Assembly: GCF_021172045.1 (NCBI RefSeq)
Contig: NZ_CP087164.1
Coordinates: 4,340,001 to 4,404,000, forward strand
From: Capillimicrobium parvum
GTDB taxonomy: Bacteria > Actinomycetota > Thermoleophilia > Solirubrobacterales > Solirubrobacteraceae
Length of the DNA stretch: 64,000 nt
Reading direction: 5' to 3'
Below, in pieces: positions 1 through 64,000 of this stretch. Numbering within the stretch: position 1 is the first letter of the stretch; each line of letters starts with the position of its first letter. Both the position numbers and the translations under genes were made by a program. The notes below the pieces were generated by a model that was not told where the DNA came from, made no database searches, and saw only the letters and a list, made by a program, of their open reading frames with translations.

Positions 1-774
1 GTGGCCGCGATGCTGTTCGTGCGCGGTCGCGCTCCGAAGGGCGGCTACTTCGCGGACGGGGATCGGGCGGCCGGGTTCTTCGGCGTGCTCGCCACCGGCT
101 TCTCGGTGCTGCTGGGCCTGATCGTGTTCTTGGCGTTCACCAGCTACGACCAGGCGCGCGCGGGTGCCGAGACCGAGGCGGCGCTGGTCGCCCAGCAGTT
201 CGAGACCGCGCAGTTCATGCCGCCGGCGGTGCGCAGGCAGCTCGGCGACGAGCTCGTCTGCTACGGCCGCTATGTCGTCCATCAGGCGTGGCCGAGGATG
301 TCGGACGGGAGCTTCGGCGATTCGCTCAACCCCTGGGCCGTCGCCATGTTCCGGACGCTGAAGCGGACCAACCCCGAGACGAACGCCGAGCAGAGCGCCT
401 ACGACGCCTGGGTCGACCGGACGGCCGACCGCGAGATCGCGCGCCGCGACCGCGTCCACGGCGCGGTCGGCGTCATACCGGACCCGCTGTGGGCGGTCCT
501 GTTCTTCATCACCGGCGTGATCTTCGTCTTCGCGCTGTTCTTCGCCGACTCGGCCGAGCGGCGCCGTTCGCAGGCCATACAGATCGGCTCCGCGATCGCG
601 GTCATCGCGGCGATGCTGTGCCTGATCGGCTTCCTCGACCACCCGGTCCGAGCGGGCTGGGGCGGTCTGGAGCCGGTGGCGATGCAACGCACCCTGCGGA
701 TCCTCGACGAGGAGCGCCGGATCGTCGGCCAGACCGGCCCGCTGCCGTGCATCGCGACCGGACTGCCGGCATGA
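1..774 (+). CDS. DUF4239-like (bestrophin-like) membrane protein, probably 5'-truncated by the window
   Basis: 257 residues are visible. The frame is open from base 1, a GTG, but the protein begins abruptly before GGYFADGDRAAGFFGVLATG, where relatives usually have an earlier membrane segment, so the true start is probably upstream. Hydrophobic segments lie near residues 26-49, 160-184 and 192-213, with a charged Arg/Glu-rich domain between the first two. This layout resembles DUF4239 proteins. No catalytic motif is visible and the role is unknown. The stop overlaps an ATG at 771, but that frame does not continue as plausible protein. Confidence 0.6.
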   Translation: MAAMLFVRGRAPKGGYFADGDRAAGFFGVLATGFSVLLGLIVFLAFTSYDQARAGAETEAALVAQQFETAQFMPPAVRRQLGDELVCYGRYVVHQAWPRMSDGSFGDSLNPWAVAMFRTLKRTNPETNAEQSAYDAWVDRTADREIARRDRVHGAVGVIPDPLWAVLFFITGVIFVFALFFADSAERRRSQAIQIGSAIAVIAAMLCLIGFLDHPVRAGWGGLEPVAMQRTLRILDEERRIVGQTGPLPCIATGLPA

Positions 775-862
775 CGCGGAACGTCCACCGGCTCGCGTGT
801 CGCTTCCCGCCGGCGCCGAGCCCGGGGATCAGGGCCGCGGCCGGTCAGGCGGCCGACCAGGC

Positions 863-1264
863 GTGCCGTGGATCACCACGGACCTGGTGCTCATCGCGCT
901 CGCGGCGATGGTGTCGCCGACGACGCTGTCGCCCTGTGTGTTCGCGCTCGTCGTCGGCGACCGGCCGCGACGCACCGGGGCATGGTTCTACGCGGGAGCG
1001 CTGAGCGCGACGCTGGCCGTGGGCGTGGTCGCCGCCTTCGTGATCGGCGACGTGGCGGCCTCGTCGGAGCCCGCCGCGCCCAGGACCCGGGTCGCGATCG
1101 TCGGCGCGGGCGTGATGGTGGTCGTGGCGCGGGACGCCTCGCGACGGACGCTCGAGTCCGTCCGCGGCCGGCTGGAGCGCCACGCACGCACAGTCGCCGC
1201 GATCATCGTCCTTCTGCTCGCCGCGGCGCTGCTGCGCAACGGCATCGCCGGCCTGATCGGCTGA
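863..1264 (+). CDS. Small polytopic membrane protein (GAP/Sap- or LysE-like)
   Basis: From GTG 863 the product is 133 residues starting with a typical membrane segment, ITTDLVLIALAAMVSPTTLS. An in-frame GTG at 797 would add a Gly/Arg-rich stretch that reads like untranslated DNA. Neither start has a strong ribosome site. Hydrophobic stretches near the N-terminus, the middle (LSATLAVGVVAAFVIGDV) and the C-terminus suggest four short helices. The N-terminal SPTTLSPCVFALVVGDRPRR resembles GAP/Sap-type membrane proteins, a tentative match. The stop codon lies inside a 13-bp hairpin shared with the converging response regulator gene. Confidence 0.55.
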   Translation: MPWITTDLVLIALAAMVSPTTLSPCVFALVVGDRPRRTGAWFYAGALSATLAVGVVAAFVIGDVAASSEPAAPRTRVAIVGAGVMVVVARDASRRTLESVRGRLERHARTVAAIIVLLLAAALLRNGIAGLIG

Positions 1265-1282
1265 CGGCGGTCAGCCGATCAG
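1253..1282. terminator. Bidirectional hairpin between converging genes
   Basis: Arms CTGATCGGCTGAC and GTCAGCCGATCAG pair perfectly over 13 bp around a GGCG loop. The hairpin covers the stop codons of both the plus-strand membrane protein gene and the minus-strand response regulator gene. There is no T-run, which is common in very GC-rich genomes. A shared terminator is the simplest reading. Confidence 0.7.
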
Positions 1283-1980
1283 CTGCCGCTCGGACGCCCG
1301 CCGATGCCGCCGTCCGCCCTCGCGTCCGCGAGGAACATCAGCGTCGCCTTGACGCGGCGGCTCACGTCCTCGTCGGTGACGAGGTTCAGCTTCATGAAGA
1401 TCGAGTTGATGTGCTTCTCGACCGCTCGCTTCGTCAGCACCAGCGAGTCGGCGATCGCCGCGTTGCTCTTGCCCTCGGCGAGGTCGGCGAGCACCTCGCG
1501 CTCGCGCGCGGTCAGGGCGGCGAGCGGCGAACGCTCGTTGCTGATCCGCGCCGCGATCAGCGGCTCGATGATCATCGGGTCGACCATCGACCCCCCGACC
1601 GCGACCGCGTGGATGGCGGACACGAGCTGCGCGCGGTCGTGGACGCGCTCCTTGAGCAGATAGGAGCGCCCGGGCACGCCCGAGTCCAACAGGGCGACGG
1701 CGTAGGCCGGATCGGCGTAGTTGCTGAGCACGACGACCCCGATCGTCAGTCCGCGTTCGGCCAGCGATACGGCCGCGCGGATGCCCTCGTCGGTGTGCGT
1801 CGGCGGCATCCGGATGTCGGTGACCACGACGTCCGGCTGATGCTGCTCGACCGCCTCGATCAGGGAATCGAAGTCGGCGCACAGACCGACGACCTCGATC
1901 TCCGGTTCGCCCGCGAGCAGGCCCGCGATGCCCTCCCGGACAATGAGGCTGTCCTCCGCGAGGACGACGCTGATCGCCAT
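1279..1980 (-). CDS. NarL/FixJ-family response regulator (REC + LuxR HTH)
   Basis: 233 residues. The receiver domain (about 1-125) has E9/D10, phosphoacceptor D55 in VVVTDIRMPP, S86 and K110 in SYLLKERV. A LuxR-type helix-turn-helix runs from about 156 to 215 (LTAREREVLADLAEGKSNAA). All phosphorylation residues are present, so it should be a normal phosphorylated transcription factor. A possible kinase partner is the HisKA_3 sensor kinase at 14976-16889. Its receiver closely resembles the receiver-only protein at 4315-4788, suggesting duplication. It is divergent from the MalT-like regulator. It is my leading candidate for binding the CATCACCC-N5-GGGTGATG sites at 4-21 kb, which is inference. 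Confidence 0.9.
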   Translation of the reverse strand: MAISVVLAEDSLIVREGIAGLLAGEPEIEVVGLCADFDSLIEAVEQHQPDVVVTDIRMPPTHTDEGIRAAVSLAERGLTIGVVVLSNYADPAYAVALLDSGVPGRSYLLKERVHDRAQLVSAIHAVAVGGSMVDPMIIEPLIAARISNERSPLAALTAREREVLADLAEGKSNAAIADSLVLTKRAVEKHINSIFMKLNLVTDEDVSRRVKATLMFLADARADGGIGGRPSGS

Positions 1981-2053
1981 GCCTCGAAACCCTATTGCGG
2001 GGCCCTAGTGGTGTCGCCCACGATCCCGCACGGCGGTGACGGGACACAGGCCA

Positions 2054-2069
2054 CACCCGGGTCCGGGTG
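2054..2069. promoter_or_regulatory. Inverted repeat in the divergent regulator promoter region
   Basis: CACCCGG-GT-CCGGGTG forms seven paired bases per arm around a two-base centre. It lies between the divergent response regulator (start 1980) and the MalT-like regulator (start 2115), about 53 bp upstream of the latter. It shares the GGGTG core of the recurring 21-bp sites but not their spacing. Possible autoregulatory operator, unproven. Confidence 0.35.
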
Positions 2070-2114
2070 CCCGCACCCTGGCTGCCACCGGACTCGCCAC
2101 GTAGCGTCGCCGGC

Positions 2115-4244
2115 ATGGCCGCCTCGACCGCCGAGCATCGCGCGTCCCACGACGAGATCCTCGACGGCTTCGTCGCGCGCCCGCGCCTCGTGCGGACGTT
2201 CGACGAGACGCGGGGCACGGTGATCGGCACCGTCGTCGCGCCGTCGGGTTACGGCAAGACCACGTTCCTGCGGCAATGGGCGCACGACGACCCCCGTCCG
2301 GTCGCCTGGCTCACCCTGCGTCGCGAGCACACCGCTCGCCCCCGCCTGCTCGACGCCATCGCCGGCCACCTGGCGGCGGTCCAACAGCCGGACCGCTCCG
2401 ACCCGCGAGTGGCGCTGGTCCTCGACGATGCCCACGTGCTTCCCAGCGACTCGGCCGAGCTCCTGCTCCTCGTCGCCGAGCATCTCCCGGCCGGTTCGCT
2501 GCTCGTCATCGCGTCCACATGCGAACCACCGCTGCCCATGGGGCGCCTACGGCTGGAACGGCGTCTGCGCGAAGTCCGGGCCTGCGATCTCGCGATGACA
2601 CGGTCGGAGGCCCGGGAGCTTCTGCACCGGGAGGGCATCCGGCTCGACCCCGACCAGCTCACGAAGGCCATGCACGCCACAGAAGGCTGGCCGGCGGGGT
2701 TGGTGCTCACCGCGCTCGCCGTGCGAGCGTGCGGCGGTGCATCCGCCGCGCTCGAGAGCTTCGGCGGAGACGATCGCGTCGTCGCCGACTACCTCAACGA
2801 CGTGTTCCTCGACGCGCTGCCGGCTGACCGCCTGCAGCTGCTCGTCCGCACGTCGGTCCTCGACCAGCTCACCGGTCCACTGTGTGACGCGGTCGCCAAC
2901 CAGCATGGCTCGGGCGCCGCCCTGCGCGAGATGTCGCGCGCGAACATCCTGGTCAGCTCGCTGGACCGTTGCGAACGCACGTTCCGCGTCCACCCGCTCC
3001 TACGGGGCCTGCTGCGCAGCGAACTGCGCCGCGCGGGCCAGGACGTCGAGGCGCGTGCGCACGCACGCGCGGCCACCTGGTTCGAGGGCCATGGCGACCC
3101 CGACAGCGCCATCGATCAGGCGGCGGCCGCGGGTGACGTCGATCGCGCCGGCCGGTTGCTGTGGGCCAGCGCCCCCTTCCATGCGGTCCACGGCCGCAAC
3201 GCGTACCTCGAACGCGCGCTGCGCCGCTTCACGCCGGCACAGATCGCCGGGGACCCGGCGCTCGCGCTGTGCACGGCGACGAGTCGCCTCGGGACCGGCG
3301 ATCGCGACTACGTCGAACACTGGACCGACGTGGCCGAACATGGGATTCGCGACGCCTCGCCCGCATGCCGAGCGAGGTTTGCCGCAGGCGTCGCCGTACT
3401 GCGCGCGAGCGTCGCCCGCCGAGGCCTCGCGCAGATGAGTGCCGACGCGCAACGCGCGCACCGGCTGGACGTCGAGGATGGCGCGTGGCGCGCGCAGGCC
3501 TGCTTCCTGGACGGCGCGGCGCTGCACCTGACCGGCGATGCGCCCGCCGCTCGTGAGCGGCTCACCGAAGGCGTTCGGCTCGGGGCGCTCGACGCGCCCG
3601 TCGTGGAGGTGCAGTGCCGCGCCCAGCTGGCACTGATCGACTTCGCCGACGAGCAGTGGAGCGACGCTGAGGAGCACGCCGAGCGCGCCCGCTCGACCCT
3701 CGAGCAGTCCGGCCTGGACGAGCAGCCCGTCGGTGCGCTCGCCTACGCCGTCTCGGCATTCGCCCGCGCGCACAACGGCGAGATCGAGCAGGCGTCGTGC
3801 GATGTGGACGCCGCGGGCCGCCTGCTCGAGCGGCTCACGGGCGCCGCACCCTGGTTCGAGGCGGAGATCCGGATCGCTCTCGCGCGCACCCAGCTGCGGC
3901 TGAGCGATTCGGCGGCGGCTCGCGGGCTGCTCACGAGCGCCGGGCGTCTGCTGCGCCACTGTCCTGACGCGACGGTCCTCCGCGCCGCGATCGACGATGC
4001 CTGGGCGCGCGCCGACACCTTCGCGGCTGCCGCGGTGGTCGGCGTCTGCGCCCTGACGACCGCGGAGTTGCGCGTGCTGCGCATGCTGCCGAGCCACCTG
4101 TCGCTGGGAGAGATCGCCGCCCGTCTGCACGTCTCGCTGAACACGGTCAAGACGCAGGCCCACGCCGTCTACCGCAAGCTCGACGCGTCGTCGCGCTCGG
4201 AAGCGGTGACCTGCGCGCGGACGGTCGGGCTCATCGACGGCTGA
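2115..4244 (+). CDS. MalT/LAL-type LuxR-family ATP-dependent transcriptional regulator
   Basis: 709 residues from ATG 2115, chosen because the 16 extra residues from an upstream start look non-coding. The P-loop is APSGYGKTT (about 42-50) and Walker B is ALVLDDAH near residue 100, followed by a winged-helix/AAA lid region and a long helical TPR-like sensor region (about 320-640). The C-terminus is a LuxR helix-turn-helix: LTTAELRVLRMLPSHLSLGE, then LHVSLNTVKTQAHAVYRKL. This is the LAL/MalT architecture, in which ATP and an inducer control oligomerisation and DNA binding. The ligand is unknown. It sits between two related response regulators, so this corner is a regulatory cluster. Confidence 0.88.
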   Translation: MAASTAEHRASHDEILDGFVARPRLVRTFDETRGTVIGTVVAPSGYGKTTFLRQWAHDDPRPVAWLTLRREHTARPRLLDAIAGHLAAVQQPDRSDPRVALVLDDAHVLPSDSAELLLLVAEHLPAGSLLVIASTCEPPLPMGRLRLERRLREVRACDLAMTRSEARELLHREGIRLDPDQLTKAMHATEGWPAGLVLTALAVRACGGASAALESFGGDDRVVADYLNDVFLDALPADRLQLLVRTSVLDQLTGPLCDAVANQHGSGAALREMSRANILVSSLDRCERTFRVHPLLRGLLRSELRRAGQDVEARAHARAATWFEGHGDPDSAIDQAAAAGDVDRAGRLLWASAPFHAVHGRNAYLERALRRFTPAQIAGDPALALCTATSRLGTGDRDYVEHWTDVAEHGIRDASPACRARFAAGVAVLRASVARRGLAQMSADAQRAHRLDVEDGAWRAQACFLDGAALHLTGDAPAARERLTEGVRLGALDAPVVEVQCRAQLALIDFADEQWSDAEEHAERARSTLEQSGLDEQPVGALAYAVSAFARAHNGEIEQASCDVDAAGRLLERLTGAAPWFEAEIRIALARTQLRLSDSAAARGLLTSAGRLLRHCPDATVLRAAIDDAWARADTFAAAAVVGVCALTTAELRVLRMLPSHLSLGEIAARLHVSLNTVKTQAHAVYRKLDASSRSEAVTCARTVGLIDG

Positions 4245-4258
4245 TCGCGGCGATCCGA

Positions 4259-4279
4259 CATCACCCGGATTGGGCGATG
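4259..4279. promoter_or_regulatory. Recurring 21-bp inverted repeat, site 1
   Basis: CATCACCC-GGATT-GGGCGATG. The centre is 46 bp upstream of ATG 4315 of the receiver-only regulator, and the site starts 15 bases after the stop of the MalT-like regulator. One of eight copies in this window. Confidence 0.7.
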
Positions 4280-4314
4280 CCCGGGCCGCCTCCTGTCCGT
4301 ACAAGTGGCGGTGG

Positions 4315-4788
4315 ATGTTCGCCGCCGCCATCAGGCCGGCCAGGCCGATCCGCGTCGCGGTCGCGGACGACTGCATCCTCATCCGCCACGCCCTCGCGGA
4401 GATCCTCGGCGCGGCCGACGAGGTCGAGCTGGTCGCCGTGTGCGCCGACGCGGACGAGCTGCGCGCGGCCGTCGCCGCCCACGCCCCGGACGTCGTCATC
4501 ACCGACATCCGCATGCCCCCGACCATGACCGACGACGGCATTCGCGTCGCCGACGAGCTGCGCCGGACCCGTCCGGAGATCGGCGTCATCGTGCTGAGCG
4601 CCTACTGCGAGCCCTGGTATGCCGTCGCGCTGCTGCGCCACGGATCCGACCGGCGGGCGTACCTCCTCAAGGGGCGCCTGGCCAGCGTCCCGCAGCTCCT
4701 GGCCACGATCACGGCGGTCGCGAGCGGTGGGTCGCTCGTCGACGCCGAGCTCACGCGAGTGCTCGGACTCGGCGATCAAGTGACCTGA
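4315..4788 (+). CDS. Single-domain response regulator (receiver only)
   Basis: 157 residues from ATG 4315; an upstream TTG in the same frame lies inside the palindromic site and is unlikely. The receiver has D18/D19, phosphoacceptor D64 in VVITDIRMPP and the lysine in AYLLKGRL. It matches the receiver of the regulator at 1279-1980 closely, including IRMPPT, TDDGIR/TDEGIR and YAVALL, but ends after SLVDAELTRVLGLGDQVT, where the relative continues into its DNA-binding domain. The following 200 bases contain no recognisable HTH. It may act as a phosphate sink, partner or competitor of the full-length regulator, or be a truncated duplicate. Confidence 0.8.
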   Translation: MFAAAIRPARPIRVAVADDCILIRHALAEILGAADEVELVAVCADADELRAAVAAHAPDVVITDIRMPPTMTDDGIRVADELRRTRPEIGVIVLSAYCEPWYAVALLRHGSDRRAYLLKGRLASVPQLLATITAVASGGSLVDAELTRVLGLGDQVT

Positions 4789-4922
4789 TTGCAGGCTTCT
4801 TCGCCGTATCGACGTTCAGGCGATCCAACGCAGTCCGCGCTGCGGGGCCGGGCGGTCGCGGTGCTGCTCGAGTCGTCGGGGATGTCGCCCACGACGTCCC
4901 ACGCCTCCTCGTCGTCGAACAC
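4776..4922 (-). CDS. Possible small acidic protein (48 aa)
   Basis: A GTG at 4922 opens a 48-codon frame starting VFDDEEAWDVVGDIPDDSSS. The first 30 codons all end in G or C, as real genes do here; the last 18 drop in third-position GC, so the tail may be decayed. The start lies 40 bp from the centre of the palindrome at 4952-4972, similar to other genes next to this motif. The 3' end overlaps the receiver gene tail to tail by 13 bases. There is no good ribosome site. No family is recognised. Confidence 0.35.
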   Translation of the reverse strand: MFDDEEAWDVVGDIPDDSSSTATARPRSADCVGSPERRYGEEACNQVT

Positions 4923-4951
4923 CCTGGATGCCGCGCACGCCTCGCGGCCCG

Positions 4952-4972
4952 CATCATCCGAGCCGGGTGACG
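4952..4972. promoter_or_regulatory. Recurring 21-bp inverted repeat, site 2
   Basis: CATCATCC-GAGCC-GGGTGACG. It lies in the 206-base gap between two annotated 3' ends (4788 and 4995), where a promoter is not expected unless the small minus-strand frame at 4776-4922 is real; that start is 40 bp from the centre. Confidence 0.6.
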
Positions 4973-4994
4973 GCAGGTCAGCGAGCTCGCGGCA

Positions 4995-5378
4995 TCACGC
5001 CGACGGCGCGCGCTCGTCCCGGTCGAAGACGACGATGCCGTGCAGGATGTAGATGCACAGGGCGAAGATGGCCAGCGACCACCACGGATATCCGCTGCCC
5101 ACCGACAGCAGCGCCCCGATCGCGCCGAGACCGGCTCCGACGATGCCGACGATCCGACCGAATGCGTTGCCGGACATCAGCGACAAGCCGCCGACGAGCT
5201 GGATCACGCCGAGGACGATGAGGACCCAGCCCAGGGTGTTGAGGTTGGTGAGGATGTACCTGTGGTCCCCGGTGAAGATGTTCGCGTCGTCCAGCGCGCC
5301 GATGCCGTAGATGATGTTGAGCGTGCCCACGATCAGCAACAGCGTTGCTGCGAAGACGACGCGACCAGCTCCTCGCAT
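4995..5378 (-). CDS. DUF7144-like four-helix membrane protein
   Basis: 127 residues from ATG 5378, preceded by a good ribosome site (AGAAGGAG, seven bases upstream); a TTG at 5414 would start ahead of that site. Four hydrophobic segments: AATLLLIVGTLNIIYGIGAL, LGWVLIVLGVIQLVGGLSLM, IVGIVGAGLGAIGALLSV, and YPWWSLAIFALCIYILHGIV. The spacing and the NTLGWV and YPWWSLAIFALCIYIL motifs fit DUF7144 proteins. Function unknown. The recurring palindrome at 5440-5460 is centred 72 bp upstream of the ATG, so it probably belongs to the same regulon. Confidence 0.75.
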   Translation of the reverse strand: MRGAGRVVFAATLLLIVGTLNIIYGIGALDDANIFTGDHRYILTNLNTLGWVLIVLGVIQLVGGLSLMSGNAFGRIVGIVGAGLGAIGALLSVGSGYPWWSLAIFALCIYILHGIVVFDRDERAPSA

Positions 5379-5439
5379 GTCGAAGCTCCTTCTGTCGTGC
5401 TTGCCCGGGCGCAAGTCTCCGCCGCCGCGAGCCGCGGTT

Positions 5440-5460
5440 CATCACCCCGATTGGATGACC
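5440..5460. promoter_or_regulatory. Recurring 21-bp inverted repeat, site 3
   Basis: CATCACCC-CGATT-GGATGACC. Centre 72 bp upstream of the DUF7144-like gene on the minus strand and 45 bp upstream of an ATG at 5495 on the plus strand, where a short frame of unclear status begins. Confidence 0.65.
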
Positions 5461-5478
5461 GGGCGGTCGTCCGGCGCG

Positions 5479-5601
5479 TCAGCGGCGCAACGTCATGCCG
5501 ACCGCGGTCCACGCGCTGCCGGGCTTGTCACAGCGGCTGAGCGTCGGCCCGGATGGCTCGATCTCGGAGCTCGTCGGTGCGCTCGCGATCGGTCCCGTCA
5601 C
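5479..5601 (-). CDS. Possible small protein coupled to the GMC oxidoreductase gene (40 aa)
   Basis: The GTG at 5601 overlaps the GMC oxidoreductase stop as GTGA, the same arrangement seen between other genes of this operon. The frame encodes about 40 residues (VTGPIASAPTSSEIEPSGPT and onward), with about 90% G/C third positions. The opposite strand is also open here (ATG 5495, 63 codons, MPTAVHALPGLSQRLSVGPD), with equally good codon statistics over its first 38 codons and a palindrome 45 bp upstream. Sequence alone does not decide between them. No family recognised. Confidence 0.3.
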   Translation of the reverse strand: MTGPIASAPTSSEIEPSGPTLSRCDKPGSAWTAVGMTLRR

Positions 5602-7181
5602 GCGGCACGGGCCGGCTCGCCGACCGCGGCCCCGAGGCGCGCCAGCAGGTGATCGCCCACGCGTAGCGCGTTCGCCATGGCGGTGAGCGCCGGGTTCACG
5701 GCGCCGATGCTCGGGAAGAAGCTCGTGTCCACCACGTAGAGGTTGTCCAACTCGTGCGCCCGGCAGTCGCGGTCGAGGACCGAGCTGTCCGGGTCCGTCC
5801 CGAACCGCGCCGTACCCGCCTGATGGGCGCAGCCGGCAACCGGGATGTCGTTCTTGAGGTACGCGTGGCGCGGCAGCAGATGCCCATCGTGCATGCCGAG
5901 GCGGCCGAGCATCGACTTCAGCCGCCGGTACAGCTGCTGCTTCGCCTCGCCGTTGTTCGCCGTGTAGGTCAGTCGGATGGCCCCGTCGTCGCGCACCGTG
6001 ACCCGATTGTCGGGTCGCGGGAGGTCCTCGGTGGACAGCCAGAAGTCGACGGCGTGCCGGGCGACGTCCTCGAGCGACCACTTCGGCGCGAGCAGGGTCT
6101 CGACCGGCTTCTCGCCCCGGAACATCGGCGCCTGCGACTTGCCGACCATCTGGATGTTGCCCATCGGGTAGGGGAAGTCGTCGGTGCCGAAGTAGAAGTC
6201 GTTGACGCCCAGCGTCTTCTGGAACACCGTCGGGTTCTCCTCGCGCGACAGCGCGAGCACCGCCGTGCTGGCGTGGAACATGTAGTTGCGACCGAGCTGG
6301 TCGGACCCGTTGCCCAGGCCCGCCGGATGGCGGTCGTTCGCGGAGGCGAGCAGGAGCTTTGCGGTGTTGGCGGCGCCGCAGGAGACGACGACGATGTCGG
6401 CCGTGAACGTCTCGACGCCCTCCTGGCCCGCCACGACGACCCCCGTCACGACACGGCCGCTCGCGTCGGTCTCGAGCCGCAGCGCCTGCGCTCCGGTGAG
6501 CAACGTCACCGTCTCATGTTCGAGCGCAGGGCGGACGCTCATGAGCTCCGCGTCGGACTTGGCGTGGACGAGGCAGGGAAATCCGTCGCAGTCCGGACAC
6601 CGTACGCACGCGCTGAACGCCCGGCGGCGTTCGTCGAGCCGGACGCCGCAGGGCGCGTGGAACGGATGCAGGCCCTCTGCGGCCAGGTCGTCGGCCAGCT
6701 GCTGGATGCGCGGCTCGTGGGAGACCGGCGCAAACGGGTAGTCGGCGCTGGCCGGCGGCTCCGTGGGATCCTCGCCGCGCGCGCCATGGACCTCATAGAG
6801 CTGCTCGGCCTGCGTGTAGTACGGCTCGAGCTCGTCGTAGCCGATCGGCCACGCCGGCGACAGCCCGTCGTGATGGCGCAGCTCGGCGAAGTCCTGCTCA
6901 CGCAACCGGTACAGCGCCGCGCCGTAGAGCTTCGTGGCGCCGCCGACGAAGTAGTGGACCTGCGGTTGGAACGGCTTGCCGCGATCGTCGTACCACGTGT
7001 CGGCCGAGACGTAGCGGTTGTCGACGAACACGTCCTGGGCGAGCCAGTTCTGCGGCTCGCGCGGCAGCCAGTCCCCTCGTTCGAGCAGCAGGATCCGCTT
7101 GCCCGACGGCGCCAGACGACGGACCAGGGTCCCGCCGCCGGCGCCGCTGCCGACGACGATGACGTCGTAGTGCGCGTTCAC
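5598..7181 (-). CDS. GMC-family FAD-dependent oxidoreductase
   Basis: 527 residues from GTG 7181, which overlaps the GH15 stop as GTGA. The FAD-binding Rossmann motif is VIVVGSGAGGGTLVRRLA near the N-terminus, followed by LLLERGDWLPRE. A cysteine cluster, CVRCPDCDGFPC, lies mid-protein. The C-terminal GMC signatures are GCAHQAGTARFGTDP and SFFPSIGAVNPALTAMANAL. GMC enzymes oxidise alcohols or sugars; as the third gene after zwf and GH15, a sugar such as glucose or gluconate is a plausible substrate. No signal peptide is seen, so it is probably cytoplasmic. Substrate and electron acceptor are not determined. Confidence 0.85.
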   Translation of the reverse strand: MNAHYDVIVVGSGAGGGTLVRRLAPSGKRILLLERGDWLPREPQNWLAQDVFVDNRYVSADTWYDDRGKPFQPQVHYFVGGATKLYGAALYRLREQDFAELRHHDGLSPAWPIGYDELEPYYTQAEQLYEVHGARGEDPTEPPASADYPFAPVSHEPRIQQLADDLAAEGLHPFHAPCGVRLDERRRAFSACVRCPDCDGFPCLVHAKSDAELMSVRPALEHETVTLLTGAQALRLETDASGRVVTGVVVAGQEGVETFTADIVVVSCGAANTAKLLLASANDRHPAGLGNGSDQLGRNYMFHASTAVLALSREENPTVFQKTLGVNDFYFGTDDFPYPMGNIQMVGKSQAPMFRGEKPVETLLAPKWSLEDVARHAVDFWLSTEDLPRPDNRVTVRDDGAIRLTYTANNGEAKQQLYRRLKSMLGRLGMHDGHLLPRHAYLKNDIPVAGCAHQAGTARFGTDPDSSVLDRDCRAHELDNLYVVDTSFFPSIGAVNPALTAMANALRVGDHLLARLGAAVGEPARAA

Positions 7182-9070
7182 GTGATCTCCGCCAGCCGGT
7201 CGGCGAGGATGATCCGCGCGGCGGCCTCGATCAGCGCCAGGTGGGAGAACGCCTGCGGGAAGTTGCCGAGGTGCCGGCCGGTGTCGGCGTCGAACTCCTC
7301 CGCGTAGAGACCGAGCGGCGAGGCGATGCGCAGGAGCCGCTCCATCAGGTCCCGGGCGCGCTGCCGCTCGCCGATGATGCTCAGCGCGGACACCAGCCAG
7401 AAGGAGCAGATCACGAACGTGCCCTCCTTGCCGGACATGCCGTCGTCGGTCTCGCCGGTGCGGTAGCGCAGGACGAACCCGGCGTCGGTCAGCTCCTCGG
7501 CGATCGCCAGCACGGTCGCGCGCATGCGCTCGTCGTCGCCCGGCAGGAACCCGAACAGCGCGGCCAGGAGCGTGGACGCATCGAGGGCGTCCGTGTCGTA
7601 GTGCTGACGCAGCACCCCGCGCGAGTCGACGCCGTGCTCGAGGATGTCGGCCTTGATCTCGTCGGCGATCCCCGCCCAGTCGGCCGCGCGCTCGTCGTCG
7701 CCGCGCATCCGGCCCAGCTTCGCGGCGCGATCCATAGCCACCCAGCACATGAGCTTGGAGGAGACGTAGTTCTGTGGCGCGCCCCGCGCCTCCCAGATGC
7801 CCTGGTCGGGCTCGCGCCAGACCTTGCGCGCGCACTCGGCCTGGGACTCGACGATCGGCCACAGGCGCCGCGGCAGGCGTTGACTTCGCCTCGTGTGCAG
7901 CAGGATCGAGTCCAGCGCCGCCCCGTAGACGTCGTTCTGACGCTGGTCGAACGCGCCGTTGCCGACCCGAACGGGACGCGCGCCCGCGTACCCCGTGAGG
8001 TCGTCGCGGGTGCTCTCGGTCAGATCGCGGCGGCCGTCGATCCCGTACATGATCTGCAGCGACCCGTCCTCGTTGCGGTCGAGGTCGCCGATGAACTGCA
8101 TGTACTCGTCGGCCTCCCAGTCGAGGTTCATCCAGTGCAGCGCCTGCAGGGTGAAGGTCGAGTCGCGGATCCACGTGTAGCGGTAGTCCCAGTTGCGCTG
8201 TCCGCCCGGGGTCTCCGGCAGCGACGTGGTCAGGGCGGCGACCGTGGCTCCGGTGGGCATGAACGTCAGGCCCTTGATGGCCAGGGCCGAGCGCCGGATC
8301 GGCCCGCGGAACTCGTGGTCGGGCATGCGGGCCCGGCTGAGCCAGGAGCGCCAGAACCGCGTGGTCGCGTCGAGCTGCGCGTTCGCCGCGGCGACGTCCT
8401 CCGGTCCCTCGAGGTCCTGGGCCCAGGAGAGCGCGCAGAAGAGCTCCTCGCCGCCTTCGAGCACGTGGCGGGCGCGCACCGTGTTGGCCTCGACGCCCAG
8501 GGCCATGTCGCTGCGCAGGCGGAGCGTCTGGCCGGCGCCCGTGACGTCGGCGGTGTGCCGGTCGGTTCCAACCAGCGACCACTCGCCCGGCGTCCGGCCG
8601 TAGTCCAGGACCGGTTCGCACACGAGCTCGATCTCCACGCTGCCCTCGATGCACTGCACGGTGCGCACGAGCACGTGCTCGGCATCGTCGTCGGTCGGCG
8701 GGCGCGTGTGCGGCGTCACCGTGTCCTCGACACGGCGCGGCCCCATCGTGAGGGCGTCGCGCACGACGATCCACCCCCCGGGCGCCTGCCAGGTCGTCAA
8801 CAGGGTGTTCGTCCCGGGCTCGTAGTGGCGGGCGGCCGGGAAGTTCAGCCCGAACGGGCCCAGCCGGAAGAAGCCGCCCCCGCGGTCGAGGAGCGTGCCG
8901 AAGACGCTCGGCGCATCGAAGCGCGGGACGCAGAGCCAGCCGATCGAGCCGTCGGGCGCCACGAGCGCTCCCGTGTGGCAGTTCGACAGGAACGCGTACT
9001 CCGCGATGGGCGTGAACGGCGACGGCGCCGCGGCGCTCTGGGCCACCGACTCGGCCTTCATCTCGGTCAT
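7178..9070 (-). CDS. Glycoside hydrolase family 15 (glucoamylase/trehalase-like)
   Basis: 630 residues from ATG 9070, which overlaps the zwf stop by one base. The N-terminal domain has TGALVAPDGSIGWLCVPRFD, and the (alpha/alpha)6 catalytic domain has RNWDYRYTWIRDSTFTLQAL and GLYAEEFD, where acidic catalytic residues of GH15 fall. Actinobacterial members include trehalases and glucoamylases that release glucose from trehalose or alpha-glucans. There is no signal peptide, so an internal substrate is likely. Next to zwf, it would supply glucose units for oxidation. Trehalase versus glucoamylase activity cannot be told from sequence here. Confidence 0.88.
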   Translation of the reverse strand: MTEMKAESVAQSAAAPSPFTPIAEYAFLSNCHTGALVAPDGSIGWLCVPRFDAPSVFGTLLDRGGGFFRLGPFGLNFPAARHYEPGTNTLLTTWQAPGGWIVVRDALTMGPRRVEDTVTPHTRPPTDDDAEHVLVRTVQCIEGSVEIELVCEPVLDYGRTPGEWSLVGTDRHTADVTGAGQTLRLRSDMALGVEANTVRARHVLEGGEELFCALSWAQDLEGPEDVAAANAQLDATTRFWRSWLSRARMPDHEFRGPIRRSALAIKGLTFMPTGATVAALTTSLPETPGGQRNWDYRYTWIRDSTFTLQALHWMNLDWEADEYMQFIGDLDRNEDGSLQIMYGIDGRRDLTESTRDDLTGYAGARPVRVGNGAFDQRQNDVYGAALDSILLHTRRSQRLPRRLWPIVESQAECARKVWREPDQGIWEARGAPQNYVSSKLMCWVAMDRAAKLGRMRGDDERAADWAGIADEIKADILEHGVDSRGVLRQHYDTDALDASTLLAALFGFLPGDDERMRATVLAIAEELTDAGFVLRYRTGETDDGMSGKEGTFVICSFWLVSALSIIGERQRARDLMERLLRIASPLGLYAEEFDADTGRHLGNFPQAFSHLALIEAAARIILADRLAEIT

Positions 9071-10509
9071 CAGGACGCCTCCGTCCAAGGCTCGTGCCAG
9101 CGCCCGTGGCCGGCGATCAGGTGGTCGGCCGCCTCCGGGCCCCACGTCCCCGGCGCGTACCCGTGGATGGCCGGCGGCGAGTCGAGCAGCGGCTGCATCA
9201 CCCGCCACGTCTCCTCCACCGCGTCCTGCCGCGTGAAGCGCGTGCTGTCGCCGCGCATCGCCGCCGACAGCAGGACCTCGTACGGCGTGGCCCCCTCGCC
9301 GCCCTGGTCGGCGAACTCCATGTCGAGGTTGATCTGCTGGGCGCTCACCTCGCCGCTGTGCTGCGCCTCCATGAGCAGCCGGATGCCCGTCGTCGGATCG
9401 AGCCGGACGATGAGCTGATCGGGCTCGGGCCTTCGTCGGCCCTCGGCGTGGAAGCCCATCATGGGCGGCCGGCGGAAGACCAGGCGCAACTCGGTCTGGG
9501 TCGTCGGCAGCAGCTTGCCCGTGCGGACGAAGAACGGTACGCCGGACCAGCGCCAGTTCTCGATGTCCAGGCGCAGCGCGGCGTAGGTCTCGGTCCGCGA
9601 CCCGGGCGCGACGCCCTCGATCTCCTGATAGCCCACGTGCTGCCCGCGCACGTAGTGGCGCGGGTCCGCCGGCGGCATCGCGCGGAAGACGGCGTGCAGC
9701 GTGTCCTTCAGGGTGGCGGCGTCGCGGCCCGCGGGCGCCTCCATCGCCGCGGCTGCCACGACCTGCATGAGGTGGTTGACCACGACGTCGCGCAGCGCAC
9801 CCACCGGGTCGTAGAAGTGGCCGCGATCGGCGACCCCGAAGTCCTCGGCCATCGTGATCTGCACCGACGAGACGTAGTTGCGGTTCCAGACCGGCTCGAG
9901 GATCGCGTTGGCGAACCGCAGGTACAGGATCTCGACGAGCCCCATCTTGCCCAGGAAGTGGTCGATGCGCAGCAGCTGGGACTCGTCGAGGTACTGGTGG
10001 ATCTCCTCGTTGAGCGCCATGGCGGAGGACAGGTTGTGGCCGAACGGCTTCTCGACGACCACGCGCGCACCGGCGGTGAGACCTGCCCGGTGCAGGCCCT
10101 CGATCACGCGGCCGAAGAGGAACGGGGGGATCTCCAGGTAGAAGACCGGGCAGCGCGCACCCGAGATCGCGGCGCGGACGCTCTCGAACGTGGCAGCGTC
10201 GGTGAAGTCGCCGGCGACGTACGACAGCCGCGCCGCGAAGCGGGCGAAGACCTCGTCGTCGATCTGCTCGCCGGTGGCGGCGATGCACTCGCGCGCGTGC
10301 TCACGCAGTTCCTCGACCGTCCACTCCTGTGCGGCGACTCCGACGATCGGGCAGTCGAGCAGTCCGCGCGCGTCCAGCCGGTACAGCGAGCGGAACGTCA
10401 TCACCCGGGCGAGGTCGCCGGTGATGCCGAACACCACGAAGACGTCGGCAGGCGCGGACGACTCGCTCGCCTGGCGGCGGCGGGGGGCGCGCCCCGTGGC
10501 GGTGGTCAT
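9070..10509 (-). CDS. zwf: Glucose-6-phosphate dehydrogenase
   Basis: 479 residues, normal for the family. It oxidises glucose 6-phosphate to 6-phosphogluconolactone with NAD(P)+, the entry step of the oxidative pentose phosphate pathway. The dinucleotide motif reads [11 protein letters not shown], close to the usual GxxGDLA. The substrate-site signature [20 protein letters not shown] and EKPFGHN are intact. The start at ATG 10509 overlaps the stop of a 15-codon leader frame (ATGA), suggesting translational coupling. It heads an operon with GH15 and GMC genes behind the palindrome at 10615-10635. Confidence 0.93.
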
Positions 10510-10553
10510 CCGGCCCCCGTCCCGACGACGATGCGATGGATCTGCGCGGACAT
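10506..10553 (-). CDS. Leader peptide or universal-stress-protein remnant upstream of zwf (15 aa)
   Basis: ATG 10553 is preceded by GGAGG four bases away, then [15 protein letters not shown] and a stop that overlaps the zwf ATG. The residues [11 protein letters not shown] resemble the first beta strand of UspA-like proteins, which often begin with a hydrophobic strand followed by GxDGS. An in-frame ATG at 10577, 48 bp from the palindrome centre, would give 23 residues. Either a leader that couples ribosomes into zwf, or the stump of a deleted usp gene. Confidence 0.5.
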
Positions 10554-10614
10554 GAGACCTCCACGGCTTGCGGGCATGTGACGGCGCGATGATCCCGAGG
10601 CGACGCCACCGACG

Positions 10615-10635
10615 CATCGTCCGAATCGGGTGATG
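10615..10635. promoter_or_regulatory. Recurring 21-bp inverted repeat, site 4
   Basis: CATCGTCC-GAATC-GGGTGATG. Lies in the divergent region between the leader-zwf-GH15-GMC operon and the plus-strand membrane protein gene; the centre is 72 bp from leader ATG 10553 (48 bp from ATG 10577) and about 86 bp from GTG 10711. Confidence 0.7.
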
Positions 10636-10710
10636 GCCGCGCCGGGGCGATGCCGCATCATGGCGCCCGAGTGCACGATCCGGCCTGAAGGCATCGGAGG
10701 AGTGAGAGCT

Positions 10711-11193
10711 GTGCGATCGGCAACGACCTGGCCCGTGCGGAGCGTGCTCGCCGGCGCGGCAGGCACCGCGGCGATGACGCTCGCCTACGGGCTCGAGCGG
10801 CGCCTACGTCCCCTGGTCCAGGGCGCGCTGGACTACGACGACGGGCTCGTGCCCGGGCAGATCGTCGCGGCGATCATGCACCTGCGGCACGTCACGAACC
10901 GCACCGACCGCGAGCTCGGCCTCGCGCTTCGCTGGGGCTACGGCTCGGCGTTCGGACTCTGGCACGGGGTCCTCGTGCGCCGGGTCGGGGAGCCACGAGC
11001 GAGCGCGGCCTTCGGAGCGACGCTCATGACGGCCACGCTGACGTTGTTCCCGCTGCTCGGACGCACGCCGCCACCCTGGCGCTGGCCGGCGGCGATGCTC
11101 GCGACGAGCTTCGGAACTCATGCGGTGTATGTCGCCGCCGTGGCCGCCGCCGACCGCCTGCAGGCCGCGGCGACGTCGGTCGACCAGCGATGA
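10711..11193 (+). CDS. Hypothetical membrane protein
   Basis: 160 residues from GTG 10711, chosen because GGAGG lies ten bases upstream; an in-frame ATG at 10660 would add 17 residues. Hydrophobic segments are [18 protein letters not shown], a middle stretch including [28 protein letters not shown], and [14 protein letters not shown], suggesting three or four helices. No family is recognised with confidence. It is divergent from the zwf operon and shares the palindromic site there, so it may belong to the same stimulon. Confidence 0.65.
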
Positions 11194-11229
11194 GAAGGCG
11201 CGGTTGACACGGACAGGGCGGCGTGCGGC

Positions 11230-12504
11230 TCAGTCGACCCGCACGGAGATCCGCCCGGACCGCTGGTGCGTGACTGCCGCGCCGGCCCAGTCGACGATCG
11301 CCTTCGCGCGGTCCTGGTTGGTCGGCAACAGCGCCAGGTGCACCGTGATCCACGCGAACTGCGCCTTCTTGCCGGTCATCGTGCGACCGCCCAGCATCTG
11401 GACGCACGCGGCGCCGCGCCCGATCGCGGCCATGGTCCCCTTGTCGCGGTAGGCGAACGGCTTGGTCCTCCTGCCGGCGATCATGCGGCTGATCGTGTCG
11501 CCGGCATGCTCGCCCGACTGCAGCGCGACCGATCCGAGCTGGGGCAGCACCTGCTGCGTCTTGGCGTCGGCGATGGCGGCGATGTCGCCGAGCACGAACA
11601 CCTCGGGATGGCCGGGCAGCGTCAGGTCGGATCCGACGGCGATGCGATTGCCGCGCTCGGGCGCGAGCCCGATCGAGCGCCCGACCGGGCTGCCCTGCAG
11701 CCCGGCGCCCCAGATGAGCGTGTGGGCGTTGAGGACCGCGCCCGAGCCGAGCGTGACCCGAGTCGGCGAGACCGAGGCGACGCGCTCGCCGGCCAGGACG
11801 TCGACGTCACGGTCCGTGAGCGCTTTCGTGGCGTAGTGGCGCAGCTTCGGCTCGAACATGGAGAAGAGCTCGGGCCCGGCCTCGACCAGGGTCACGCGCG
11901 CCTGCTCCTGCGGGATGTCCGGGTAGTCCTTCGCGAACTCGCTGCGGTAGAGCTCGGTCATCGCTCCCGCCGTCTCGACGCCGGTCGGCCCTCCGCCGAC
12001 GACCACGATGTTCAGCCCCCCGTCCTCCAGGAGGGCGGGGTCGCGGTCGGCGGCCTCCCAGCGCTCGACCAGGTGGTCCTTCAGGCGAACCGCGTGCGGG
12101 AGCGTGTACATCGGGAACGCGTGGTCGGCCGCGCCCTCGGTCCCGAAGAAGTCGACCTCGGCGCCGAGCGCGAGCACCAGGTAGTCGTAGGCGATCGGCG
12201 CCAGGTCGTCGAAGCGCACCTCGCGCGCGTCGACGTCGACGCCCGTCACGGTCGCCTGGTGAACGGTCGTGTTGTCCTGGTGGCCGACCAGGTCGCGCAG
12301 TGAGTGGCCCACGGCCGTCGTCTCCAGCAGCCCGCTGGCCAGCTGGTAGAGCAGCGGCTGGAACGTGTGGTAGTCGTGGCGATCGATCAGGATCACCTCG
12401 GCGTGCGCGTCCGCGAGCTTCTGCGCTGCGCCGACGCCGGCGAAGCCGCCGCCGAGGATGAGGACGCGCGGCCGCGCGGATGGCGAGCTCTCCGATGACG
12501 CCAT
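11230..12504 (-). CDS. ndh: Type II NADH:quinone oxidoreductase (NDH-2)
   Basis: 424 residues, usual length. Two Rossmann folds: FAD motif VLILGGGFAGVGAAQKL at the N-terminus and NADH motif IVVVGGGPTGVETAGAM mid-protein; FVLGDIAA is the second FAD contact. NDH-2 oxidises NADH and reduces membrane quinone without pumping protons, and the C-terminal part (FAWITVHLALLP) probably attaches to the membrane. It is divergent from cydA with a palindromic site midway between them, so a simple NADH-to-quinol-to-bd-oxidase chain could be switched on as a unit. Some relatives reduce other acceptors, but the match is good. Confidence 0.88.
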   Translation of the reverse strand: MASSESSPSARPRVLILGGGFAGVGAAQKLADAHAEVILIDRHDYHTFQPLLYQLASGLLETTAVGHSLRDLVGHQDNTTVHQATVTGVDVDAREVRFDDLAPIAYDYLVLALGAEVDFFGTEGAADHAFPMYTLPHAVRLKDHLVERWEAADRDPALLEDGGLNIVVVGGGPTGVETAGAMTELYRSEFAKDYPDIPQEQARVTLVEAGPELFSMFEPKLRHYATKALTDRDVDVLAGERVASVSPTRVTLGSGAVLNAHTLIWGAGLQGSPVGRSIGLAPERGNRIAVGSDLTLPGHPEVFVLGDIAAIADAKTQQVLPQLGSVALQSGEHAGDTISRMIAGRRTKPFAYRDKGTMAAIGRGAACVQMLGGRTMTGKKAQFAWITVHLALLPTNQDRAKAIVDWAGAAVTHQRSGRISVRVD

Positions 12505-12537
12505 GATCGCGAGCGTACGCCTGCGCTCGGGCGCCCG

Positions 12538-12558
12538 CCTCACCCCGATGGGATGATG
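12538..12558. promoter_or_regulatory. Recurring 21-bp inverted repeat, site 5 (ndh/cydA divergent promoter)
   Basis: CCTCACCC-CGATG-GGATGATG. The centre is 44 bp from ndh ATG 12504 and 46 bp from cydA ATG 12594, so one site could serve both divergent transcripts symmetrically. The whole divergent region is only 89 bases. Confidence 0.75.
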
Positions 12559-12593
12559 CGCCGTCTCCGCGAGGCCGCATAGCGTCGCTCCCG

Positions 12594-13991
12594 ATGCTGA
12601 TGGACTCCGTGCCGGTCTTCGCGTCGCAGCTGGGGGCAGCACGCAGCCAGATGGCCTTCACGCTGGGCTTCCACATCATCCTGGCGTCGATCGGCGTGGC
12701 GTTCCCGGCGATGATGCTGATCGCCAACTACCGCGGGCTCAAGCACGACGATCACGACGCGCTGCTGCTGGCGCGCCGCTGGTCGAAGGTCGTCGCCGTG
12801 ACGTTCGCGGTCGGCGCGGTCACGGGCACCGTGCTCTCGTTCGAGTTCGGGCTGCTCTGGCCCGCCTTCACGGGGCGCTTCGGCAAGGTCTTCGGCGTCC
12901 TGTTCGCCGTCGAGGGGATCTTCTTCTTCCTCGAGGCGATCTTCATCGCGATCTACATCTTCGGCTGGAAGCGGCTGTCGCCGTGGGCGCACTTCTGGTC
13001 GGGCGTCCCCGTCGTGATCTGCGGGCTCGGCGGCGCGTTCTCGGTCGTGGCGGTCAACTCGTGGATGAACCAGCCGCAGGGCTTCTCGCCGACGAGCGGG
13101 ACGGTCACGAGCGTCGACCCGTTCGACGTGATCTTCAACCCCGCGGTGCCCTACGAGGTGCCGCACATGATCCTGGCGGCCTACCTCGTCACCGGGTTCA
13201 TCGTGGCGTCCATCTACGCCGTCGGGATGCTGCGGGGCCGCCGCGACCGGATCCACCGGCTGGGACTGCTCATCCCGCTGACCGTGGCGTGCATCGCCAC
13301 GCCCATCCAGTTCCTCGTCGGCGACACCGCGGCTCGGGCGATCGCCGAGGACCAGCCCATCAAGTTCGCTGGGATGGAGTGCGTCCAGACCACCTCGACC
13401 GACGTCACCGAGTACATCTACGGCCGCTGCACCTCGGATGGCGTGAAGGGCGGCATCGGGATCCCGGGCTTCGACTCGTTCCTCGTCGGCTTCAGCACGA
13501 GCACCCAGGTCACCGGCCTCGACACCGTGGCGCCCCAGGACCGGCCGCCATACAACACGATGCTGCACTGGGCGTTCGACACGATGGTCGGGATCTGCAC
13601 CGTCCTGATCGCCCTGGGGGCCTGGTTCGCCTTCGTCTGGTGGCGGAGGCGCGACATCCCCCGGACCCGCTGGTTCCTGCGGGCCGTGGCGGTATCCGGC
13701 GTGCTGGGGGTCGTCGCCCTGGAGTCCGGCTGGATCGTCACCGAGGTCGGGCGCCAGCCGTGGATCGTGTACAACGTCATGCGCACGGAGGACGCCGTCA
13801 CCGACGCGAGCGGCGTCCCGATCATGTTCGCGGTCGTGGTGGCGCTGTACGCCGTGCTCGCGGCGGTGCTGATCGGCACGCTGCGCGCGATGTCGCGGCG
13901 CTGGCGCAGCGAAGGCGACGACGAGACCGACGTTCCGTACGGACCGTCCGGCCCGGCCCCCGAGCCGGCTCCGACGGGGATGGCGTCGTGA
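12594..13991 (+). CDS. cydA: Cytochrome bd-type quinol oxidase subunit I
   Basis: 465 residues. CydA oxidises quinol and carries the haems of a high-affinity terminal oxidase in the membrane. The first helix has a histidine in RSQMAFTLGFHIILA matching a conserved haem ligand; GSG-like loops and the conserved ESGWIVTEVGRQPW segment near residue 380 are present. Multiple transmembrane helices span the protein. The Q-loop region appears short, as in CioA-type enzymes. The C-terminal tail is Pro-rich and soluble. Its stop overlaps the cydB GTG. The divergent palindrome suggests co-regulation with ndh. Confidence 0.93.
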   Translation: MLMDSVPVFASQLGAARSQMAFTLGFHIILASIGVAFPAMMLIANYRGLKHDDHDALLLARRWSKVVAVTFAVGAVTGTVLSFEFGLLWPAFTGRFGKVFGVLFAVEGIFFFLEAIFIAIYIFGWKRLSPWAHFWSGVPVVICGLGGAFSVVAVNSWMNQPQGFSPTSGTVTSVDPFDVIFNPAVPYEVPHMILAAYLVTGFIVASIYAVGMLRGRRDRIHRLGLLIPLTVACIATPIQFLVGDTAARAIAEDQPIKFAGMECVQTTSTDVTEYIYGRCTSDGVKGGIGIPGFDSFLVGFSTSTQVTGLDTVAPQDRPPYNTMLHWAFDTMVGICTVLIALGAWFAFVWWRRRDIPRTRWFLRAVAVSGVLGVVALESGWIVTEVGRQPWIVYNVMRTEDAVTDASGVPIMFAVVVALYAVLAAVLIGTLRAMSRRWRSEGDDETDVPYGPSGPAPEPAPTGMAS

Positions 13992-15019
13992 CGACGGCCG
14001 ACGCGGTCGCCGGCGTCCTGTGGGTGGGCGTCACGGCGTACGCGGTGTTCGGCGGCGCCGACTTCGGCGCGGGGTTCTGGAGCCTCGTCGCCGGACGATC
14101 GAAGCCGGGCGAGCGCGCGCGGGAGCTCTGCGACTGGGCGATCGGGCCGGTGTGGGAGGCCAACCACGTCTGGCTGATCTTCGTGCTCGTCGTGCTGTGG
14201 ACGGGGTTCTCGGCGGCCTTCGAGGCGATCTTCTCCACCCTCTTCATCCCGCTCAGCCTGGCCGCCGTCGGCATCGTGCTGCGCGGCTCGGGCTTCGCGT
14301 TCCACAAGACCGCGCGCCGTGTGGTCGGTCGCCGGGTGTCGCAGCAGGCGTTCGGGATCTCGTCGCTGCTGACCCCGTTCTTCCTGGGCACCGTCGTCGG
14401 GGCGATCGCGTCCGGCCGCGTCCCCGTCGGCAACGCGGAAGGCGACCCGGTGACCAGCTGGCTGAACGCGGTCTCGTTCCTGATCGGCGCGCTCTTCGTG
14501 GCGACGTCCGCGTACATCGCCGCGGTGTTCCTCGTCCACGATGCTCGGCGGGCGGGCACGCCGGACCTCGCTCACTACTTCCGCAAACGAGCCCTCGGCG
14601 CCGCCCTGGCCGCGGGCGCGCTTGCCGTCGCCGGGATCATCGCGCTGCGCTCCGACGGCCGATACGTCTACGACGGGCTGACCGGCGACGCGCTGCCGCT
14701 CGTCATCGTGTCAGCGCTGGCCGGCACCGCGGTCCTGCTCCTGCTCTGGCGCGACGCCCCGCGCGGGAGCCGCCCGCTCGCGATCGTGGCGGTCGTCGCC
14801 GTCGTCTGGGGGTGGGGCATCGCGCAGCATCCGTACCTGCTGCCGACGGACCTCACGATCGGCGACGCCGCGGCTCCCGAAGCCACGCTCACGGCGGTCC
14901 TGATCGTGTTCGGCGTCGCCCTGGTGGTCGTGATCCCGGCGATCGCCCTGCTCTACACGCTGGCGCAGCGCGACCTCATAGAGGAGTCCCCGGCACCGAC
15001 GACGACCACGGGGGGATGA
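13988..15019 (+). CDS. cydB: Cytochrome bd-type quinol oxidase subunit II
   Basis: 343 residues from GTG 13988, overlapping the cydA stop as GTGA. N-terminal AYAVFGGADFGAGFWSLVAG and WEANHVWLIFVLVVLWTGF are characteristic of CydB. About eight or nine membrane helices follow. CydB supports CydA in the bd oxidase. No cydC/cydD transporter genes or cydX-like small frame are seen next to it. The 3' end overlaps the converging histidine kinase gene by 44 bases. Confidence 0.92.
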   Translation: MTTADAVAGVLWVGVTAYAVFGGADFGAGFWSLVAGRSKPGERARELCDWAIGPVWEANHVWLIFVLVVLWTGFSAAFEAIFSTLFIPLSLAAVGIVLRGSGFAFHKTARRVVGRRVSQQAFGISSLLTPFFLGTVVGAIASGRVPVGNAEGDPVTSWLNAVSFLIGALFVATSAYIAAVFLVHDARRAGTPDLAHYFRKRALGAALAAGALAVAGIIALRSDGRYVYDGLTGDALPLVIVSALAGTAVLLLLWRDAPRGSRPLAIVAVVAVVWGWGIAQHPYLLPTDLTIGDAAAPEATLTAVLIVFGVALVVVIPAIALLYTLAQRDLIEESPAPTTTTGG

Positions 15020-16889
15020 TGGCGGCCGGCGAGGGCGCGCACGAGCCGGCGCCGGGGATCACGCCGGCGACGTGGGTGCCGCGGCCGGGGGCGCTGTCGA
15101 TCGTGAGCGTCCCGCCCATGGCCGCGACGCGATCGGCAAGGTTGGTCAGACCCGCTCCGCCGTTGACCGTCGCCGGATCGAAGCCGACGCCGTCGTCGGC
15201 GACGGCGAACGTGACGTCGCCGCCACGCTCGGCGAGCCGGATCGTCACGGCCGCGTCGGGCCCCGCATGCTTCGCGGCGTTCTGCAGGCACTCGGTGCAG
15301 CAGAAGTAGACGGACGTCTCCAGCGCCTCCGAGTAGCGGCCGAGCCCGTCGTCGCGGACGGTGACCCGCATCGCGGAGCGCAATGCGACCGCCTCGAGCG
15401 CCGGACCGAGCCCCGACTGCCCGAGAACATGCGGGTAGACGCCCTGGGCGAATCCGCGCAGCTCGCCGATGACCTGGTCGACCTCGCCGCCGAGCTGCTC
15501 GATCATCGCCCGGTCCCGCGAGCCATCGAGCTGCTCGGCGACCTGTCCCAGGCGGATGCGCAGCGCCACCAGGCGCTGCTGTGCACTGTCATGCAGGTCA
15601 CGCTCGATCCGGCGTCGCTCCTCGTTGCCCGCCTCGACGATGCGGACCCGTGATGCCTGCAGCTCCCCTTCGAGCGCTTCGTGCTCGACGGCGAGCAGCG
15701 TCGCGGCTGCCGCGGCCCGCACCAGCTCGGGGTCCTCCATGAGCGTCTCGTCGACCACCATCGCCGCCACGGGCGGCCCGTCGCGACCGACGGGCACCCA
15801 CGCGCGTTGTCCTCCGCGCGGCGGCGGCGCCACCTCATCCCCCGCGGCATCGCGGAAGCGGCCGGTCGCCGGATCGTGGAATCCGAGCTCGAAGCGGTCG
15901 TCGTCGAGCACGTCCGCGATGGTGTCCCGCCACCCGCCGGGCGTCGGCCGTGCCGCCAGGTTGCCGAGCAGCGTGCCGAGGACACGGGACGCGAAGAGCT
16001 CGGCCCGCAGCAGCGCGACCAGGAACCCGAGCGGCAGGAGGATGCGCGTGGCGACGATCCCCCAGGCCAGCGCATCGAGCGTCCCGAGGTCGTCGACCTT
16101 CAGGATCCAGGCGGCGAAGTTGAAGACGAAGTACGCCGGCAGGAACATGAGCGACGTCACCGCGACCGAGATCAGAGCCCGCCGCTGCGGGCGCGACGCC
16201 GACAGCAGGCGCGCCAGGTAGACGAAGAACACGGCGGCGGCCAGCGCGAGCGCCACATACGTCTCGGCGTCCCCGGCGACGCGCGCGACGGTCGGATCGG
16301 AGCCGATCTGCAGGACGTTGTCCGGGCAGTTCGGCGCGCACCGGGTCAGCGGCCCACCGCCCGCGATGACGGGCGAGAAGAACGCCCACGCACAGAAGAG
16401 CGCGAGCCCACCGATCCCCATCACGGTCAAGAGCCAGCGCGCGGCGCGCGGCTCGACGGAACCCATCGGGAAGGCCAGGAACAGATAGATCGTGAACAGC
16501 CAGATCGGCGCCTCCACGAGCACGCCCACGTCGAACAGGATCGGTGTCCCGGACGCCTGCCACGAGGTGACCCACACGAGGACCCCGAAGGCGATGAGGA
16601 GCAGACCGAAGCGGCTCGCCGGCCGCCGGATCCACCAGACCAGGCCGATCGCCATCGGCGCAGCGACGAGATAGCTCCAGTAGAGGCCGGCGGCGACCGG
16701 CCGCTGGAGATGGTCGCCGGTCAACGCGAGGATGAGCGTCACCGCGACCATGGGGAGGATGGCGCACGCAACCGCGATCTGCGCGGTCGTGCGCGAGACC
16801 GAGAGCCCGAGCACCGATCCGAGCCGGAGGTCGTCGCCGCGCAGGATCGGGCCGACCGCCTGCCGGGCCATCGTCGACTGAACTCTCAT
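14976..16889 (-). CDS. Membrane sensor histidine kinase (HisKA_3/HATPase, NarX-type)
   Basis: Up to 637 residues from ATG 16889; ATG 16871 is an alternative with a better-spaced upstream purine stretch. The N-terminal half has about eight hydrophobic segments, then a linker, then the dimerisation helix with phospho-acceptor His in ERRRIERDLHDSAQQRL. The ATPase domain shows ECLQNAAKHAG (N box), VADDGVGFDP (G1) and GAGLTNLADRVAAMGGTL (G2). Such kinases pair with NarL-type regulators like the one at 1279-1980. No separate periplasmic sensor domain is evident, suggesting a membrane or redox signal. It converges on cydB with overlap. Confidence 0.85.
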   Translation of the reverse strand: MRVQSTMARQAVGPILRGDDLRLGSVLGLSVSRTTAQIAVACAILPMVAVTLILALTGDHLQRPVAAGLYWSYLVAAPMAIGLVWWIRRPASRFGLLLIAFGVLVWVTSWQASGTPILFDVGVLVEAPIWLFTIYLFLAFPMGSVEPRAARWLLTVMGIGGLALFCAWAFFSPVIAGGGPLTRCAPNCPDNVLQIGSDPTVARVAGDAETYVALALAAAVFFVYLARLLSASRPQRRALISVAVTSLMFLPAYFVFNFAAWILKVDDLGTLDALAWGIVATRILLPLGFLVALLRAELFASRVLGTLLGNLAARPTPGGWRDTIADVLDDDRFELGFHDPATGRFRDAAGDEVAPPPRGGQRAWVPVGRDGPPVAAMVVDETLMEDPELVRAAAAATLLAVEHEALEGELQASRVRIVEAGNEERRRIERDLHDSAQQRLVALRIRLGQVAEQLDGSRDRAMIEQLGGEVDQVIGELRGFAQGVYPHVLGQSGLGPALEAVALRSAMRVTVRDDGLGRYSEALETSVYFCCTECLQNAAKHAGPDAAVTIRLAERGGDVTFAVADDGVGFDPATVNGGAGLTNLADRVAAMGGTLTIDSAPGRGTHVAGVIPGAGSCAPSPAAIIPPWSSSVPGTPL

Positions 16890-16990
16890 CCTCGCATCAC
16901 CGCATCGTCCGTTCCGCCGATCCGGGGGCGCTCCTCGCAGGGCGAGCCTAACCGGAGCCGCGGAGACGGCGTGTGAACGGCTGGTGACCG

Positions 16991-18367
16991 TCAGTACCCG
17001 ACGTTGGTCCTGATCTTCGCCCGTTCGGACTCGTGCGCGCCGCCCTTGCGCTCGAGCGTCTCGCACGCCGCGGCGATGTCCTGCGCGAGGGTGTTGACCA
17101 GGGCGTGGCTCAGGTTGAGCTTCACGAGCGCGCGGAGCATCTTCACGTGGTCGGCCTTCGGCGGCATCGTGTAGGCGGGCAGCATCCAGCCTCGTTCGGC
17201 GGACACCTGCCACGCGATGTCGAACTCGTCGAAGGATCGCGGTTCCGCGAGGCGGAAGGCGACGAGCGGCAGCTTCTCCTCGTCGGCCCCGACCTCGATG
17301 AACTGCCCGGTCTCGGCGAGCCGCGCGGCAAGCAGTCTCGTGTTCTCCTGCATGATCTGCATGACGTGCCGATAGCCCGCGCGACCGAACCGGATGAGGT
17401 TGAAGTACTGCGCGAGGACCATCGCCGAGCCGGTCGAGAAGTTCAGCGTGAACGTGGCGTCCGTCTTGCCGAGATAGTTCTCGTAGAAGACGAGATCCTC
17501 GGCCAGGTCGGCCCGCTCGCGGAAGATCAGCCAACCGATGCCGGGGTAGACGAGCCCGAACTTGTGCCCGGAGACGTTGATCGAGCGCACCTGCCCGAGC
17601 CGGAAGTCCCACTCCGAGTCGGGATACAGGAACGGCCACACGAAGCCGCCGCTCGCGGCATCGACATGCAGCGGGACGTCCAGGCCCTTGTCGTGCTTGA
17701 GCGTGACGAGGAGGTCGTTGATCCCCCGGATGTCGTCAGCGTGCCCGGTGAACGTCGTCCCGAGGACGGCGGCCACCCCGATCGTGTTCTCGTCGACGTG
17801 CGGCTCGACGTCGGCCGGGCCGATCGTGTACTTCTCGGGATGCAGCGGGACGATGCGCGGCTCGACGTCGAAGTACCGGCAGAACTTCTCCCAGACGACG
17901 TGGACGTCGCCGCCGAACACCAGGTTCGGCCGGTCGACGGACTTGCCCGCCGCCTCGCGCCGCTTGCGCCAGTTCCACTTCAGCGACAGCGCCCCGAGCA
18001 TGATCGCCTCCGACGAGCCCTGGGTGCGCGCGCCCGTCGTCTCGCCGGGCGCGTTGAAGAGCTTCGCGAGCATCCTGATGCACCGCTGCTCGATCTCCGC
18101 CGTCTGCGGGTATTCGGCGTGGTCGATGAAGTTCCGGTGGAGGTTGCCGGCGATGATCTGCTGCGCCTCGGGCGGCATCCACGTCGTGACGAAGGTGGCG
18201 AGGTTGCGCTCCGGGATGCCGTCGAGGATCAGCTCCTCCTCGATCAGGCGCATCGCCTCGACCGGCGGCATCGGATCGTCGGGGATCTCGTGGTCCGGGG
18301 CGTCCCGGGTGAGGAATCTGGCCCCGTCCCTCATCGCTCGATCAGCCTGGTCGCTGAGCGCCGCCAT
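16991..18367 (-). CDS. gadB: Glutamate decarboxylase (PLP-dependent)
   Basis: 458 residues from ATG 18367, which has GAGGAGG five bases upstream; a GTG at 18433 is a weaker alternative. It converts glutamate to GABA and CO2, consuming a proton, a known acid-resistance reaction. Group II decarboxylase features: FVTTWMPPEAQQIIAGNLHRN, SSEAIMLGALSLKW, PLHVDAASGGFVWPF (PLP-contacting Asp), and the PLP lysine in INVSGHKFGLVYPG. The C-terminus carries KLNLSHALVNTL. No GABA antiporter gene adjoins it. A palindrome is 101 bp upstream of ATG 18367 (35 bp from the GTG), grouping it with the redox genes. Confidence 0.93.
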   Translation of the reverse strand: MAALSDQADRAMRDGARFLTRDAPDHEIPDDPMPPVEAMRLIEEELILDGIPERNLATFVTTWMPPEAQQIIAGNLHRNFIDHAEYPQTAEIEQRCIRMLAKLFNAPGETTGARTQGSSEAIMLGALSLKWNWRKRREAAGKSVDRPNLVFGGDVHVVWEKFCRYFDVEPRIVPLHPEKYTIGPADVEPHVDENTIGVAAVLGTTFTGHADDIRGINDLLVTLKHDKGLDVPLHVDAASGGFVWPFLYPDSEWDFRLGQVRSINVSGHKFGLVYPGIGWLIFRERADLAEDLVFYENYLGKTDATFTLNFSTGSAMVLAQYFNLIRFGRAGYRHVMQIMQENTRLLAARLAETGQFIEVGADEEKLPLVAFRLAEPRSFDEFDIAWQVSAERGWMLPAYTMPPKADHVKMLRALVKLNLSHALVNTLAQDIAAACETLERKGGAHESERAKIRTNVGY

Positions 18368-18457
18368 TGCCGCCTCCTCGTTCGTCGGGTCGTCCTGCCG
18401 CGGCTCCGGTGCCGCGCGATCGGCGCGCTCCACCTTCGTGTCCGGCGCGGCTGCGCG

Positions 18458-18478
18458 CGTCGCCCGAACCGGGTGATT
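18458..18478. promoter_or_regulatory. Recurring 21-bp inverted repeat, site 6 (gadB side)
   Basis: CGTCGCCC-GAACC-GGGTGATT. Closest to the gadB start on the minus strand: 101 bp to ATG 18367 or 35 bp to GTG 18433. A second copy lies only 71 bp away, so each divergent gene here has its own site. Confidence 0.65.
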
Positions 18479-18528
18479 GGGCGGGCGGCGCCAGAGCGTG
18501 GGGGTGGGAGGCGGAGGCCGGCGCGGCC

Positions 18529-18549
18529 GATCATCCCGACCGGGTGATG
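18529..18549. promoter_or_regulatory. Recurring 21-bp inverted repeat, site 7
   Basis: GATCATCC-CGACC-GGGTGATG. The centre is 46 bp upstream of ATG 18585 of the small plus-strand gene, the same distance as at cydA and at the receiver-only regulator. Confidence 0.7.
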
Positions 18550-18584
18550 CGACGTCACCGCGCGCATGCCATGCTCGTCAGGCC

Positions 18585-18869
18585 ATGAGCACCCCCGACA
18601 CGCTCGAAGAGCTCTCCTCCAAGGAGCTCCACGATCTCGCCGTCAGCCGGGCCAAGCGCCACCTCGACCTGCGCTTCTTCTGGCGCCTCGCGCAGATCCT
18701 CCCTGCCGCCGAGGCCGGAGCCGGAGACATGGAGGGCGCCGAGGCCGACGTGCAGATGCTCCGGGCGCACATCGACGACATCACCGCGTCCGGGCGCGGC
18801 GAGGTCGTCGAGACGTTGCGCCCGTTCTACGTCGAGTACCTGCGCGAGCACGGCATCCACTCGGCCTGA
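18585..18869 (+). CDS. Small conserved-looking helical protein of unknown function (94 aa)
   Basis: 94 residues starting MSTPDTLEELSSKELHDLAV. It is highly charged and predicted to be mostly helical, with no membrane segment, cysteine motif or signal peptide. SKELHDLAVSRAKRHLDLRF followed by FWRLAQILPAAEAGAGDMEG gives an amphipathic N-terminal half; the C-terminal half ends LRPFYVEYLREHGIHSA. Third positions are overwhelmingly G/C, so it is a real gene. The palindrome 46 bp upstream places it in the putative stress regulon. No family recognised. Confidence 0.75.
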   Translation: MSTPDTLEELSSKELHDLAVSRAKRHLDLRFFWRLAQILPAAEAGAGDMEGAEADVQMLRAHIDDITASGRGEVVETLRPFYVEYLREHGIHSA

Positions 18870-18882
18870 GCCCGCAGGCAGG

Positions 18883-18899
18883 AGCCTCGAGGCGAGGCT
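18883..18899. terminator. Short hairpin between converging genes
   Basis: AGCCTCG-AGG-CGAGGCT, a perfect 7-bp stem, lies between the converging ends of the small plus-strand gene (18869) and the phosphatase-like gene (18898). Probable bidirectional terminator. Confidence 0.5.
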
Positions 18900-20931
18900 A
18901 CTCGACTTCGGCCAGGCTCGGCGCGTCCCGCTGCGGCGCGGCGCCGCTCTGCTGATCGCGCACCCAGCCGGACAGCAGCTCGTGCACCGCGACGGCGCCC
19001 ACGATCGGCTCCTCCGGCCCGCCCAGCGCCGGCGGATGCAGGATGAACGGCCGGGTCTGCGGCCCTCCGAGCCCGCCGTGGAACGAGATGAGCTCCTCGA
19101 ACGCGCACCCCTCGTCGAGGTCCGGGTCATAGAAGCTGCCGACCATGATGTCGGCCACGTGCTCGAACCCGTCGGTGCGCCGCAGGTGTCGCGCGGCGTT
19201 CGGCGGGAACGGCGCGAGCGGGTCCTCCCCGTCGACGCGATCGTCGGTCAGGCGACGGCGTCCTCGCGGGCCGTGGACCATGGCGCCGTCCGCCGCCGAG
19301 CGCACCAGCAGCCAGCCCACGTGCGGGTGCTCGCACAGGCTCGGCAGCAGGCCCGGGTGGCGCGTCTCGATCTCCTCCGCCGTCAGCCGGCGGGGCTCGT
19401 CCATGAGGTACACCAGGCCGAGGTTGCCTGAGCCGAGGACCACCACATCGCGCCCGGAGACGTCGTTCTTCGGCCGCTTGGCCTCGCGGCGGCCCGCGGC
19501 CTCCCGGCCCGCGTGTGCCAGCACCGCATGCTGCTCGTCACCCCCCTCCAGGCCGGTCACCGCGCCGCCGCTCAGCGAGCGCTCGACGAGGTCGTCGAGC
19601 CCGTAGCCGTTGCGCTGACGGAACGTCGCGCCCTGGGTCTGCCCATGGTCGGACAGGACGACCAGGTGATACGGGCGCGCGGCGTAGCGCCGCGCGCGCT
19701 CGATGCGCCCGAACTGCTCGTCGAGCTTGCGCAGCGCCTCCATGGTGTCGGCGCGCTCCAGGCCGGAGTGGTGCGCCACCTCGTCGTAGCTTGAGAACGT
19801 CGCGTAGACCGCGGGACGCCCGCGCATCATGTCGCTGAGCACCCCGAACACGATCAGGTCGCGCACGAACACGCACATCGCCGCACGCAGGACGGGATAC
19901 ACGCCGCCGCGGTGGCCTCGGGGACGAACGTCGCGGCGGCGCTGGCGGGCCGCGGCGGTCCACTCCAGCAGGACCTCCCAGACGAACAGGACGAGCGTGC
20001 GCGTGACGTTGAAGCCGTTGGCGAGGAACGCGCGATAGCCCGGGTTCGAGCGCTTCTCGGCATCCATCCGGCTGACCGTCAGGATCACCTCGTCCGCGTC
20101 GCCCGACAGCAGGTTCCCGCGGCTCGCGCCGCCGCCCGCCAACAGCCCGCGTCCGGTCGACCGCCGGCGCTCGATCTCCGCGCAGTCGGGCGGCGACGAG
20201 CACGACACGAGCCGGCCCGAGGCCTTCTCGACCCAGCGGAACGCCGGGATGTCGTCGTTGGATCCGAGCAGGATCCCGGCCTGGGACGCCCCGGTCTGCG
20301 ACGACAGGTCGGTCTCCCACTCCACCAGCCGATAGCCCTCCTCCGCGATCCAGCGCGCCAGGTTCGGCGCGCTGCCGGACCGCAGCGCGAGCTGGAGCAC
20401 CGTGATCGACAGTCCGTCGATCTCCAGGAAGATGACGCCCGGCACCGCCGTCCGGGTCGCGCCGCCGCGCCGGCGCGCGATGCGCTGGCTGACGCGCAGC
20501 GAGTACTCGTCGTCGTCGTTGGTCCCGAAGAGCACGCCGAGCACCACGGCGACCGCGGCGATGACGATCGCCGCCAGCAGCGCGTCGCCGAACGACCTGA
20601 CGCTGATCCAATCGGGCAGCAGCTCGGCGGCCAGCAGCAGCAGCGCCGCGTCGAGGAACAGGACCGCCAGGAAGCCGGCGGCGACCGTGAACGGGAGGCG
20701 CAGCGCCGCCACGACGGGCGGCACGACCACGTTGAGCACCGCGACGACCACGGCCACGACCACGGCCGCCCCGGGGCGATCGAGCGCGACGCCGGGAACG
20801 AGCCCGGCGGCGACGTAGACCGACGCCGTCAGGATCGCGGAGCCCACCAGCAGGCGCCCGAGTCCGATCCGCGGCGTCACCGGTCGCCAGGTGACGGGCT
20901 CACCGTACGCGGCGCCCGGCTCGATCCCCAT
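18898..20931 (-). CDS. Holin-like membrane domain fused to alkaline-phosphatase-superfamily domain
   Basis: 677 residues. About residues 28-150 hold four membrane helices resembling the PhageHolin_4_2-like family (ASVYVAAGLVPGVALDRPGA and following). From about 180 an alkaline phosphatase-superfamily domain begins: metal/nucleophile region GVIFLEIDGLSITVLQ and LSSQTGASQAGILLG, metal-binding YDEVAHHSG and VVLSDHGQTQG, and a late histidine in ELISFHGGLGGPQ. The fused domain probably faces the cytoplasm or membrane surface and hydrolyses a phosphodiester or phosphomonoester; substrate unknown. This fusion occurs in other actinobacteria. A palindrome is 43 bp upstream of the start. Confidence 0.78.
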   Translation of the reverse strand: MGIEPGAAYGEPVTWRPVTPRIGLGRLLVGSAILTASVYVAAGLVPGVALDRPGAAVVVAVVVAVLNVVVPPVVAALRLPFTVAAGFLAVLFLDAALLLLAAELLPDWISVRSFGDALLAAIVIAAVAVVLGVLFGTNDDDEYSLRVSQRIARRRGGATRTAVPGVIFLEIDGLSITVLQLALRSGSAPNLARWIAEEGYRLVEWETDLSSQTGASQAGILLGSNDDIPAFRWVEKASGRLVSCSSPPDCAEIERRRSTGRGLLAGGGASRGNLLSGDADEVILTVSRMDAEKRSNPGYRAFLANGFNVTRTLVLFVWEVLLEWTAAARQRRRDVRPRGHRGGVYPVLRAAMCVFVRDLIVFGVLSDMMRGRPAVYATFSSYDEVAHHSGLERADTMEALRKLDEQFGRIERARRYAARPYHLVVLSDHGQTQGATFRQRNGYGLDDLVERSLSGGAVTGLEGGDEQHAVLAHAGREAAGRREAKRPKNDVSGRDVVVLGSGNLGLVYLMDEPRRLTAEEIETRHPGLLPSLCEHPHVGWLLVRSAADGAMVHGPRGRRRLTDDRVDGEDPLAPFPPNAARHLRRTDGFEHVADIMVGSFYDPDLDEGCAFEELISFHGGLGGPQTRPFILHPPALGGPEEPIVGAVAVHELLSGWVRDQQSGAAPQRDAPSLAEVE

Positions 20932-20963
20932 CGGCTGATTGTCGGCGCGGTCGCGACGGTGCG

Positions 20964-20984
20964 CATCGCCCGAAGCAGGTGATG
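20964..20984. promoter_or_regulatory. Recurring 21-bp inverted repeat, site 8
   Basis: CATCGCCC-GAAGC-AGGTGATG. The centre is 43 bp upstream of ATG 20931 of the holin/phosphatase fusion. This is the last copy I could find in the window. Confidence 0.7.
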
Positions 20985-21060
20985 GCGCGGCACGTGCTCG
21001 CTGCGACGGTCGTCGCCCGGGTCCCACACGGTCGCTGAACCGCCTGGGTGGACGGACGTC

Positions 21061-21849
21061 CTACCGCCGCGTCAGACCAAGCTCCTCGATCCAGCCGAAC
21101 GAGTCGGCCGTCGCGGGCGTCGTCGGCCGGTACTCCAGCCCGACGTGCCCCGCGTAGCCGAGCCGCTCAAGCAGCCCGAGCACGTGCGCGAACCGGATCT
21201 CGCCCGTCCCCGGCTCGCCCCGGCCGGGCGCGTCGGCGATCTGGACGTGGCCGATCGTCGGCAGCAGCCGGGCGATCGTCTCCGACAGCTCCCCCTCCGT
21301 GCGCTGCGCGTGGTAGACGTCGTACTGCAGCCGCACGTTCTCCCGGCCGAGCGACGCGATGAAGTCCGCGCATTCGCCGCTGTGCGGCAGCAGGTAGCCG
21401 GGGTTCTCGACCGGGTTGACCGGCTCGATCACCACCCGGATTCCGCGTTGCGCGGCCGCGTCGGCGGCGAACCCGATGTTCTCGCGCGCCGTCGCCAGCT
21501 GGGCGCCGGCGTCGACCCCCGGCAGCGCACGGCCCGCGAGCGCGTTGACCTGCCGGCACCCGAGCCGCTCGGCCAGGTCGAGCGCCGCCGGCACATGCCG
21601 CCGGAACTCCGCGCTGCGCGACGCGTCGTTGACGTAGCCGCGGTCGCCACCGGCAACGTCGCCGGCGTCGAGGTTCATCAGCGCGACCTCGACCCCCGCC
21701 CGCCGCACCGCCTCGCCCAGCGCGCCGTGGTCGAGCCCGGCCGGCCACCACAGCTCGACCGCCCCGAAGCCACAGGCCGCCGCCGCCTCGAAGCGGGCGA
21801 GGAACGGGAGCTCGCAGAACAGCATGCAGACGTTCGCCGAGAACCGCAT
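21061..21849 (-). CDS. hyi: Hydroxypyruvate isomerase-like TIM-barrel protein
   Basis: 262 residues, the usual length. MRFSANVCMLFCELPFLARF at the N-terminus, acidic metal ligands in RVVIEPVNPVENPGY and LQYDVYHAQ, histidine in GHVQIADAPGRGEPGTGEI, and the late Glu in HVGLEYRPT all match the Hyi/xylose-isomerase-like fold. The enzyme interconverts hydroxypyruvate and tartronate semialdehyde; related sugar epimerases share these motifs, so substrate is tentative. No glyoxylate carboligase or reductase gene adjoins it. The start lies 29 bases from the first of the ATGAGTGG palindromes. Confidence 0.82.
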   Translation of the reverse strand: MRFSANVCMLFCELPFLARFEAAAACGFGAVELWWPAGLDHGALGEAVRRAGVEVALMNLDAGDVAGGDRGYVNDASRSAEFRRHVPAALDLAERLGCRQVNALAGRALPGVDAGAQLATARENIGFAADAAAQRGIRVVIEPVNPVENPGYLLPHSGECADFIASLGRENVRLQYDVYHAQRTEGELSETIARLLPTIGHVQIADAPGRGEPGTGEIRFAHVLGLLERLGYAGHVGLEYRPTTPATADSFGWIEELGLTRR

Positions 21850-21877
21850 GGCGCCGGGACTCTACGAGGCCCCAAAG

Positions 21878-21896
21878 ATGAGTGGCCGGCACTCAT
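21878..21896. repeat. 19-bp palindrome family 2, copy A
   Basis: ATGAGTGG-CCG-GCACTCAT, preceded by CCAAAG and followed by GCGC. One of three near-identical copies (also 22293-22311 and 26953-26971). It lies between the hyi start and the broken M23 fragment. Confidence 0.7.
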
Positions 21897-21899
21897 GCG

Positions 21900-22270
21900 C
21901 CGCCGCACCCGCGCGCGCGGACTACACCGGAAACGGCGCCGTGATCCGGATCGCCCCGGGAACGTACGCGATCTACGCGCACCTGCAGCCCGGGACCGTC
22001 CGCGTCCGGCGCGGACAGCGGGTCTCCGCCGGGACGGTCCTCGGCCAGGTCGGCAACAGCGGCAACATCACGGCGCCGCACCTGCACTTCGGCATCCACG
22101 ACGGCCCGTTCCTCGCCACGTCGGCCAGCCTGCCGTGGGTCTTCGACCGCTATCGCCTCGACGGCAGGGGCCCGCTGGGCGAGGACGGCAGCGTCGCGCT
22201 CGCGGGCACGCCGCGGACCGAGCGCCGCACCTACCCGATGAACCTCTCCAGCCTGACTCTCGCGGGCTGA
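21900..22270 (+). pseudogene. C-terminal fragment of an M23 (LytM-like) peptidase
   Basis: The frame carries GNGAVIRIAPGTYAIYAHLQ, then VRRGQRVSAGTVLGQVGNSG and TAPHLHFGIHDG, the unmistakable second half of an M23 metallopeptidase domain with its HxH zinc motif. The first half, including the His and Asp zinc ligands, is missing: similarity begins at about 21917, directly after palindrome copy A. An in-frame ATG at 21824 would have to read through the palindrome and cannot supply the missing part. About 45 extra residues follow the domain. It is probably a non-functional remnant created by deletion or transfer, with palindrome B 22 bases after its stop. Confidence 0.75.
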
Positions 22271-22292
22271 GGCGAGGAAGCCCGGCCGAAAG

Positions 22293-22311
22293 ATGAGTGG
22301 CCGCCACTCAT
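22293..22311. repeat. 19-bp palindrome family 2, copy B
   Basis: ATGAGTGG-CCG-CCACTCAT with perfect 8-bp arms, preceded by CGAAAG and followed by GCGC, as in copy A. It ends 34 bases upstream of the hydrolase start at 22346; an in-frame ATG at 22310 falls in its right arm. Confidence 0.75.
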
Positions 22312-22345
22312 GCGCGGAACCCAGCGGACCGGTTTGCTCGGCGCC

Positions 22346-23869
22346 ATGACGTACCCCGTCCTTCCCGCGGCCGCGGCCGCCGCCGCCCTGATCGCCCTCG
22401 GCCTCGCCGCCCCGGCCGGCGCCGCATCCGTCGCTCCCGGGCCCTGCCCCACGCCGGAGACCCCCATCCCGGCGCTCGCCGGCGCGCGATGCGGGTTCCT
22501 GACCGTTCCCGAGAACCGCACCCGGCTGGACGGACGCACGATCCGCCTCCAGGTCGCGGTCATCCCCGCCCGGTCGCGCACCCCGGCGCCCGACCCGGTC
22601 GTCTACCTGACCGGCGGTCCGGGCGGCAGCGCCATCAGCGCCGTGCAGAACGTCGTGAACGCCGGCGCAAACCGTGACCGCGACCTCATCGTCCTCGAAC
22701 AGCGCGGCACGCTGTACTCCGAGCCGTCGCTGACGTGTCCGGTCATCGACCGCTGGAACTCCCGGGTCGTCGGCCTGCCCTACGACGCCCGGTCGACGGG
22801 CCGCAAGCAGACCGCCGCCACGCGCGCATGCCGGGCGAGCGTCGTCGCCAAGGGGGCCGATCCCGGGTCGTACAACACGACCGAGAGCACCGCCGACTTC
22901 GCCGACCTGCGCGTCGCGCTCGGCATCCCCGAGTGGAACGTGATCGGCGCGTCCTACGGCACCGACCTGGCGCTGTCGTACATGCGCGACCACCCCGAGG
23001 GCATCCGCAGCGTGACGATCGACTCGGCGATCGCCCCCGACCAGGCCGGCACCAGCCTGGCCTGGACGAGCGCCGGCGTCGGCATGCGCCAGATGTTCCG
23101 GGCATGCCGTGCACAGCCGAGCTGCCGGCGGGCCTATCCGCGGCCGGACCGGGTCTTCACCCGGCTCGTGCGCCGCCTGGAAGCGACGCCGATCACCGCG
23201 TTCGTCAAGCCGGCCCTGATCCCCGGCGACAAGCCCGACCCCGGAGCCAGGCGCACGAAGGTGGTGCTCGACGGCGGGGCCTTCGCCAACTACGTCATCA
23301 ACATCACGGGCGCGGGCTTCGGCTCGAAGGTCCCGAAGCTGCTCTACGACTTCGCCCACGGGCGGCGCAAGCCGGTGCTCGCCTCCCAGGCGGCGACCGG
23401 CGCGCTCCACGCCGGTGAGCTGAGCTACGGGCTGCAGTACGGCGTGATCTGCAGCGAATGGATCCCGTTCGAGACGAAGCGCGACGTGCTCCGGCGTGGC
23501 CGGCAGGCGTTCCCCGGGTTCCCGCGGTCCGTCAGGGCCCAGCCGCCGCAGTTCCCCTTCCGGTTCATGGACTGCCCGGTGTGGGACGTTCCGAAGGCAC
23601 CGGACTCGCAGCGCGCGGTGCCCCGGAGCGCGATCCCGACGCTGGTCCTGGCGGGCAGCTACGACACGCTGACGTCGGAGGCCAACTCGCGCCACGCCGC
23701 GTCGAACCTCCCGAGCTCGCGGCTCGTGGTGTTCCCCGGCGAGGGGCACGTGGTGCTCAACACGTCGAAGTGCGCCGGGAGGGTGTTCGTGTCGTTCCTC
23801 GACGCTCCCGGGAGCCCGGACATGCGCTGCACGGCGAATCTGAAGCCGCCGCCGTTCGAGATCGGCTGA
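22346..23869 (+). CDS. Secreted alpha/beta hydrolase with TAP-like C-terminal domain
   Basis: 507 residues from ATG 22346, which begins a signal peptide (MTYPVLPAAAAAAALIALGL, then APAGAAS). ATG 22310, inside the palindrome, is possible but less likely. The oxyanion/substrate loop is VVYLTGGPGGSAIS, the nucleophile elbow NVIGASYGTDLAL, the catalytic Asp in LVLAGSYDTLT and His in PGEGHVVL. Such proteins are tripeptidyl aminopeptidase or proline iminopeptidase relatives that trim peptides outside the cell. Paired cysteines (for example CPTPETP and LTCPVID) suggest disulfides in an exported protein. Substrate unproven. Confidence 0.82.
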   Translation: MTYPVLPAAAAAAALIALGLAAPAGAASVAPGPCPTPETPIPALAGARCGFLTVPENRTRLDGRTIRLQVAVIPARSRTPAPDPVVYLTGGPGGSAISAVQNVVNAGANRDRDLIVLEQRGTLYSEPSLTCPVIDRWNSRVVGLPYDARSTGRKQTAATRACRASVVAKGADPGSYNTTESTADFADLRVALGIPEWNVIGASYGTDLALSYMRDHPEGIRSVTIDSAIAPDQAGTSLAWTSAGVGMRQMFRACRAQPSCRRAYPRPDRVFTRLVRRLEATPITAFVKPALIPGDKPDPGARRTKVVLDGGAFANYVINITGAGFGSKVPKLLYDFAHGRRKPVLASQAATGALHAGELSYGLQYGVICSEWIPFETKRDVLRRGRQAFPGFPRSVRAQPPQFPFRFMDCPVWDVPKAPDSQRAVPRSAIPTLVLAGSYDTLTSEANSRHAASNLPSSRLVVFPGEGHVVLNTSKCAGRVFVSFLDAPGSPDMRCTANLKPPPFEIG

Positions 23870-23927
23870 CCGCGACCCCGGATCGGATGCCGTTCGACGG
23901 CACCGTTCGGTACACATTGCGCGGGTC

Positions 23928-26750
23928 ATGTCCGTCCGTGCCGACCAGGTCGGATCTCTCCTCGACCGCGAGGGCGAGATCGAGCAGATCGCGCAGCTGC
24001 TCGCCGCGGGATCCGGCGGCGGCTACGCGTACGTCGAAGGCCACGCCGGGATCGGCAAGACGAGGCTGCTGCGGGCGGCGCGGAGCCACGCCGCGACGCA
24101 GGGCCTCCGGGTGCTCAGCGCGCGCGGCGACGAGCTCGAGAGCGCCTTCAGCTACGGGGTCGCCCGCCAGCTGTACGAATCGGCGCTGACGGCCGCCGGC
24201 GCGGAGGACCGGCGGGCGCTGCTGGACGGACCGGCAGCCCATGCGGCACCCGCGGTCGGGCTGACGGGTCTGCCGCACGAGCCGATCAGCCCGGATTCGG
24301 CCTTCCCCGTCGTCCACGGGCTGTACTGGCTGACCGTCAACCTCGCGGCGCGCGATCCGCTCATGCTGCTGATCGACGACGCGCACTGGGCCGATGCGCC
24401 GTCCCTGCGCTTCATCGACTACCTCGTCGGCCGGCTCGAGGACACCCCCGTCACCGTCGTGCTCGCCGCGCGCCCCACCGAGCGGGGCGCGCCGGCCCGC
24501 CTGCTCGACCGGCTGCGCGACCATCACCGCCCACAGCTCCTGCGCCCACGCCCCCTGAGCGAGACCGCCACGTGCGCGTTGCTCGAGGAGCGCTTCGACG
24601 CGGTGCCCGATGCCGCGTTCGCCGCCGCCTGCCATCGCGCGAGCGCCGGCAACCCGTTCCTGCTGCACGAGCTCGCCGACGCGCTGCTCGCCGACCGCAT
24701 CGAGCCCACCGAGCCGGCCGCGGCGCTCGTCGCCGACCTCGGGCCCGACACCGTGGCCCACTCCCTGTTCCTGCGGCTCACGCGCCTTCCACCCGAGGCC
24801 GGCGAGGTCGTCGACGCCCTCGCGGTGTTCGGCAACGCCGCCGAGGTCCGTCACATCGGTGCGGTGACCGGTCTCAGCCCCGAGGCGGTCTCCGAGCTCG
24901 CCGACCAGCTCGCGGACGCGAACGTCCTGACCGCCGAACGCCCCCTGCGGTTCGTCCATCCGATCGTCCGCGAGGCGATCTACAACGAGCAGCGGCCGGC
25001 CGGGCGCGCGCGGCTGCATGCCCTCGCGGCCGAGTCCCTCCTGGCCGATGGCCATCCCGCCGCCCTGGTCGCGCCGCACGTGCTGATGACGGAGGCCGCC
25101 GCAAATCCCGCCACGGTCGCGGTGCTGCGCGAGGCCGCCGCCGCCGCGATGGGCCAGGGCGCCCCGGACGAGGCCCGCGACTACCTGCGCCGGGCGCTGC
25201 GCGAGCCGCCCGCCGACGGTGCGCGCGCCGGCGTCCTGGCCGAGCTGGGCACCGCCGAGATGCTCGGCGACGCCGGCCTGGCCGAGGCCGGCGCGCACAT
25301 CGAAGCCGCGATCGAGCTGACCGCGGATCCCGAGCTGCGTGCCCAGCGCGCGCACATCGCCGCCCGGGCGCGTCTGTTCCGCGGCGATCTGCCGGGTGCC
25401 GTCCGGCTGCTCGACGAGGTCCGCTCCACGGTCGGGCCCGACGCCGCCCTGTCGCTCACCGCCCACCAGGCGGCGCTCGGCCTGCTGGCGCCGCCGTGCG
25501 CCGACGACGCCATCGCCCGGCTCGAGGCCTTCACCGGCGTGGCCGGCGACACGCCCGCGCAGCTGATGGCCCTCGCCGAGCTGGCGGGATCGCGCTGGCT
25601 GGACGGCCGGATCGGCGAGGCCGCCGGCTTCGCGGAGCGGGCGATCGCCGGCGGGCGGCTGCTCGCCGCCGAGGGACCGTCCTCGACCGCGCTCAACCAC
25701 GCGCTGCGCGTCCTCATCGACGCGGACCGCTACGACCTCGCGCTCCCCGCGCTCGAGCCCGCCATCGCCGCCGCCCGCGCGCAGGGCTCCGTGCTCAGCC
25801 TGTCGAACCTGCTGTGCCTGCGCGCGGTCGCGGCGTGCCGCCGCGGCGACGTCCTGGCGGCCGAGGACGAGTGCCGCAACATGCTCGAGGCGGTCGATCA
25901 TGCCGACCTCCCCATCGTCCTGCCGGCCCACTACGCCTACCTCGCGCTCGTGCTCGTGGAGCGCGGCGACCTCGGCTCCGCGGAGGCGGCGATCATGACC
26001 AGCGGCTGCGGGCCGGACCTCCCCGCGATGACGTACATGGGCATCGTCTGGCTCGCCCGCGCGCGGCTGCGCCTCGCGCAGGACCGGCCCGGCGAGGCGT
26101 GGGCCGACCTCGCCGAGCTGCGCCGGCGCGACGAGCAGACCGGCGTCCGGCACCTCAGCATCCAGTGGCACGACACCGCGGCCCGCGCCGCGCTCGCCCT
26201 CGGCGACGCGGACGGGGCGCTCGATGTGGCGGACGAGCAGCTCGAACGCGCACAGCGCTGGAACACGCCGTCGGCGCTCGGAGTGGCGCTCGCGACGAAG
26301 GGCCTGGCCGCCGGGGGTGCGCCGGGGGCGGCCCTGGTCGAGGAGGGGATCGCACTGCTGGCCCGCAGCCCGGCCCGCCTCGACCACGCGCGGGCGCACG
26401 TCGACCACGGCATCATGCTCGCGCGCGCGGGCCGGCGCACCGCCGCCCGCGAGGCGCTGCAGGCGGGCCTCGACGGCGCCCGCCGCTGCGGCGCGGCGGC
26501 CCTGGTCCATAGCGCCCACGACGAGCTCACGGTCATGGGCGCCCGGCCGCGCAAGCTGCACTTCAGCGGCGCGGAGGCGCTGACCGCGTCGGAGCGCCGC
26601 GTGGCGCAGATGGCGGCCGCCGGGCGCTCGAACCGCGAGATCGCGGCCGCGCTGTTCGTCACGGTCCGGACGGTCGAGAACCACCTCGCGCACGCCTACC
26701 GCAAGCTCGGGATCGGGTCGCGCCGCGAGCTGCCGTCAGCCCTCGGCTGA
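23928..26750 (+). CDS. Large LuxR-family ATPase regulator (AAA + TPR-like + LuxR HTH)
   Basis: 940 residues. N-terminal ATPase with P-loop VEGHAGIGKTRLLRAARS (about 37-54) and Walker B LMLLIDDAHWADAPS; a helical lid; a long helical repeat region (about 380-860); and a C-terminal LuxR domain: LTASERRVAQMAAAGRSNRE, then LFVTVRTVENHLAHAYRKL. This is the usual large LuxR regulator of actinobacteria, often controlling nearby secondary functions. Ligand and target are unknown; the upstream hydrolase or downstream small gene are candidates. Its 3' end overlaps the converging 64-codon gene by 15 bases. Confidence 0.88.
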   Translation: MSVRADQVGSLLDREGEIEQIAQLLAAGSGGGYAYVEGHAGIGKTRLLRAARSHAATQGLRVLSARGDELESAFSYGVARQLYESALTAAGAEDRRALLDGPAAHAAPAVGLTGLPHEPISPDSAFPVVHGLYWLTVNLAARDPLMLLIDDAHWADAPSLRFIDYLVGRLEDTPVTVVLAARPTERGAPARLLDRLRDHHRPQLLRPRPLSETATCALLEERFDAVPDAAFAAACHRASAGNPFLLHELADALLADRIEPTEPAAALVADLGPDTVAHSLFLRLTRLPPEAGEVVDALAVFGNAAEVRHIGAVTGLSPEAVSELADQLADANVLTAERPLRFVHPIVREAIYNEQRPAGRARLHALAAESLLADGHPAALVAPHVLMTEAAANPATVAVLREAAAAAMGQGAPDEARDYLRRALREPPADGARAGVLAELGTAEMLGDAGLAEAGAHIEAAIELTADPELRAQRAHIAARARLFRGDLPGAVRLLDEVRSTVGPDAALSLTAHQAALGLLAPPCADDAIARLEAFTGVAGDTPAQLMALAELAGSRWLDGRIGEAAGFAERAIAGGRLLAAEGPSSTALNHALRVLIDADRYDLALPALEPAIAAARAQGSVLSLSNLLCLRAVAACRRGDVLAAEDECRNMLEAVDHADLPIVLPAHYAYLALVLVERGDLGSAEAAIMTSGCGPDLPAMTYMGIVWLARARLRLAQDRPGEAWADLAELRRRDEQTGVRHLSIQWHDTAARAALALGDADGALDVADEQLERAQRWNTPSALGVALATKGLAAGGAPGAALVEEGIALLARSPARLDHARAHVDHGIMLARAGRRTAAREALQAGLDGARRCGAAALVHSAHDELTVMGARPRKLHFSGAEALTASERRVAQMAAAGRSNREIAAALFVTVRTVENHLAHAYRKLGIGSRRELPSALG

Positions 26751-26930
26751 CCGCCCGTCGTCGGGGCGCCGGCTGAGCGTTCGCTCGAGCGCCCGCGCCA
26801 TCCCCAGCCAGCCGACGAACGGCTCCGGCATCTCGTCCCCCTCGCAGACGCGCCCGCGGATCGGGTCCGCGTCGGGGTCGACCTCGAGCGTCAGCCGTCG
26901 CGGGTAGTCGCGCAACATCGTCTGCAGCAT
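26736..26930 (-). CDS. Small conserved-type acidic protein (64 aa)
   Basis: 64 residues from ATG 26930: MLQTMLRDYPRRLTLEVDPD, then PIRGRVCEGDEMPEPFVGWL. The pattern LEVDPDADPIRGRV and PFxGWL is one I associate with short uncharacterised actinobacterial proteins found near LuxR ATPase regulators; this is memory, not a search. No membrane segment. Palindrome copy C lies 23 bases upstream of the ATG and the gene diverges from the secreted repeat protein. Function unknown. Confidence 0.6.
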   Translation of the reverse strand: MLQTMLRDYPRRLTLEVDPDADPIRGRVCEGDEMPEPFVGWLGMARALERTLSRRPDDGRSAEG

Positions 26931-26952
26931 CGCTGGTGGCGCCGCCCGCGTC

Positions 26953-26971
26953 GTGAGTGGCGACCACTCAT
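26953..26971. repeat. 19-bp palindrome family 2, copy C
   Basis: Read on the minus strand: ATGAGTGG-TCG-CCACTCAC, preceded by CGAAAG as in copies A and B. It sits in the divergent gap between the 64-aa gene (start 26930) and the secreted repeat protein (start 27147). About 175 bases between it and 27147 hold no recognisable gene. Confidence 0.7.
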
Positions 26972-27146
26972 CTTTCGAGTGGCGCTCCGAACCGCGCCCG
27001 CAGGGCGCCGACGCGCCGGATCCGGGTCTGCTTGCCGTCGGCTTGCCGGCGGCGCCCCACGCGCCCGTCAAGTCCCCGGCAAGCACCGTGCGCGACGGTT
27101 GCCGCCGATGGCATCCCGTCTCTCCTCATTCGAAAGGACGCGCACC

Positions 27147-29675
27147 ATGTCCGTTCCGACGATGGCGAAGGTGGCCGTGGCGGGGCTCCTGGGGGCGCTC
27201 GCCCTGGCCGGCACCGCGCAGGCCGATTCGATCTCGTTCATGCGCGGCGGCGACGTCTGGGTCTCCTCGCCGGACGGCACCCGCCAGGTGCAGCTCACCC
27301 ACGACGGCGGCTACAGCTACCAGTCGCAGGCCGACAACGGCGACATCATCGCGCTGCGCGGCCGGCGCCTGCGGCTCATCGGCCGCGACGGGGCCATCAA
27401 GGCCGACTTCAGCACCCCCGTCTCGGGCGAGCGGACCGACAACACCTCCTCCTACTTCCTCGGGCCGTTCAAGCCGGAGATCTCGCCCGACGGCACCAAG
27501 GTCGCCTACGAGTACCGCTACTTCGAGATCACCAACCACCCGGGCTGCGTCCCCGAGGGCACGCCGAACTGCCAGGACGTGCGCCAGTCCACCGGCATCG
27601 GCTACACGTACTCCGACCGGATGACCGGCTGGGACGAGCCGGGGCTCGGCCGCCAGTCCGGCTGGACCGACCCGTCGTGGATCGGCAACAACACCGTGCT
27701 GATCTCCGACAAGAGCGTGCAGCTCAACCTCGACGCGATGATCGACCACCCGGGCGACGGCAACCAGACGCTCCAGGGCTGGTTCCTCGACGAGAACGCC
27801 TGGTACGTCCGCGACGGCGAGGTCGCGCGCTCCGGCGACAAGGTCGCGTTCGTCACGACGCGTCCGAAGGGCCCGAACGAGGACCTCGACATCGACGACC
27901 AGGTCACGCTCTACAAAATGAACGGCCCGGCGCCGGCGCTGCCGACCCCGTGCTACTCGTACGGCAACCCCGCCGGCGCGTACGACAGCCCGAGCTTCTC
28001 GCCGACCGGCGCGAAGATCGCGTTCGAGGACACGGGCGACCAGACCACGCCGCACCGCATCCTGGCCGGCAACGTGCCGAACATGACCAACGGCTGCTCG
28101 CTGCCGTCCGCGGGCGCGTCGCAGATCCTCAACGACGCCCGCCAGCCCGACTGGGGCCCGGCGAACGTGCCGGACCCGCCCCACGTCGACCAGCCGGTCG
28201 TGACGACGGGCGCCGCGAGCGCGATCAGCGCCACGGGCGCCAAGGTCGACGGCACGGTCGACCCGGAGGGCGCGCTGACGGCGTACCGCTTCGAGTACGG
28301 CAAGACGACCGCCTACGGCTCCACCACGGCCGACCAGGATGCCGGCTCCGGCCAGGACCCGGTCGGCGCCTCGGCGAGCCTGTCCGGACTGTCGCCCAGC
28401 ACGGTCTATCACTACCGCCTGGTGGCGACGAACGCCGCCGGGACGAGCCGCGGCCCGGACAAGACGTTCACGACGGCGCGCGCCGTCAAGCCGGACGCCG
28501 CGACCGCGGGCGCCATCGACGTCACGGCGAGCGCGGCCACGATCAAGGGCACGATCAACCCGAAGGGCTCCCCCACCACGTGGCGGTTCCAGTACGGGCT
28601 GACCGATGCCTACGGCACCGCGACCCCGTCCCAGGACGGCGGCGCGGGCACCGCGAACGTCGCCGTGACGGCGGCCCTGGCCAAGCTCAAGCCGGGCACG
28701 CCGTACCACTACCGCGTCATCGCGATCAACCCGCGGGGCACGGCGGTCGGCATCGACAGGACGTTCACCACGTCGCCGGCGGTCGCGCCCGTCGTGACGA
28801 CCGGGGCGGCGAGCGACATCACCCGGACGGGCGCGCGCCTGACCGGCACGGTCAACCCGAAGGGCCTGGCCACGACGTACACGTTCGAGTACGGCCCGAC
28901 CACGGCGTACGGCACGAAGGCGACCGCCCAGAGCGCCGGGACGGGCGCCACCGCGGTCGCCGCGTCGGCGGACCTGTCGAACCTGACGGCCGGGACCGTC
29001 TACCACTACCGGATCAGCGCGACCAACAGCGCGGGGACGTCGGTCGGCATCGACCGGACGTTCACGACCTCGCCCCCGCCGGCCGCACCGGCCGCGGTGA
29101 CGGGGAGCGCCGCCTACGTCTCGCAGACGTACGCCCAGCTGAACGGCACGGTCAACCCGCAGGGCACGCCGACCACGTACCTGTACGAGTACGGCACGAC
29201 GACCGCGCTCGGCTCGAAGACCGACGAGAAGGACGCCGGATCGGGCACGACCGCGATCAACCGGGTGGCGGAGCTCAACGCGCTGACGCCCAACACGACC
29301 TACTACTACCGGCTCGTGGCGAAGAGCAGCGCGGGCACCACGGTGGGCGCGACGAAGTCGCTGAAGACACTCGACACCACCGGCCCTCTGGCGACCACCG
29401 GCGCGGCGAGCGCGATCACCCGCAGCTCGGCCACGCTGGCCGGGACGATCAACCCGCGGGGCGAGCTCACGAGCTACCGGTTCGAGTACGGCCTGACGAC
29501 GACCTACGGGCAGGTCACGCCGGACGGGTTCCTCTTCGGGGGGACGACGAAGGTCACCGTGTCGGACGCGCTGACCGGCCTGCAGCCGGGCAGGACGTAC
29601 CACTACCGGCTGGTCGCCGAGGGCGAGTCGAGCACCTCGACCGGCGCCGACATGACGTTCACCACCCCCGCCTGA
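27147..29675 (+). CDS. Secreted beta-propeller protein with five FN3-like repeats
   Basis: 842 residues from ATG 27147 (AAAGGA nine bases upstream). Signal peptide MSVPTMAKVAVAGLLGALAL followed by AGTAQA. Residues about 27-340 resemble a TolB/WD40-like propeller (DVWVSSPDGTRQVQLTHDGG, KPEISPDGTKVAYEYRY, PSFSPTGAKIAFEDTG). From about 348 five tandem repeats of roughly 92 residues follow, each with the pattern GTVNPxGxxTTYxFEYG, then YHYRxxAxNxxGT, then TFTT. These are FN3-like and common in Solirubrobacterales surface proteins. No wall-sorting motif or C-terminal membrane helix is seen, so it may be released. A strong hairpin terminator follows. Confidence 0.82.
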   Translation: MSVPTMAKVAVAGLLGALALAGTAQADSISFMRGGDVWVSSPDGTRQVQLTHDGGYSYQSQADNGDIIALRGRRLRLIGRDGAIKADFSTPVSGERTDNTSSYFLGPFKPEISPDGTKVAYEYRYFEITNHPGCVPEGTPNCQDVRQSTGIGYTYSDRMTGWDEPGLGRQSGWTDPSWIGNNTVLISDKSVQLNLDAMIDHPGDGNQTLQGWFLDENAWYVRDGEVARSGDKVAFVTTRPKGPNEDLDIDDQVTLYKMNGPAPALPTPCYSYGNPAGAYDSPSFSPTGAKIAFEDTGDQTTPHRILAGNVPNMTNGCSLPSAGASQILNDARQPDWGPANVPDPPHVDQPVVTTGAASAISATGAKVDGTVDPEGALTAYRFEYGKTTAYGSTTADQDAGSGQDPVGASASLSGLSPSTVYHYRLVATNAAGTSRGPDKTFTTARAVKPDAATAGAIDVTASAATIKGTINPKGSPTTWRFQYGLTDAYGTATPSQDGGAGTANVAVTAALAKLKPGTPYHYRVIAINPRGTAVGIDRTFTTSPAVAPVVTTGAASDITRTGARLTGTVNPKGLATTYTFEYGPTTAYGTKATAQSAGTGATAVAASADLSNLTAGTVYHYRISATNSAGTSVGIDRTFTTSPPPAAPAAVTGSAAYVSQTYAQLNGTVNPQGTPTTYLYEYGTTTALGSKTDEKDAGSGTTAINRVAELNALTPNTTYYYRLVAKSSAGTTVGATKSLKTLDTTGPLATTGAASAITRSSATLAGTINPRGELTSYRFEYGLTTTYGQVTPDGFLFGGTTKVTVSDALTGLQPGRTYHYRLVAEGESSTSTGADMTFTTPA
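28190..29672 (+). repeat. Five in-frame FN3-like repeats (about 276 bp each)
   Basis: Repeat units begin near PVVTTGAASAI, PDAATAGAIDV, PVVTTGAASDI, AAVTGSAAYV and PLATTGAASAI. Each has the GTVNPxG and EYG motifs; units 1 and 3 are most alike. They encode stalk-like domains of the secreted protein rather than a DNA element. Confidence 0.75.
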
Positions 29676-29700
29676 GTCCCGCGGCACCCCAGCAGGCCAC

Positions 29701-29733
29701 GCGAAGCCCCCGGCCCACCGCCGGGGGCTTCGC
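29701..29733 (+). terminator. Strong intrinsic-type hairpin after the repeat protein gene
   Basis: GCGAAGCCCCCGGC-CCACC-GCCGGGGGCTTCGC: 14 perfectly paired bases with a five-base loop, 25 bases after the stop. No U-tract follows. It also separates this transcript from the transporter gene starting at 29769. Confidence 0.8.
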
Positions 29734-29768
29734 CGCGTCCGCGTCCGCGTCCCGGTTGAATACCGCTC

Positions 29769-30713
29769 GTGGACCACGAGATCGCGATCGGGCTGGTCAT
29801 CGCGATCGCGTCGGCGATCACGCTGAACTGGGCCTACGTGCAGGAGCACGACGCGGCGTCGGGCATGCCGCCGCTCTCGCTGCGCCATCCGGTGCGCAGC
29901 GTCAGCCTGCTGTTCAGCAGCCGCGCGTGGCTGAAGGGCCTGGCCGGCGAGGTCACCGGCTTCGCGCTGTACGTCGTCGCCCTGGCGCTCGCGCCGCTGT
30001 CGCTCGTGCAGTCGATGTCGGCGGGCGGCATCGCCGTGCTCGCGTACTTCTCGGCCCGCAGCCAGGGCCGCTCGACCACCACCCGCGAGCAGGTGGGCGT
30101 CGGCGTCTCGCTGCTGGGCCTCGTCGCCCTCGGCGTGTCGCTGGCCGCCTCGACAGGCGACGAGTCGCACGGCACGTTCGCGGCCGTGGGCGCGTGGCTG
30201 GCGATCAGCGCCACGGTGGCGCTCCTCTCCGTGCTCGCCTCGTCGCGCATCGGCAAGGGCGTCGGGTACGCGATGGCGGCGGGCATCCTGCTCGCCTCGG
30301 GCGACATCTCGGTGAAGACCGCGTTCGAGGGCGGCTGGCACTACGTCTTCCTGGCGACCGCCGCGCTCGGCTACAGCGTCGGGACGATCCTCCTGCAGAT
30401 CGCCTACCAGCACACCCGAGCGCTGACCGCGGCCGGCATCGCGACGCTGCTGACGAACGCGCTGCCGATCGCCGCCGCCACGACGATCCTCGGCGAGGAC
30501 ATCCCGTCCGGCCCCCTCGGCGCGGTGCGGGTGCTCTCGTTCGTCGCCGTCATCGGCGGCGCGGTCCTGCTGGCGCGCGGCACGCCGGAGGCCGCCTCGC
30601 CGGCGCGCGCGGTCACGGTGTCGGGCGATCCGCCGCCGGGCGGGGCCACGGCCGGCCCGCCCGTCGCCGCGGCCCGCGACGCGCCGCCCGGAGAGGCGCC
30701 CGCCGGCAGCTGA
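29769..30713 (+). CDS. DMT/EamA-like multi-pass membrane transporter
   Basis: 314 residues from GTG 29769. About nine hydrophobic segments, beginning EIAIGLVIAIASAITLNWAY and including GFALYVVALALAPLSLVQSM and GTFAAVGAWLAISATVALLS. The two-half organisation and LAPLSLVQSMSAGGIAVLAY resemble drug/metabolite transporter-type proteins; the YVQEHDAA motif after helix 1 recalls relatives of unknown substrate. The last 45 residues are a Pro/Ala/Gly-rich cytoplasmic tail. Its stop directly abuts the converging zinc-ribbon gene. Substrate unknown. Confidence 0.7.
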   Translation: MDHEIAIGLVIAIASAITLNWAYVQEHDAASGMPPLSLRHPVRSVSLLFSSRAWLKGLAGEVTGFALYVVALALAPLSLVQSMSAGGIAVLAYFSARSQGRSTTTREQVGVGVSLLGLVALGVSLAASTGDESHGTFAAVGAWLAISATVALLSVLASSRIGKGVGYAMAAGILLASGDISVKTAFEGGWHYVFLATAALGYSVGTILLQIAYQHTRALTAAGIATLLTNALPIAAATTILGEDIPSGPLGAVRVLSFVAVIGGAVLLARGTPEAASPARAVTVSGDPPPGGATAGPPVAAARDAPPGEAPAGS

Positions 30714-30947
30714 TCAGGCCGGCTGGTCGGTGTCCTCGGTCCGCCGGGCGCGTACCGTCAGCCAGCTGTTCAGCCAGCCGTACTCGGTGAGCTCCTCCAC
30801 GCAGGCGTTGCAGGCGCGCACGACGACCCCGTGCACGTCGAAGCGCTGGTCGGCGGTGTCGAGCCCGCAGCGCTCGCAGGGAACGTCGTCATCCGGTGGA
30901 CCTTGGTGCATGGCGTGTCCGTACCCGTCCGAGGCGGCGTCTGTCAC
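30714..30947 (-). CDS. Small zinc-ribbon protein downstream of the Ser/Thr kinase
   Basis: 77 residues from GTG 30947, which overlaps the kinase stop as GTGA; ATG 30911 would give 65. The core PCERCGLDTADQRFDVHGVV followed by RACNACVEEL contains two CxxC knuckles, a likely zinc ribbon, then a short helix EYGWLNSWLTVRARR. It could bind the kinase, nucleic acid or another protein; nothing in sequence decides. Co-translation with the kinase suggests a shared pathway. Confidence 0.6.
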   Translation of the reverse strand: MTDAASDGYGHAMHQGPPDDDVPCERCGLDTADQRFDVHGVVVRACNACVEELTEYGWLNSWLTVRARRTEDTDQPA

Positions 30948-32239
30948 GCCGGCTGCTCGTCGGCGAGCGGGGGAGGCGCGCCGGTGGCCGCGGTGCCCGG
31001 CGCCCGCTCGTCGAGCGCAGCGAGCGCCAGCACGGCAAGATGCTCCGCCCGCGCCGCGTCGGCCGCGTCGAACGGGCGGCCGTCGCGGCGGTCGAGGATG
31101 CCGAGCACGCCGAGGATGCGCGGTCCCGCGCGCAGCGGCACGGCGATCATCGTGTGCGGCACGTAGCCCGTCCCCTCGGCCACCGCCGCGGCGAACTGCG
31201 GGTGCGAGCGGCACTCGGCGATCGCCACCGGCGCCCCGCTCAGCGCGACGGCCCCGGCGATGCCCTCCCCCGGCGCGAGGCGCACGCCGACGATGCGCTC
31301 CGCCCCGGCGCCCCAGGCCGCCTCGTAGCGCAGCGCGCGGGTCGTCTCGTCGACGAGCGCGATCGACGCGGCCGCGGCGTCGAAGACGCCGGCCGTCGCC
31401 TTGACGAGCTCCTCGAGCAGCGAGCGCGGCCGGCTGGATGCCGCCGCGCTGAGGGCGAGCGGCGCTCCTCCCCCGCTCCGGAACGGCGCGTCGATCGAGC
31501 GGGCGAACGCCGCGGCGGTCTGCACCCGCCGGGCCGGGTCGAGCTCGAGCCCGGCGCGCAGCGCCGTGGCCAGCCCCGCGGGGAGCCCGTCGACGAGGTC
31601 GTCGGGCTGCGTGCCGTACACCGGCGCGGCGCCGGTGATCAGCGTCCACATCGTCGCCGCGGCGCCGAAGACGTCGCTGCGCGGCGAGGGCGCGGCGCCG
31701 GCGAGGACCTCGGGCGCGACGTAGCGGGGCGTGCCGATGCCCGCGGTCGCGGTGCCGGCGCGGTCGAGGTCCCGGGCAATGCCGAAGTCCACGAGCACCG
31801 CGCCGTCCTCGCCGAGCACGACGTTCGGCGGCTTGACGTCGCGGTGCACGAGGTGCTCGTCGTGCACGTACTGCAGCGCCTCGCACACCTGCCCCATCCA
31901 CGCCACCACGTCGTCGAGGGCCAGCCCGGGCCGGCCCTCCTCGTGCAGGACGTCGGCGAGTGTCGGCCCGTCGAGGAGCTCCATGACGAGGTAGCGGTCC
32001 GCGCCCGCGGAGAACGACTCGAGCACCCGCACGACCCGCGGGTGGCTGAGCCGCTCGAGCAGCTGGGCCTCGATCTCGAAGCGCGCGCGATGGCGCGGGT
32101 CCAGCAGGCGCTTGAGCGCGACCTCGCGGCCCGTGCGCTCGTCGCGGGCCCGGTACACCGCGCCCATGGCGCCGCTGGAGATCTCGTCGAGGATCTCGTA
32201 GGACGAGCCCACCGGCCGTGGGAGCCATCGATCCGCCAC
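30944..32239 (-). CDS. Serine/threonine protein kinase with C-terminal GAF-like domain
   Basis: 431 residues from GTG 32239. Kinase domain about 13-255: glycine loop ISSGAMGAVYRA, lysine in REVALKRLL, catalytic loop HRDVKPPNVVLGEDG, and VDFGIARD. The activation segment has GTPRYVAPEVLAG. After an Arg/Ala linker, about 285-410 resemble a GAF domain (ASIALVDETTRALRYEAAWG, AVPLRAGPRILGVLGILDRR). No transmembrane helix is present, unlike PknB-type kinases, so this is a soluble kinase that may sense a small molecule through GAF. Coupled to the zinc-ribbon gene. Targets unknown. Confidence 0.87.
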   Translation of the reverse strand: MADRWLPRPVGSSYEILDEISSGAMGAVYRARDERTGREVALKRLLDPRHRARFEIEAQLLERLSHPRVVRVLESFSAGADRYLVMELLDGPTLADVLHEEGRPGLALDDVVAWMGQVCEALQYVHDEHLVHRDVKPPNVVLGEDGAVLVDFGIARDLDRAGTATAGIGTPRYVAPEVLAGAAPSPRSDVFGAAATMWTLITGAAPVYGTQPDDLVDGLPAGLATALRAGLELDPARRVQTAAAFARSIDAPFRSGGGAPLALSAAASSRPRSLLEELVKATAGVFDAAAASIALVDETTRALRYEAAWGAGAERIVGVRLAPGEGIAGAVALSGAPVAIAECRSHPQFAAAVAEGTGYVPHTMIAVPLRAGPRILGVLGILDRRDGRPFDAADAARAEHLAVLALAALDERAPGTAATGAPPPLADEQPA

Positions 32240-32335
32240 GGTGTTGCGACCCTACCGCCGCGGCCGCGGCCGCAGGCATCAGCGCTCCACGAGCTTCGCC
32301 CGGTCGACCGCGCCGAGCGGCTCCGCCCGGTCCAG

Positions 32336-32403
32336 CACCTCGCGGCAGGAGTCCGCGGAGGCCCTGGGGCACCTCGCGGCAGTAGTCCGCGGAGGCCCGG
32401 GTG
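32336..32403. repeat. 34-bp tandem direct repeat (two units)
   Basis: Two adjacent 34-base units start at 32336 and 32370, each beginning CACCTCGCGGCAG, then (G or T)AGTCCGCGGAGGCCC. They differ at one internal base and in the last few. Since 34 is not a multiple of three, the duplication would shift any frame through it. It lies at the upstream edge of a gene remnant in the 300-base gap between the kinase (32239) and the secreted protein (32536). Confidence 0.8.
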
Positions 32404-32404
32404 C

Positions 32405-32549
32405 ACCCTCCGCCGTCGACGTGCGCTTCGAGCTCCCGCTGCCCCTGCCCTCGCGCGTGACGTTCGCAGCCGCCCGCGACGGGCGGTTCGCGGTGCGGGC
32501 GGCCCGCGACGGCCGCCCCCACCTCGCGGGCTTCCTTACGAGCCCCTGA
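32405..32549 (+). pseudogene. 3' remnant of a gene, possibly a MaoC-like dehydratase
   Basis: The plus-strand frame reads VDVRFELPLPLPSRVTFAAA, then RDGRFAVRAARDGRPHLAGF, then LTSP and a stop, with nearly all third positions G/C. Phrases like RFxxPLxLPSRVTF and GRPHLAG resemble the C-terminal end of MaoC/hot-dog acyl dehydratases. No upstream part of such a gene is present: the sequence runs into the 34-bp tandem repeat. It is best read as a decayed 3' fragment. The rest of the 32240-32404 gap shows no gene on either strand. Confidence 0.45.
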
Positions 32550-32955
32550 TGCCTTCGCCGGGCGGACAGGTGCCGCCGGTCAGGTCCTTGATGACCACGT
32601 TCGGCGCGACGCCGCACCCGACCAGGGCGGTGCCGAGCGACATGACGACCCAGCGCTTGGCCCCCTGCGGCTGGGCCAGGATGAAGTAGGCGGGCTGGAA
32701 CTTGCCCTCGCCCGCCTTCGTCGCCGTCTGCCAGGCGATGGCCCACGAGTCCGACAGGGACGACACCCGGATCCGGTTGACGCGGTACCAGCTCCGGTCC
32801 AGCTGGTTGGCGCCGCCGAGGGACGTCGTGCGGACGGCCTTGGCGATGAAGCGCGCCTCCGACCTGGTGGGCGCCTTGGAGGCGACGGCGGGAGCGGCGA
32901 GCGCGCCGGCGGCGACGGCCGCGGCGGCGAGGACGGCGATGGGGGCACGAAGCAT
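32536..32955 (-). CDS. Secreted protein of unknown function (139 aa)
   Basis: Starts at ATG 32955 with a signal peptide, MLRAPIAVLAAAAVAAGALA followed by APAVASK. The mature part includes EARFIAKAVRTTSLGGANQL, then WYRVNRIRVSSLSDSWAIAW, and ends with two cysteines (VGCGVAP and GGTCPPGEG) that may form a disulfide. It resembles short exported proteins common in Solirubrobacterales that are annotated only as hypothetical. Its 3' end overlaps the remnant on the other strand by 14 bases. Confidence 0.7.
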   Translation of the reverse strand: MLRAPIAVLAAAAVAAGALAAPAVASKAPTRSEARFIAKAVRTTSLGGANQLDRSWYRVNRIRVSSLSDSWAIAWQTATKAGEGKFQPAYFILAQPQGAKRWVVMSLGTALVGCGVAPNVVIKDLTGGTCPPGEGIRGS

Positions 32956-32981
32956 GGCGGGCAGCCTAGTGTGGTCGGGTC

Positions 32982-33455
32982 ATGCGGCCCCGCCACCCCC
33001 GGGACGTCCTCGTCGGCTACGACGGATCCGACAACGCCCGGCTCGCCCTGCAGGAGGCGATCTTCATCGCCCAGACGTCCAACGCGCGCATGACCGTCGT
33101 CAGCGTCGTCCCCGACGTGGCGGCGACGATCAACGCGGTCTGGCTGGCCGGCGGCGACCCCGCGCAGCTGTCGCGCGAGATGCGCATCGAGGTCGCGGCC
33201 ACGCTGGAGGAGGCCATCGAGCAGATCCCCGAGGACGTGCCGGTGACGAAGGTCCTCGGGCAGGGCCACGCCGGTCCCGTGCTCGTCGAGCAGATCGACC
33301 GGATCGGCTGCGACCTCGTGGTCGTCGGTACACGCGGCCGCGGCGCCATGCGCGCGCTGCTGCTGGGCAGCGTCACCGAGTACCTCGTGCGCCACAGCTC
33401 CGTGCCCGTCGTCGTCGTGCCGCCGCCCGAGCGGCTACGCGACGACCTCGCCTAG
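32982..33455 (+). CDS. Universal stress protein (UspA family)
   Basis: 157 residues. First strand RDVLVGYDGSDNARLALQEA and the ATP-binding motif GTRGRGAMRALLLGSVTEYL, matching G-2x-G-9x-G(S/T), place it in the ATP-binding branch of UspA. These proteins rise under starvation, oxidative or low-oxygen stress. Its neighbours here are unrelated, and no CATCACCC palindrome is near it. It is divergent from the secreted protein gene with 26 bases between starts. Confidence 0.9.
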   Translation: MRPRHPRDVLVGYDGSDNARLALQEAIFIAQTSNARMTVVSVVPDVAATINAVWLAGGDPAQLSREMRIEVAATLEEAIEQIPEDVPVTKVLGQGHAGPVLVEQIDRIGCDLVVVGTRGRGAMRALLLGSVTEYLVRHSSVPVVVVPPPERLRDDLA

Positions 33456-33458
33456 GAG

Positions 33459-34436
33459 TCAGTCGACGCCGAGCGCCTCGGCGGCGCGCTCGCGCGCGTC
33501 CTCGTCGGCGGCGCCGGGGCTCGCGCCCATCGTGATGCGCGGGCGTCCCGCGGGCCGGCCGTGGTTGGCCAGCGCGAGGTCGAGCGCGGCCACGGGGACG
33601 CCGGCGGCGTCGGCCAGGTCGCCCGCGCGGCGATCGAGCAGCAGCGGATCGCCGATGCCGAAGACGCGCTTGGCCGCGAGGCTCGCGTCGTCGCGGTCGC
33701 CGGCGTGCAGCGAGTCGGCCTCGACGTCGGCCAGCCCGAGCCGGCCGAGGACCGCCAGGCCGTCGTAGCGCGAGCGGCCGATGCCGGAGACCGTCCCGAG
33801 CCGCTCGTACAGACGCGCGAAGCGCCGGGAGGGCGTCCATGCGGCGTCGCCGTCGATCGCCGCGGCAGGCGAGCCCTGGCGCTCGAGCCAGGCGCGCAGC
33901 GCCGCGACCCCGCGGGCCGCGGCGGCGGGATCGGAGAACGGGGAGCGGGGCCCGGCCGCGATCGTCTCGGCAGCGGGGACGGCGCCCCCGGCCCAGGGCA
34001 CGACCGCCTCGCGCAACGCGGCGAACGGGTCGCCCGCCTCGTCGAGCGGCCCGATCAGCGTGACCTGCAGCGCGAGCCAGATGCCCTCGTCGCGATCGGG
34101 CGCGCTGCCCGCCTCGGCGTAGAGGCCGGGCGGCGCAACGGCCAGCTCGGCGAGGCGGCCGGTGGCGGAGCCGATCTCATCGGCCAGCGCCTGGGCGTCG
34201 GCGGTCGCCCTCAGGCCCGGGACGAGCGGCGACGAGTAGCCGTCCTCCGCGGCGCGGGCGAGATGGCGCACGCGCATCCCACCCGAGGAGCGTCCCGACG
34301 ACGATCGGCCGGCCGGCGCCCCGCTGCGGCGCGTCCCGCTCGGCGCCGGCTTCGCCGCCCGCCGCCGCGGAGCCTCCGGCTCCCGGCAGATCGGACAGTT
34401 CTGGATGAAGCGGTTGTGGCGGCAGAAGCTCGGCAA
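33459..34436 (-). CDS. Thermoleophilia-type protein with CPIC motif and HhH-like region; function unknown
   Basis: About 325 residues. The N-terminus PSFCRHNRFIQNCPICREPE contains three cysteines and a histidine that could bind zinc or iron. A Pro/Ser/Arg linker follows, then a conserved-looking domain from MRVRHLARAAEDGYSSPLVP to the end. RRFARLYERLGTVSGIGRSR and LAVLGRLGLADVEADSLH look like a helix-hairpin-helix segment, as in DNA glycosylase-like folds; a link to the alpha-glutamyl/putrescinyl-thymine pyrophosphorylase-like proteins is possible but only a suggestion. The start is uncertain: no ATG or GTG precedes the Cys motif in frame, and TTG 34436 is the nearest. Confidence 0.55.
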   Translation of the reverse strand: MPSFCRHNRFIQNCPICREPEAPRRRAAKPAPSGTRRSGAPAGRSSSGRSSGGMRVRHLARAAEDGYSSPLVPGLRATADAQALADEIGSATGRLAELAVAPPGLYAEAGSAPDRDEGIWLALQVTLIGPLDEAGDPFAALREAVVPWAGGAVPAAETIAAGPRSPFSDPAAAARGVAALRAWLERQGSPAAAIDGDAAWTPSRRFARLYERLGTVSGIGRSRYDGLAVLGRLGLADVEADSLHAGDRDDASLAAKRVFGIGDPLLLDRRAGDLADAAGVPVAALDLALANHGRPAGRPRITMGASPGAADEDARERAAEALGVD

Positions 34437-34485
34437 CTCCTCGATGCTAGTGGTGCGAGACGGGCCACCTGGCCGCGCCGCGGCG

Positions 34486-35319
34486 CTACGCCGCCCCGCG
34501 ATCGTCGCCGCTCGACTCCGGGATGCGGACCCACATCGCCGCCCGCAGCAGCGGGTCGGAGATCGGGACCTCCGGCACGGGCGCCGCGCGCTCGGCGAAC
34601 CGTTCGCGCAGGCGCCGGCCCACGCCGGGCCGCCGCTCGGGGCGCTCGTCGCGCGCCCACCGGGCGGCGGCGAGCAGCGGATCGGGATCATGGCCGCGGG
34701 GCAGGCCGCGCAGCGGCTCCAGGGCGAGGCCGAGCTCGTGGGCCGCGGCGTCGACGAGCCGGGCGCTGCGCTGTGTGGCGGCGTCCCAGCAGGCGGCGAG
34801 CACCTCGCGGTCCGTGCCGGGGGCGCGCCGGGCACGCACGCGGCGCGGGGTGCGGCCCGCGGGCGGCCGGGGCCGCTCGCCCGGCCGGACCACCCGCAGC
34901 TCGGACGGCCCGCCGACGATCGCCGCCACGGTCACCTGCGGCCGGCGCGCGCGCCGGGGCGGCGGGGGCAACACGCCCCAGGTCGCCGCCCGGAGCACCT
35001 CGTCGGCCTCGATCGCGTCGCGCCCGTGGCCCCGGCGCGGCGGCATGCGGCGGCGGTCGCCGCGGCGCAGCTCGGGGATCCGGTCGAGGAGCAGGCCGGC
35101 CAGCAGCCAGGCCCCGGCCACGCACAGCGCGACGGTCGTCAGCGCCGGCGCCCAGTGGTCCTGGACGAGGCACATGTTGCGCCCCTCGCCCGGCGCCGGG
35201 CAGCCCGCGCCGCTGAGGTCGATCGGCAGGGCGAGGACCAGGCCGAGGCCGAGCCCGGCCAGCAGGAACGCCAGGTGCGGTGGGCGACGCGACGAGAACA
35301 TCCCGCCAGCCATCGGCAT
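34486..35319 (-). CDS. Hypothetical membrane-anchored protein (277 aa)
   Basis: From ATG 35319 (ATG 35313 and 35301 are also possible). Two membrane segments: PHLAFLLAGLGLGLVLALPI and LTTVALCVAGAWLLAGLLLD, with two cysteines in the loop between them (GAGCPAPGEGRNMCLVQD). The remaining 190 residues are Arg/Pro-rich and probably cytoplasmic, with three copies of a related short motif: DEVLRAATWGV, DPLLAAARWAR and DPLLRAAMWVR. No family recognised. Confidence 0.6.
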   Translation of the reverse strand: MPMAGGMFSSRRPPHLAFLLAGLGLGLVLALPIDLSGAGCPAPGEGRNMCLVQDHWAPALTTVALCVAGAWLLAGLLLDRIPELRRGDRRRMPPRRGHGRDAIEADEVLRAATWGVLPPPPRRARRPQVTVAAIVGGPSELRVVRPGERPRPPAGRTPRRVRARRAPGTDREVLAACWDAATQRSARLVDAAAHELGLALEPLRGLPRGHDPDPLLAAARWARDERPERRPGVGRRLRERFAERAAPVPEVPISDPLLRAAMWVRIPESSGDDRGAA

Positions 35320-35381
35320 TCCGCCAGAGGACTTGACCGATGGCCGTCCGACGTGGACGATCGGCGGCCGATCGACCCCCG

Positions 35382-36290
35382 TCAGATGCCGAGGTAGTCG
35401 CGCACGATGCGGTACCCGGGGCGGGCCGTCCCGTCGAGGTTCGTCAGGCCCGCGTCGAACCGCGCGCGCGACGTCGAACCGGTCCACTGGAAGATGTAGA
35501 GGCGCTTGATCCGCGAGTTCGAGTTGGCGATCTTGAACATGAGCCGCAGCGCCGTGGCCGCCCGCAGCTGCCCGCGCCGCCCGCCGGGGAAGTTGCTGCC
35601 GAACCTCACGATGCCGCCCGTCTCGGTCAGCCAGACGCTCCCGCGCGTCGCCCGCAGGAACTGGCGCGTGCGGGTCGTCGAGTTGCGGTTCGTGTCGGAG
35701 TAGTTGTGCAGGCCCCAGACCTTCGGCGCGGGGCGGGCGAGCTGCTGGAACCGCTCGAGATAGCGCAGCGACGGCGCCATGTTGATGCCGTCGAGCAGGT
35801 CCAGGCCGGTCACCGTACAGCGCGTGCAGGCCTTGCGCAGGGCGGCGTAGTAGTTCGCCGCCTGCCGCGGGTTCGGGCTCTTGAACAGCCCCTGCACGTT
35901 GCCGCGGTTGGCCTCGTTCCACGGCTGGTACTCGCGCACCGTCGGGAACGCCCGGATGAACTTGCGCACCGCCAGGGAATAGGCGCGCGTGCTCGGCATG
36001 CGCTCGGGATGCATGCGCGAGTGGTAGAAGGCGACGAGGACCTTCGCCCCGGTGGACTGCGCCGCCCGGATGAAGGCGTCGGCGTTGCGGGCGTCGACCC
36101 CGCTGTTCATCGCGTCGTACGGCGCGATGTAGCGGACGACGGGGATGTTCAGCTCGACGAAGAGCGGGTTGGCGAACATCGCGGGCTGCTGGTCGCCGAC
36201 ACCCACGAGGGCGTCGGCGCGGCTCGCCGCGGGGGCCGCGAGCGCGATCGACAGGGCGGCCGCGAGCGCGGCGAGGACGCGGGGGCGCAT
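35382..36290 (-). CDS. Secreted clan-A glycoside hydrolase-like protein
   Basis: 302 residues from ATG 36290 with signal peptide MRPRVLAALAAALSIALAAP. TIM-barrel landmarks: VREYQPWNEANRG, where NE precedes the acid/base in GH-A enzymes, and VWLTETGGIVRFGS, where the late Glu would be the nucleophile. Strands KVLVAFYHSR and VWGLHNYSDTN fit barrel positions. Similar proteins in Solirubrobacterales are often annotated as glycosyl hydrolase or hypothetical. A polysaccharide substrate outside the cell is likely but unidentified. The gene starts 11 bases upstream of the TetR stop on the same strand. Confidence 0.65.
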   Translation of the reverse strand: MRPRVLAALAAALSIALAAPAASRADALVGVGDQQPAMFANPLFVELNIPVVRYIAPYDAMNSGVDARNADAFIRAAQSTGAKVLVAFYHSRMHPERMPSTRAYSLAVRKFIRAFPTVREYQPWNEANRGNVQGLFKSPNPRQAANYYAALRKACTRCTVTGLDLLDGINMAPSLRYLERFQQLARPAPKVWGLHNYSDTNRNSTTRTRQFLRATRGSVWLTETGGIVRFGSNFPGGRRGQLRAATALRLMFKIANSNSRIKRLYIFQWTGSTSRARFDAGLTNLDGTARPGYRIVRDYLGI

Positions 36291-36300
36291 GCGCGCGAGC

Positions 36301-36915
36301 CTAGACGCTGTCGCCGCCGAGTTGGCCCAGCCCGCCGCCGAAGAGCCTCGTACAGAAGTCCACTGCACGCTCCACGTCGGGGGGGTCGTGCTCGAGCATG
36401 CGCACGCCGATCTCGAACGTCGCCCCCACCATCGCCGACGCCATCATCCGCGCGTCGTGCTCGGGCACGAGGCCCGCGTCGACCGCCGCCTGCAGGTCGT
36501 CGGCCAGCAGGTCGATGCCGGCGCCGATCGCCGGCTCGTCGAACATCGCCCGCACCGTGCCGGCGTTGCGGCGGACCAGCTCGAACGTCGCGCGGTCGGC
36601 GAGCAGCAGCTCGAAGTACGCGCGGAAGCCCAGGGCGAGGAACTCCTCGAGCGTGGCGCCGCTGCGGCGGGCGCGGTGGGTGCGCGCGGCCGCCTCGCGG
36701 GCGGTCTCGTCGACGAGGGCGCGGAAGACGGCCTCCTTGTCGGGGAAGTAGTTGTAGAAGGTGCCGCTGGCGAGCTCGGTGCGACGAACGATGTCGCGCA
36801 CCGTCGTGGCGCCGTAGCCGAGCTCGACGAACGCGCCGCGCGCGGCGTCCAGGATCGCCGCGCGGTTGGCCTGCTTCGTGCGCTCGCGCTTGCCCGACGC
36901 GACGGCGCCGCTCAT
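36301..36915 (-). CDS. TetR-family transcriptional repressor
   Basis: 204 residues from ATG 36915, overlapping the FMO stop as ATGA. N-terminal HTH about 15-60: AILDAARGAFVELGYGATTV, IVRRTELASGTFYNYFPDKE. The C-terminal helical ligand pocket is typical in length. Being co-transcribed with the FMO gene behind a promoter that contains the inverted repeat TGACG-CCCC-CGTCA, it probably represses its own operon until an FMO substrate or product binds. Confidence 0.88.
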   Translation of the reverse strand: MSGAVASGKRERTKQANRAAILDAARGAFVELGYGATTVRDIVRRTELASGTFYNYFPDKEAVFRALVDETAREAAARTHRARRSGATLEEFLALGFRAYFELLLADRATFELVRRNAGTVRAMFDEPAIGAGIDLLADDLQAAVDAGLVPEHDARMMASAMVGATFEIGVRMLEHDPPDVERAVDFCTRLFGGGLGQLGGDSV

Positions 36916-38279
36916 CCCGCGGCCGCTCCCGAGACGGCGCGGGCGGGGACCGGCAGCGGGAACCCGCGCGCCCGCGCCCGTTCGGCTCCCGCGCGCCGCT
37001 CGCGATCCAGGTCGCGCAGGTACTCCTCGAAGTCCACCTGGATCGTGTGGCGCTTGGAGCTCACGTACCGGCGCCCCATCGCGTCGACGTCCCGGCGGAT
37101 GTCCGCGCGCACCTCGGCCCGAGCCGGCAGGTCGTACTCGCCGCGCAGGTGGTCGGCGATCCACTCGCCCTGCGCCGCCGCCAGCGGCATGATCGCGCCG
37201 AGCGGCTGCAGCAGCCCGACGAAGAACACGTCGTCGAGGTCGGGATGGAACACGCGGCGGAACAGCTCGATCCGGTTGTCGGGCGCGCAGATGAGGTCCT
37301 CGTCGAAGAACGGGAACGTGATCTTGTAGCCGGTGCAGTACACGACGACGTCCGCGTGGACGGAGGTGCCGTCGGTGAAGACGACGCGGTCGCCGTCGAG
37401 GCGCGCGATGTTCGGCTTCGGCACGACGGTCCCGTGACCGATGCGGTCGAGGATGCGGCCCGAGACGGTCGGGTGCGCCGCGCCGAAGCGGTGGTCGGGC
37501 TTCGGCAGCCCGTAGCGCTCGGGCGGCCCGGTCTGCGCGACCAGGATCTTCTCCATGATCGCCCGACGGATGGCGAACGGGATGCGGGGATCGTTGGGCA
37601 ACTGGTCGATGGGCCGGCCGAACGCGTACTTCGGCACGATCCACGCGCCGCGCCGCGCCGCCAGGTACGTGGAGCGGGCGACGTAGCTCGACTCGACCGC
37701 GATGTCCATCGCGCTGTTGCCCATCCCGAGCACCACGACGTCCTTGTCGCGCAGGACCTCCTCGTCGCGGTAGAAGTGCGCGTGCATCTGGGTCCCCGCG
37801 AAGACGTCCGAGCCGGGGAAGGCGGGCTCGGGCCAGCGCGGGTCCCAGTGGTGGCCGTTGGCGACGAGCAGCGCGTCGAAGCGCTCGACGGCGCCGTCGT
37901 CGAGCGTCAGCGTCCAGCCGCCGCCAACGCCGCGCTCGGCCCGCTCCACCGTCGTGCGAAAGCGGATGCGGTCGCGGAAGCCGAAGTGGTCGACGTACGC
38001 GTCGAAGTACTCGGCGATGTGCGTGTGGTGCGGGTAGTCCGGATACGACTTCGGCATCGGGAAGTCGCGGAACTCCATGCGCTCGCGCGAGGTGTTGATG
38101 TGCAGGCCGCGGTACGCCGACGACATCCCGTTGCTGTTCCCGAACACCCAGTTGCCGCCGACGCGGTCGGACGCCTCGAACACGGTCACGTCGAGGCCGT
38201 GGGCGTTCAGCGCCTTGGCGGCGGCGATGCCCGATGAGCCCGCGCCGATGATGGCGCAGCGCGGCAGGCTTGAGGTCAT
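36912..38279 (-). CDS. Flavin-containing monooxygenase
   Basis: 455 residues from ATG 38279. FAD motif CAIIGAGSSGIAAAKAL, FMO fingerprint FAGTQMHAHFYRD, NADPH motif VVVLGMGNSAMDIAVESS, and the later VVVYCTGYKITFPFF (ATG-like FAD contact). Class B monooxygenases insert one oxygen atom into N- or S-containing substrates or perform Baeyer-Villiger reactions. The start is 38 bases from a predicted transcription start. The downstream TetR gene implies induction by a small molecule. Substrate unknown. Confidence 0.87.
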   Translation of the reverse strand: MTSSLPRCAIIGAGSSGIAAAKALNAHGLDVTVFEASDRVGGNWVFGNSNGMSSAYRGLHINTSRERMEFRDFPMPKSYPDYPHHTHIAEYFDAYVDHFGFRDRIRFRTTVERAERGVGGGWTLTLDDGAVERFDALLVANGHHWDPRWPEPAFPGSDVFAGTQMHAHFYRDEEVLRDKDVVVLGMGNSAMDIAVESSYVARSTYLAARRGAWIVPKYAFGRPIDQLPNDPRIPFAIRRAIMEKILVAQTGPPERYGLPKPDHRFGAAHPTVSGRILDRIGHGTVVPKPNIARLDGDRVVFTDGTSVHADVVVYCTGYKITFPFFDEDLICAPDNRIELFRRVFHPDLDDVFFVGLLQPLGAIMPLAAAQGEWIADHLRGEYDLPARAEVRADIRRDVDAMGRRYVSSKRHTIQVDFEEYLRDLDRERRAGAERARARGFPLPVPARAVSGAAAG

Positions 38280-38303
38280 GCGGTGGTGGGCTCCGATCAA
38301 AGT

Positions 38304-38317
38304 TGACGCCCCCGTCA
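38304..38317. promoter_or_regulatory. Inverted repeat, candidate TetR operator
   Basis: TGACG-CCCC-CGTCA, a perfect 5-bp-arm repeat directly downstream of the predicted -10 element of the FMO-TetR promoter, covering the likely transcription start. A repressor here would block transcription. Confidence 0.5.
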
Positions 38318-38345
38318 CGCTAGCCGGATGGCCGCCCGCCGTCAA
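38317..38345 (-). promoter_or_regulatory. Sigma-70-type promoter for the FMO-TetR operon
   Basis: On the minus strand, TTGACG (38345-38340), a 17-base spacer and TAGCGT (38322-38317). Spacing is ideal and both boxes are good for an actinobacterium. Expected transcription start near 38310, about 30 bases before the FMO start codon. Confidence 0.6.
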
Positions 38346-38386
38346 ACGTACGCTCGCGTGCATTGGGACAGTAGGGTCCGCGGACC

Positions 38387-40837
38387 ATGCCCCGCTCCAT
38401 CACCGTGGCGGGTGCCGTGCTCGGGTCCGTGCTTGCGTTCGCCGTGAGCGCATCGGCCAAGGACTACGCCGGCACCGCGCTGAACATCATCCCCTCGGGC
38501 CAGTACGGCGGCGTGCCGGTCCCCGCGGGGGCCGACGAGCAGGCCAGGATGTACGACGGCCTGACCCCGCTCTTCGACCAGGTCGCGCCCGACGACCTGA
38601 CGAAGTACTTCAAGTCCGAGCACTTCGGCGCGAACGACTCCTGTCCGTGCCGCAACGAGCCGGTCCCGCGCCGCGGCGTGAAGATCGTGCGCGACCGCTT
38701 CGACGTCCCGCACATCACCGGCCGCAACCGCCTCGACCTCGACTGGGCGGCCGGCTGGGTGCTCATCGAGGACCGCGGGCTGCTCGTGGCGCAGGGCCGC
38801 TACCCGGCCCGTTTCGCCGCGCTCGACGCGCCCGGCATCGACGCGTTCTCGCTCGTCACCGGTCTCAAGTCGGTGACGGTCACCAAACAGGCCGACCGCA
38901 TCATCACCCGCCAGCAGACGCGGGCGCTGCTGCGCCACGGTCGCGAGGGGCGGGCGCTGCTGCGCGACATCGACATGTACATCAAGGGCGCCAACGCGCG
39001 CCTGCGCTTCGAGAAGAGCTCGCAGGCGCCGATCACGCGCGCCGACATCTACTCGGTCAACGCGCTCGCCGGCCAGATCTTCGGACAGGGCGGCGGCGAC
39101 GAGACGCGCCGCTCGATGCTGCTGAGCGGGCTGCAGGGGCGGCTCGGCGCCGAGCAGGGCAAGACCGTCTGGAGCGACCTCACCGACCACATGGACGAGG
39201 ACACGCCGACGACGATCTCGCAGCGCTTCCCGTACGAGGAGGTGCCGGCGAACGCGACCGGCAACGCCATCGTCGACAACGGCTCGATGACGCCCGCCGG
39301 CACCCGTGCGGTGGCCAACGCGGCGCGCACGCACCGCAACATGTCGAACTTCCTGATGGTGTCGGGCCGCCGGTCGACGAACGGGCATCCGCTGTTCGTC
39401 GCCGGCCCGCAGATCGGCTACTTCTACCCCGGCCTCACGCTCGAGATGGACCTCAAGGCGCCGGGGATCGAGGCGCGCGGCGCGGCGATGCCCGCCGGCG
39501 CGGGCAACCTGCTCATCGGCCGCGGCCCGGACTTCGCGTGGACGCTGACGTCGGCGGGCTCCGACACGAACGACCAGTTCGTCGAGACCCTCTGCGGCGG
39601 GTCGGACACGAAGTACCTCTACAAGGGCAGGTGCCGCCGGATGGGCTTCGTCGACGCGGGCACGATCGCCGGGCAGGGTCGCGTCCAGTACCACACGACG
39701 GTCCACGGGCCGGTGCTGGGGTATGCGACCGTGGGCGGCCGGAAGGTGGCGATCTCCTTCAAGCGCTCCAGCCACGGCAAGGACGTCCTCTGGCAGCTGA
39801 TGTTCAAGCGGATGACCGACGGCAAGGTCAGCGGCCTGAAGTCGTTCTACGCGGCCGCCGCGACGTCGCCGTTCACGTTCAACGTCGGCTACGCCGACGA
39901 CCGCAACATCGCGACGTACTCGGCGGGCGCGCTGCCGCTGCGCGACAAGCGCGTCGATCCGCGGCTGCCCACGATCGGCACCGGCCAGTACGAGTGGAAG
40001 GGCTGGCTCAAGCCGCTCGCCCACCCGCATGAGGCCAACCCCGCGTCGGGCGTGCTGAACAACTGGAACAACAAGCCGGCGCCGGGCTTCGGGTCGTCGG
40101 ACTCGGAGTGGACATACGGCTCGATCCAGCGCGTCCAGATGCTCAACGCGAACATCGCCAAGCGCCAGTCGCACGACCTCGCGTCGGTGACGGGCGCGAT
40201 GAACGCCGCGGCGACGCAGGACATCCGCGTCGCGGGGAGCGTCATGGACGGCATCGCGGGCGTCCTGCAGACGGGCCCGGCGCCGAGCGCGCGGTCCCAG
40301 CAGATGCTCGATCTGCTGCTCGCGTGGCGGGCGCAGGGCGCGAGCCGCGTCGACCGCGAGGCCGACGGCTCGATCGACGCGGGCGCGTCGGCGACCATCA
40401 TGGACACCGTGTATCCGAAGGTCGCCGACGCGGTGCTGGCGCCGGTGCTCGGTCCGCAGCTCGGCCAGCTGTCCGAGCTGGAGGGCGTGACGAACTCGAC
40501 CCGCAGCGGGTTCACGGGCGGGCGGATCAACTACGTCGACAAGGACCTGCGCTCGCTGCTGGGCGTGCCGTTCAAGTCGCCCTTCGCCACGAAGTTCTGC
40601 GGGGCGGGCGACCTGGCCGCGTGCCGGGCGTCGCTGTGGCAGGCGTTCGAGGACGCCGGCAACGAGCTCGCCGCGCAGCAGGGCACGGACGACCCGTCGA
40701 AGTGGACGTCGAACGCGGACGCCGAGCGCATCAAGTTCGCGCCGGGCCTGCTGACGACGACGATCCGCTACACGAACCGGCCGAGCGGCATCCAGCAGGT
40801 GCTGTCGTTCACCGGGCACCGCGCGAAGCGCAGGTAG
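38387..40837 (+). CDS. Secreted penicillin-acylase-family Ntn hydrolase
   Basis: 816 residues with signal peptide MPRSITVAGAVLGSVLAFAV then SASAKD. Peptidase family S45 architecture: alpha chain with VKIVRDRFDVPHITGRNRLD, then the self-cleavage point before the nucleophile Ser in THRNMSNFLMVSGRRSTNGH, where relatives have GSNxW. The oxyanion/Asn region SGVLNNWNNKPAPGF matches the NWN motif. Family members hydrolyse amide bonds of beta-lactams, acyl-homoserine lactones or bile-acid-like amides; substrate unknown. The first 100 residues are an extra N-terminal part with CPCRNEP cysteines. Followed by a hairpin. Confidence 0.83.
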   Translation: MPRSITVAGAVLGSVLAFAVSASAKDYAGTALNIIPSGQYGGVPVPAGADEQARMYDGLTPLFDQVAPDDLTKYFKSEHFGANDSCPCRNEPVPRRGVKIVRDRFDVPHITGRNRLDLDWAAGWVLIEDRGLLVAQGRYPARFAALDAPGIDAFSLVTGLKSVTVTKQADRIITRQQTRALLRHGREGRALLRDIDMYIKGANARLRFEKSSQAPITRADIYSVNALAGQIFGQGGGDETRRSMLLSGLQGRLGAEQGKTVWSDLTDHMDEDTPTTISQRFPYEEVPANATGNAIVDNGSMTPAGTRAVANAARTHRNMSNFLMVSGRRSTNGHPLFVAGPQIGYFYPGLTLEMDLKAPGIEARGAAMPAGAGNLLIGRGPDFAWTLTSAGSDTNDQFVETLCGGSDTKYLYKGRCRRMGFVDAGTIAGQGRVQYHTTVHGPVLGYATVGGRKVAISFKRSSHGKDVLWQLMFKRMTDGKVSGLKSFYAAAATSPFTFNVGYADDRNIATYSAGALPLRDKRVDPRLPTIGTGQYEWKGWLKPLAHPHEANPASGVLNNWNNKPAPGFGSSDSEWTYGSIQRVQMLNANIAKRQSHDLASVTGAMNAAATQDIRVAGSVMDGIAGVLQTGPAPSARSQQMLDLLLAWRAQGASRVDREADGSIDAGASATIMDTVYPKVADAVLAPVLGPQLGQLSELEGVTNSTRSGFTGGRINYVDKDLRSLLGVPFKSPFATKFCGAGDLAACRASLWQAFEDAGNELAAQQGTDDPSKWTSNADAERIKFAPGLLTTTIRYTNRPSGIQQVLSFTGHRAKRR

Positions 40838-40846
40838 TCCGGTTGG

Positions 40847-40875
40847 TGGGGCGGTCGCCGGCGGCGGCCGCCCCA
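40847..40875 (+). terminator. Hairpin after the acylase gene
   Basis: TGGGGCGG and CCGCCCCA pair over 8 bp around a 13-base GC-rich loop, ten bases after the acylase stop and just before the DUF1707 gene. Moderately convincing terminator. Confidence 0.45.
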
Positions 40876-40892
40876 TCTACCATGGCCCGGCG

Positions 40893-41312
40893 ATGGCGAC
40901 CCCAGAGCATCGTCCCGACCTGCGCGCGTCCGACGCCGACCGCGAGGCCGTGGCCAACCAGCTGCGCACCGCCTCGGAGGACGGCCGCCTCGACGTCGAC
41001 GAGCTCGACGACCGCCTCGCCAAGGTCTACGCCGCCAAGACGTACGGGGAGCTCGAGCCGCTGACGGCGGATCTCGCGCCGGACCCGCCGCCGCCGCCGT
41101 CCGCGCTGGCGAACTGGCGGGTGCGCTGGGGCTCGTGGGCCGCGACGTCGGTCCTGCTGGTCGGGATCTGGGCGATCGTCTCCGTCACCTCCGGCGACCT
41201 CACGTTCTTCTGGCCGATCTTCCCCATCGGCTTCTGGGCGCTGGGCAACATCGCCGCGATGATCAGCGGCGACGACGGCACGCAATCGGAACGTTCCGAG
41301 GGTCACACGTAA
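40893..41312 (+). CDS. DUF1707 protein with two membrane helices
   Basis: 139 residues. The N-terminal DUF1707 motif is RASDADREAVANQLRTASED then GRLDVDELDDRLAKVYAAKT, a short helical module widespread in actinobacteria. Two membrane segments follow: SWAATSVLLVGIWAIVSVTS and PIFPIGFWALGNIAAMIS. The tail is acidic. The role of DUF1707 proteins is unclear; some sit near sigma-factor or cell-envelope genes. Confidence 0.8.
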   Translation: MATPEHRPDLRASDADREAVANQLRTASEDGRLDVDELDDRLAKVYAAKTYGELEPLTADLAPDPPPPPSALANWRVRWGSWAATSVLLVGIWAIVSVTSGDLTFFWPIFPIGFWALGNIAAMISGDDGTQSERSEGHT

Positions 41313-41337
41313 CGTCTGACCTGCCACGCTGGTCGGC

Positions 41338-42276
41338 ATGGCAGGCGATTGGCGAATAGCTTCGCCGCAGGCGAAGCTAATCGCCACGCGCGCGCCGGAT
41401 GCGGTCATCGCGCGCGTTGCGGCAGCCCAGTTCGGCGTGATCACGCGGGCGCAGATGCGGACCGCCGGACTGGCGAACGCCTCGATCGCCGCGCGGGCCG
41501 CCGATGGTCGGCTCCACCGGCTGCATCGCGGGGTGTACGCCGTCGCCCACACCGCGCTCACGCCGAACGCGCGCCGGCTGGCGGCCGTGCTGGCCTGCGG
41601 GGACGGGGCGCGCCTCTGCTTCCGCTCGGCCGCCGACCTGTGGGGCGTGCTCGGCGACGGTCGCCGCGTCTTCGACGTCAGCGTCGCCGGCTCGCGCGGG
41701 CGGGCGCTCCCCGGCATCCGCGTCCACCGTCTGGCGCTCGACCCGGTCGACGTCACCGAGCTCCACGGCATCCCGGTGACCAGCCTCGCCCGCACGTACC
41801 TCGACCTCGCCGCGACGGTCCGCCCCGCCCTGCTCACGAGCGCGCTGGAGCGCGGCGAGGAGCTGCGGCTCTTCGATCTGCGCGCGGTCGACGACGTGCT
41901 GGCCCGGCACGAACGCCGGCCGGGGGCGCGGGCGCTGGCGGCCGCGGTCGCGGCGCTCCGCCCGGAGACCGAGTTCACCCGCTCCAGGCTCGAGCGGTTC
42001 GCCGTCGCGCTCGTCAAGCGCCACGGCCTCCCGCACCCCGCCGTGAACGCGTGGGTGCACGGCGGCGAGCGCGATCTCGCCTGGCCGGACCAACGCGTGG
42101 TCGTCGAGGTCGACACCTACACGCACCACGGCTCGCAGATCGCGTTCCACCGCGACCGGGCCCGCGACGCGGACCTCACCGCCGCGGGCTACCGCGTCGT
42201 CCGCTTCACCGGCCGCCAGCTCGAGGACGAACCCGCCCGGTGCGCGGAGATCGTCAAGGCGGTCCTCGCCGCCTGA
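41338..42276 (+). CDS. AbiEi-type winged helix plus DUF559 nuclease-fold protein
   Basis: 312 residues. N-terminal domain (about 22-90): VIARVAAAQFGVITRAQMRT and RLHRLHRGVYAVAHT, as in AbiEi-type antitoxin domains. C-terminal domain (about 225-312): Vsr/DUF559-like fold with RDLAWPDQRVVVEVDTYTHH and ADLTAAGYRVVRFTGRQLE, retaining the Asp and Glu expected of the restriction-endonuclease fold. Many actinobacteria carry such genes without a partner toxin, as here. Residues 4-16 are encoded by a palindrome with AT-ending codons (ATA, CTA, GAT, GCT) that differ from the rest of the gene. Function unknown. Confidence 0.78.
   Translation: MAGDWRIASPQAKLIATRAPDAVIARVAAAQFGVITRAQMRTAGLANASIAARAADGRLHRLHRGVYAVAHTALTPNARRLAAVLACGDGARLCFRSAADLWGVLGDGRRVFDVSVAGSRGRALPGIRVHRLALDPVDVTELHGIPVTSLARTYLDLAATVRPALLTSALERGEELRLFDLRAVDDVLARHERRPGARALAAAVAALRPETEFTRSRLERFAVALVKRHGLPHPAVNAWVHGGERDLAWPDQRVVVEVDTYTHHGSQIAFHRDRARDADLTAAGYRVVRFTGRQLEDEPARCAEIVKAVLAA
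41351..41385. repeat. In-frame palindromic element next to the start codon
   Basis: GGCGAATAGCTTCGCC-GCA-GGCGAAGCTAATCGCC: 16-base arms with one mismatch, 10 bases after the ATG of the AbiEi/DUF559 gene. In RNA it would form a stable hairpin. It keeps the frame but has unusual third positions for this genome. Confidence 0.75.
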
Positions 42277-42283
42277 ACCGGGC

Positions 42284-43862
42284 TCAGCGCTCCTCGGCGG
42301 CGAGCAGGCCGCCCTGCGCGTGCAGCGGCGGGCCCTCGGGACCCTCGTCGGCCGGCTCGACGTTGCCCGCGTGGATCGGCTCGCGCACGGTGGCCGGCGA
42401 GGTGATCTGGGCGAGGTAGCGGTCGACCATCCGCGCGCACTGGCGGCCCTCGTTGATCGCCCACACGATGAGCGACTGCCCGCGCCGGGCGTCGCCCGCG
42501 ACGAACACGTCGGGCTCGCTCGTGATGTAGGCGGGCGCCTTGACGTTGCCGCGCTGGTCCTTGGCCACGCCGATGTGGTCGAGCAGCGGCTGCTCGGGAT
42601 GCAGGAAGCCCATCGCCAGCAGCACGAGGTCGGCGTCCCACTCGCCCTCGGTGCCCGGGATCGGCGCGAAGTTCTCGGCCTGGGCGAAGTGCACCTTCGT
42701 CACGCGCCCCCGACCACCGGCTTCGCCGGCGGTGCCGGTCCCGCTGAAGTGCGTCGTCGCGACCGCGTAGTCCTGCTCGGCGGTCTGCAGCGCCTCGCCC
42801 TCGGCGATCGCGTACGACCTGCGGTACTTCAGCGGCCACAGCGGCCACGGCGTCTGGTCGTCGGGCCGGCGGTCCGGGGGGCGGTCGAGGATCTCGATCT
42901 GCGTCACGGACTTCGCGCCCTCGCGCAGGGAGTTGCCGACGCAGTCCGCGCCCGTGTCGCCGCCGCCGATGACGATGACGTGCTTGTCGCGCGCGGTGAT
43001 CGGCGCGATCAGCTCCGGGTCGACGGAGCCGAGCGGCTCGGGCTGGGTGGGATCGGTCGACGCGACCCAGCGATTGCGGCCGTAGAGGTAGTCCATCGCG
43101 AAGTGGACGCCGTCGAGCTCGCGGCCCGGGATCGGCAGGTCGCGCGGCACGCGCGACCCGGTGGCGAGCACGATGGCGTCGAAGTCGGCGCGCAGCTCGT
43201 CGATGGTGACGTCGACGCCCACGTCGACGCCCACCCGCAGCTCCACGCCCTCGCCGGTGAGCTGGCCGACGCGGCGCTCGACCACGCGCTTGTCGATCTT
43301 GAAGTCCGGCACGCCGAAGCGCACGAGGCCGCCGATGGACTCGTCGCGCTCGAACAGCACGACGCGGTGGCCGGCCCGGCGCAGCTGCTGCGCGGCCGCC
43401 ATGCCCGCCGGGCCCGAGCCGACGACCGCGACGCTGCGGCCGGTCTCGACCTTCGGCGGCTGCGGCACGACCCAGCCCTCGTCCCACGCACGGTTGATGA
43501 TCGCCGCCTCGATCTGCTTGATCGTCACGGCGTCGCCCTCGTTGATCTCGAGGACGCACGCGGCCTCGCACGGTGCCGGACACAGCCGGCCCGTGAAGTC
43601 CGGGAAGTTGTTCGTCGCGTGCAGCTGACGGATCGCGTCCTGCCAGCGGTCGCGGTAGACGAGGTCGTTCCAGTCCGGGATCAGGTTGCCCAGCGGGCAG
43701 CCGTTGTGGCAGAACGGCACGCCGCACTCCATGCAGCGCGCGCCCTGGTCGCGCAGCTCGGCGTCCGGCCGCTGCAGCACGAACTCCCGATAGTCGGCGA
43801 CCCGCTGGTCGGCGGGCCGCTCGATCGCCCCGTGGCGGGAGATCTTCAAGAAGGCGCCCAGC

Positions 43863-43870
<8 letters not shown>
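42284..43870 (-). CDS. gltD: Glutamate synthase small subunit
   Basis: 528 residues; the start overlaps the end of gltB by 8 bases. N-terminal cysteines for [4Fe-4S] clusters: [20 protein letters not shown] and [17 protein letters not shown] motif [25 protein letters not shown] motif [20 protein letters not shown], and the late [17 protein letters not shown]. GltD passes electrons from NADPH to the large subunit, which makes glutamate from glutamine and 2-oxoglutarate. Confidence 0.95.
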
Positions 43871-48404
<4,534 letters not shown>

Positions 48405-48448
48405 ATGGAAGCGCTCCGGCGGCAGAGAGCAGCTCAGGCGGAGCAGAA

Positions 48449-48478
48449 AGCGTAGACGATTGTCGGCGCCTCGCCCAA
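48449..48478 (-). promoter_or_regulatory. Candidate gltB promoter
   Basis: Minus strand: TTGGGC (48478-48473), 18-base spacer, TACGCT (48454-48449). Predicted start near 48441, giving a leader of about 37 bases before ATG 48404. Weaker -35 than ideal. Confidence 0.4.
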
Positions 48479-48562
48479 CGCCGCGACCCGGTACGGTCCC
48501 GTCTGTCGCCCGACAACCGCGTGTGAAGCGTGGCACTCCCGGGCACCACCCACCCCAAGCGC

Positions 48563-48961
48563 ATGGCCGACGTCCAGCTCACCCTGCCCGCCCGCGCCGA
48601 GAACGTCGCGGTGGTGCGGCATGCCCTCGGCGGCCTCGGCGAGGCGCTCGAACTCGATCCACAGATCCTGTCGGACGTGAAGCTCGCCGTGACCGAGGCC
48701 TGCACGAACGTCGTCGTGCACGCGTACGGCGAAGCGGACGGGCCGATGGAGGTCGCCGCCAGCGTCGACGGGCCGGTCCTGCGGGTGACCGTGCGCGACG
48801 AGGGCATCGGCATCCTGCCGCGTCCCGACTCCCCCGGCCTGGGGCTCGGCCTGCCGCTGATCGCGACGCTGACGGAGTCCCTCGAGTTGGGGCGCGCGAC
48901 CGACGACCGGACGGAGGTCGCGATGGTGTTCCGGCTCGAGCGCGACGGCGGGCGCGCATGA
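48563..48961 (+). CDS. RsbW/SpoIIAB-like anti-sigma factor kinase
   Basis: 132 residues from ATG 48563; an in-frame GTG at 48530 would add 11. HATPase fold: [20 protein letters not shown] then [10 protein letters not shown] (N box), [20 protein letters not shown] then [10 protein letters not shown] (G boxes). Such proteins bind and inactivate sigma factors and phosphorylate a STAS antagonist. The STAS gene is two genes downstream and a SigF-like gene lies 5.4 kb further. It is divergent from gltB. Coupled by ATGA to the next gene. Confidence 0.85.
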
Positions 48962-49320
48962 GCAACGGCGCGATCGTGCGCGTGGTCCGAGGACCGCTGG
49001 TGGCTCCGGTCCTGTCGCGGGTGGTCGGCATGCTGGCTGCCCGTGCCCAGTGCCCCGTCGACCGGCTCGACGACGCGCTGCTCGTCGCCGACGCGATCGC
49101 GGCACACGCGCCAGGGCATTCGCGCAACGACCACGTCACCGTGCAGCTGGTCTCCGGGGACGACGGGCTCGAGCTGCGCGTCCTGCACCTCGACGCCGAC
49201 GGCGGCAACGGCCTGCTGGCCGACGCCGCGCTGCCCGGCGTGGGCAACGTGCTCGAGCGCATCGCCGACGACGTCAGCGTGGAGGACGACTCACTCGTCG
49301 TACGGCTGAGCTTCGCCTGA
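48958..49320 (+). CDS. Small partner of the anti-sigma factor, possible degenerate HATPase-fold protein
   Basis: 120 residues, start overlapping the previous stop as [24 protein letters not shown], then helices with CPVDRLDDALLVADAIAAH, and strands DHVTVQLVSGDDGLELRVLH and VSVEDDSLVVRLSFA follow the order of an HATPase fold but lack clear N and G box residues. Likely a non-catalytic companion of the RsbW-like protein. Such paired genes occur in actinobacterial partner-switching loci. Confidence 0.6.
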   Translation: MSNGAIVRVVRGPLVAPVLSRVVGMLAARAQCPVDRLDDALLVADAIAAHAPGHSRNDHVTVQLVSGDDGLELRVLHLDADGGNGLLADAALPGVGNVLERIADDVSVEDDSLVVRLSFA

Positions 49321-49384
49321 GGCCGAGGCGCGGTGGTACGCCGCGAGACTCCGCCGTCGGGCGACCTGCCACAATGATCCGCCG

Positions 49385-49753
49385 ATGCCACCCGAATTTG
49401 CACTGACCGAGGACGCCCTGGACGCCGAGCGCCATGTGGTGGCCGTGCGCGGAGAGATCGATCTCTTCACCGCGCCTGAGCTCAAGCAGAAGCTGACCGA
49501 CGCCATCGAAGGCGGCAAGACACGGATCGTCGTCGACCTGTCCGACACGACGTTCCTCGACTCGACCGCCCTGGGCGTGCTGATCGGCGCCGTCAAGCGG
49601 CTGCGGTCGCGCGACGGAGCGCTCGTCATCGTCAACGTCGATCAGAACATCGCCAAGACGTTCGAGATCACCGGCCTCGACCAGATCTTCACGATCCTGC
49701 CCGAGCGGCAGGCGGCGATCTCGGCGCTCGACGCCGAGCACACCTCCAGCTGA
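49385..49753 (+). CDS. STAS-domain anti-sigma factor antagonist (RsbV-like)
   Basis: 122 residues. HVVAVRGEIDLFTAPELKQK and the phosphorylation loop VVDLSDTTFLDSTALGVLIG, with Ser in FLDS as the expected site. When unphosphorylated it would bind the RsbW-like kinase and release a sigma factor. C-terminal strand ITGLDQIFTIL is typical. Gap to the previous gene is 64 bases, enough for its own promoter. Confidence 0.9.
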   Translation: MPPEFALTEDALDAERHVVAVRGEIDLFTAPELKQKLTDAIEGGKTRIVVDLSDTTFLDSTALGVLIGAVKRLRSRDGALVIVNVDQNIAKTFEITGLDQIFTILPERQAAISALDAEHTSS

Positions 49754-49781
49754 CGCCGACCGTCGGTGCGCCGGGGGCGGC

Positions 49782-50861
49782 CTACACGACCTCCTCGGCC
49801 GGCACGATCGCGCGGCCTTCGTGGCCCTCGATGAGGTCGATGACCGCCTCCTCGACCGGGCCCTGGATCGCCGTGTCGTCCGGGTCGTCGGCCAGCTGAT
49901 CGACGACCCCGCCGATCGTCAGCCCGTCCTGGTAGCGATCGAAGACGCGCGGGTCGATGTAGCTGCTGCGCGCCACCGCCGGTGTGTTGCCGAGGTAGTG
50001 GGCGACCTCCTTGACCGCCCGCGTGACGACCCGCTTGCGTGCCGTCTTCGTCTGCGCCGCCCGGCCGGAGACCGCGACCGCCACCGCCGCGAGCACGGTC
50101 GCGCCCCACGTCCGGAAGTCCTTGGCCGAGAAGTCCGCGCCGGTGGCCTCCTTGAGGTAGCCGTTGATGTCGGCCGACCTGACGTCCACCCAGCCGCCGT
50201 CGCGCTTGTAGGCCAGCAGCTCCTCGCCCCCCGACCGACGGCGCTTCAGCGCCGCGACGACCACCGCCACCTCCGGGTCGATCACCGCCTGCACGCGCCG
50301 CTTGCCGTGCTTGGCCGGATAGTCGAAGACGATCGTCTCCCCCGACAGGGACACGTGGTCCTTGCGCATCGTCGCCAGCCCGTAGGTCTCGTTCGTGACC
50401 GCATAGTCCTCGGAGCCGATGCGGAAGAACCCGCGGTCCAGCAGCCGCACCGCGCAGGCCAGCACGCGCTCGAGGCCGAAGTCGTCGCGGTCTTCGAGGT
50501 CGCGTTGCACCCGCTCGCGCATCCGCGGCAGCGCCCGCGCGAAGTCGAGCATCTCGTCGAACTTCTCCTGGTCGCGGCGCTCGCGCCAGCGCGGGTGGTA
50601 CAGGTACTGCTTGCGGCCCGCGGCGTCGACGCCCGTCGCCTGGATGTGGCCGCCGGGATACGGGCAGATCCACACGTCCTGCCAGGCCGGCGGGATCGCC
50701 AGCTCGGCGATCCGCGTCAGGACCTCCTCGTCGGTGACGACCTGCCCATCGGGGTCGAGATACTGAAAGCCCTTGCCGCGACCGCGGCGCCGCAGTCCGG
50801 GGACGGTGATGTCGGAGCGCCGCAGGCGGATGCGAGGCGGCTTGGTGGTCGTCACGGCCAT
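49782..50861 (-). CDS. DNA topoisomerase IB (poxvirus-type)
   Basis: 359 residues. It relaxes supercoils by nicking one strand through a 3'-phosphotyrosine. N-terminal GKGFQYLDPDGQVVTDEEVL and PAWQDVWICPYPGGHIQATG are characteristic, the catalytic domain has RVLACAVRLLDRGFFRIGSE and the active Tyr lies near SSYIDPRVFDRYQDG. The Arg/Lys of the pentad (GLATMRKDHV, YPAKHGKRR) are present. It lies 12 bases from the Ku stop on the same strand. Confidence 0.92.
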   Translation of the reverse strand: MAVTTTKPPRIRLRRSDITVPGLRRRGRGKGFQYLDPDGQVVTDEEVLTRIAELAIPPAWQDVWICPYPGGHIQATGVDAAGRKQYLYHPRWRERRDQEKFDEMLDFARALPRMRERVQRDLEDRDDFGLERVLACAVRLLDRGFFRIGSEDYAVTNETYGLATMRKDHVSLSGETIVFDYPAKHGKRRVQAVIDPEVAVVVAALKRRRSGGEELLAYKRDGGWVDVRSADINGYLKEATGADFSAKDFRTWGATVLAAVAVAVSGRAAQTKTARKRVVTRAVKEVAHYLGNTPAVARSSYIDPRVFDRYQDGLTIGGVVDQLADDPDDTAIQGPVEEAVIDLIEGHEGRAIVPAEEVV

Positions 50862-50873
50862 AAGCCGTGACGG

Positions 50874-51728
50874 TTACCCCTTGGCGGCGCTCTTCTGACG
50901 TGAAGCGGCGGGCGACTTGCGCTTCGGCGCGTCCTTCTTGTCGGCCCCGCGCACCGCGTCCAGCGACGCCTGCAGCGCGCTCATGAGATCGGGCACCTCG
51001 GTCGGCGCCGCCTCCGGCGCCTCCTGGACGGCGATCTCCTCGCCGGCCGCCTTGCGCTCGATCAGGGCCAGCACCTGCTCGCGGTACTCGTCCTTGTACT
51101 TGCCGGGTTCGAACGGCCCGGCGAGCGAGTCGACGAGCTGCTTGGCGATCGAGAGCTCCTTGTCCGTCGTCTTGACGTCGTCGGGATCGGGCAGCTCGTC
51201 GATGCGCGTCGGGTCGGCGACCTCGTCGGCGAACAGCATGGTCGACATCTCGAGCACGTCCCCGGCGGGGCGGATCGCGACCAGGCTCTCCTTCGAGCGG
51301 ATCACGACCCGGGCGATCGCCACCTTGTTCGTCTCGCGCATCGCGTCGAGCAGCAGGCGGTACGGCTTCGCCCCGCCCGGCCCGGGCGCGAGGTAGTACG
51401 GGTGGTCGTAGAAGATCGGGTCGATCTCGGACTGGTCGACGAAGTCCTCGATGTCGATCGTCCGCGTCTTCTCCGGCTCGAGCGCGTCGAGCTCCTCGTT
51501 CGTGATGACGACGTAGCTGTCGGGTGCGACGGCGAAGCCCTTGACGATGCGCTCGTAGGGCACCTCCTCGCCCGTGCGCGGGTTGATCCGCTTCTGGGCG
51601 ATGCGGCCGTTGTCGCTCGAGTCGAGCTGGTTGAAGCTGACCGTCTTGCGGTTGACGGCGCTGTAGAGGCGGACGGGCACGGTGACGAGCCCGAACGAGA
51701 TGGCACCGGTCCAGATCGCGCGCGGCAT
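50874..51728 (-). CDS. ku: Ku DNA end-binding protein (bacterial NHEJ)
   Basis: 284 residues. MPRAIWTGAISFGLVTVPVR is the classic start of bacterial Ku; NPRTGEEVPYERIVKGF and EEYREQ-like KYKDEYREQVLALIERKAAG fit the core ring. The C-terminal tail is Lys-rich (DKKDAPKRKSPAASRQKSAA), which in other bacteria recruits LigD or binds DNA. Ku threads onto broken DNA ends. No ligD is present in this window. Confidence 0.95.
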   Translation of the reverse strand: MPRAIWTGAISFGLVTVPVRLYSAVNRKTVSFNQLDSSDNGRIAQKRINPRTGEEVPYERIVKGFAVAPDSYVVITNEELDALEPEKTRTIDIEDFVDQSEIDPIFYDHPYYLAPGPGGAKPYRLLLDAMRETNKVAIARVVIRSKESLVAIRPAGDVLEMSTMLFADEVADPTRIDELPDPDDVKTTDKELSIAKQLVDSLAGPFEPGKYKDEYREQVLALIERKAAGEEIAVQEAPEAAPTEVPDLMSALQASLDAVRGADKKDAPKRKSPAASRQKSAAKG

Positions 51729-51786
51729 GGGCCTGATGTCTACCCGATCGGGCCCGCGGCGCGCGCAGGACCGCTGTCAGGCGAGG

Positions 51787-52392
51787 TCAGCCGAGGATGG
51801 CGCTCTTCTCGAAGCGCGCGGGCCGAGCGGGCTCGCGGACGTCGTGGGCGCCCTCGGCGAACTCCTCGACCATCTTCGCGTTGAACGCCGGGAGGTCGTC
51901 CGGCCCGCGGCTCGTGACAAGGCCGTTGTCGACGACGACCTCCTCGTCGACCCACTCGGCGCCGGCGTTGCGCAGGTCGGTCTGCAGCGACGGCCACGAC
52001 GTCATCGTGCGCCCGCGCACCGCACCCGCCTGGATGAGCGTCCACGGCGCGTGGCAGATCGCGGCGATCGGCTTGCCCGCGTTGACGAAGCCGTCGACGA
52101 GCTCGACGGCGTCCTGGTGCATCCGCAGCGTGTCGGGATTCGCCACGCCGCCGGGCAGCATCAGCCCGTCGTAGTCGTCCGCGCTCGCGTCCGACACCGG
52201 CTTGTCGACCGGGAACGTGTCCGCCTTGTCGAGGTGGTTGAACGCCTGGACCTCGCCGCCCTCGGGCGCGATCAGGTGGACCTCCGCGCCGGCGCCCTCG
52301 AGCGCGTTGCGCGGCTCGACGAGCTCGACCTGCTCGATGCCCTCGTTGGCGACGAGGATGGCGATCTTCCGGCCCTGCAGTTCGTTGGCCAT
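51787..52392 (-). CDS. DJ-1/PfpI-family protein
   Basis: 201 residues. KIAILVANEGIEQVELVEPR, DGLMLPGGVANPDTLRM, nucleophile elbow GKPIAAICHAPWTLIQAGAV with Cys, and nearby His form the type 1 glutamine amidotransferase-like pocket. PfpI proteins act as proteases, glyoxalases or chaperones; deglycase claims are debated. It is divergent from a ferritin-like gene with an inverted repeat between them, suggesting a stress link. Confidence 0.88.
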   Translation of the reverse strand: MANELQGRKIAILVANEGIEQVELVEPRNALEGAGAEVHLIAPEGGEVQAFNHLDKADTFPVDKPVSDASADDYDGLMLPGGVANPDTLRMHQDAVELVDGFVNAGKPIAAICHAPWTLIQAGAVRGRTMTSWPSLQTDLRNAGAEWVDEEVVVDNGLVTSRGPDDLPAFNAKMVEEFAEGAHDVREPARPARFEKSAILG

Positions 52393-52421
52393 GTCCGGCT
52401 CCTTCGTGATGGTTGGGAGTC

Positions 52422-52435
52422 GTCCCAGAGGGGAC
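52422..52435. promoter_or_regulatory. Inverted repeat between PfpI and ferritin-like genes
   Basis: GTCCC-AGAG-GGGAC in the 81-base divergent gap, centred 36 bases from the PfpI start and 46 from the ferritin-like start. Candidate operator for both. Confidence 0.35.
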
Positions 52436-52473
52436 TACCTCCGAAGGTGCAACCCGAAAACCCTGGAGGTCAC

Positions 52474-52983
52474 ATGGCTGTCCGCACGGACACACACGGC
52501 ATCCTGTCCCAGGCTCGCAGCGAGCAGCGCGAGCAGATCGTCGAGATGCTCAAGAAGGCGTACTGGATGGAGATCGAGACGGTGATGAGCTACGTCGCCA
52601 ACTCCGTCAACCCCGACGGCGTCCGCGCGCAGGAGATCATCGAGTCGCTGCGCGAGGACATCCAGGAGGAGCTCGGCCATGCGCAGCAGTTCGCGACGCG
52701 CATCAAGGAGCTCTACGGCGTGGTACCCGGCTCGCTGGAGTTCTCCGCCGAGCAGACGTACCTCCAGCCGCCCGACCACCAGACCGACATCGTGCACGTC
52801 ATCAAGGGCGTGATCGAGGCCGAGTCCGGCGCGATCGACTTCTACAACCAGATCATCGAGGCCACCGACGACGGCGACCCGGTGACGAACGACATGGTCA
52901 TCGCGATCCTCCGCGACGAGGAGGGCCACCGGCGGCTGTTCGAGGGCTTCCTGCGCGAGTACGAGGCCGAGGGCCGCGCCTGA
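52474..52983 (+). CDS. Ferritin-like di-iron protein
   Basis: 169 residues; GGAGGT three bases before ATG 52474. Four-helix bundle with ligand-like motifs WMEIETVMSYVANSV, EDIQEELGHAQQFATRIKEL (ExxH), VIEAESGAIDFYNQIIEA and ILRDEEGHRRLFEGF (ExxH). This is the bacterioferritin/Dps-like ferritin fold used to store or detoxify iron. No haem-ligand Met is evident. Likely peroxide or iron protection. Confidence 0.85.
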   Translation: MAVRTDTHGILSQARSEQREQIVEMLKKAYWMEIETVMSYVANSVNPDGVRAQEIIESLREDIQEELGHAQQFATRIKELYGVVPGSLEFSAEQTYLQPPDHQTDIVHVIKGVIEAESGAIDFYNQIIEATDDGDPVTNDMVIAILRDEEGHRRLFEGFLREYEAEGRA

Positions 52984-52992
52984 GGCCGCGAC

Positions 52993-53208
52993 CTACTCCG
53001 AGTCGGGCTGCGGGTCCGGCTCGGTGGGCACCGGCGAGGGCTCCGAGGGCGTCGAGGGCACCTCAGGCGGCGACGGCTCGACGGGCGTCACCGGCTCGGC
53101 GGGCACGGCCGGCGTGACCGGCTCGTCCGGCACCGCGGGGGTGACCGGCTCGGCCGGCTGGGGCACCTCGATCGGCGGGGCGGGGTTCGGGACTTCGGCG
53201 ACGACCAT
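52993..53208 (-). CDS. Possible Pro/Glu/Val-rich low-complexity protein (71 aa)
   Basis: ATG 53208, ten bases after the HAD gene stop. Sequence is built from repeats of EPVTPAVP followed by SPPEVPSTPSEPSPVPTEPD and a tail. No signal peptide or membrane segment, so an exported linker is not supported. The opposite strand is also open (Gly/Ser/Thr-rich), so this could be non-coding repeat DNA. Confidence is low. Confidence 0.35.
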   Translation of the reverse strand: MVVAEVPNPAPPIEVPQPAEPVTPAVPDEPVTPAVPAEPVTPVEPSPPEVPSTPSEPSPVPTEPDPQPDSE

Positions 53209-53217
53209 TCCCGGGCC

Positions 53218-53871
53218 CTACCCGAGCGGCGAGTCGGCCAGTCCCTCGCGCAGGGCCACGATGGAGTCGTAGACCGCCACCGCGCCCGCCTCCCGCAGCT
53301 CCTGCTCGGAGAAGCCGCCGGTCAGCACGGCGATCGTGTCGACGCCCGCCCGGCGCGCCGCCTCCACGTCCCACGGCGTGTCGCCGACCATCACCGCCTC
53401 GTCGCCGTCGAGCTTGTCCAGCGCGGCGAGGACGAGGTCCGGCTCGGGCTTGGTCGCCTCGACGTCGGCGGAGGTCGTCCAGCTGTCGACCAGCTCCCGG
53501 GCGTCGAGCGCGTCGAGGTAGTGCTCGACCTCCTTGGCCTTCGCCGACGACGCCAGCACCACCTCGCGGCCGCGGCCCTTGAGGTCTGCGATGAGGTCGC
53601 GGGCGCCCTCCAGCGGCTCGGTCATCTCGATCATCGCGAGGTACAGAGCGCTCTCGGCGGCGCGGATGTCGTCGCCGCGCTCCTCGTCGACCTCCCGGCC
53701 GGCGAGCGCCTCGACGAGCTGGTCGCCGCCCATGCCGATGTGGCGGTGGATGCGCCACAGCGGCAGCAGGACCTCGTGCTGGCGGAACGCCTGGTACCAG
53801 GCGATCGTGTGCTCGTAGTTGGTGTCGACGAGCGTGCCGTCGATGTCGAGGATGGCCGCGGGGGCGCTCAA
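53218..53871 (-). CDS. HAD-family phosphatase
   Basis: 217 residues from TTG 53871, overlapping the upstream stop as TTGA. DIDGTLVDTN has the nucleophile Asp pair; ELVLASSAKAKEVEHYLD-like motif II and KPEPDLVLAALDKLDGDEAV, then MVGDTPWDVEAARRAG complete HAD motifs III/IV. A helical cap after residue 15 suggests a beta-phosphoglucomutase or phosphoglycolate phosphatase-like enzyme. Substrate unknown. Co-translated with the DUF6328 gene. Confidence 0.88.
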   Translation of the reverse strand: MSAPAAILDIDGTLVDTNYEHTIAWYQAFRQHEVLLPLWRIHRHIGMGGDQLVEALAGREVDEERGDDIRAAESALYLAMIEMTEPLEGARDLIADLKGRGREVVLASSAKAKEVEHYLDALDARELVDSWTTSADVEATKPEPDLVLAALDKLDGDEAVMVGDTPWDVEAARRAGVDTIAVLTGGFSEQELREAGAVAVYDSIVALREGLADSPLG

Positions 53872-54347
53872 TCTGATCGGTGTCCTTCGATTCGTCGGTA
53901 GAGGGCGTAGGCGAACCACAGCCACGAGAACGCCACGAAGACCAGCGCGGTGACGATCACGGCCGTGATCGCGCTGAACAGGAAGCTCGTGACGACCAGC
54001 ACGGCGCCGGTCATCGCGAGCGCGAGCAGCGCCAGGCCGGCGATGGCGAACCGCGTCGCCACCCGGATGATCTTCTCCTTCTCGCCCTGGCGGAAGGTGA
54101 TGCGGTGGTATGCGGTGGGGGCGATGAAGAACGCCGTCGCGAGCGCGGAGCACAGCAGCGTGCCGAGGTAGACGTCCTCCTGCCAGCGCTCCAGCTCGGA
54201 GAACCGCTGGTTGAACGCCGCGGCCAGGAGGAAGCCGAACAGGACCTGGACGCCGGGCATGGCGACGCGCAGCTCCTGCAGCAGCTCGCCGAGTTGGCGG
54301 TTGAGCTGCTCCTGCTCGTCCTCGGTCCGATCCGACGGCGTCGCCAC
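53868..54347 (-). CDS. DUF6328-like membrane protein
   Basis: 159 residues. MATPSDRTEDEQEQLNRQLG, then LLQELRVAMPGVQVLFGFLL, a motif I associate with DUF6328. Four hydrophobic segments: PGVQVLFGFLLAAAFN, YLGTLLCSALATAFFIAPTA, FAIAGLALLALAMTGAVLVV and AVIVTALVFVAFSWLWFAYA. Function unknown; such proteins are common near stress-sigma loci, and a SigF-like gene is upstream. Confidence 0.75.
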   Translation of the reverse strand: MATPSDRTEDEQEQLNRQLGELLQELRVAMPGVQVLFGFLLAAAFNQRFSELERWQEDVYLGTLLCSALATAFFIAPTAYHRITFRQGEKEKIIRVATRFAIAGLALLALAMTGAVLVVTSFLFSAITAVIVTALVFVAFSWLWFAYALYRRIEGHRSD

Positions 54348-54357
54348 GCCGCCGGTT

Positions 54358-55137
54358 CTACCCCTCCTCGCCCGCCGCTGATCGCAGCCGCGCCAGCGAC
54401 TGGCGGATGATGCGGGAGATCTGCATCTGAGACACGCCGATGCGCTCGCCGATCTCGGCCTGGGTCAGATCCTCGACGAAGCGCAGGCGCAGGACCTCGC
54501 GGTCGCGCTCGCCGAGCGCCGTCATCAGGCGCTCGAGCGTGGCCCGGTCCTCGGCGTGGCCGAACCCCTGATCGGCGTGGCCGACCGCGTCGCCGACCGT
54601 GTCGCCGGCGTCGTCGTCGCCGCCGGGCCGCGGGGCGTCGATGCTCGTGGCCCGGTAGGCGCCGGCCGCCTCGAGCGCCTCGAGCACCTGCTCGTCGCTC
54701 GCGCCCACCATCTCCGCGATCTGAGACACCGACGGCGGCTGCTGCAGGTCGCGCGACAGCTCCGAGACCGCCCGGTCGACCTTCAGCGCGAGCTCCTGCA
54801 GGTCGCGGGGGACGCGGACGGCCCAGGTGCGGTCGCGGAAATGGCGCTTGATCTCGCCGAGGATCGTCGGGACCGCGTAGCTGGAGAAGGCCACCTCGCG
54901 CTCGGGGTCGAAGCGGTCGATCGCCTTCAGCAGCCCCAGCGACGCGACCTGGGCGAGGTCGTCGAACGGCTCGTCGGCCCGCTGGTAGCGGCGGGCGAGC
55001 TGGCGCGCGAGCGGCAGGAAGCGCTCGACGAGCGCGGTGCGGGCGGCGGCGTCGCCCGCGCGGCAGCGCACGAAGAGCACCCGGTCGTCTGCGGCACGGT
55101 CGCGTCCGGGGACGTGTGGTGAATGGGGAGTTCGCAC
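54358..55137 (-). CDS. SigB/SigF/SigG-family RNA polymerase sigma factor
   Basis: 259 residues from GTG 55137 with GAGG seven bases upstream. Region 2: ALVERFLPLARQLARRYQRA, DDLAQVASLGLLKAIDRFDP, VAFSSYAVPTILGEIKRHFR. Region 3: QQPPSVSQIAEMVGASDEQV. Region 4: LGERDREVLRLRFVEDLTQA, GERIGVSQMQISRIIRQSLA. These match stress/sporulation sigma factors controlled by RsbW-like anti-sigma factors, of which one lies at 48563-48961. Likely a general-stress sigma factor. Confidence 0.93.
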   Translation of the reverse strand: MRTPHSPHVPGRDRAADDRVLFVRCRAGDAAARTALVERFLPLARQLARRYQRADEPFDDLAQVASLGLLKAIDRFDPEREVAFSSYAVPTILGEIKRHFRDRTWAVRVPRDLQELALKVDRAVSELSRDLQQPPSVSQIAEMVGASDEQVLEALEAAGAYRATSIDAPRPGGDDDAGDTVGDAVGHADQGFGHAEDRATLERLMTALGERDREVLRLRFVEDLTQAEIGERIGVSQMQISRIIRQSLARLRSAAGEEG

Positions 55138-55250
55138 GCGTGAGCCTCAGTGCTCTGACCGAGAGGATGCGCCGGGCTGCTGGGGCGCGCAAATGGGGAG
55201 ACGGCGGGGGAATGGGCCGGCTCACATGACAGACTACCGGTCCACCGATC

Positions 55251-55856
55251 ATGGATGACCGAACCGACACGCGGCTGCGCGTTCTCGCCGCCGACGAGGA
55301 TCGCGAGGCGCTCGACCAGACCGCGCGGCTGCTCGGCGATCTCGGCCACGAGGTCACCGCGTGCGCGGTCAGCATCGGCGAGGCGGCGGCGCAGATCGCG
55401 GCGGACGACCCGGACCTGGCGGTCGTGGTGCTCCATGACGACGAGCAGCACGCGCTCGACCTCATCGACGAGATCTCCGAGTACGCGTCCGGGCCGGTGA
55501 TCGCGCTGATGGACCGCGACGATCCGGAGTTCGTGACCGCCGCGGCGGAGCGGGGGCTCGACGCGGTCGCGCGGCCCGAGTCCGGCGATGCCGTTCAGAG
55601 CGCGATCGAGCTGGCGCTGCGACGCCATGCCGAGCGCCGGCAGCTCGCCGAGCAGGTCGACCAGCTCGAGTCGGCGCTCGAGCGGCGCGCGACGATCGAG
55701 CGCGCGAAGGGGATCCTGATGGAGCGCCACGGGATCGGTGAGCGCGAGGCGTTCGAGCGGCTGCGATCGCATGCGCGCTCCCACAACCAGACGGTCGTGT
55801 CGGTCGCCAACGCGGTGTCCGAGGGACACGAGCTGCTGCGCCGCGACGCGGGCTGA
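55251..55856 (+). CDS. ANTAR-domain response regulator
   Basis: 201 residues. Receiver-like N-terminus RVLAADEDREALDQTARLLG with DDPDLAVVVLHDDEQHALDL at the phosphorylation-site position. A coiled linker (RRHAERRQLAEQVDQLESAL) leads to the ANTAR domain: ERRATIERAKGILMERHGIG, EREAFERLRSHARSHNQTVV. ANTAR proteins bind tandem RNA hairpins and prevent termination. It is divergent from the sigma factor gene; its RNA target is not obvious here. Confidence 0.9.
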   Translation: MDDRTDTRLRVLAADEDREALDQTARLLGDLGHEVTACAVSIGEAAAQIAADDPDLAVVVLHDDEQHALDLIDEISEYASGPVIALMDRDDPEFVTAAAERGLDAVARPESGDAVQSAIELALRRHAERRQLAEQVDQLESALERRATIERAKGILMERHGIGEREAFERLRSHARSHNQTVVSVANAVSEGHELLRRDAG

Positions 55857-55993
55857 GCCCCGCACAAACACGAAACACCCGTTTCCGCTGCATGGGTGCC
55901 GAACTCGGGCGCGGCGTGCCGTGGGTTTCGACCAGGGGCGCCGCGGGGGACAACTTCACCAGGCACCCCCGCACGAATCCGGAGGAATCCCAC

Positions 55994-56161
55994 ATGATCG
56001 GTCTGCTCATCGCGATCGTCGTCGCGGCGCTCGTCTACTGGCTTTGTGTCGCACTCGGCCTTCCCGTCATCATCGGCATCGTCGCCGCGATCCTCGTCCT
56101 GATCGGCGGCGTGGGCACAGGCTTCGGCGGCGGCTGGGGCCGAAGCCGTACGGTGCGGTAG
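55994..56161 (+). CDS. Small membrane protein (55 aa)
   Basis: ATG 55994 has GGAGG eight bases upstream. MIGLLIAIVVAALVYWLCVA and LPVIIGIVAAILVLIGGVGT form two helices, then a Gly-rich tail GFGGGWGRSRTVR. Such short GlsB/YeaQ-like or GPGG-type proteins are common in actinobacteria. The final 60 bases are duplicated directly downstream. Confidence 0.7.
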   Translation: MIGLLIAIVVAALVYWLCVALGLPVIIGIVAAILVLIGGVGTGFGGGWGRSRTVR

Positions 56162-56217
56162 ATCGGCGGCGTGGGCACCGGCTTCGGCGGCTGGAGCCGC
56201 GGCCGTACGGTGCGGTA
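56101..56217. repeat. Tandem duplication of the 3' end of the small membrane protein gene
   Basis: Unit 1 (56101-56160) and unit 2 (56161-56217) both run GATCGGCGGCGTGGGCAC, then GGCTTCGGCGGC, then CCGTACGGTGCGGTA. Unit 2 has a three-base deletion and scattered changes. Unit 1 ends at the stop codon, so unit 2 is untranslated unless the stop is bypassed. Confidence 0.85.
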
Positions 56218-56223
56218 GCGACG

Positions 56224-56248
56224 GCCGGGGCGGACCTCCCGCCCCGGC
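56224..56248. terminator. Bidirectional hairpin between converging genes
   Basis: GCCGGGGCGG-ACCTC-CCGCCCCGGC, a perfect 10-bp stem followed by TTCTC, between the small membrane protein gene and the AddA-like gene end at 56252. Confidence 0.7.
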
Positions 56249-56251
56249 TTC

Positions 56252-59200
56252 TCAGGCGCTCGGCGGAGCCGACACCGGCGGCTCCGCCTCGAAGCGCAGC
56301 GTGAGCTCGCGCGGGTACGGGCAGAGGCTCTCGCGCGCCGGGCACGTCCCGCACAGGCTGGCGTGCGGGCGCTCCGTCAGCGGGTAGTCGCCTGCGGCGA
56401 GCGGAGCGGCGAGGCGCGCGATCCGGGCCGTGAGCCGCGGTACGTCGCCGGGGCCGTAGGCGGCGGCCGGCGCGGACCCCGGCGCCTCCAGGAACAGGTG
56501 CACCACCTCGACGCGAGGCGCCTCCGCGGACAACGCGGCGAGGGCGTACAGCGCGCGCTGGATCCCGTACTGCGCGTCGACGATCGCCTCGAGGTCCGCC
56601 CCGGCCTCCACGTGGTCGGTCTTCACGTCCACCACGAGCCAGGCGCCGTCGGCCTCGACGCCGAGCGCGTCGACGACGCCGACCATCAGCGGGCGCCCGG
56701 GGGCGTCGAGCTCGAAGGAGAACTCGTGCTCCCGGCGCACGCGGCGGGCAGCGGCCAGCCGCCTGCCGGTGGGGCTCGAGGCGAAGGCGGCGACCAGGTC
56801 CCGCACCGCGTCGACGTCGCGCTCGGCGACGGACGCCCCCTCGCGCGCGGCGAGCGCGCGGACCCGGTCGGCCGACGGAGCGCCGGCCTCCTCGAGCAGG
56901 GCGTGGACGATCACCCCGCGGACGCGGGCGTCGAGCCGCCCGCGCGCCGCCGGGTCCGCGGCGGGCGTCGCGCCGGGGGACCGCGCGGGCGCGGCCCAGG
57001 CGGCCACGCCGGGCGGCGCGGGCTGGTCGGGGAGCCCGAGGACCCGCTGCGCGTAGAAGCGGTAGCCGCAGCGCTCGTAGTCGGCGAGAGCGGTGTAGCT
57101 GAGCGCGCCGGCGGGCGGGGCGGCGGCGGGCGCCGGCGCCGGCGCCGGCGGTCGTTCGCCCCGCACTCCGGGCGGCGTGTGCTCGCCGGCGACGCGCTGC
57201 CCGCGGGCGCCCGCGGCGGCCCCGGCCCCAGGAAGGTCGCTCGCGGCCCCGGCGCCAGGAAGGTCGCTCCCGGCCCCGGCCCCGGCCCCGGGAAGGTCGC
57301 TCGCGGCCTCGGCCTCGGTCTCGGCCCCGGCCCCGGCCCCCGCCGCTTGCGGCGCGGCCCACTCGGCTCGCAGCGCCCGTCCCAGCACCGACGACGCGCT
57401 GATCGTCAGCGCGACGTCGAAGCCGTCGCGCCGGACGGTCGCGTGGGCGGCGTCCGCGTCGCCCTCGGCCACCGCCGCGAAGCGCTCCGGGAGATCCTCG
57501 ACGAGCGCGGGGCCGAGCCATGTCAGCGGCGCGGCGCCGACGCCATTGGACCACCGCTCGACCGACCCGCTGAGCACCAGGCGGCGCTTGGCCCGGGTCA
57601 GCGCCACGTAGAGGATCCGCTCCTCCTCGGCCGCGTCGCGGGCGCGGCGCTCGGTCTCAAGCGCCGGGTAGTCGAGCGCCGGCGTGGCGCGCGCGCCGTC
57701 GAGGAGGTTCAGGCGCACCCCCACGCGTTCGCCGTCGACCAGCAGCACCGGCGGGGTGATCGGCGGGCGGCGGCCGAGGTCGGCGATCGCGACGACGGCG
57801 AACTCGAGCCCCTTCGCCGCGTGGACGGTCATCAGCCGCACCGCGTCGACGTCCGGGTCCTCCACGGGCGCCTCGGGCTCACGCTTCTGCGCCTGCTCGA
57901 GGGCCGTCGCGTGGTCGACGAAGCGGCGCAGGTCGCGCCCCTCGGCCGCCTCGAACCCGCGCGCCAGCCGCAGGAGCTTGTCGATGTTCGCCAGCCGCCG
58001 CGGGCCGCCGACCAGCCCGAGGACCCAGGTGTCGTAGCCCGCCTCGGCGATCGCGCGGTCGAGCACCTCGTCGAGCGCCAGGCGCGGCGCCGCCGCGCGC
58101 TGGGCGGCGAAGCGGGCGAGAAGGACGTCCAGCCGCTCGGCGTCGGCGGGCGGCAGCTCCGGCCGCCGGACCGGGCCGGGGCCGTCCGGCTCGCCCGAGG
58201 CCGGCGCCGGGTCGCGGGGCGCCTGCGCGCCGAGCACCGCCCACACGCTCGTCCGCTGCTCGCGCGCCGCGGCGCCGAGCAGCGCGATTGCGTCCGACGA
58301 GAGGCCACACAGCGGCGAGGCGAGGACCGTGAGCAGGGCGCGCTCGTCGAGCGGGTTGGCCAGGGCGGCGAGGTAGCCCATGAGGTCGACGACCTCCTGC
58401 CGCGTCCAGAAGCCGCGGCCGGCGCTCGCGAGGGTGGGCAGGCCGGCATCCGCGAGCGCGCGCTCGACGACCGGCATGGACGCCGCGGCGCGCACGAGCA
58501 CCGCGATCTCGCCGGGCGCGGCCTCGCCCGAGTCGACGAGCTCGCGCAGGCGCTGCGCCAGCAGCCGCGCCTCGGCGCGGCGCCAGGCCGGCCCGGGCGG
58601 AAGGGTGTCGCCGAGATCGATCTCGTCGGCGTCCCAGCCGCGCGCGTCGGTAACGAGCAGGTCGACCGCCGGCGTGGTGGTCTCGGCCGCGGGTGCGAAC
58701 GGCCGCAGCGGAGCGAAGGCCTCGCCGAAGCGGCCCGCGAACGCCGTGTTGACCGCGGCGAGGATCGCCGGCACGCTGCGGAAGCTCTCCTGCAGGCGCA
58801 GGGCCAGCCCGCGCTCGGACAGCGCGTCCCGGCGCTCCCGGAAGATCGCGACGTCGGCGTGACGGAACCCGTAGATCGACTGGAACTCGTCGCCGACGCA
58901 GAAGAGGTCGTCGTCCTCGAGGGCCTCGAGCACCTCGAGCTGGCGCCGGTTCGTGTCCTGGAACTCGTCGACCATCAGCAGCGCGAAGCGGTCGCGCCAG
59001 GCGGAGCGGATGGCCGGGCGCTCGCGCAGCAGGTCGCGGGCGCGCAGCTCTAGGTCGTCGAAGTCCAGCGCGCCGCGCGCTGCCTTGCGCTCGGCATACT
59101 CGGTGCCGTACGCGTCGAGGAGCTCGTCGAGCAGCTCGATGTGGCGGACCGCGTGGTGGTCGGCGCAGGCGCGCTCGTAGGCGTCGCGGGCCTCGACGTA

Positions 59201-60127
59201 GGCGTGGCACGCCTCGGTGTCGAGCGCCGCGGCGCGCCCGCAGGCGACGTCGAGCGCGGCGAACCGGCCCGGCCACGGGACGATGCCCGCCTCGACGTCC
59301 TCGAGGAAGCGGGCGCAGCGGTCGAGCGCCTCGCGCGCGTCGCCGACGAGCTTGGAGTCCCGCGCGCTCTCGAGCTCCACCGCGAGCGCGGTACGAGCCG
59401 CGGCCAGCGCGGTCCGCTCTGCATCCGGCGCCGGGCGCCGGGGCGGTCTCGGCAGCCTCGGGTGCGACGCGCCGCGGCTGCGCAGCTCGTCGTGGACCAC
59501 GGGGATGGCGAAGGCCAGCGAGTCGGTCCGGTACGCGGCGACGAGGTCGAGCGCGTCGCGCGCGTGCGGCCCGGCGAGGAAGGCGCGCAACGCGGCGGCG
59601 AACGCCTCGTCGCGCAGGCGCGCGGCGCGGGGCTCGTCGAGGACGCTGAAGGCCGGATCGAGCCCGGCGGCGAGCGGGTGCGCTCGCAGGAGCCGCGCGC
59701 AGAAGCCGTGGATCGTCGAGACGAACGCGCCCTCCGTCGCCCGCGCGGCCGCGCGCGCCCCCGGCGTGGCGATCTCCTGAAGCGTCGACCGGATCCGCTC
59801 GCGCAGCTCGCCCGCCGCCTTGTCGGTGAAGGTGATCGCGAGGATCCGCGACGGGTCGACGCCGTCGTCGAGGACGGCGCGCACGAAGCGCTCGACGAGG
59901 ACCGAGGTCTTGCCCGAGCCGGCGCTCGCCGACAGCAGGAGCGACCGCGAGCGCTCCCGGACCGCTGCCTCCTGGTCGGGGGTGAGGCGCCGGCGGGCTG
60001 GGTCGGTGGGCGGCGCGTCCGGCGGTGGCGGCGCGTCCCGCGGCGGCGAAGCGTCGGCCGGCTGCTCGGGATCGCGGCTCGGCGGGTCGTCGGGGCCGCC
60101 CAGCGCGTCGGGGTCGAACAGGGTCAT
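56252..60127 (-). CDS. AddA/AdnB-like UvrD helicase-nuclease subunit
   Basis: 1291 residues from ATG 60127. Superfamily 1 helicase motifs: Walker A LLLSASAGSGKTSVLVERFV, Ia ILAITFTDKAAGELRERIRS, II LLMVDEFQDTNRRQLEVL, III LFCVGDEFQSIYGFRHAD, IV LRLQESFRSVPAI, V VRLMTVHAAKGLEFAVVAIA, VI RILYVALTRAKRRLVLSG. The C-terminal PD-(D/E)XK nuclease has GVVDALGVEADGAWLVVDVK, and CGTCPARESLC with a Cys in YERCGYRFY could hold a [4Fe-4S] cluster. An Ala/Gly-rich linker contains DLPGAGAAS repeats. It processes DNA double-strand ends for recombination, with the AddB-like protein. Confidence 0.9.
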   Translation of the reverse strand: MTLFDPDALGGPDDPPSRDPEQPADASPPRDAPPPPDAPPTDPARRRLTPDQEAAVRERSRSLLLSASAGSGKTSVLVERFVRAVLDDGVDPSRILAITFTDKAAGELRERIRSTLQEIATPGARAAARATEGAFVSTIHGFCARLLRAHPLAAGLDPAFSVLDEPRAARLRDEAFAAALRAFLAGPHARDALDLVAAYRTDSLAFAIPVVHDELRSRGASHPRLPRPPRRPAPDAERTALAAARTALAVELESARDSKLVGDAREALDRCARFLEDVEAGIVPWPGRFAALDVACGRAAALDTEACHAYVEARDAYERACADHHAVRHIELLDELLDAYGTEYAERKAARGALDFDDLELRARDLLRERPAIRSAWRDRFALLMVDEFQDTNRRQLEVLEALEDDDLFCVGDEFQSIYGFRHADVAIFRERRDALSERGLALRLQESFRSVPAILAAVNTAFAGRFGEAFAPLRPFAPAAETTTPAVDLLVTDARGWDADEIDLGDTLPPGPAWRRAEARLLAQRLRELVDSGEAAPGEIAVLVRAAASMPVVERALADAGLPTLASAGRGFWTRQEVVDLMGYLAALANPLDERALLTVLASPLCGLSSDAIALLGAAAREQRTSVWAVLGAQAPRDPAPASGEPDGPGPVRRPELPPADAERLDVLLARFAAQRAAAPRLALDEVLDRAIAEAGYDTWVLGLVGGPRRLANIDKLLRLARGFEAAEGRDLRRFVDHATALEQAQKREPEAPVEDPDVDAVRLMTVHAAKGLEFAVVAIADLGRRPPITPPVLLVDGERVGVRLNLLDGARATPALDYPALETERRARDAAEEERILYVALTRAKRRLVLSGSVERWSNGVGAAPLTWLGPALVEDLPERFAAVAEGDADAAHATVRRDGFDVALTISASSVLGRALRAEWAAPQAAGAGAGAETEAEAASDLPGAGAGAGSDLPGAGAASDLPGAGAAAGARGQRVAGEHTPPGVRGERPPAPAPAPAAAPPAGALSYTALADYERCGYRFYAQRVLGLPDQPAPPGVAAWAAPARSPGATPAADPAARGRLDARVRGVIVHALLEEAGAPSADRVRALAAREGASVAERDVDAVRDLVAAFASSPTGRRLAAARRVRREHEFSFELDAPGRPLMVGVVDALGVEADGAWLVVDVKTDHVEAGADLEAIVDAQYGIQRALYALAALSAEAPRVEVVHLFLEAPGSAPAAAYGPGDVPRLTARIARLAAPLAAGDYPLTERPHASLCGTCPARESLCPYPRELTLRFEAEPPVSAPPSA
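57215..57302. repeat. Minisatellite-like coding repeat in the helicase linker
   Basis: About three units of 28-32 bases containing GGCCCCGGC(G/C)CCAGGAAGGTCGCTC. On the coding strand they give DLPGAGAAS-like repeats (SDLPGAGAGAGSDLPGAG). Repeat number could vary between strains. Confidence 0.7.
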
Positions 60128-60143
60128 CGCCGCGGTCACGGTC

Positions 60144-63116
60144 TCACGCCGCCTCGCACCGGCAGAGGCCGGGGTAGGAGCAGCCGTCGCGGCCGCAGTT
60201 GTCGGGACGCGGCTCGAGCGCGCCCGCACGGGCCTGCGCCGCCGCCGCGGTGGCCAGGTCGATCACGGTGTGCATGATCTGCTCGACCTCGCCGGCGGGG
60301 CGGCGGTCGCTGTTGACGACGTCCAGGTCCGGGTCGGCATCCTCGACGATCAGGCCGCGGCGGCGCCCGTCGGCGCCCGACAGCGGCTGGTAGAACGCGC
60401 CGGCCGGCTCGAGCCCGAGGAGCTCCGTCGCCGCGCGCAGGTAGATCGCCGCCTGGAAGCTGCCGTCGCGCTCCCACCGCCCGCCCTCGGTCGCTCGCCC
60501 GGTCTTGTAGTCGATCACCTGGGCCTGGCGGCCGGACGGGTCGACGTCGACGCGGTCGATGCGCCCCCGCAGCCGCAGCGGGCCGTCGGGCGCGGCGAGC
60601 TCGAGCGCGGGCACGCCCGCCGGGTCCTCGTCCTGGAAGCCGAAGCTCAGCTCGATGTGCGCCGGCTCGAAGATGCTGCCGTCGCGCGCGGCGGCGTCGA
60701 GGTAACGCTCGAGGTCGGCCTCCAGGCGTCGCGCGCCCGCGGCGAGCCGCTCGGGGTTCGGCGAGATCCGGATCCGCGCCGCGACCTCGCGCAGCGTCTC
60801 GCGCAGCAGCACGCGTGCCCGCCCGACCGTCTCCGGGCGCACCTTCGCCGATCCGGTCTCCTCGCGCAGCGCGACGAGCGTCCGCTCCAGCGTCTCGTGG
60901 GCGACCGAGCCGCGGCGCAGCGGCTCGGAGTCCGGCTCGAGCTCTTCGATGTCCAGGTAGCGCTCGACGAACCACTTCACCGGGCAGCGCGCCCACAGCT
61001 CCAGGGCCGAGGGCGACCACGCCGGGCGCTCGCGCAGGCCGCGCAGGACGGGCTCCGCGCTCAGCGCAGCGATGGGCGCCGGCCGCCGGGCGGGCCCGGC
61101 GGCCGCCTCGGCGCGCGCCGCCGCCCGGGCCGTCGGCGCCCCGCCGGGCCACGCGACCGCGCCGAGCGGGCGATGGCGGCGCGGCAGTTCGCCGAGGACG
61201 TCGCGCACGTCGTCGAGGAAGAAGGACGGGACCGCGGGATCGCCGTCGTCGTCGGCGGTGCGCGCGGCGAGCACGAGGCGCTCCTCCGGGCGCGAGACCG
61301 TGGCGTAGAACAAATAGCGCTCGACGTCGAGGGCGTCCTCGTGGCGCGCCAACAGGACGCCGGACGCAGTGGCGAGCTCCCGGCGCTCGGCATCCGCGAG
61401 AAACGGCTCGGGCGTCGCGGGCCGCGGGAACCCGCCCTCCTGCAGCCCGCAGAGCACGAGCGCGCGCACGCGGCGGGCGCGCAGCGCGAACGGATCGCAC
61501 ACGGTCACGAGGCCCGGTCCCGGCTCCTCGCCCCGCCAGGCGGCGACCCCGCCGAGCTGCGCGGCCAGATCGGCCGGCGCCGGCGCGAGCGGGGGCGCCT
61601 CGCGCGATAGCGCCGCCAGCTCATCGAGCGCCGCGCGGCCCGCCGCGACCGCCTGGGCCTCGGCGCGGCCACCACGATCCAGGACGCGGCCCGGCGCCGA
61701 CGCGGCGACTCCGGCGAGCATGCCCGACAGCTCCTCGCCGAGCACCTCGCACAGCGCGCCCGCGTCCTCCTCGGCCGCCATCCGGACGCGCCGCAGCCCC
61801 GGCGGCTCGTCGTGCTCGGCGCACCAGACCGCCAGGGCGTCGGCGGCGGTCGCCAGGCCGCGGCGGCGCACCTGGAGCTCGAGTGCATCCGCCCGGTCGC
61901 GCTGCTCGAGCACGCCGGGAGCGCGCAGGTAGGCGACGAAGTCGGCCGCGGTGGCGTCGAGCGCCGCGCAGCGTAGGAGCGCCAGCACGCCCGCCCCGCA
62001 CGCCGTGTGGGCGAGCGCCACGCGCCGGCGCAGCGCGAACGGCACGCCGAAGTCGGTGAGCACCCGCTCGAGCAGCGCGCCCATCTCGTCGAGCGAGCGC
62101 GCGACGACCGCGATCTCCTCGGCCCGGACGCCGCGGCGCAGGAGGTCGAGCACCTCCGCCGCGACGAGCTCGGCCTCGGCGCGCTCGCCGCCGGCCTGCA
62201 GGAGAACGACCGGGGCGGCCGCGGGGTCGGCGGCGGTGGGGTCCGCTCCGGGGACGCCCGGATCGGACGCGGTCGCGGCGGGCTCCTCGAACAGCCGCCG
62301 CTCGAGCGCATGCAGCGCCGACCGCGCCGCCGGCGCGTAGTAGCGGTCCTCCGGCTCCATCTCGAGGCGGCGGTCGGCGAGCGGCTCGAGCTCGGCGACG
62401 GTCCGCGCGCGCCCGGCGAACGCCGCGCGGCCCCGCTCGAACGTCAGCGACACCCAGACGTCGGCGCCGGCCCGCTTTCCGAGCGCGTCGACGGCGTCGA
62501 GCTCGAGCGGCGTCAGGTCGTCGAAGCCGTAGAAGAACACCGGCGTGGCCCCCCAGCGCGCCGGCCCGAGCCGGAGGGCGTCCAGCGCGCCGAGCGCCCA
62601 CAGCTCGCGGTCGGGCCGGCCGAGCCGGTCGAGCATCGCGCGGTAAGCGCCGTACAGCCGGGCGATCTCCTCGCCGTAGGCGGCGCGGCCGCCGTCGCCG
62701 CCCGCCCAGGCCCGCAGCGCCCCCGCGAGCCGCGCCGGGTCCACCCGCGCCACCTCGAGCTCGGCGAAGAACCGCTGGGCGGCGTGGGCGAACCCGGGCG
62801 TCGCCGCCGACGCCGCCATGACCCGCAGATCGGCCCGCGCCACCACGGACGCCACGACGCGCTCGCGCGACACGTCTCCGAGCGGCCGCCCCGCGACCGC
62901 CACGCGCCGCGCGATCTCCCCGAGCAGACCGTCGAAGGTCAGGACCCGCGCGCCGATCACGAGCCCGTCCGCGGCGAGCTCGCGCCGGTAGCGCTCGACG
63001 TCCGCGGCCGTCGGCACGACGAGCAGGGAGTCGCGCTCCAGCGAGGCGCGCACGCCGCCGAGGACGGCACGGGCCTTGGCCGAGTTGGCGGGTCCGGTGA
63101 GGAGGGTCAGGGGCAT
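60144..63116 (-). CDS. AddB-like helicase-nuclease subunit
   Basis: 990 residues from ATG 63116, ending 17 bases upstream of the AddA-like gene. N-terminal motor-like region MPLTLLTGPANSAKARAVLG lacks the GKT of a canonical Walker A, as in AddB. Motif VI-like DVERYLFYATVSRPEERLVL. The C-terminal nuclease has GRIDRVDVDPSGRQAQVIDY with KTG, and Cys residues ELWARCPVKWFVER plus CGRDGCSYPGLCRC fit the four-cysteine iron staple. Together with the AddA-like subunit it should unwind and resect DNA ends. Confidence 0.88.
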   Translation of the reverse strand: MPLTLLTGPANSAKARAVLGGVRASLERDSLLVVPTAADVERYRRELAADGLVIGARVLTFDGLLGEIARRVAVAGRPLGDVSRERVVASVVARADLRVMAASAATPGFAHAAQRFFAELEVARVDPARLAGALRAWAGGDGGRAAYGEEIARLYGAYRAMLDRLGRPDRELWALGALDALRLGPARWGATPVFFYGFDDLTPLELDAVDALGKRAGADVWVSLTFERGRAAFAGRARTVAELEPLADRRLEMEPEDRYYAPAARSALHALERRLFEEPAATASDPGVPGADPTAADPAAAPVVLLQAGGERAEAELVAAEVLDLLRRGVRAEEIAVVARSLDEMGALLERVLTDFGVPFALRRRVALAHTACGAGVLALLRCAALDATAADFVAYLRAPGVLEQRDRADALELQVRRRGLATAADALAVWCAEHDEPPGLRRVRMAAEEDAGALCEVLGEELSGMLAGVAASAPGRVLDRGGRAEAQAVAAGRAALDELAALSREAPPLAPAPADLAAQLGGVAAWRGEEPGPGLVTVCDPFALRARRVRALVLCGLQEGGFPRPATPEPFLADAERRELATASGVLLARHEDALDVERYLFYATVSRPEERLVLAARTADDDGDPAVPSFFLDDVRDVLGELPRRHRPLGAVAWPGGAPTARAAARAEAAAGPARRPAPIAALSAEPVLRGLRERPAWSPSALELWARCPVKWFVERYLDIEELEPDSEPLRRGSVAHETLERTLVALREETGSAKVRPETVGRARVLLRETLREVAARIRISPNPERLAAGARRLEADLERYLDAAARDGSIFEPAHIELSFGFQDEDPAGVPALELAAPDGPLRLRGRIDRVDVDPSGRQAQVIDYKTGRATEGGRWERDGSFQAAIYLRAATELLGLEPAGAFYQPLSGADGRRRGLIVEDADPDLDVVNSDRRPAGEVEQIMHTVIDLATAAAAQARAGALEPRPDNCGRDGCSYPGLCRCEAA

Positions 63117-63287
63117 CGGGGTCCCACACTGTGGCGCACGCACCCGACGCCATCGCACCCTCCGGACGTGCGGGCGCTGAGACCCGCTCCGCGGGCATGG
63201 ACACCCACACGTCCACGGCCAGCGGGCGTCGTGCAGAGAGGGATCTCCCCGATGCGCGCGCCCCCGCCCCGGCGCGACGCTGCGCCG

Positions 63288-63764
63288 ATGCGTCGCCTCC
63301 TCCCCGCCCTCGCGGCACTGACCATCGTCCCCGCGGCGGCGCCCGCCGCGGCCGCGCCCACCTCGCCCGCGCCCGCCAGGGCCTTCGCCGGCAAGACCGC
63401 CGCCGGGACGCCGATCACGCTCGACGTCACCGGCAAGCGCGCCGCGGTCAGGAGCTCGGTCGCCATGGCCTGCATCAAGACCGGCGGCTCCAGCGGCACG
63501 AAGGCCGGCATCGAGCTGTTCCAGCCCACCGGCGCCTTCGCGCTCACCGGCACCGACCAGAAGCTCAGCCAGCAGAACCCGAGCGCCGTCCTCGGCGGGC
63601 GCACCGTCACGATCAACTACCACGTCGAAGCCGTCCGCAAGGACCGCGCCATCTCCGGCAGGCTCTCGATGAACTACTCGACCTCGGACTACGACGTGTT
63701 CACGATGAGCAACACGATCACGGTCTGCGACGGCTCCGCCGCGTTCACGGCGCGCCGCCGCTAG
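63288..63764 (+). CDS. Secreted protein of unknown function (158 aa)
   Basis: ATG 63288 begins a signal peptide MRRLLPALAALTIVPAAAPA then AAAPTSPAPARAFAGK. ATG 63252 in frame would extend it with a basic stretch. The mature part has VAMACIKTGG and TITVCDGSAA, a Cys pair likely joined by disulfide, and beta-rich patterns (KTAAGTPITLDVTGKRAAVR). Similar short exported proteins in this group are uncharacterised. Divergent from the AddB-like gene. Confidence 0.65.
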   Translation: MRRLLPALAALTIVPAAAPAAAAPTSPAPARAFAGKTAAGTPITLDVTGKRAAVRSSVAMACIKTGGSSGTKAGIELFQPTGAFALTGTDQKLSQQNPSAVLGGRTVTINYHVEAVRKDRAISGRLSMNYSTSDYDVFTMSNTITVCDGSAAFTARRR

Positions 63765-63766
63765 TC

Positions 63767-63835
63767 ATGCTCGAGGCCAAGGCCAAGGATCTCGCGCTCA
63801 TCCGGCTGCGCGAGCAGGTGCCCCTGCGCGGCTGA
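63767..63835 (+). CDS. Possible 22-residue frame or gene remnant
   Basis: ATG 63767, two bases after the secreted protein stop, reads MLEAKAKDLALIRLREQVPL then RG and stop. Third positions are nearly all G/C and the product is a helical basic segment. Too short to recognise; it could be a remnant. Confidence 0.25.
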   Translation: MLEAKAKDLALIRLREQVPLRG

Positions 63836-63841
63836 GGCGGC

Positions 63842-64000
63842 CTACGCCGCCTCGGCGGGCTGCGACGCCGCCGCGGCGGCCTCGCCCTGCGGCGGCGCGG
63901 CCGTCTCCTCGTCGGGCGGCTTGGCGCCCTCCTTGGCCCACGGCTCGTCGAACTCGACGCGCCACTTGCCGTCGTCGGTCTGCTCGAGCGCCAGCCGTGC
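63842..64000 (-). CDS. 3' end of an unidentified gene, cut by the window
   Basis: Only the last 52 residues are present: ARLALEQTDDGKWRVEFDEP, WAKEGAKPPDEETAAPPQGE and AAAAASQPAEAA. Acidic Ala/Pro-rich C-terminal tail after a strand-like DGKWRVEF. The real start is to the right of the window. No family identified. Confidence 0.6.
   Translation of the reverse strand, partial: ARLALEQTDDGKWRVEFDEPWAKEGAKPPDEETAAPPQGEAAAAASQPAEAA

What the first reader, a model, noticed from the sequence alone, without database searches (positions are those of the whole stretch)
21878..26971. Second palindrome family (AAAG-ATGAGTGG-N3-CCACTCAT) in three intergenic copies
Copies at 21878, 22293 and 26953 share the palindrome and 5' flank AAAG. 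They lie upstream of a hydrolase gene, a small gene and a secreted repeat protein, around the 940-aa LuxR regulator. They may be its operators, or a short dispersed repeat.
Basis: partly seen in the sequence, partly recalled or inferred. Interest (0 to 1): 0.6.

Follow-up and report, generated by a model that had tools for sequence, protein, structure and literature searches.

The report
Activator operators beside a LuxR-type regulator
The three palindromes are most likely the binding sites of the large MalT-like regulator encoded between them, each placed at a fixed distance upstream of a promoter for a nearby gene; the kind of system is known, but the DNA sequence, the target genes and a small partner protein seem not to have been described before.

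Summary
The three palindromes are real, and they are the only copies within 3 mismatches in the 5.95-Mb genome. That excludes a dispersed repeat. The same element (AAAG-ATGAGKGG-N3-CCMCTCAT-G) recurs in other genomes of the order, far above the control. Aligned on its 3' end, the downstream DNA is featureless except for A at +23 (17/20) and T at +27 (19/20), a -10 element nAnnnT, and ATG/GTG at +34 to +36 in 11/20. So the palindrome lies about -52 to -34 from the inferred start of transcription, mostly on leaderless genes. This is class II activator geometry, as reported for MalT in Actinoplanes (PMC7567727). Most of these genomes carry a close homologue of the window's 940-aa regulator beside a site. 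One weak hit that I had filed as background turned out to have regulator, -10 and leaderless start. In the window, copy 2 drives a secreted alpha/beta hydrolase, copy 3 a 60-aa minus-strand protein of an unnamed GWLGL family, and copy 1 precedes a truncated M23-peptidase remnant. Binding and regulation are inferred, not shown.

The parts
21874..21896 (+). Copy 1: AAAG plus 19-bp palindrome, 1 mismatch; decayed promoter in front of the M23 remnant
   Evidence: T at +27 present, A at +23 absent, no start codon at +34 to +36
21918..21923 (+). Position of the -10 element of copy 1 (CGGACT), degenerate
21824..22270 (+). Open frame with the C-terminal part of an M23 peptidase (profile positions 32-89 of 96); remnant lacking its original start and first half
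   Evidence: (PF01551, 4.5e-14)
22289..22311 (+). Copy 2: AAAG plus perfect palindrome
22333..22338 (+). Putative -10 element TTTGCT at positions +22 to +27 from the palindrome
22346..23869 (+). Target of copy 2: exported alpha/beta hydrolase (TAP-like), predicted leaderless start at +35
23928..26750 (+). 940-aa LAL (MalT-like) LuxR regulator: AAA_16 ATPase, MalT-like TPR, GerE HTH; recognition helix RTVENHL
26953..26975 (-). Copy 3: AAAG plus palindrome on the minus strand
26926..26931 (-). Putative -10 element GATGCT of copy 3
26736..26918 (-). Target of copy 3: 60-aa GWLGL-family protein, predicted leaderless ATG at +35
   Evidence: no Pfam match

Best explanation
The palindromes are operators at which the adjacent LAL (MalT-like) LuxR regulator binds, probably as a dimer of its GerE domains, at about -52 to -34 (centre near -43) of sigma70-type promoters that have a -10 (nAnnnT) but no recognisable -35. 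It thereby activates a small local regulon as a class II activator. In this genome the regulon is a secreted hydrolase (copy 2), a 60-aa GWLGL protein (copy 3) and a decayed M23 peptidase unit (copy 1). Shown by sequence: rarity, conservation, fixed spacing to -10 and start codon, and regulator adjacency. Inferred: binding, activation rather than repression, start of transcription, leaderless translation and dimer binding.
For: Only 3 copies in the genome, all within 5.1 kb around the regulator gene. With AAAGATGAGKGG-N3-CCMCTCATG over 399 genomes of the class, all hits with up to 2 mismatches lie in the window's order; the backwards control, counted up to 3 mismatches, gave about a dozen single matches scattered over the class. 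Among the 13 hits with up to 2 mismatches, A+23 in 11 and T+27 in 13. In the 20-site set p = 8e-12 and 8e-17, next best column 9 and 8 of 20; start codon at +34 to +36 in 11/20 against a mean of 1.4 for other bins. The regulator's two best homologues in the family (G081, G113) carry the site just after their regulator gene, although the sites were found by DNA pattern alone. Adjacency also in G020, G175, G031, G170 and one genus-wide locus. In the 3-mismatch class, hits with the -10 signature have the regulator nearby in 4/5 by tblastn, hits without it in 0/10. The recognition-helix residue after the E of RTVENHL is N in 8/8 regulators with a site against 8 of 118 without. Geometry as for Actinoplanes MalT, whose palindrome ends 34.4 +/- 1.0 nt from the TSS (PMC7567727).
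Against: No binding, transcript or mutant data. The 20-site set was compiled by me, and four rows come from one genus (three used). Some sites (G115 C485, G016 C218, G175 C186 and C208, G020 C59) lie on fragments or regions without a regulator nearby; they may be distant regulon members, but that is unproven. Most N-bearing regulators form one clade, so the recognition-residue correlation is confounded by descent. Many other homologues (40-46% identity) have no such site. AAAG on one side only is not explained by a symmetric dimer.
Confidence: 0.87

Rival explanations
1. The sites are bound by another protein (another LuxR paralogue or a repressor), and the adjacent LAL gene is merely a neighbour.
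For: Several sites lie without a LAL gene in the available flank, and the genome has 29 matches to the regulator, a 42% identical paralogue among them.
Against: The two best homologues of this very regulator carry the site at their 3' end. The weak G170 hit also showed a close homologue with the same recognition helix residue. The paralogue has F, not N, in the helix and no site.
Confidence: 0.08
2. Short dispersed repeat (REP/MITE-like) or ends of a small mobile element.
For: Palindrome with an asymmetric 5' tetranucleotide; copies 1 and 2 flank a gene remnant as direct repeats and copy 3 is inverted.
Against: Only 3 genomic copies. Fixed -10 and start-codon spacing in unrelated genomes. No transposase among the genes between the copies. 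In other genomes single copies sit in front of single genes.
Confidence: 0.02
3. RNA hairpin (terminator or leader RNA) encoded by the palindrome.
For: Arms stay complementary while their letters change (GTGG/CCAC, GGGG/CCCC, GAG/CTC); CTTT follows the hairpin on one strand.
Against: It lies upstream of a conserved -10, so it is predicted not to be transcribed from that promoter. No Rfam match. A terminator would need genes ending at the CTTT side, which is not seen for copies 1-3.
Confidence: 0.03

Closest known systems
MalT regulon of Actinoplanes sp. SE50/110 (TCATCC-N5-GGATGA operator; PMC7567727)
   Same: MalT-like LAL regulator encoded within its regulon; palindrome overlapping -35 with its 3' end about 34 nt from the TSS; several local targets
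   Different: Palindrome sequence and spacer differ (ATGAGTGG-N3-CCACTCAT with AAAG on one side). The GATGA-like stretch points the other way within the half-site. Targets are exported proteins and a GWLGL protein, 3 copies instead of 17 promoters
E. coli MalT and the MalT box (GGGGA(T/G)GAGG, as described in PMC7567727)
   Same: Regulator architecture; position next to -35
   Different: MalT box core GGA(T/G)GA is not present as such; no maltose genes among the targets seen here
SCO6993, a LAL regulator of Streptomyces coelicolor (PMC9628970)
   Same: LuxR-type LAL protein binding short inverted repeats
   Different: Negative regulator, sites at other positions, no consensus established

Membership tests
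LAL / MalT-type regulator with its operators | N-terminal ATPase, MalT-like TPR region and C-terminal GerE HTH in one large protein | tested here: met
   AAA_16 7.6e-21 and GerE 5.7e-14 above cut-off; TPR_MalT 1.3e-4 only below Pfam's cut-off
LAL / MalT-type regulator with its operators | Operator overlapping -35, 3' end about 34 nt from the TSS | tested here: met
   Palindrome end to A-11 is 23 nt and to T-7 is 27 nt; start codon mostly at +34/+35; the TSS itself is inferred
LAL / MalT-type regulator with its operators | MalT-box core GGA(T/G)GA | tested here: not met
   Sites read AAAGATGAGTGG...; no GGA(T/G)GA core in the three copies
LAL / MalT-type regulator with its operators | Direct, effector-dependent DNA binding and activation | not testable with these tools
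   Needs EMSA/footprint and transcript data
Leaderless sigma70-type promoter of Actinobacteria | TAnnnT-like signal about 12 bp upstream of the start codon, no Shine-Dalgarno | tested here: met
   nAnnnT 6-8 bp before ATG/GTG in 11/20 sites; definition in PMC3160421. The first T is mostly G or C here
REP / MITE-like dispersed repeat | Many copies spread over the genome | tested here: not met
   3 copies in 5.95 Mb, all within 5.1 kb
Structured RNA element | Match to a described RNA family | tested here: not met
   No Rfam match in 21000-27500

The most novel reading that the evidence does not exclude
LAL regulators of Solirubrobacterales form a widespread module with a small GWLGL protein. The regulator switches on the small gene through its own operator, and the small protein acts back on the regulator as a dedicated co-regulator or anti-activator.
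Probability: 0.3. Interest if true: 0.7.

Novelty: new member of a known kind. Interest (0 to 1): 0.5.

Why it matters
LAL regulators are numerous in actinobacteria, but operators are known for few of them. This gives a full operator-promoter model with base-level predictions (binding site, -10, start codon) for one clade in an order with little experimental work. It corrects gene starts and points to an undescribed small protein family that travels with these regulators.

Tried and rejected
Dispersed repeat, transposon ends and RNA element: rejected (and the spacing). A general rule that every LAL homologue has its own palindrome of this form at -34: a scan of the LAL-homologue and GWLGL-gene loci found no excess of perfect 8-bp palindromes with a -10 at this spacing, so the element belongs to one subset. 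A variant AAAGATCAGGTGCCGGACCTGATG next to another LAL gene (L089) has the palindrome and AAAG but not the -10 spacing, so it is left open. The resemblance of GATGAG to the MalT box was first taken as a lead; orientation and core do not fit. Structure of the 60-aa protein: low confidence (pLDDT 65, pTM 0.28), not used. Paper search for Solirubrobacterales with LuxR, operator and regulon found nothing relevant.

Full report
Observation. The palindrome is present at the three stated places, with 0.10 expected by chance in the window. Written in the AAAG direction the copies are AAAGATGAGTGGCCGGCACTCATGCGC (21874, +), AAAGATGAGTGGCCGCCACTCATGCGC (22289, +) and AAAGATGAGTGGTCGCCACTCACGACG (26975, -). 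The genome is one contig of 5.95 Mb, and a search with up to 3 mismatches finds these three and no others.

Conservation. Searching the palindrome alone in 146 genomes of the family gave further copies that also carry AAAG and lie between genes, together with chance hits. AAAGATGAG-N(5-15)-CTCAT gave 15 hits against none for the reversed control. Over 399 genomes of the class, AAAGATGAGKGG-N3-CCMCTCATG gave 13 hits with up to 2 mismatches, all in the window's order; two genomes (G175, G115) have three copies each, one of G115's at 3 mismatches. Arms change together (GTGG/CCAC, GGGG/CCCC, GAG/CTC), as expected for a symmetric binding site.

Promoter geometry. I aligned 20 sites on the last base of the palindrome. 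The 75 bases downstream are featureless except for position 1 (G, partly selected by the later search pattern; position 2 is C or A), position 23 (A in 17/20, p = 8e-12) and position 27 (T in 19/20, p = 8e-17); the next best columns reach 9 and 8 of 20. A and T four bases apart are the two strongest positions of a -10 element. ATG or GTG stands at +34 to +36 in 11/20, mean of other bins 1.4, maximum 5. TAnnnT about 12 bp before the start codon marks leaderless genes in high-GC Actinobacteria (PMC3160421). With A at -11 and T at -7, transcription starts near +34 and the palindrome covers about -52 to -34. Because I compiled the 20 sites, I repeated the count on all hits without selection: up to 2 mismatches, A 11/13 and T 13/13; 3 mismatches, both in 5/15.

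Regulator. The window's 940-aa protein has an AAA_16 ATPase domain, a weak MalT-like TPR match and a GerE HTH. Its two best homologues in the family (G081 47%, G113 49%) both have the site directly downstream of the regulator gene, and these sites had been found by DNA pattern only. Homologues also adjoin sites in G020, G175, G031 and a locus shared by four genomes of one genus. In the 3-mismatch class, 4 of 5 hits with the -10 signature have a homologue within 1.5 kb by tblastn; of the 10 without it, none. The fifth (G115 C410) has only a fragment that reads like a broken LuxR HTH. The Fisher value printed counted that fragment; with 4/5 the hand-computed value is 0.004. One of the four, G170, I had put into a background set: it has a 48%-identical regulator ending 59 bp upstream, recognition helix KTVENHL, -10 CAAGGT and an ATG at +35.

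Recognition helix. The residue after the E of RTVENHL is N in 8/8 regulators beside a site and in 8 of 118 others (one search used 9/117 and gave p = 2e-8). By alignment from memory this is the position of NarL Val189, a base-contacting residue; this was not checked in a paper. Most N-bearing regulators form one clade, so part of this is shared descent.

Targets. In the window, copy 2 has -10 TTTGCT (22333-22338) and ATG at 22346, the start of an exported alpha/beta hydrolase (PF00561, PF08386; export is read from the N-terminal sequence, no signal-peptide program was run). Copy 3 has -10 GATGCT and an ATG at 26918 on the minus strand, giving a 60-aa protein. Relatives of this small protein stand under the site in G175, G115 and G170, and beside regulator and site in G031. 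The family (F.GWLGL) has no Pfam match; it occurs in 35 of 146 genomes, and 22 of 30 loci examined have a LAL homologue within 1.5 kb. Copy 1 points into an open frame with only profile positions 32-89 of an M23 peptidase, lacks A+23 and has no start codon at +34 to +36: a decayed unit. In other genomes the sites precede apparently exported proteins with FG-GAP, RTX/beta-helix or beta-propeller repeats. The secreted repeat protein at 27147 (+) is on the wrong side of copy 3 and has its own GAAAGGA ribosome-binding site.

Comparison. MalT of Actinoplanes activates promoters through TCATCC-N5-GGATGA ending 34.4 +/- 1.0 nt from the TSS, overlapping -35 (PMC7567727). The geometry is the same, the sequence is not. 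It works like a MalT-type class II activator system; direct binding is not shown, and the MalT-box core is absent.

Limits. No experiment supports binding or direction of regulation. Sites without a nearby regulator in fragmented genomes cannot be assigned. The one-sided AAAG (7 of the 10 sites with the -10 spacing that were found by palindrome alone) is unexplained; it could be an extra contact of the regulator or of RNA polymerase.

Noticed in passing
26736-26918 (-) and loci L232-L261: Small GWLGL protein family without Pfam match, usually next to LAL regulators across the family; function unknown.
   Followed up: partly
21824-22270: C-terminal remnant of an M23 peptidase between copies 1 and 2, lacking its start and first half.
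   Followed up: partly
26976-26982: An extra half-site (GAGTGG on +, CCACTC on -) directly upstream of copy 3; similar extra half-sites near the G020 and G099 sites.
   Followed up: no
L089:4922-4944: AAAGATCAGGTGCCGGACCTGATG between a LAL gene and a divergent exported-protein gene: same layout with changed arms, but no -10 at the usual spacing.
   Followed up: partly
G000:C1:4829380-4832169 (L057): Second LAL regulator, 42% identical, recognition helix RTVEFHL, without this palindrome nearby.
   Followed up: partly
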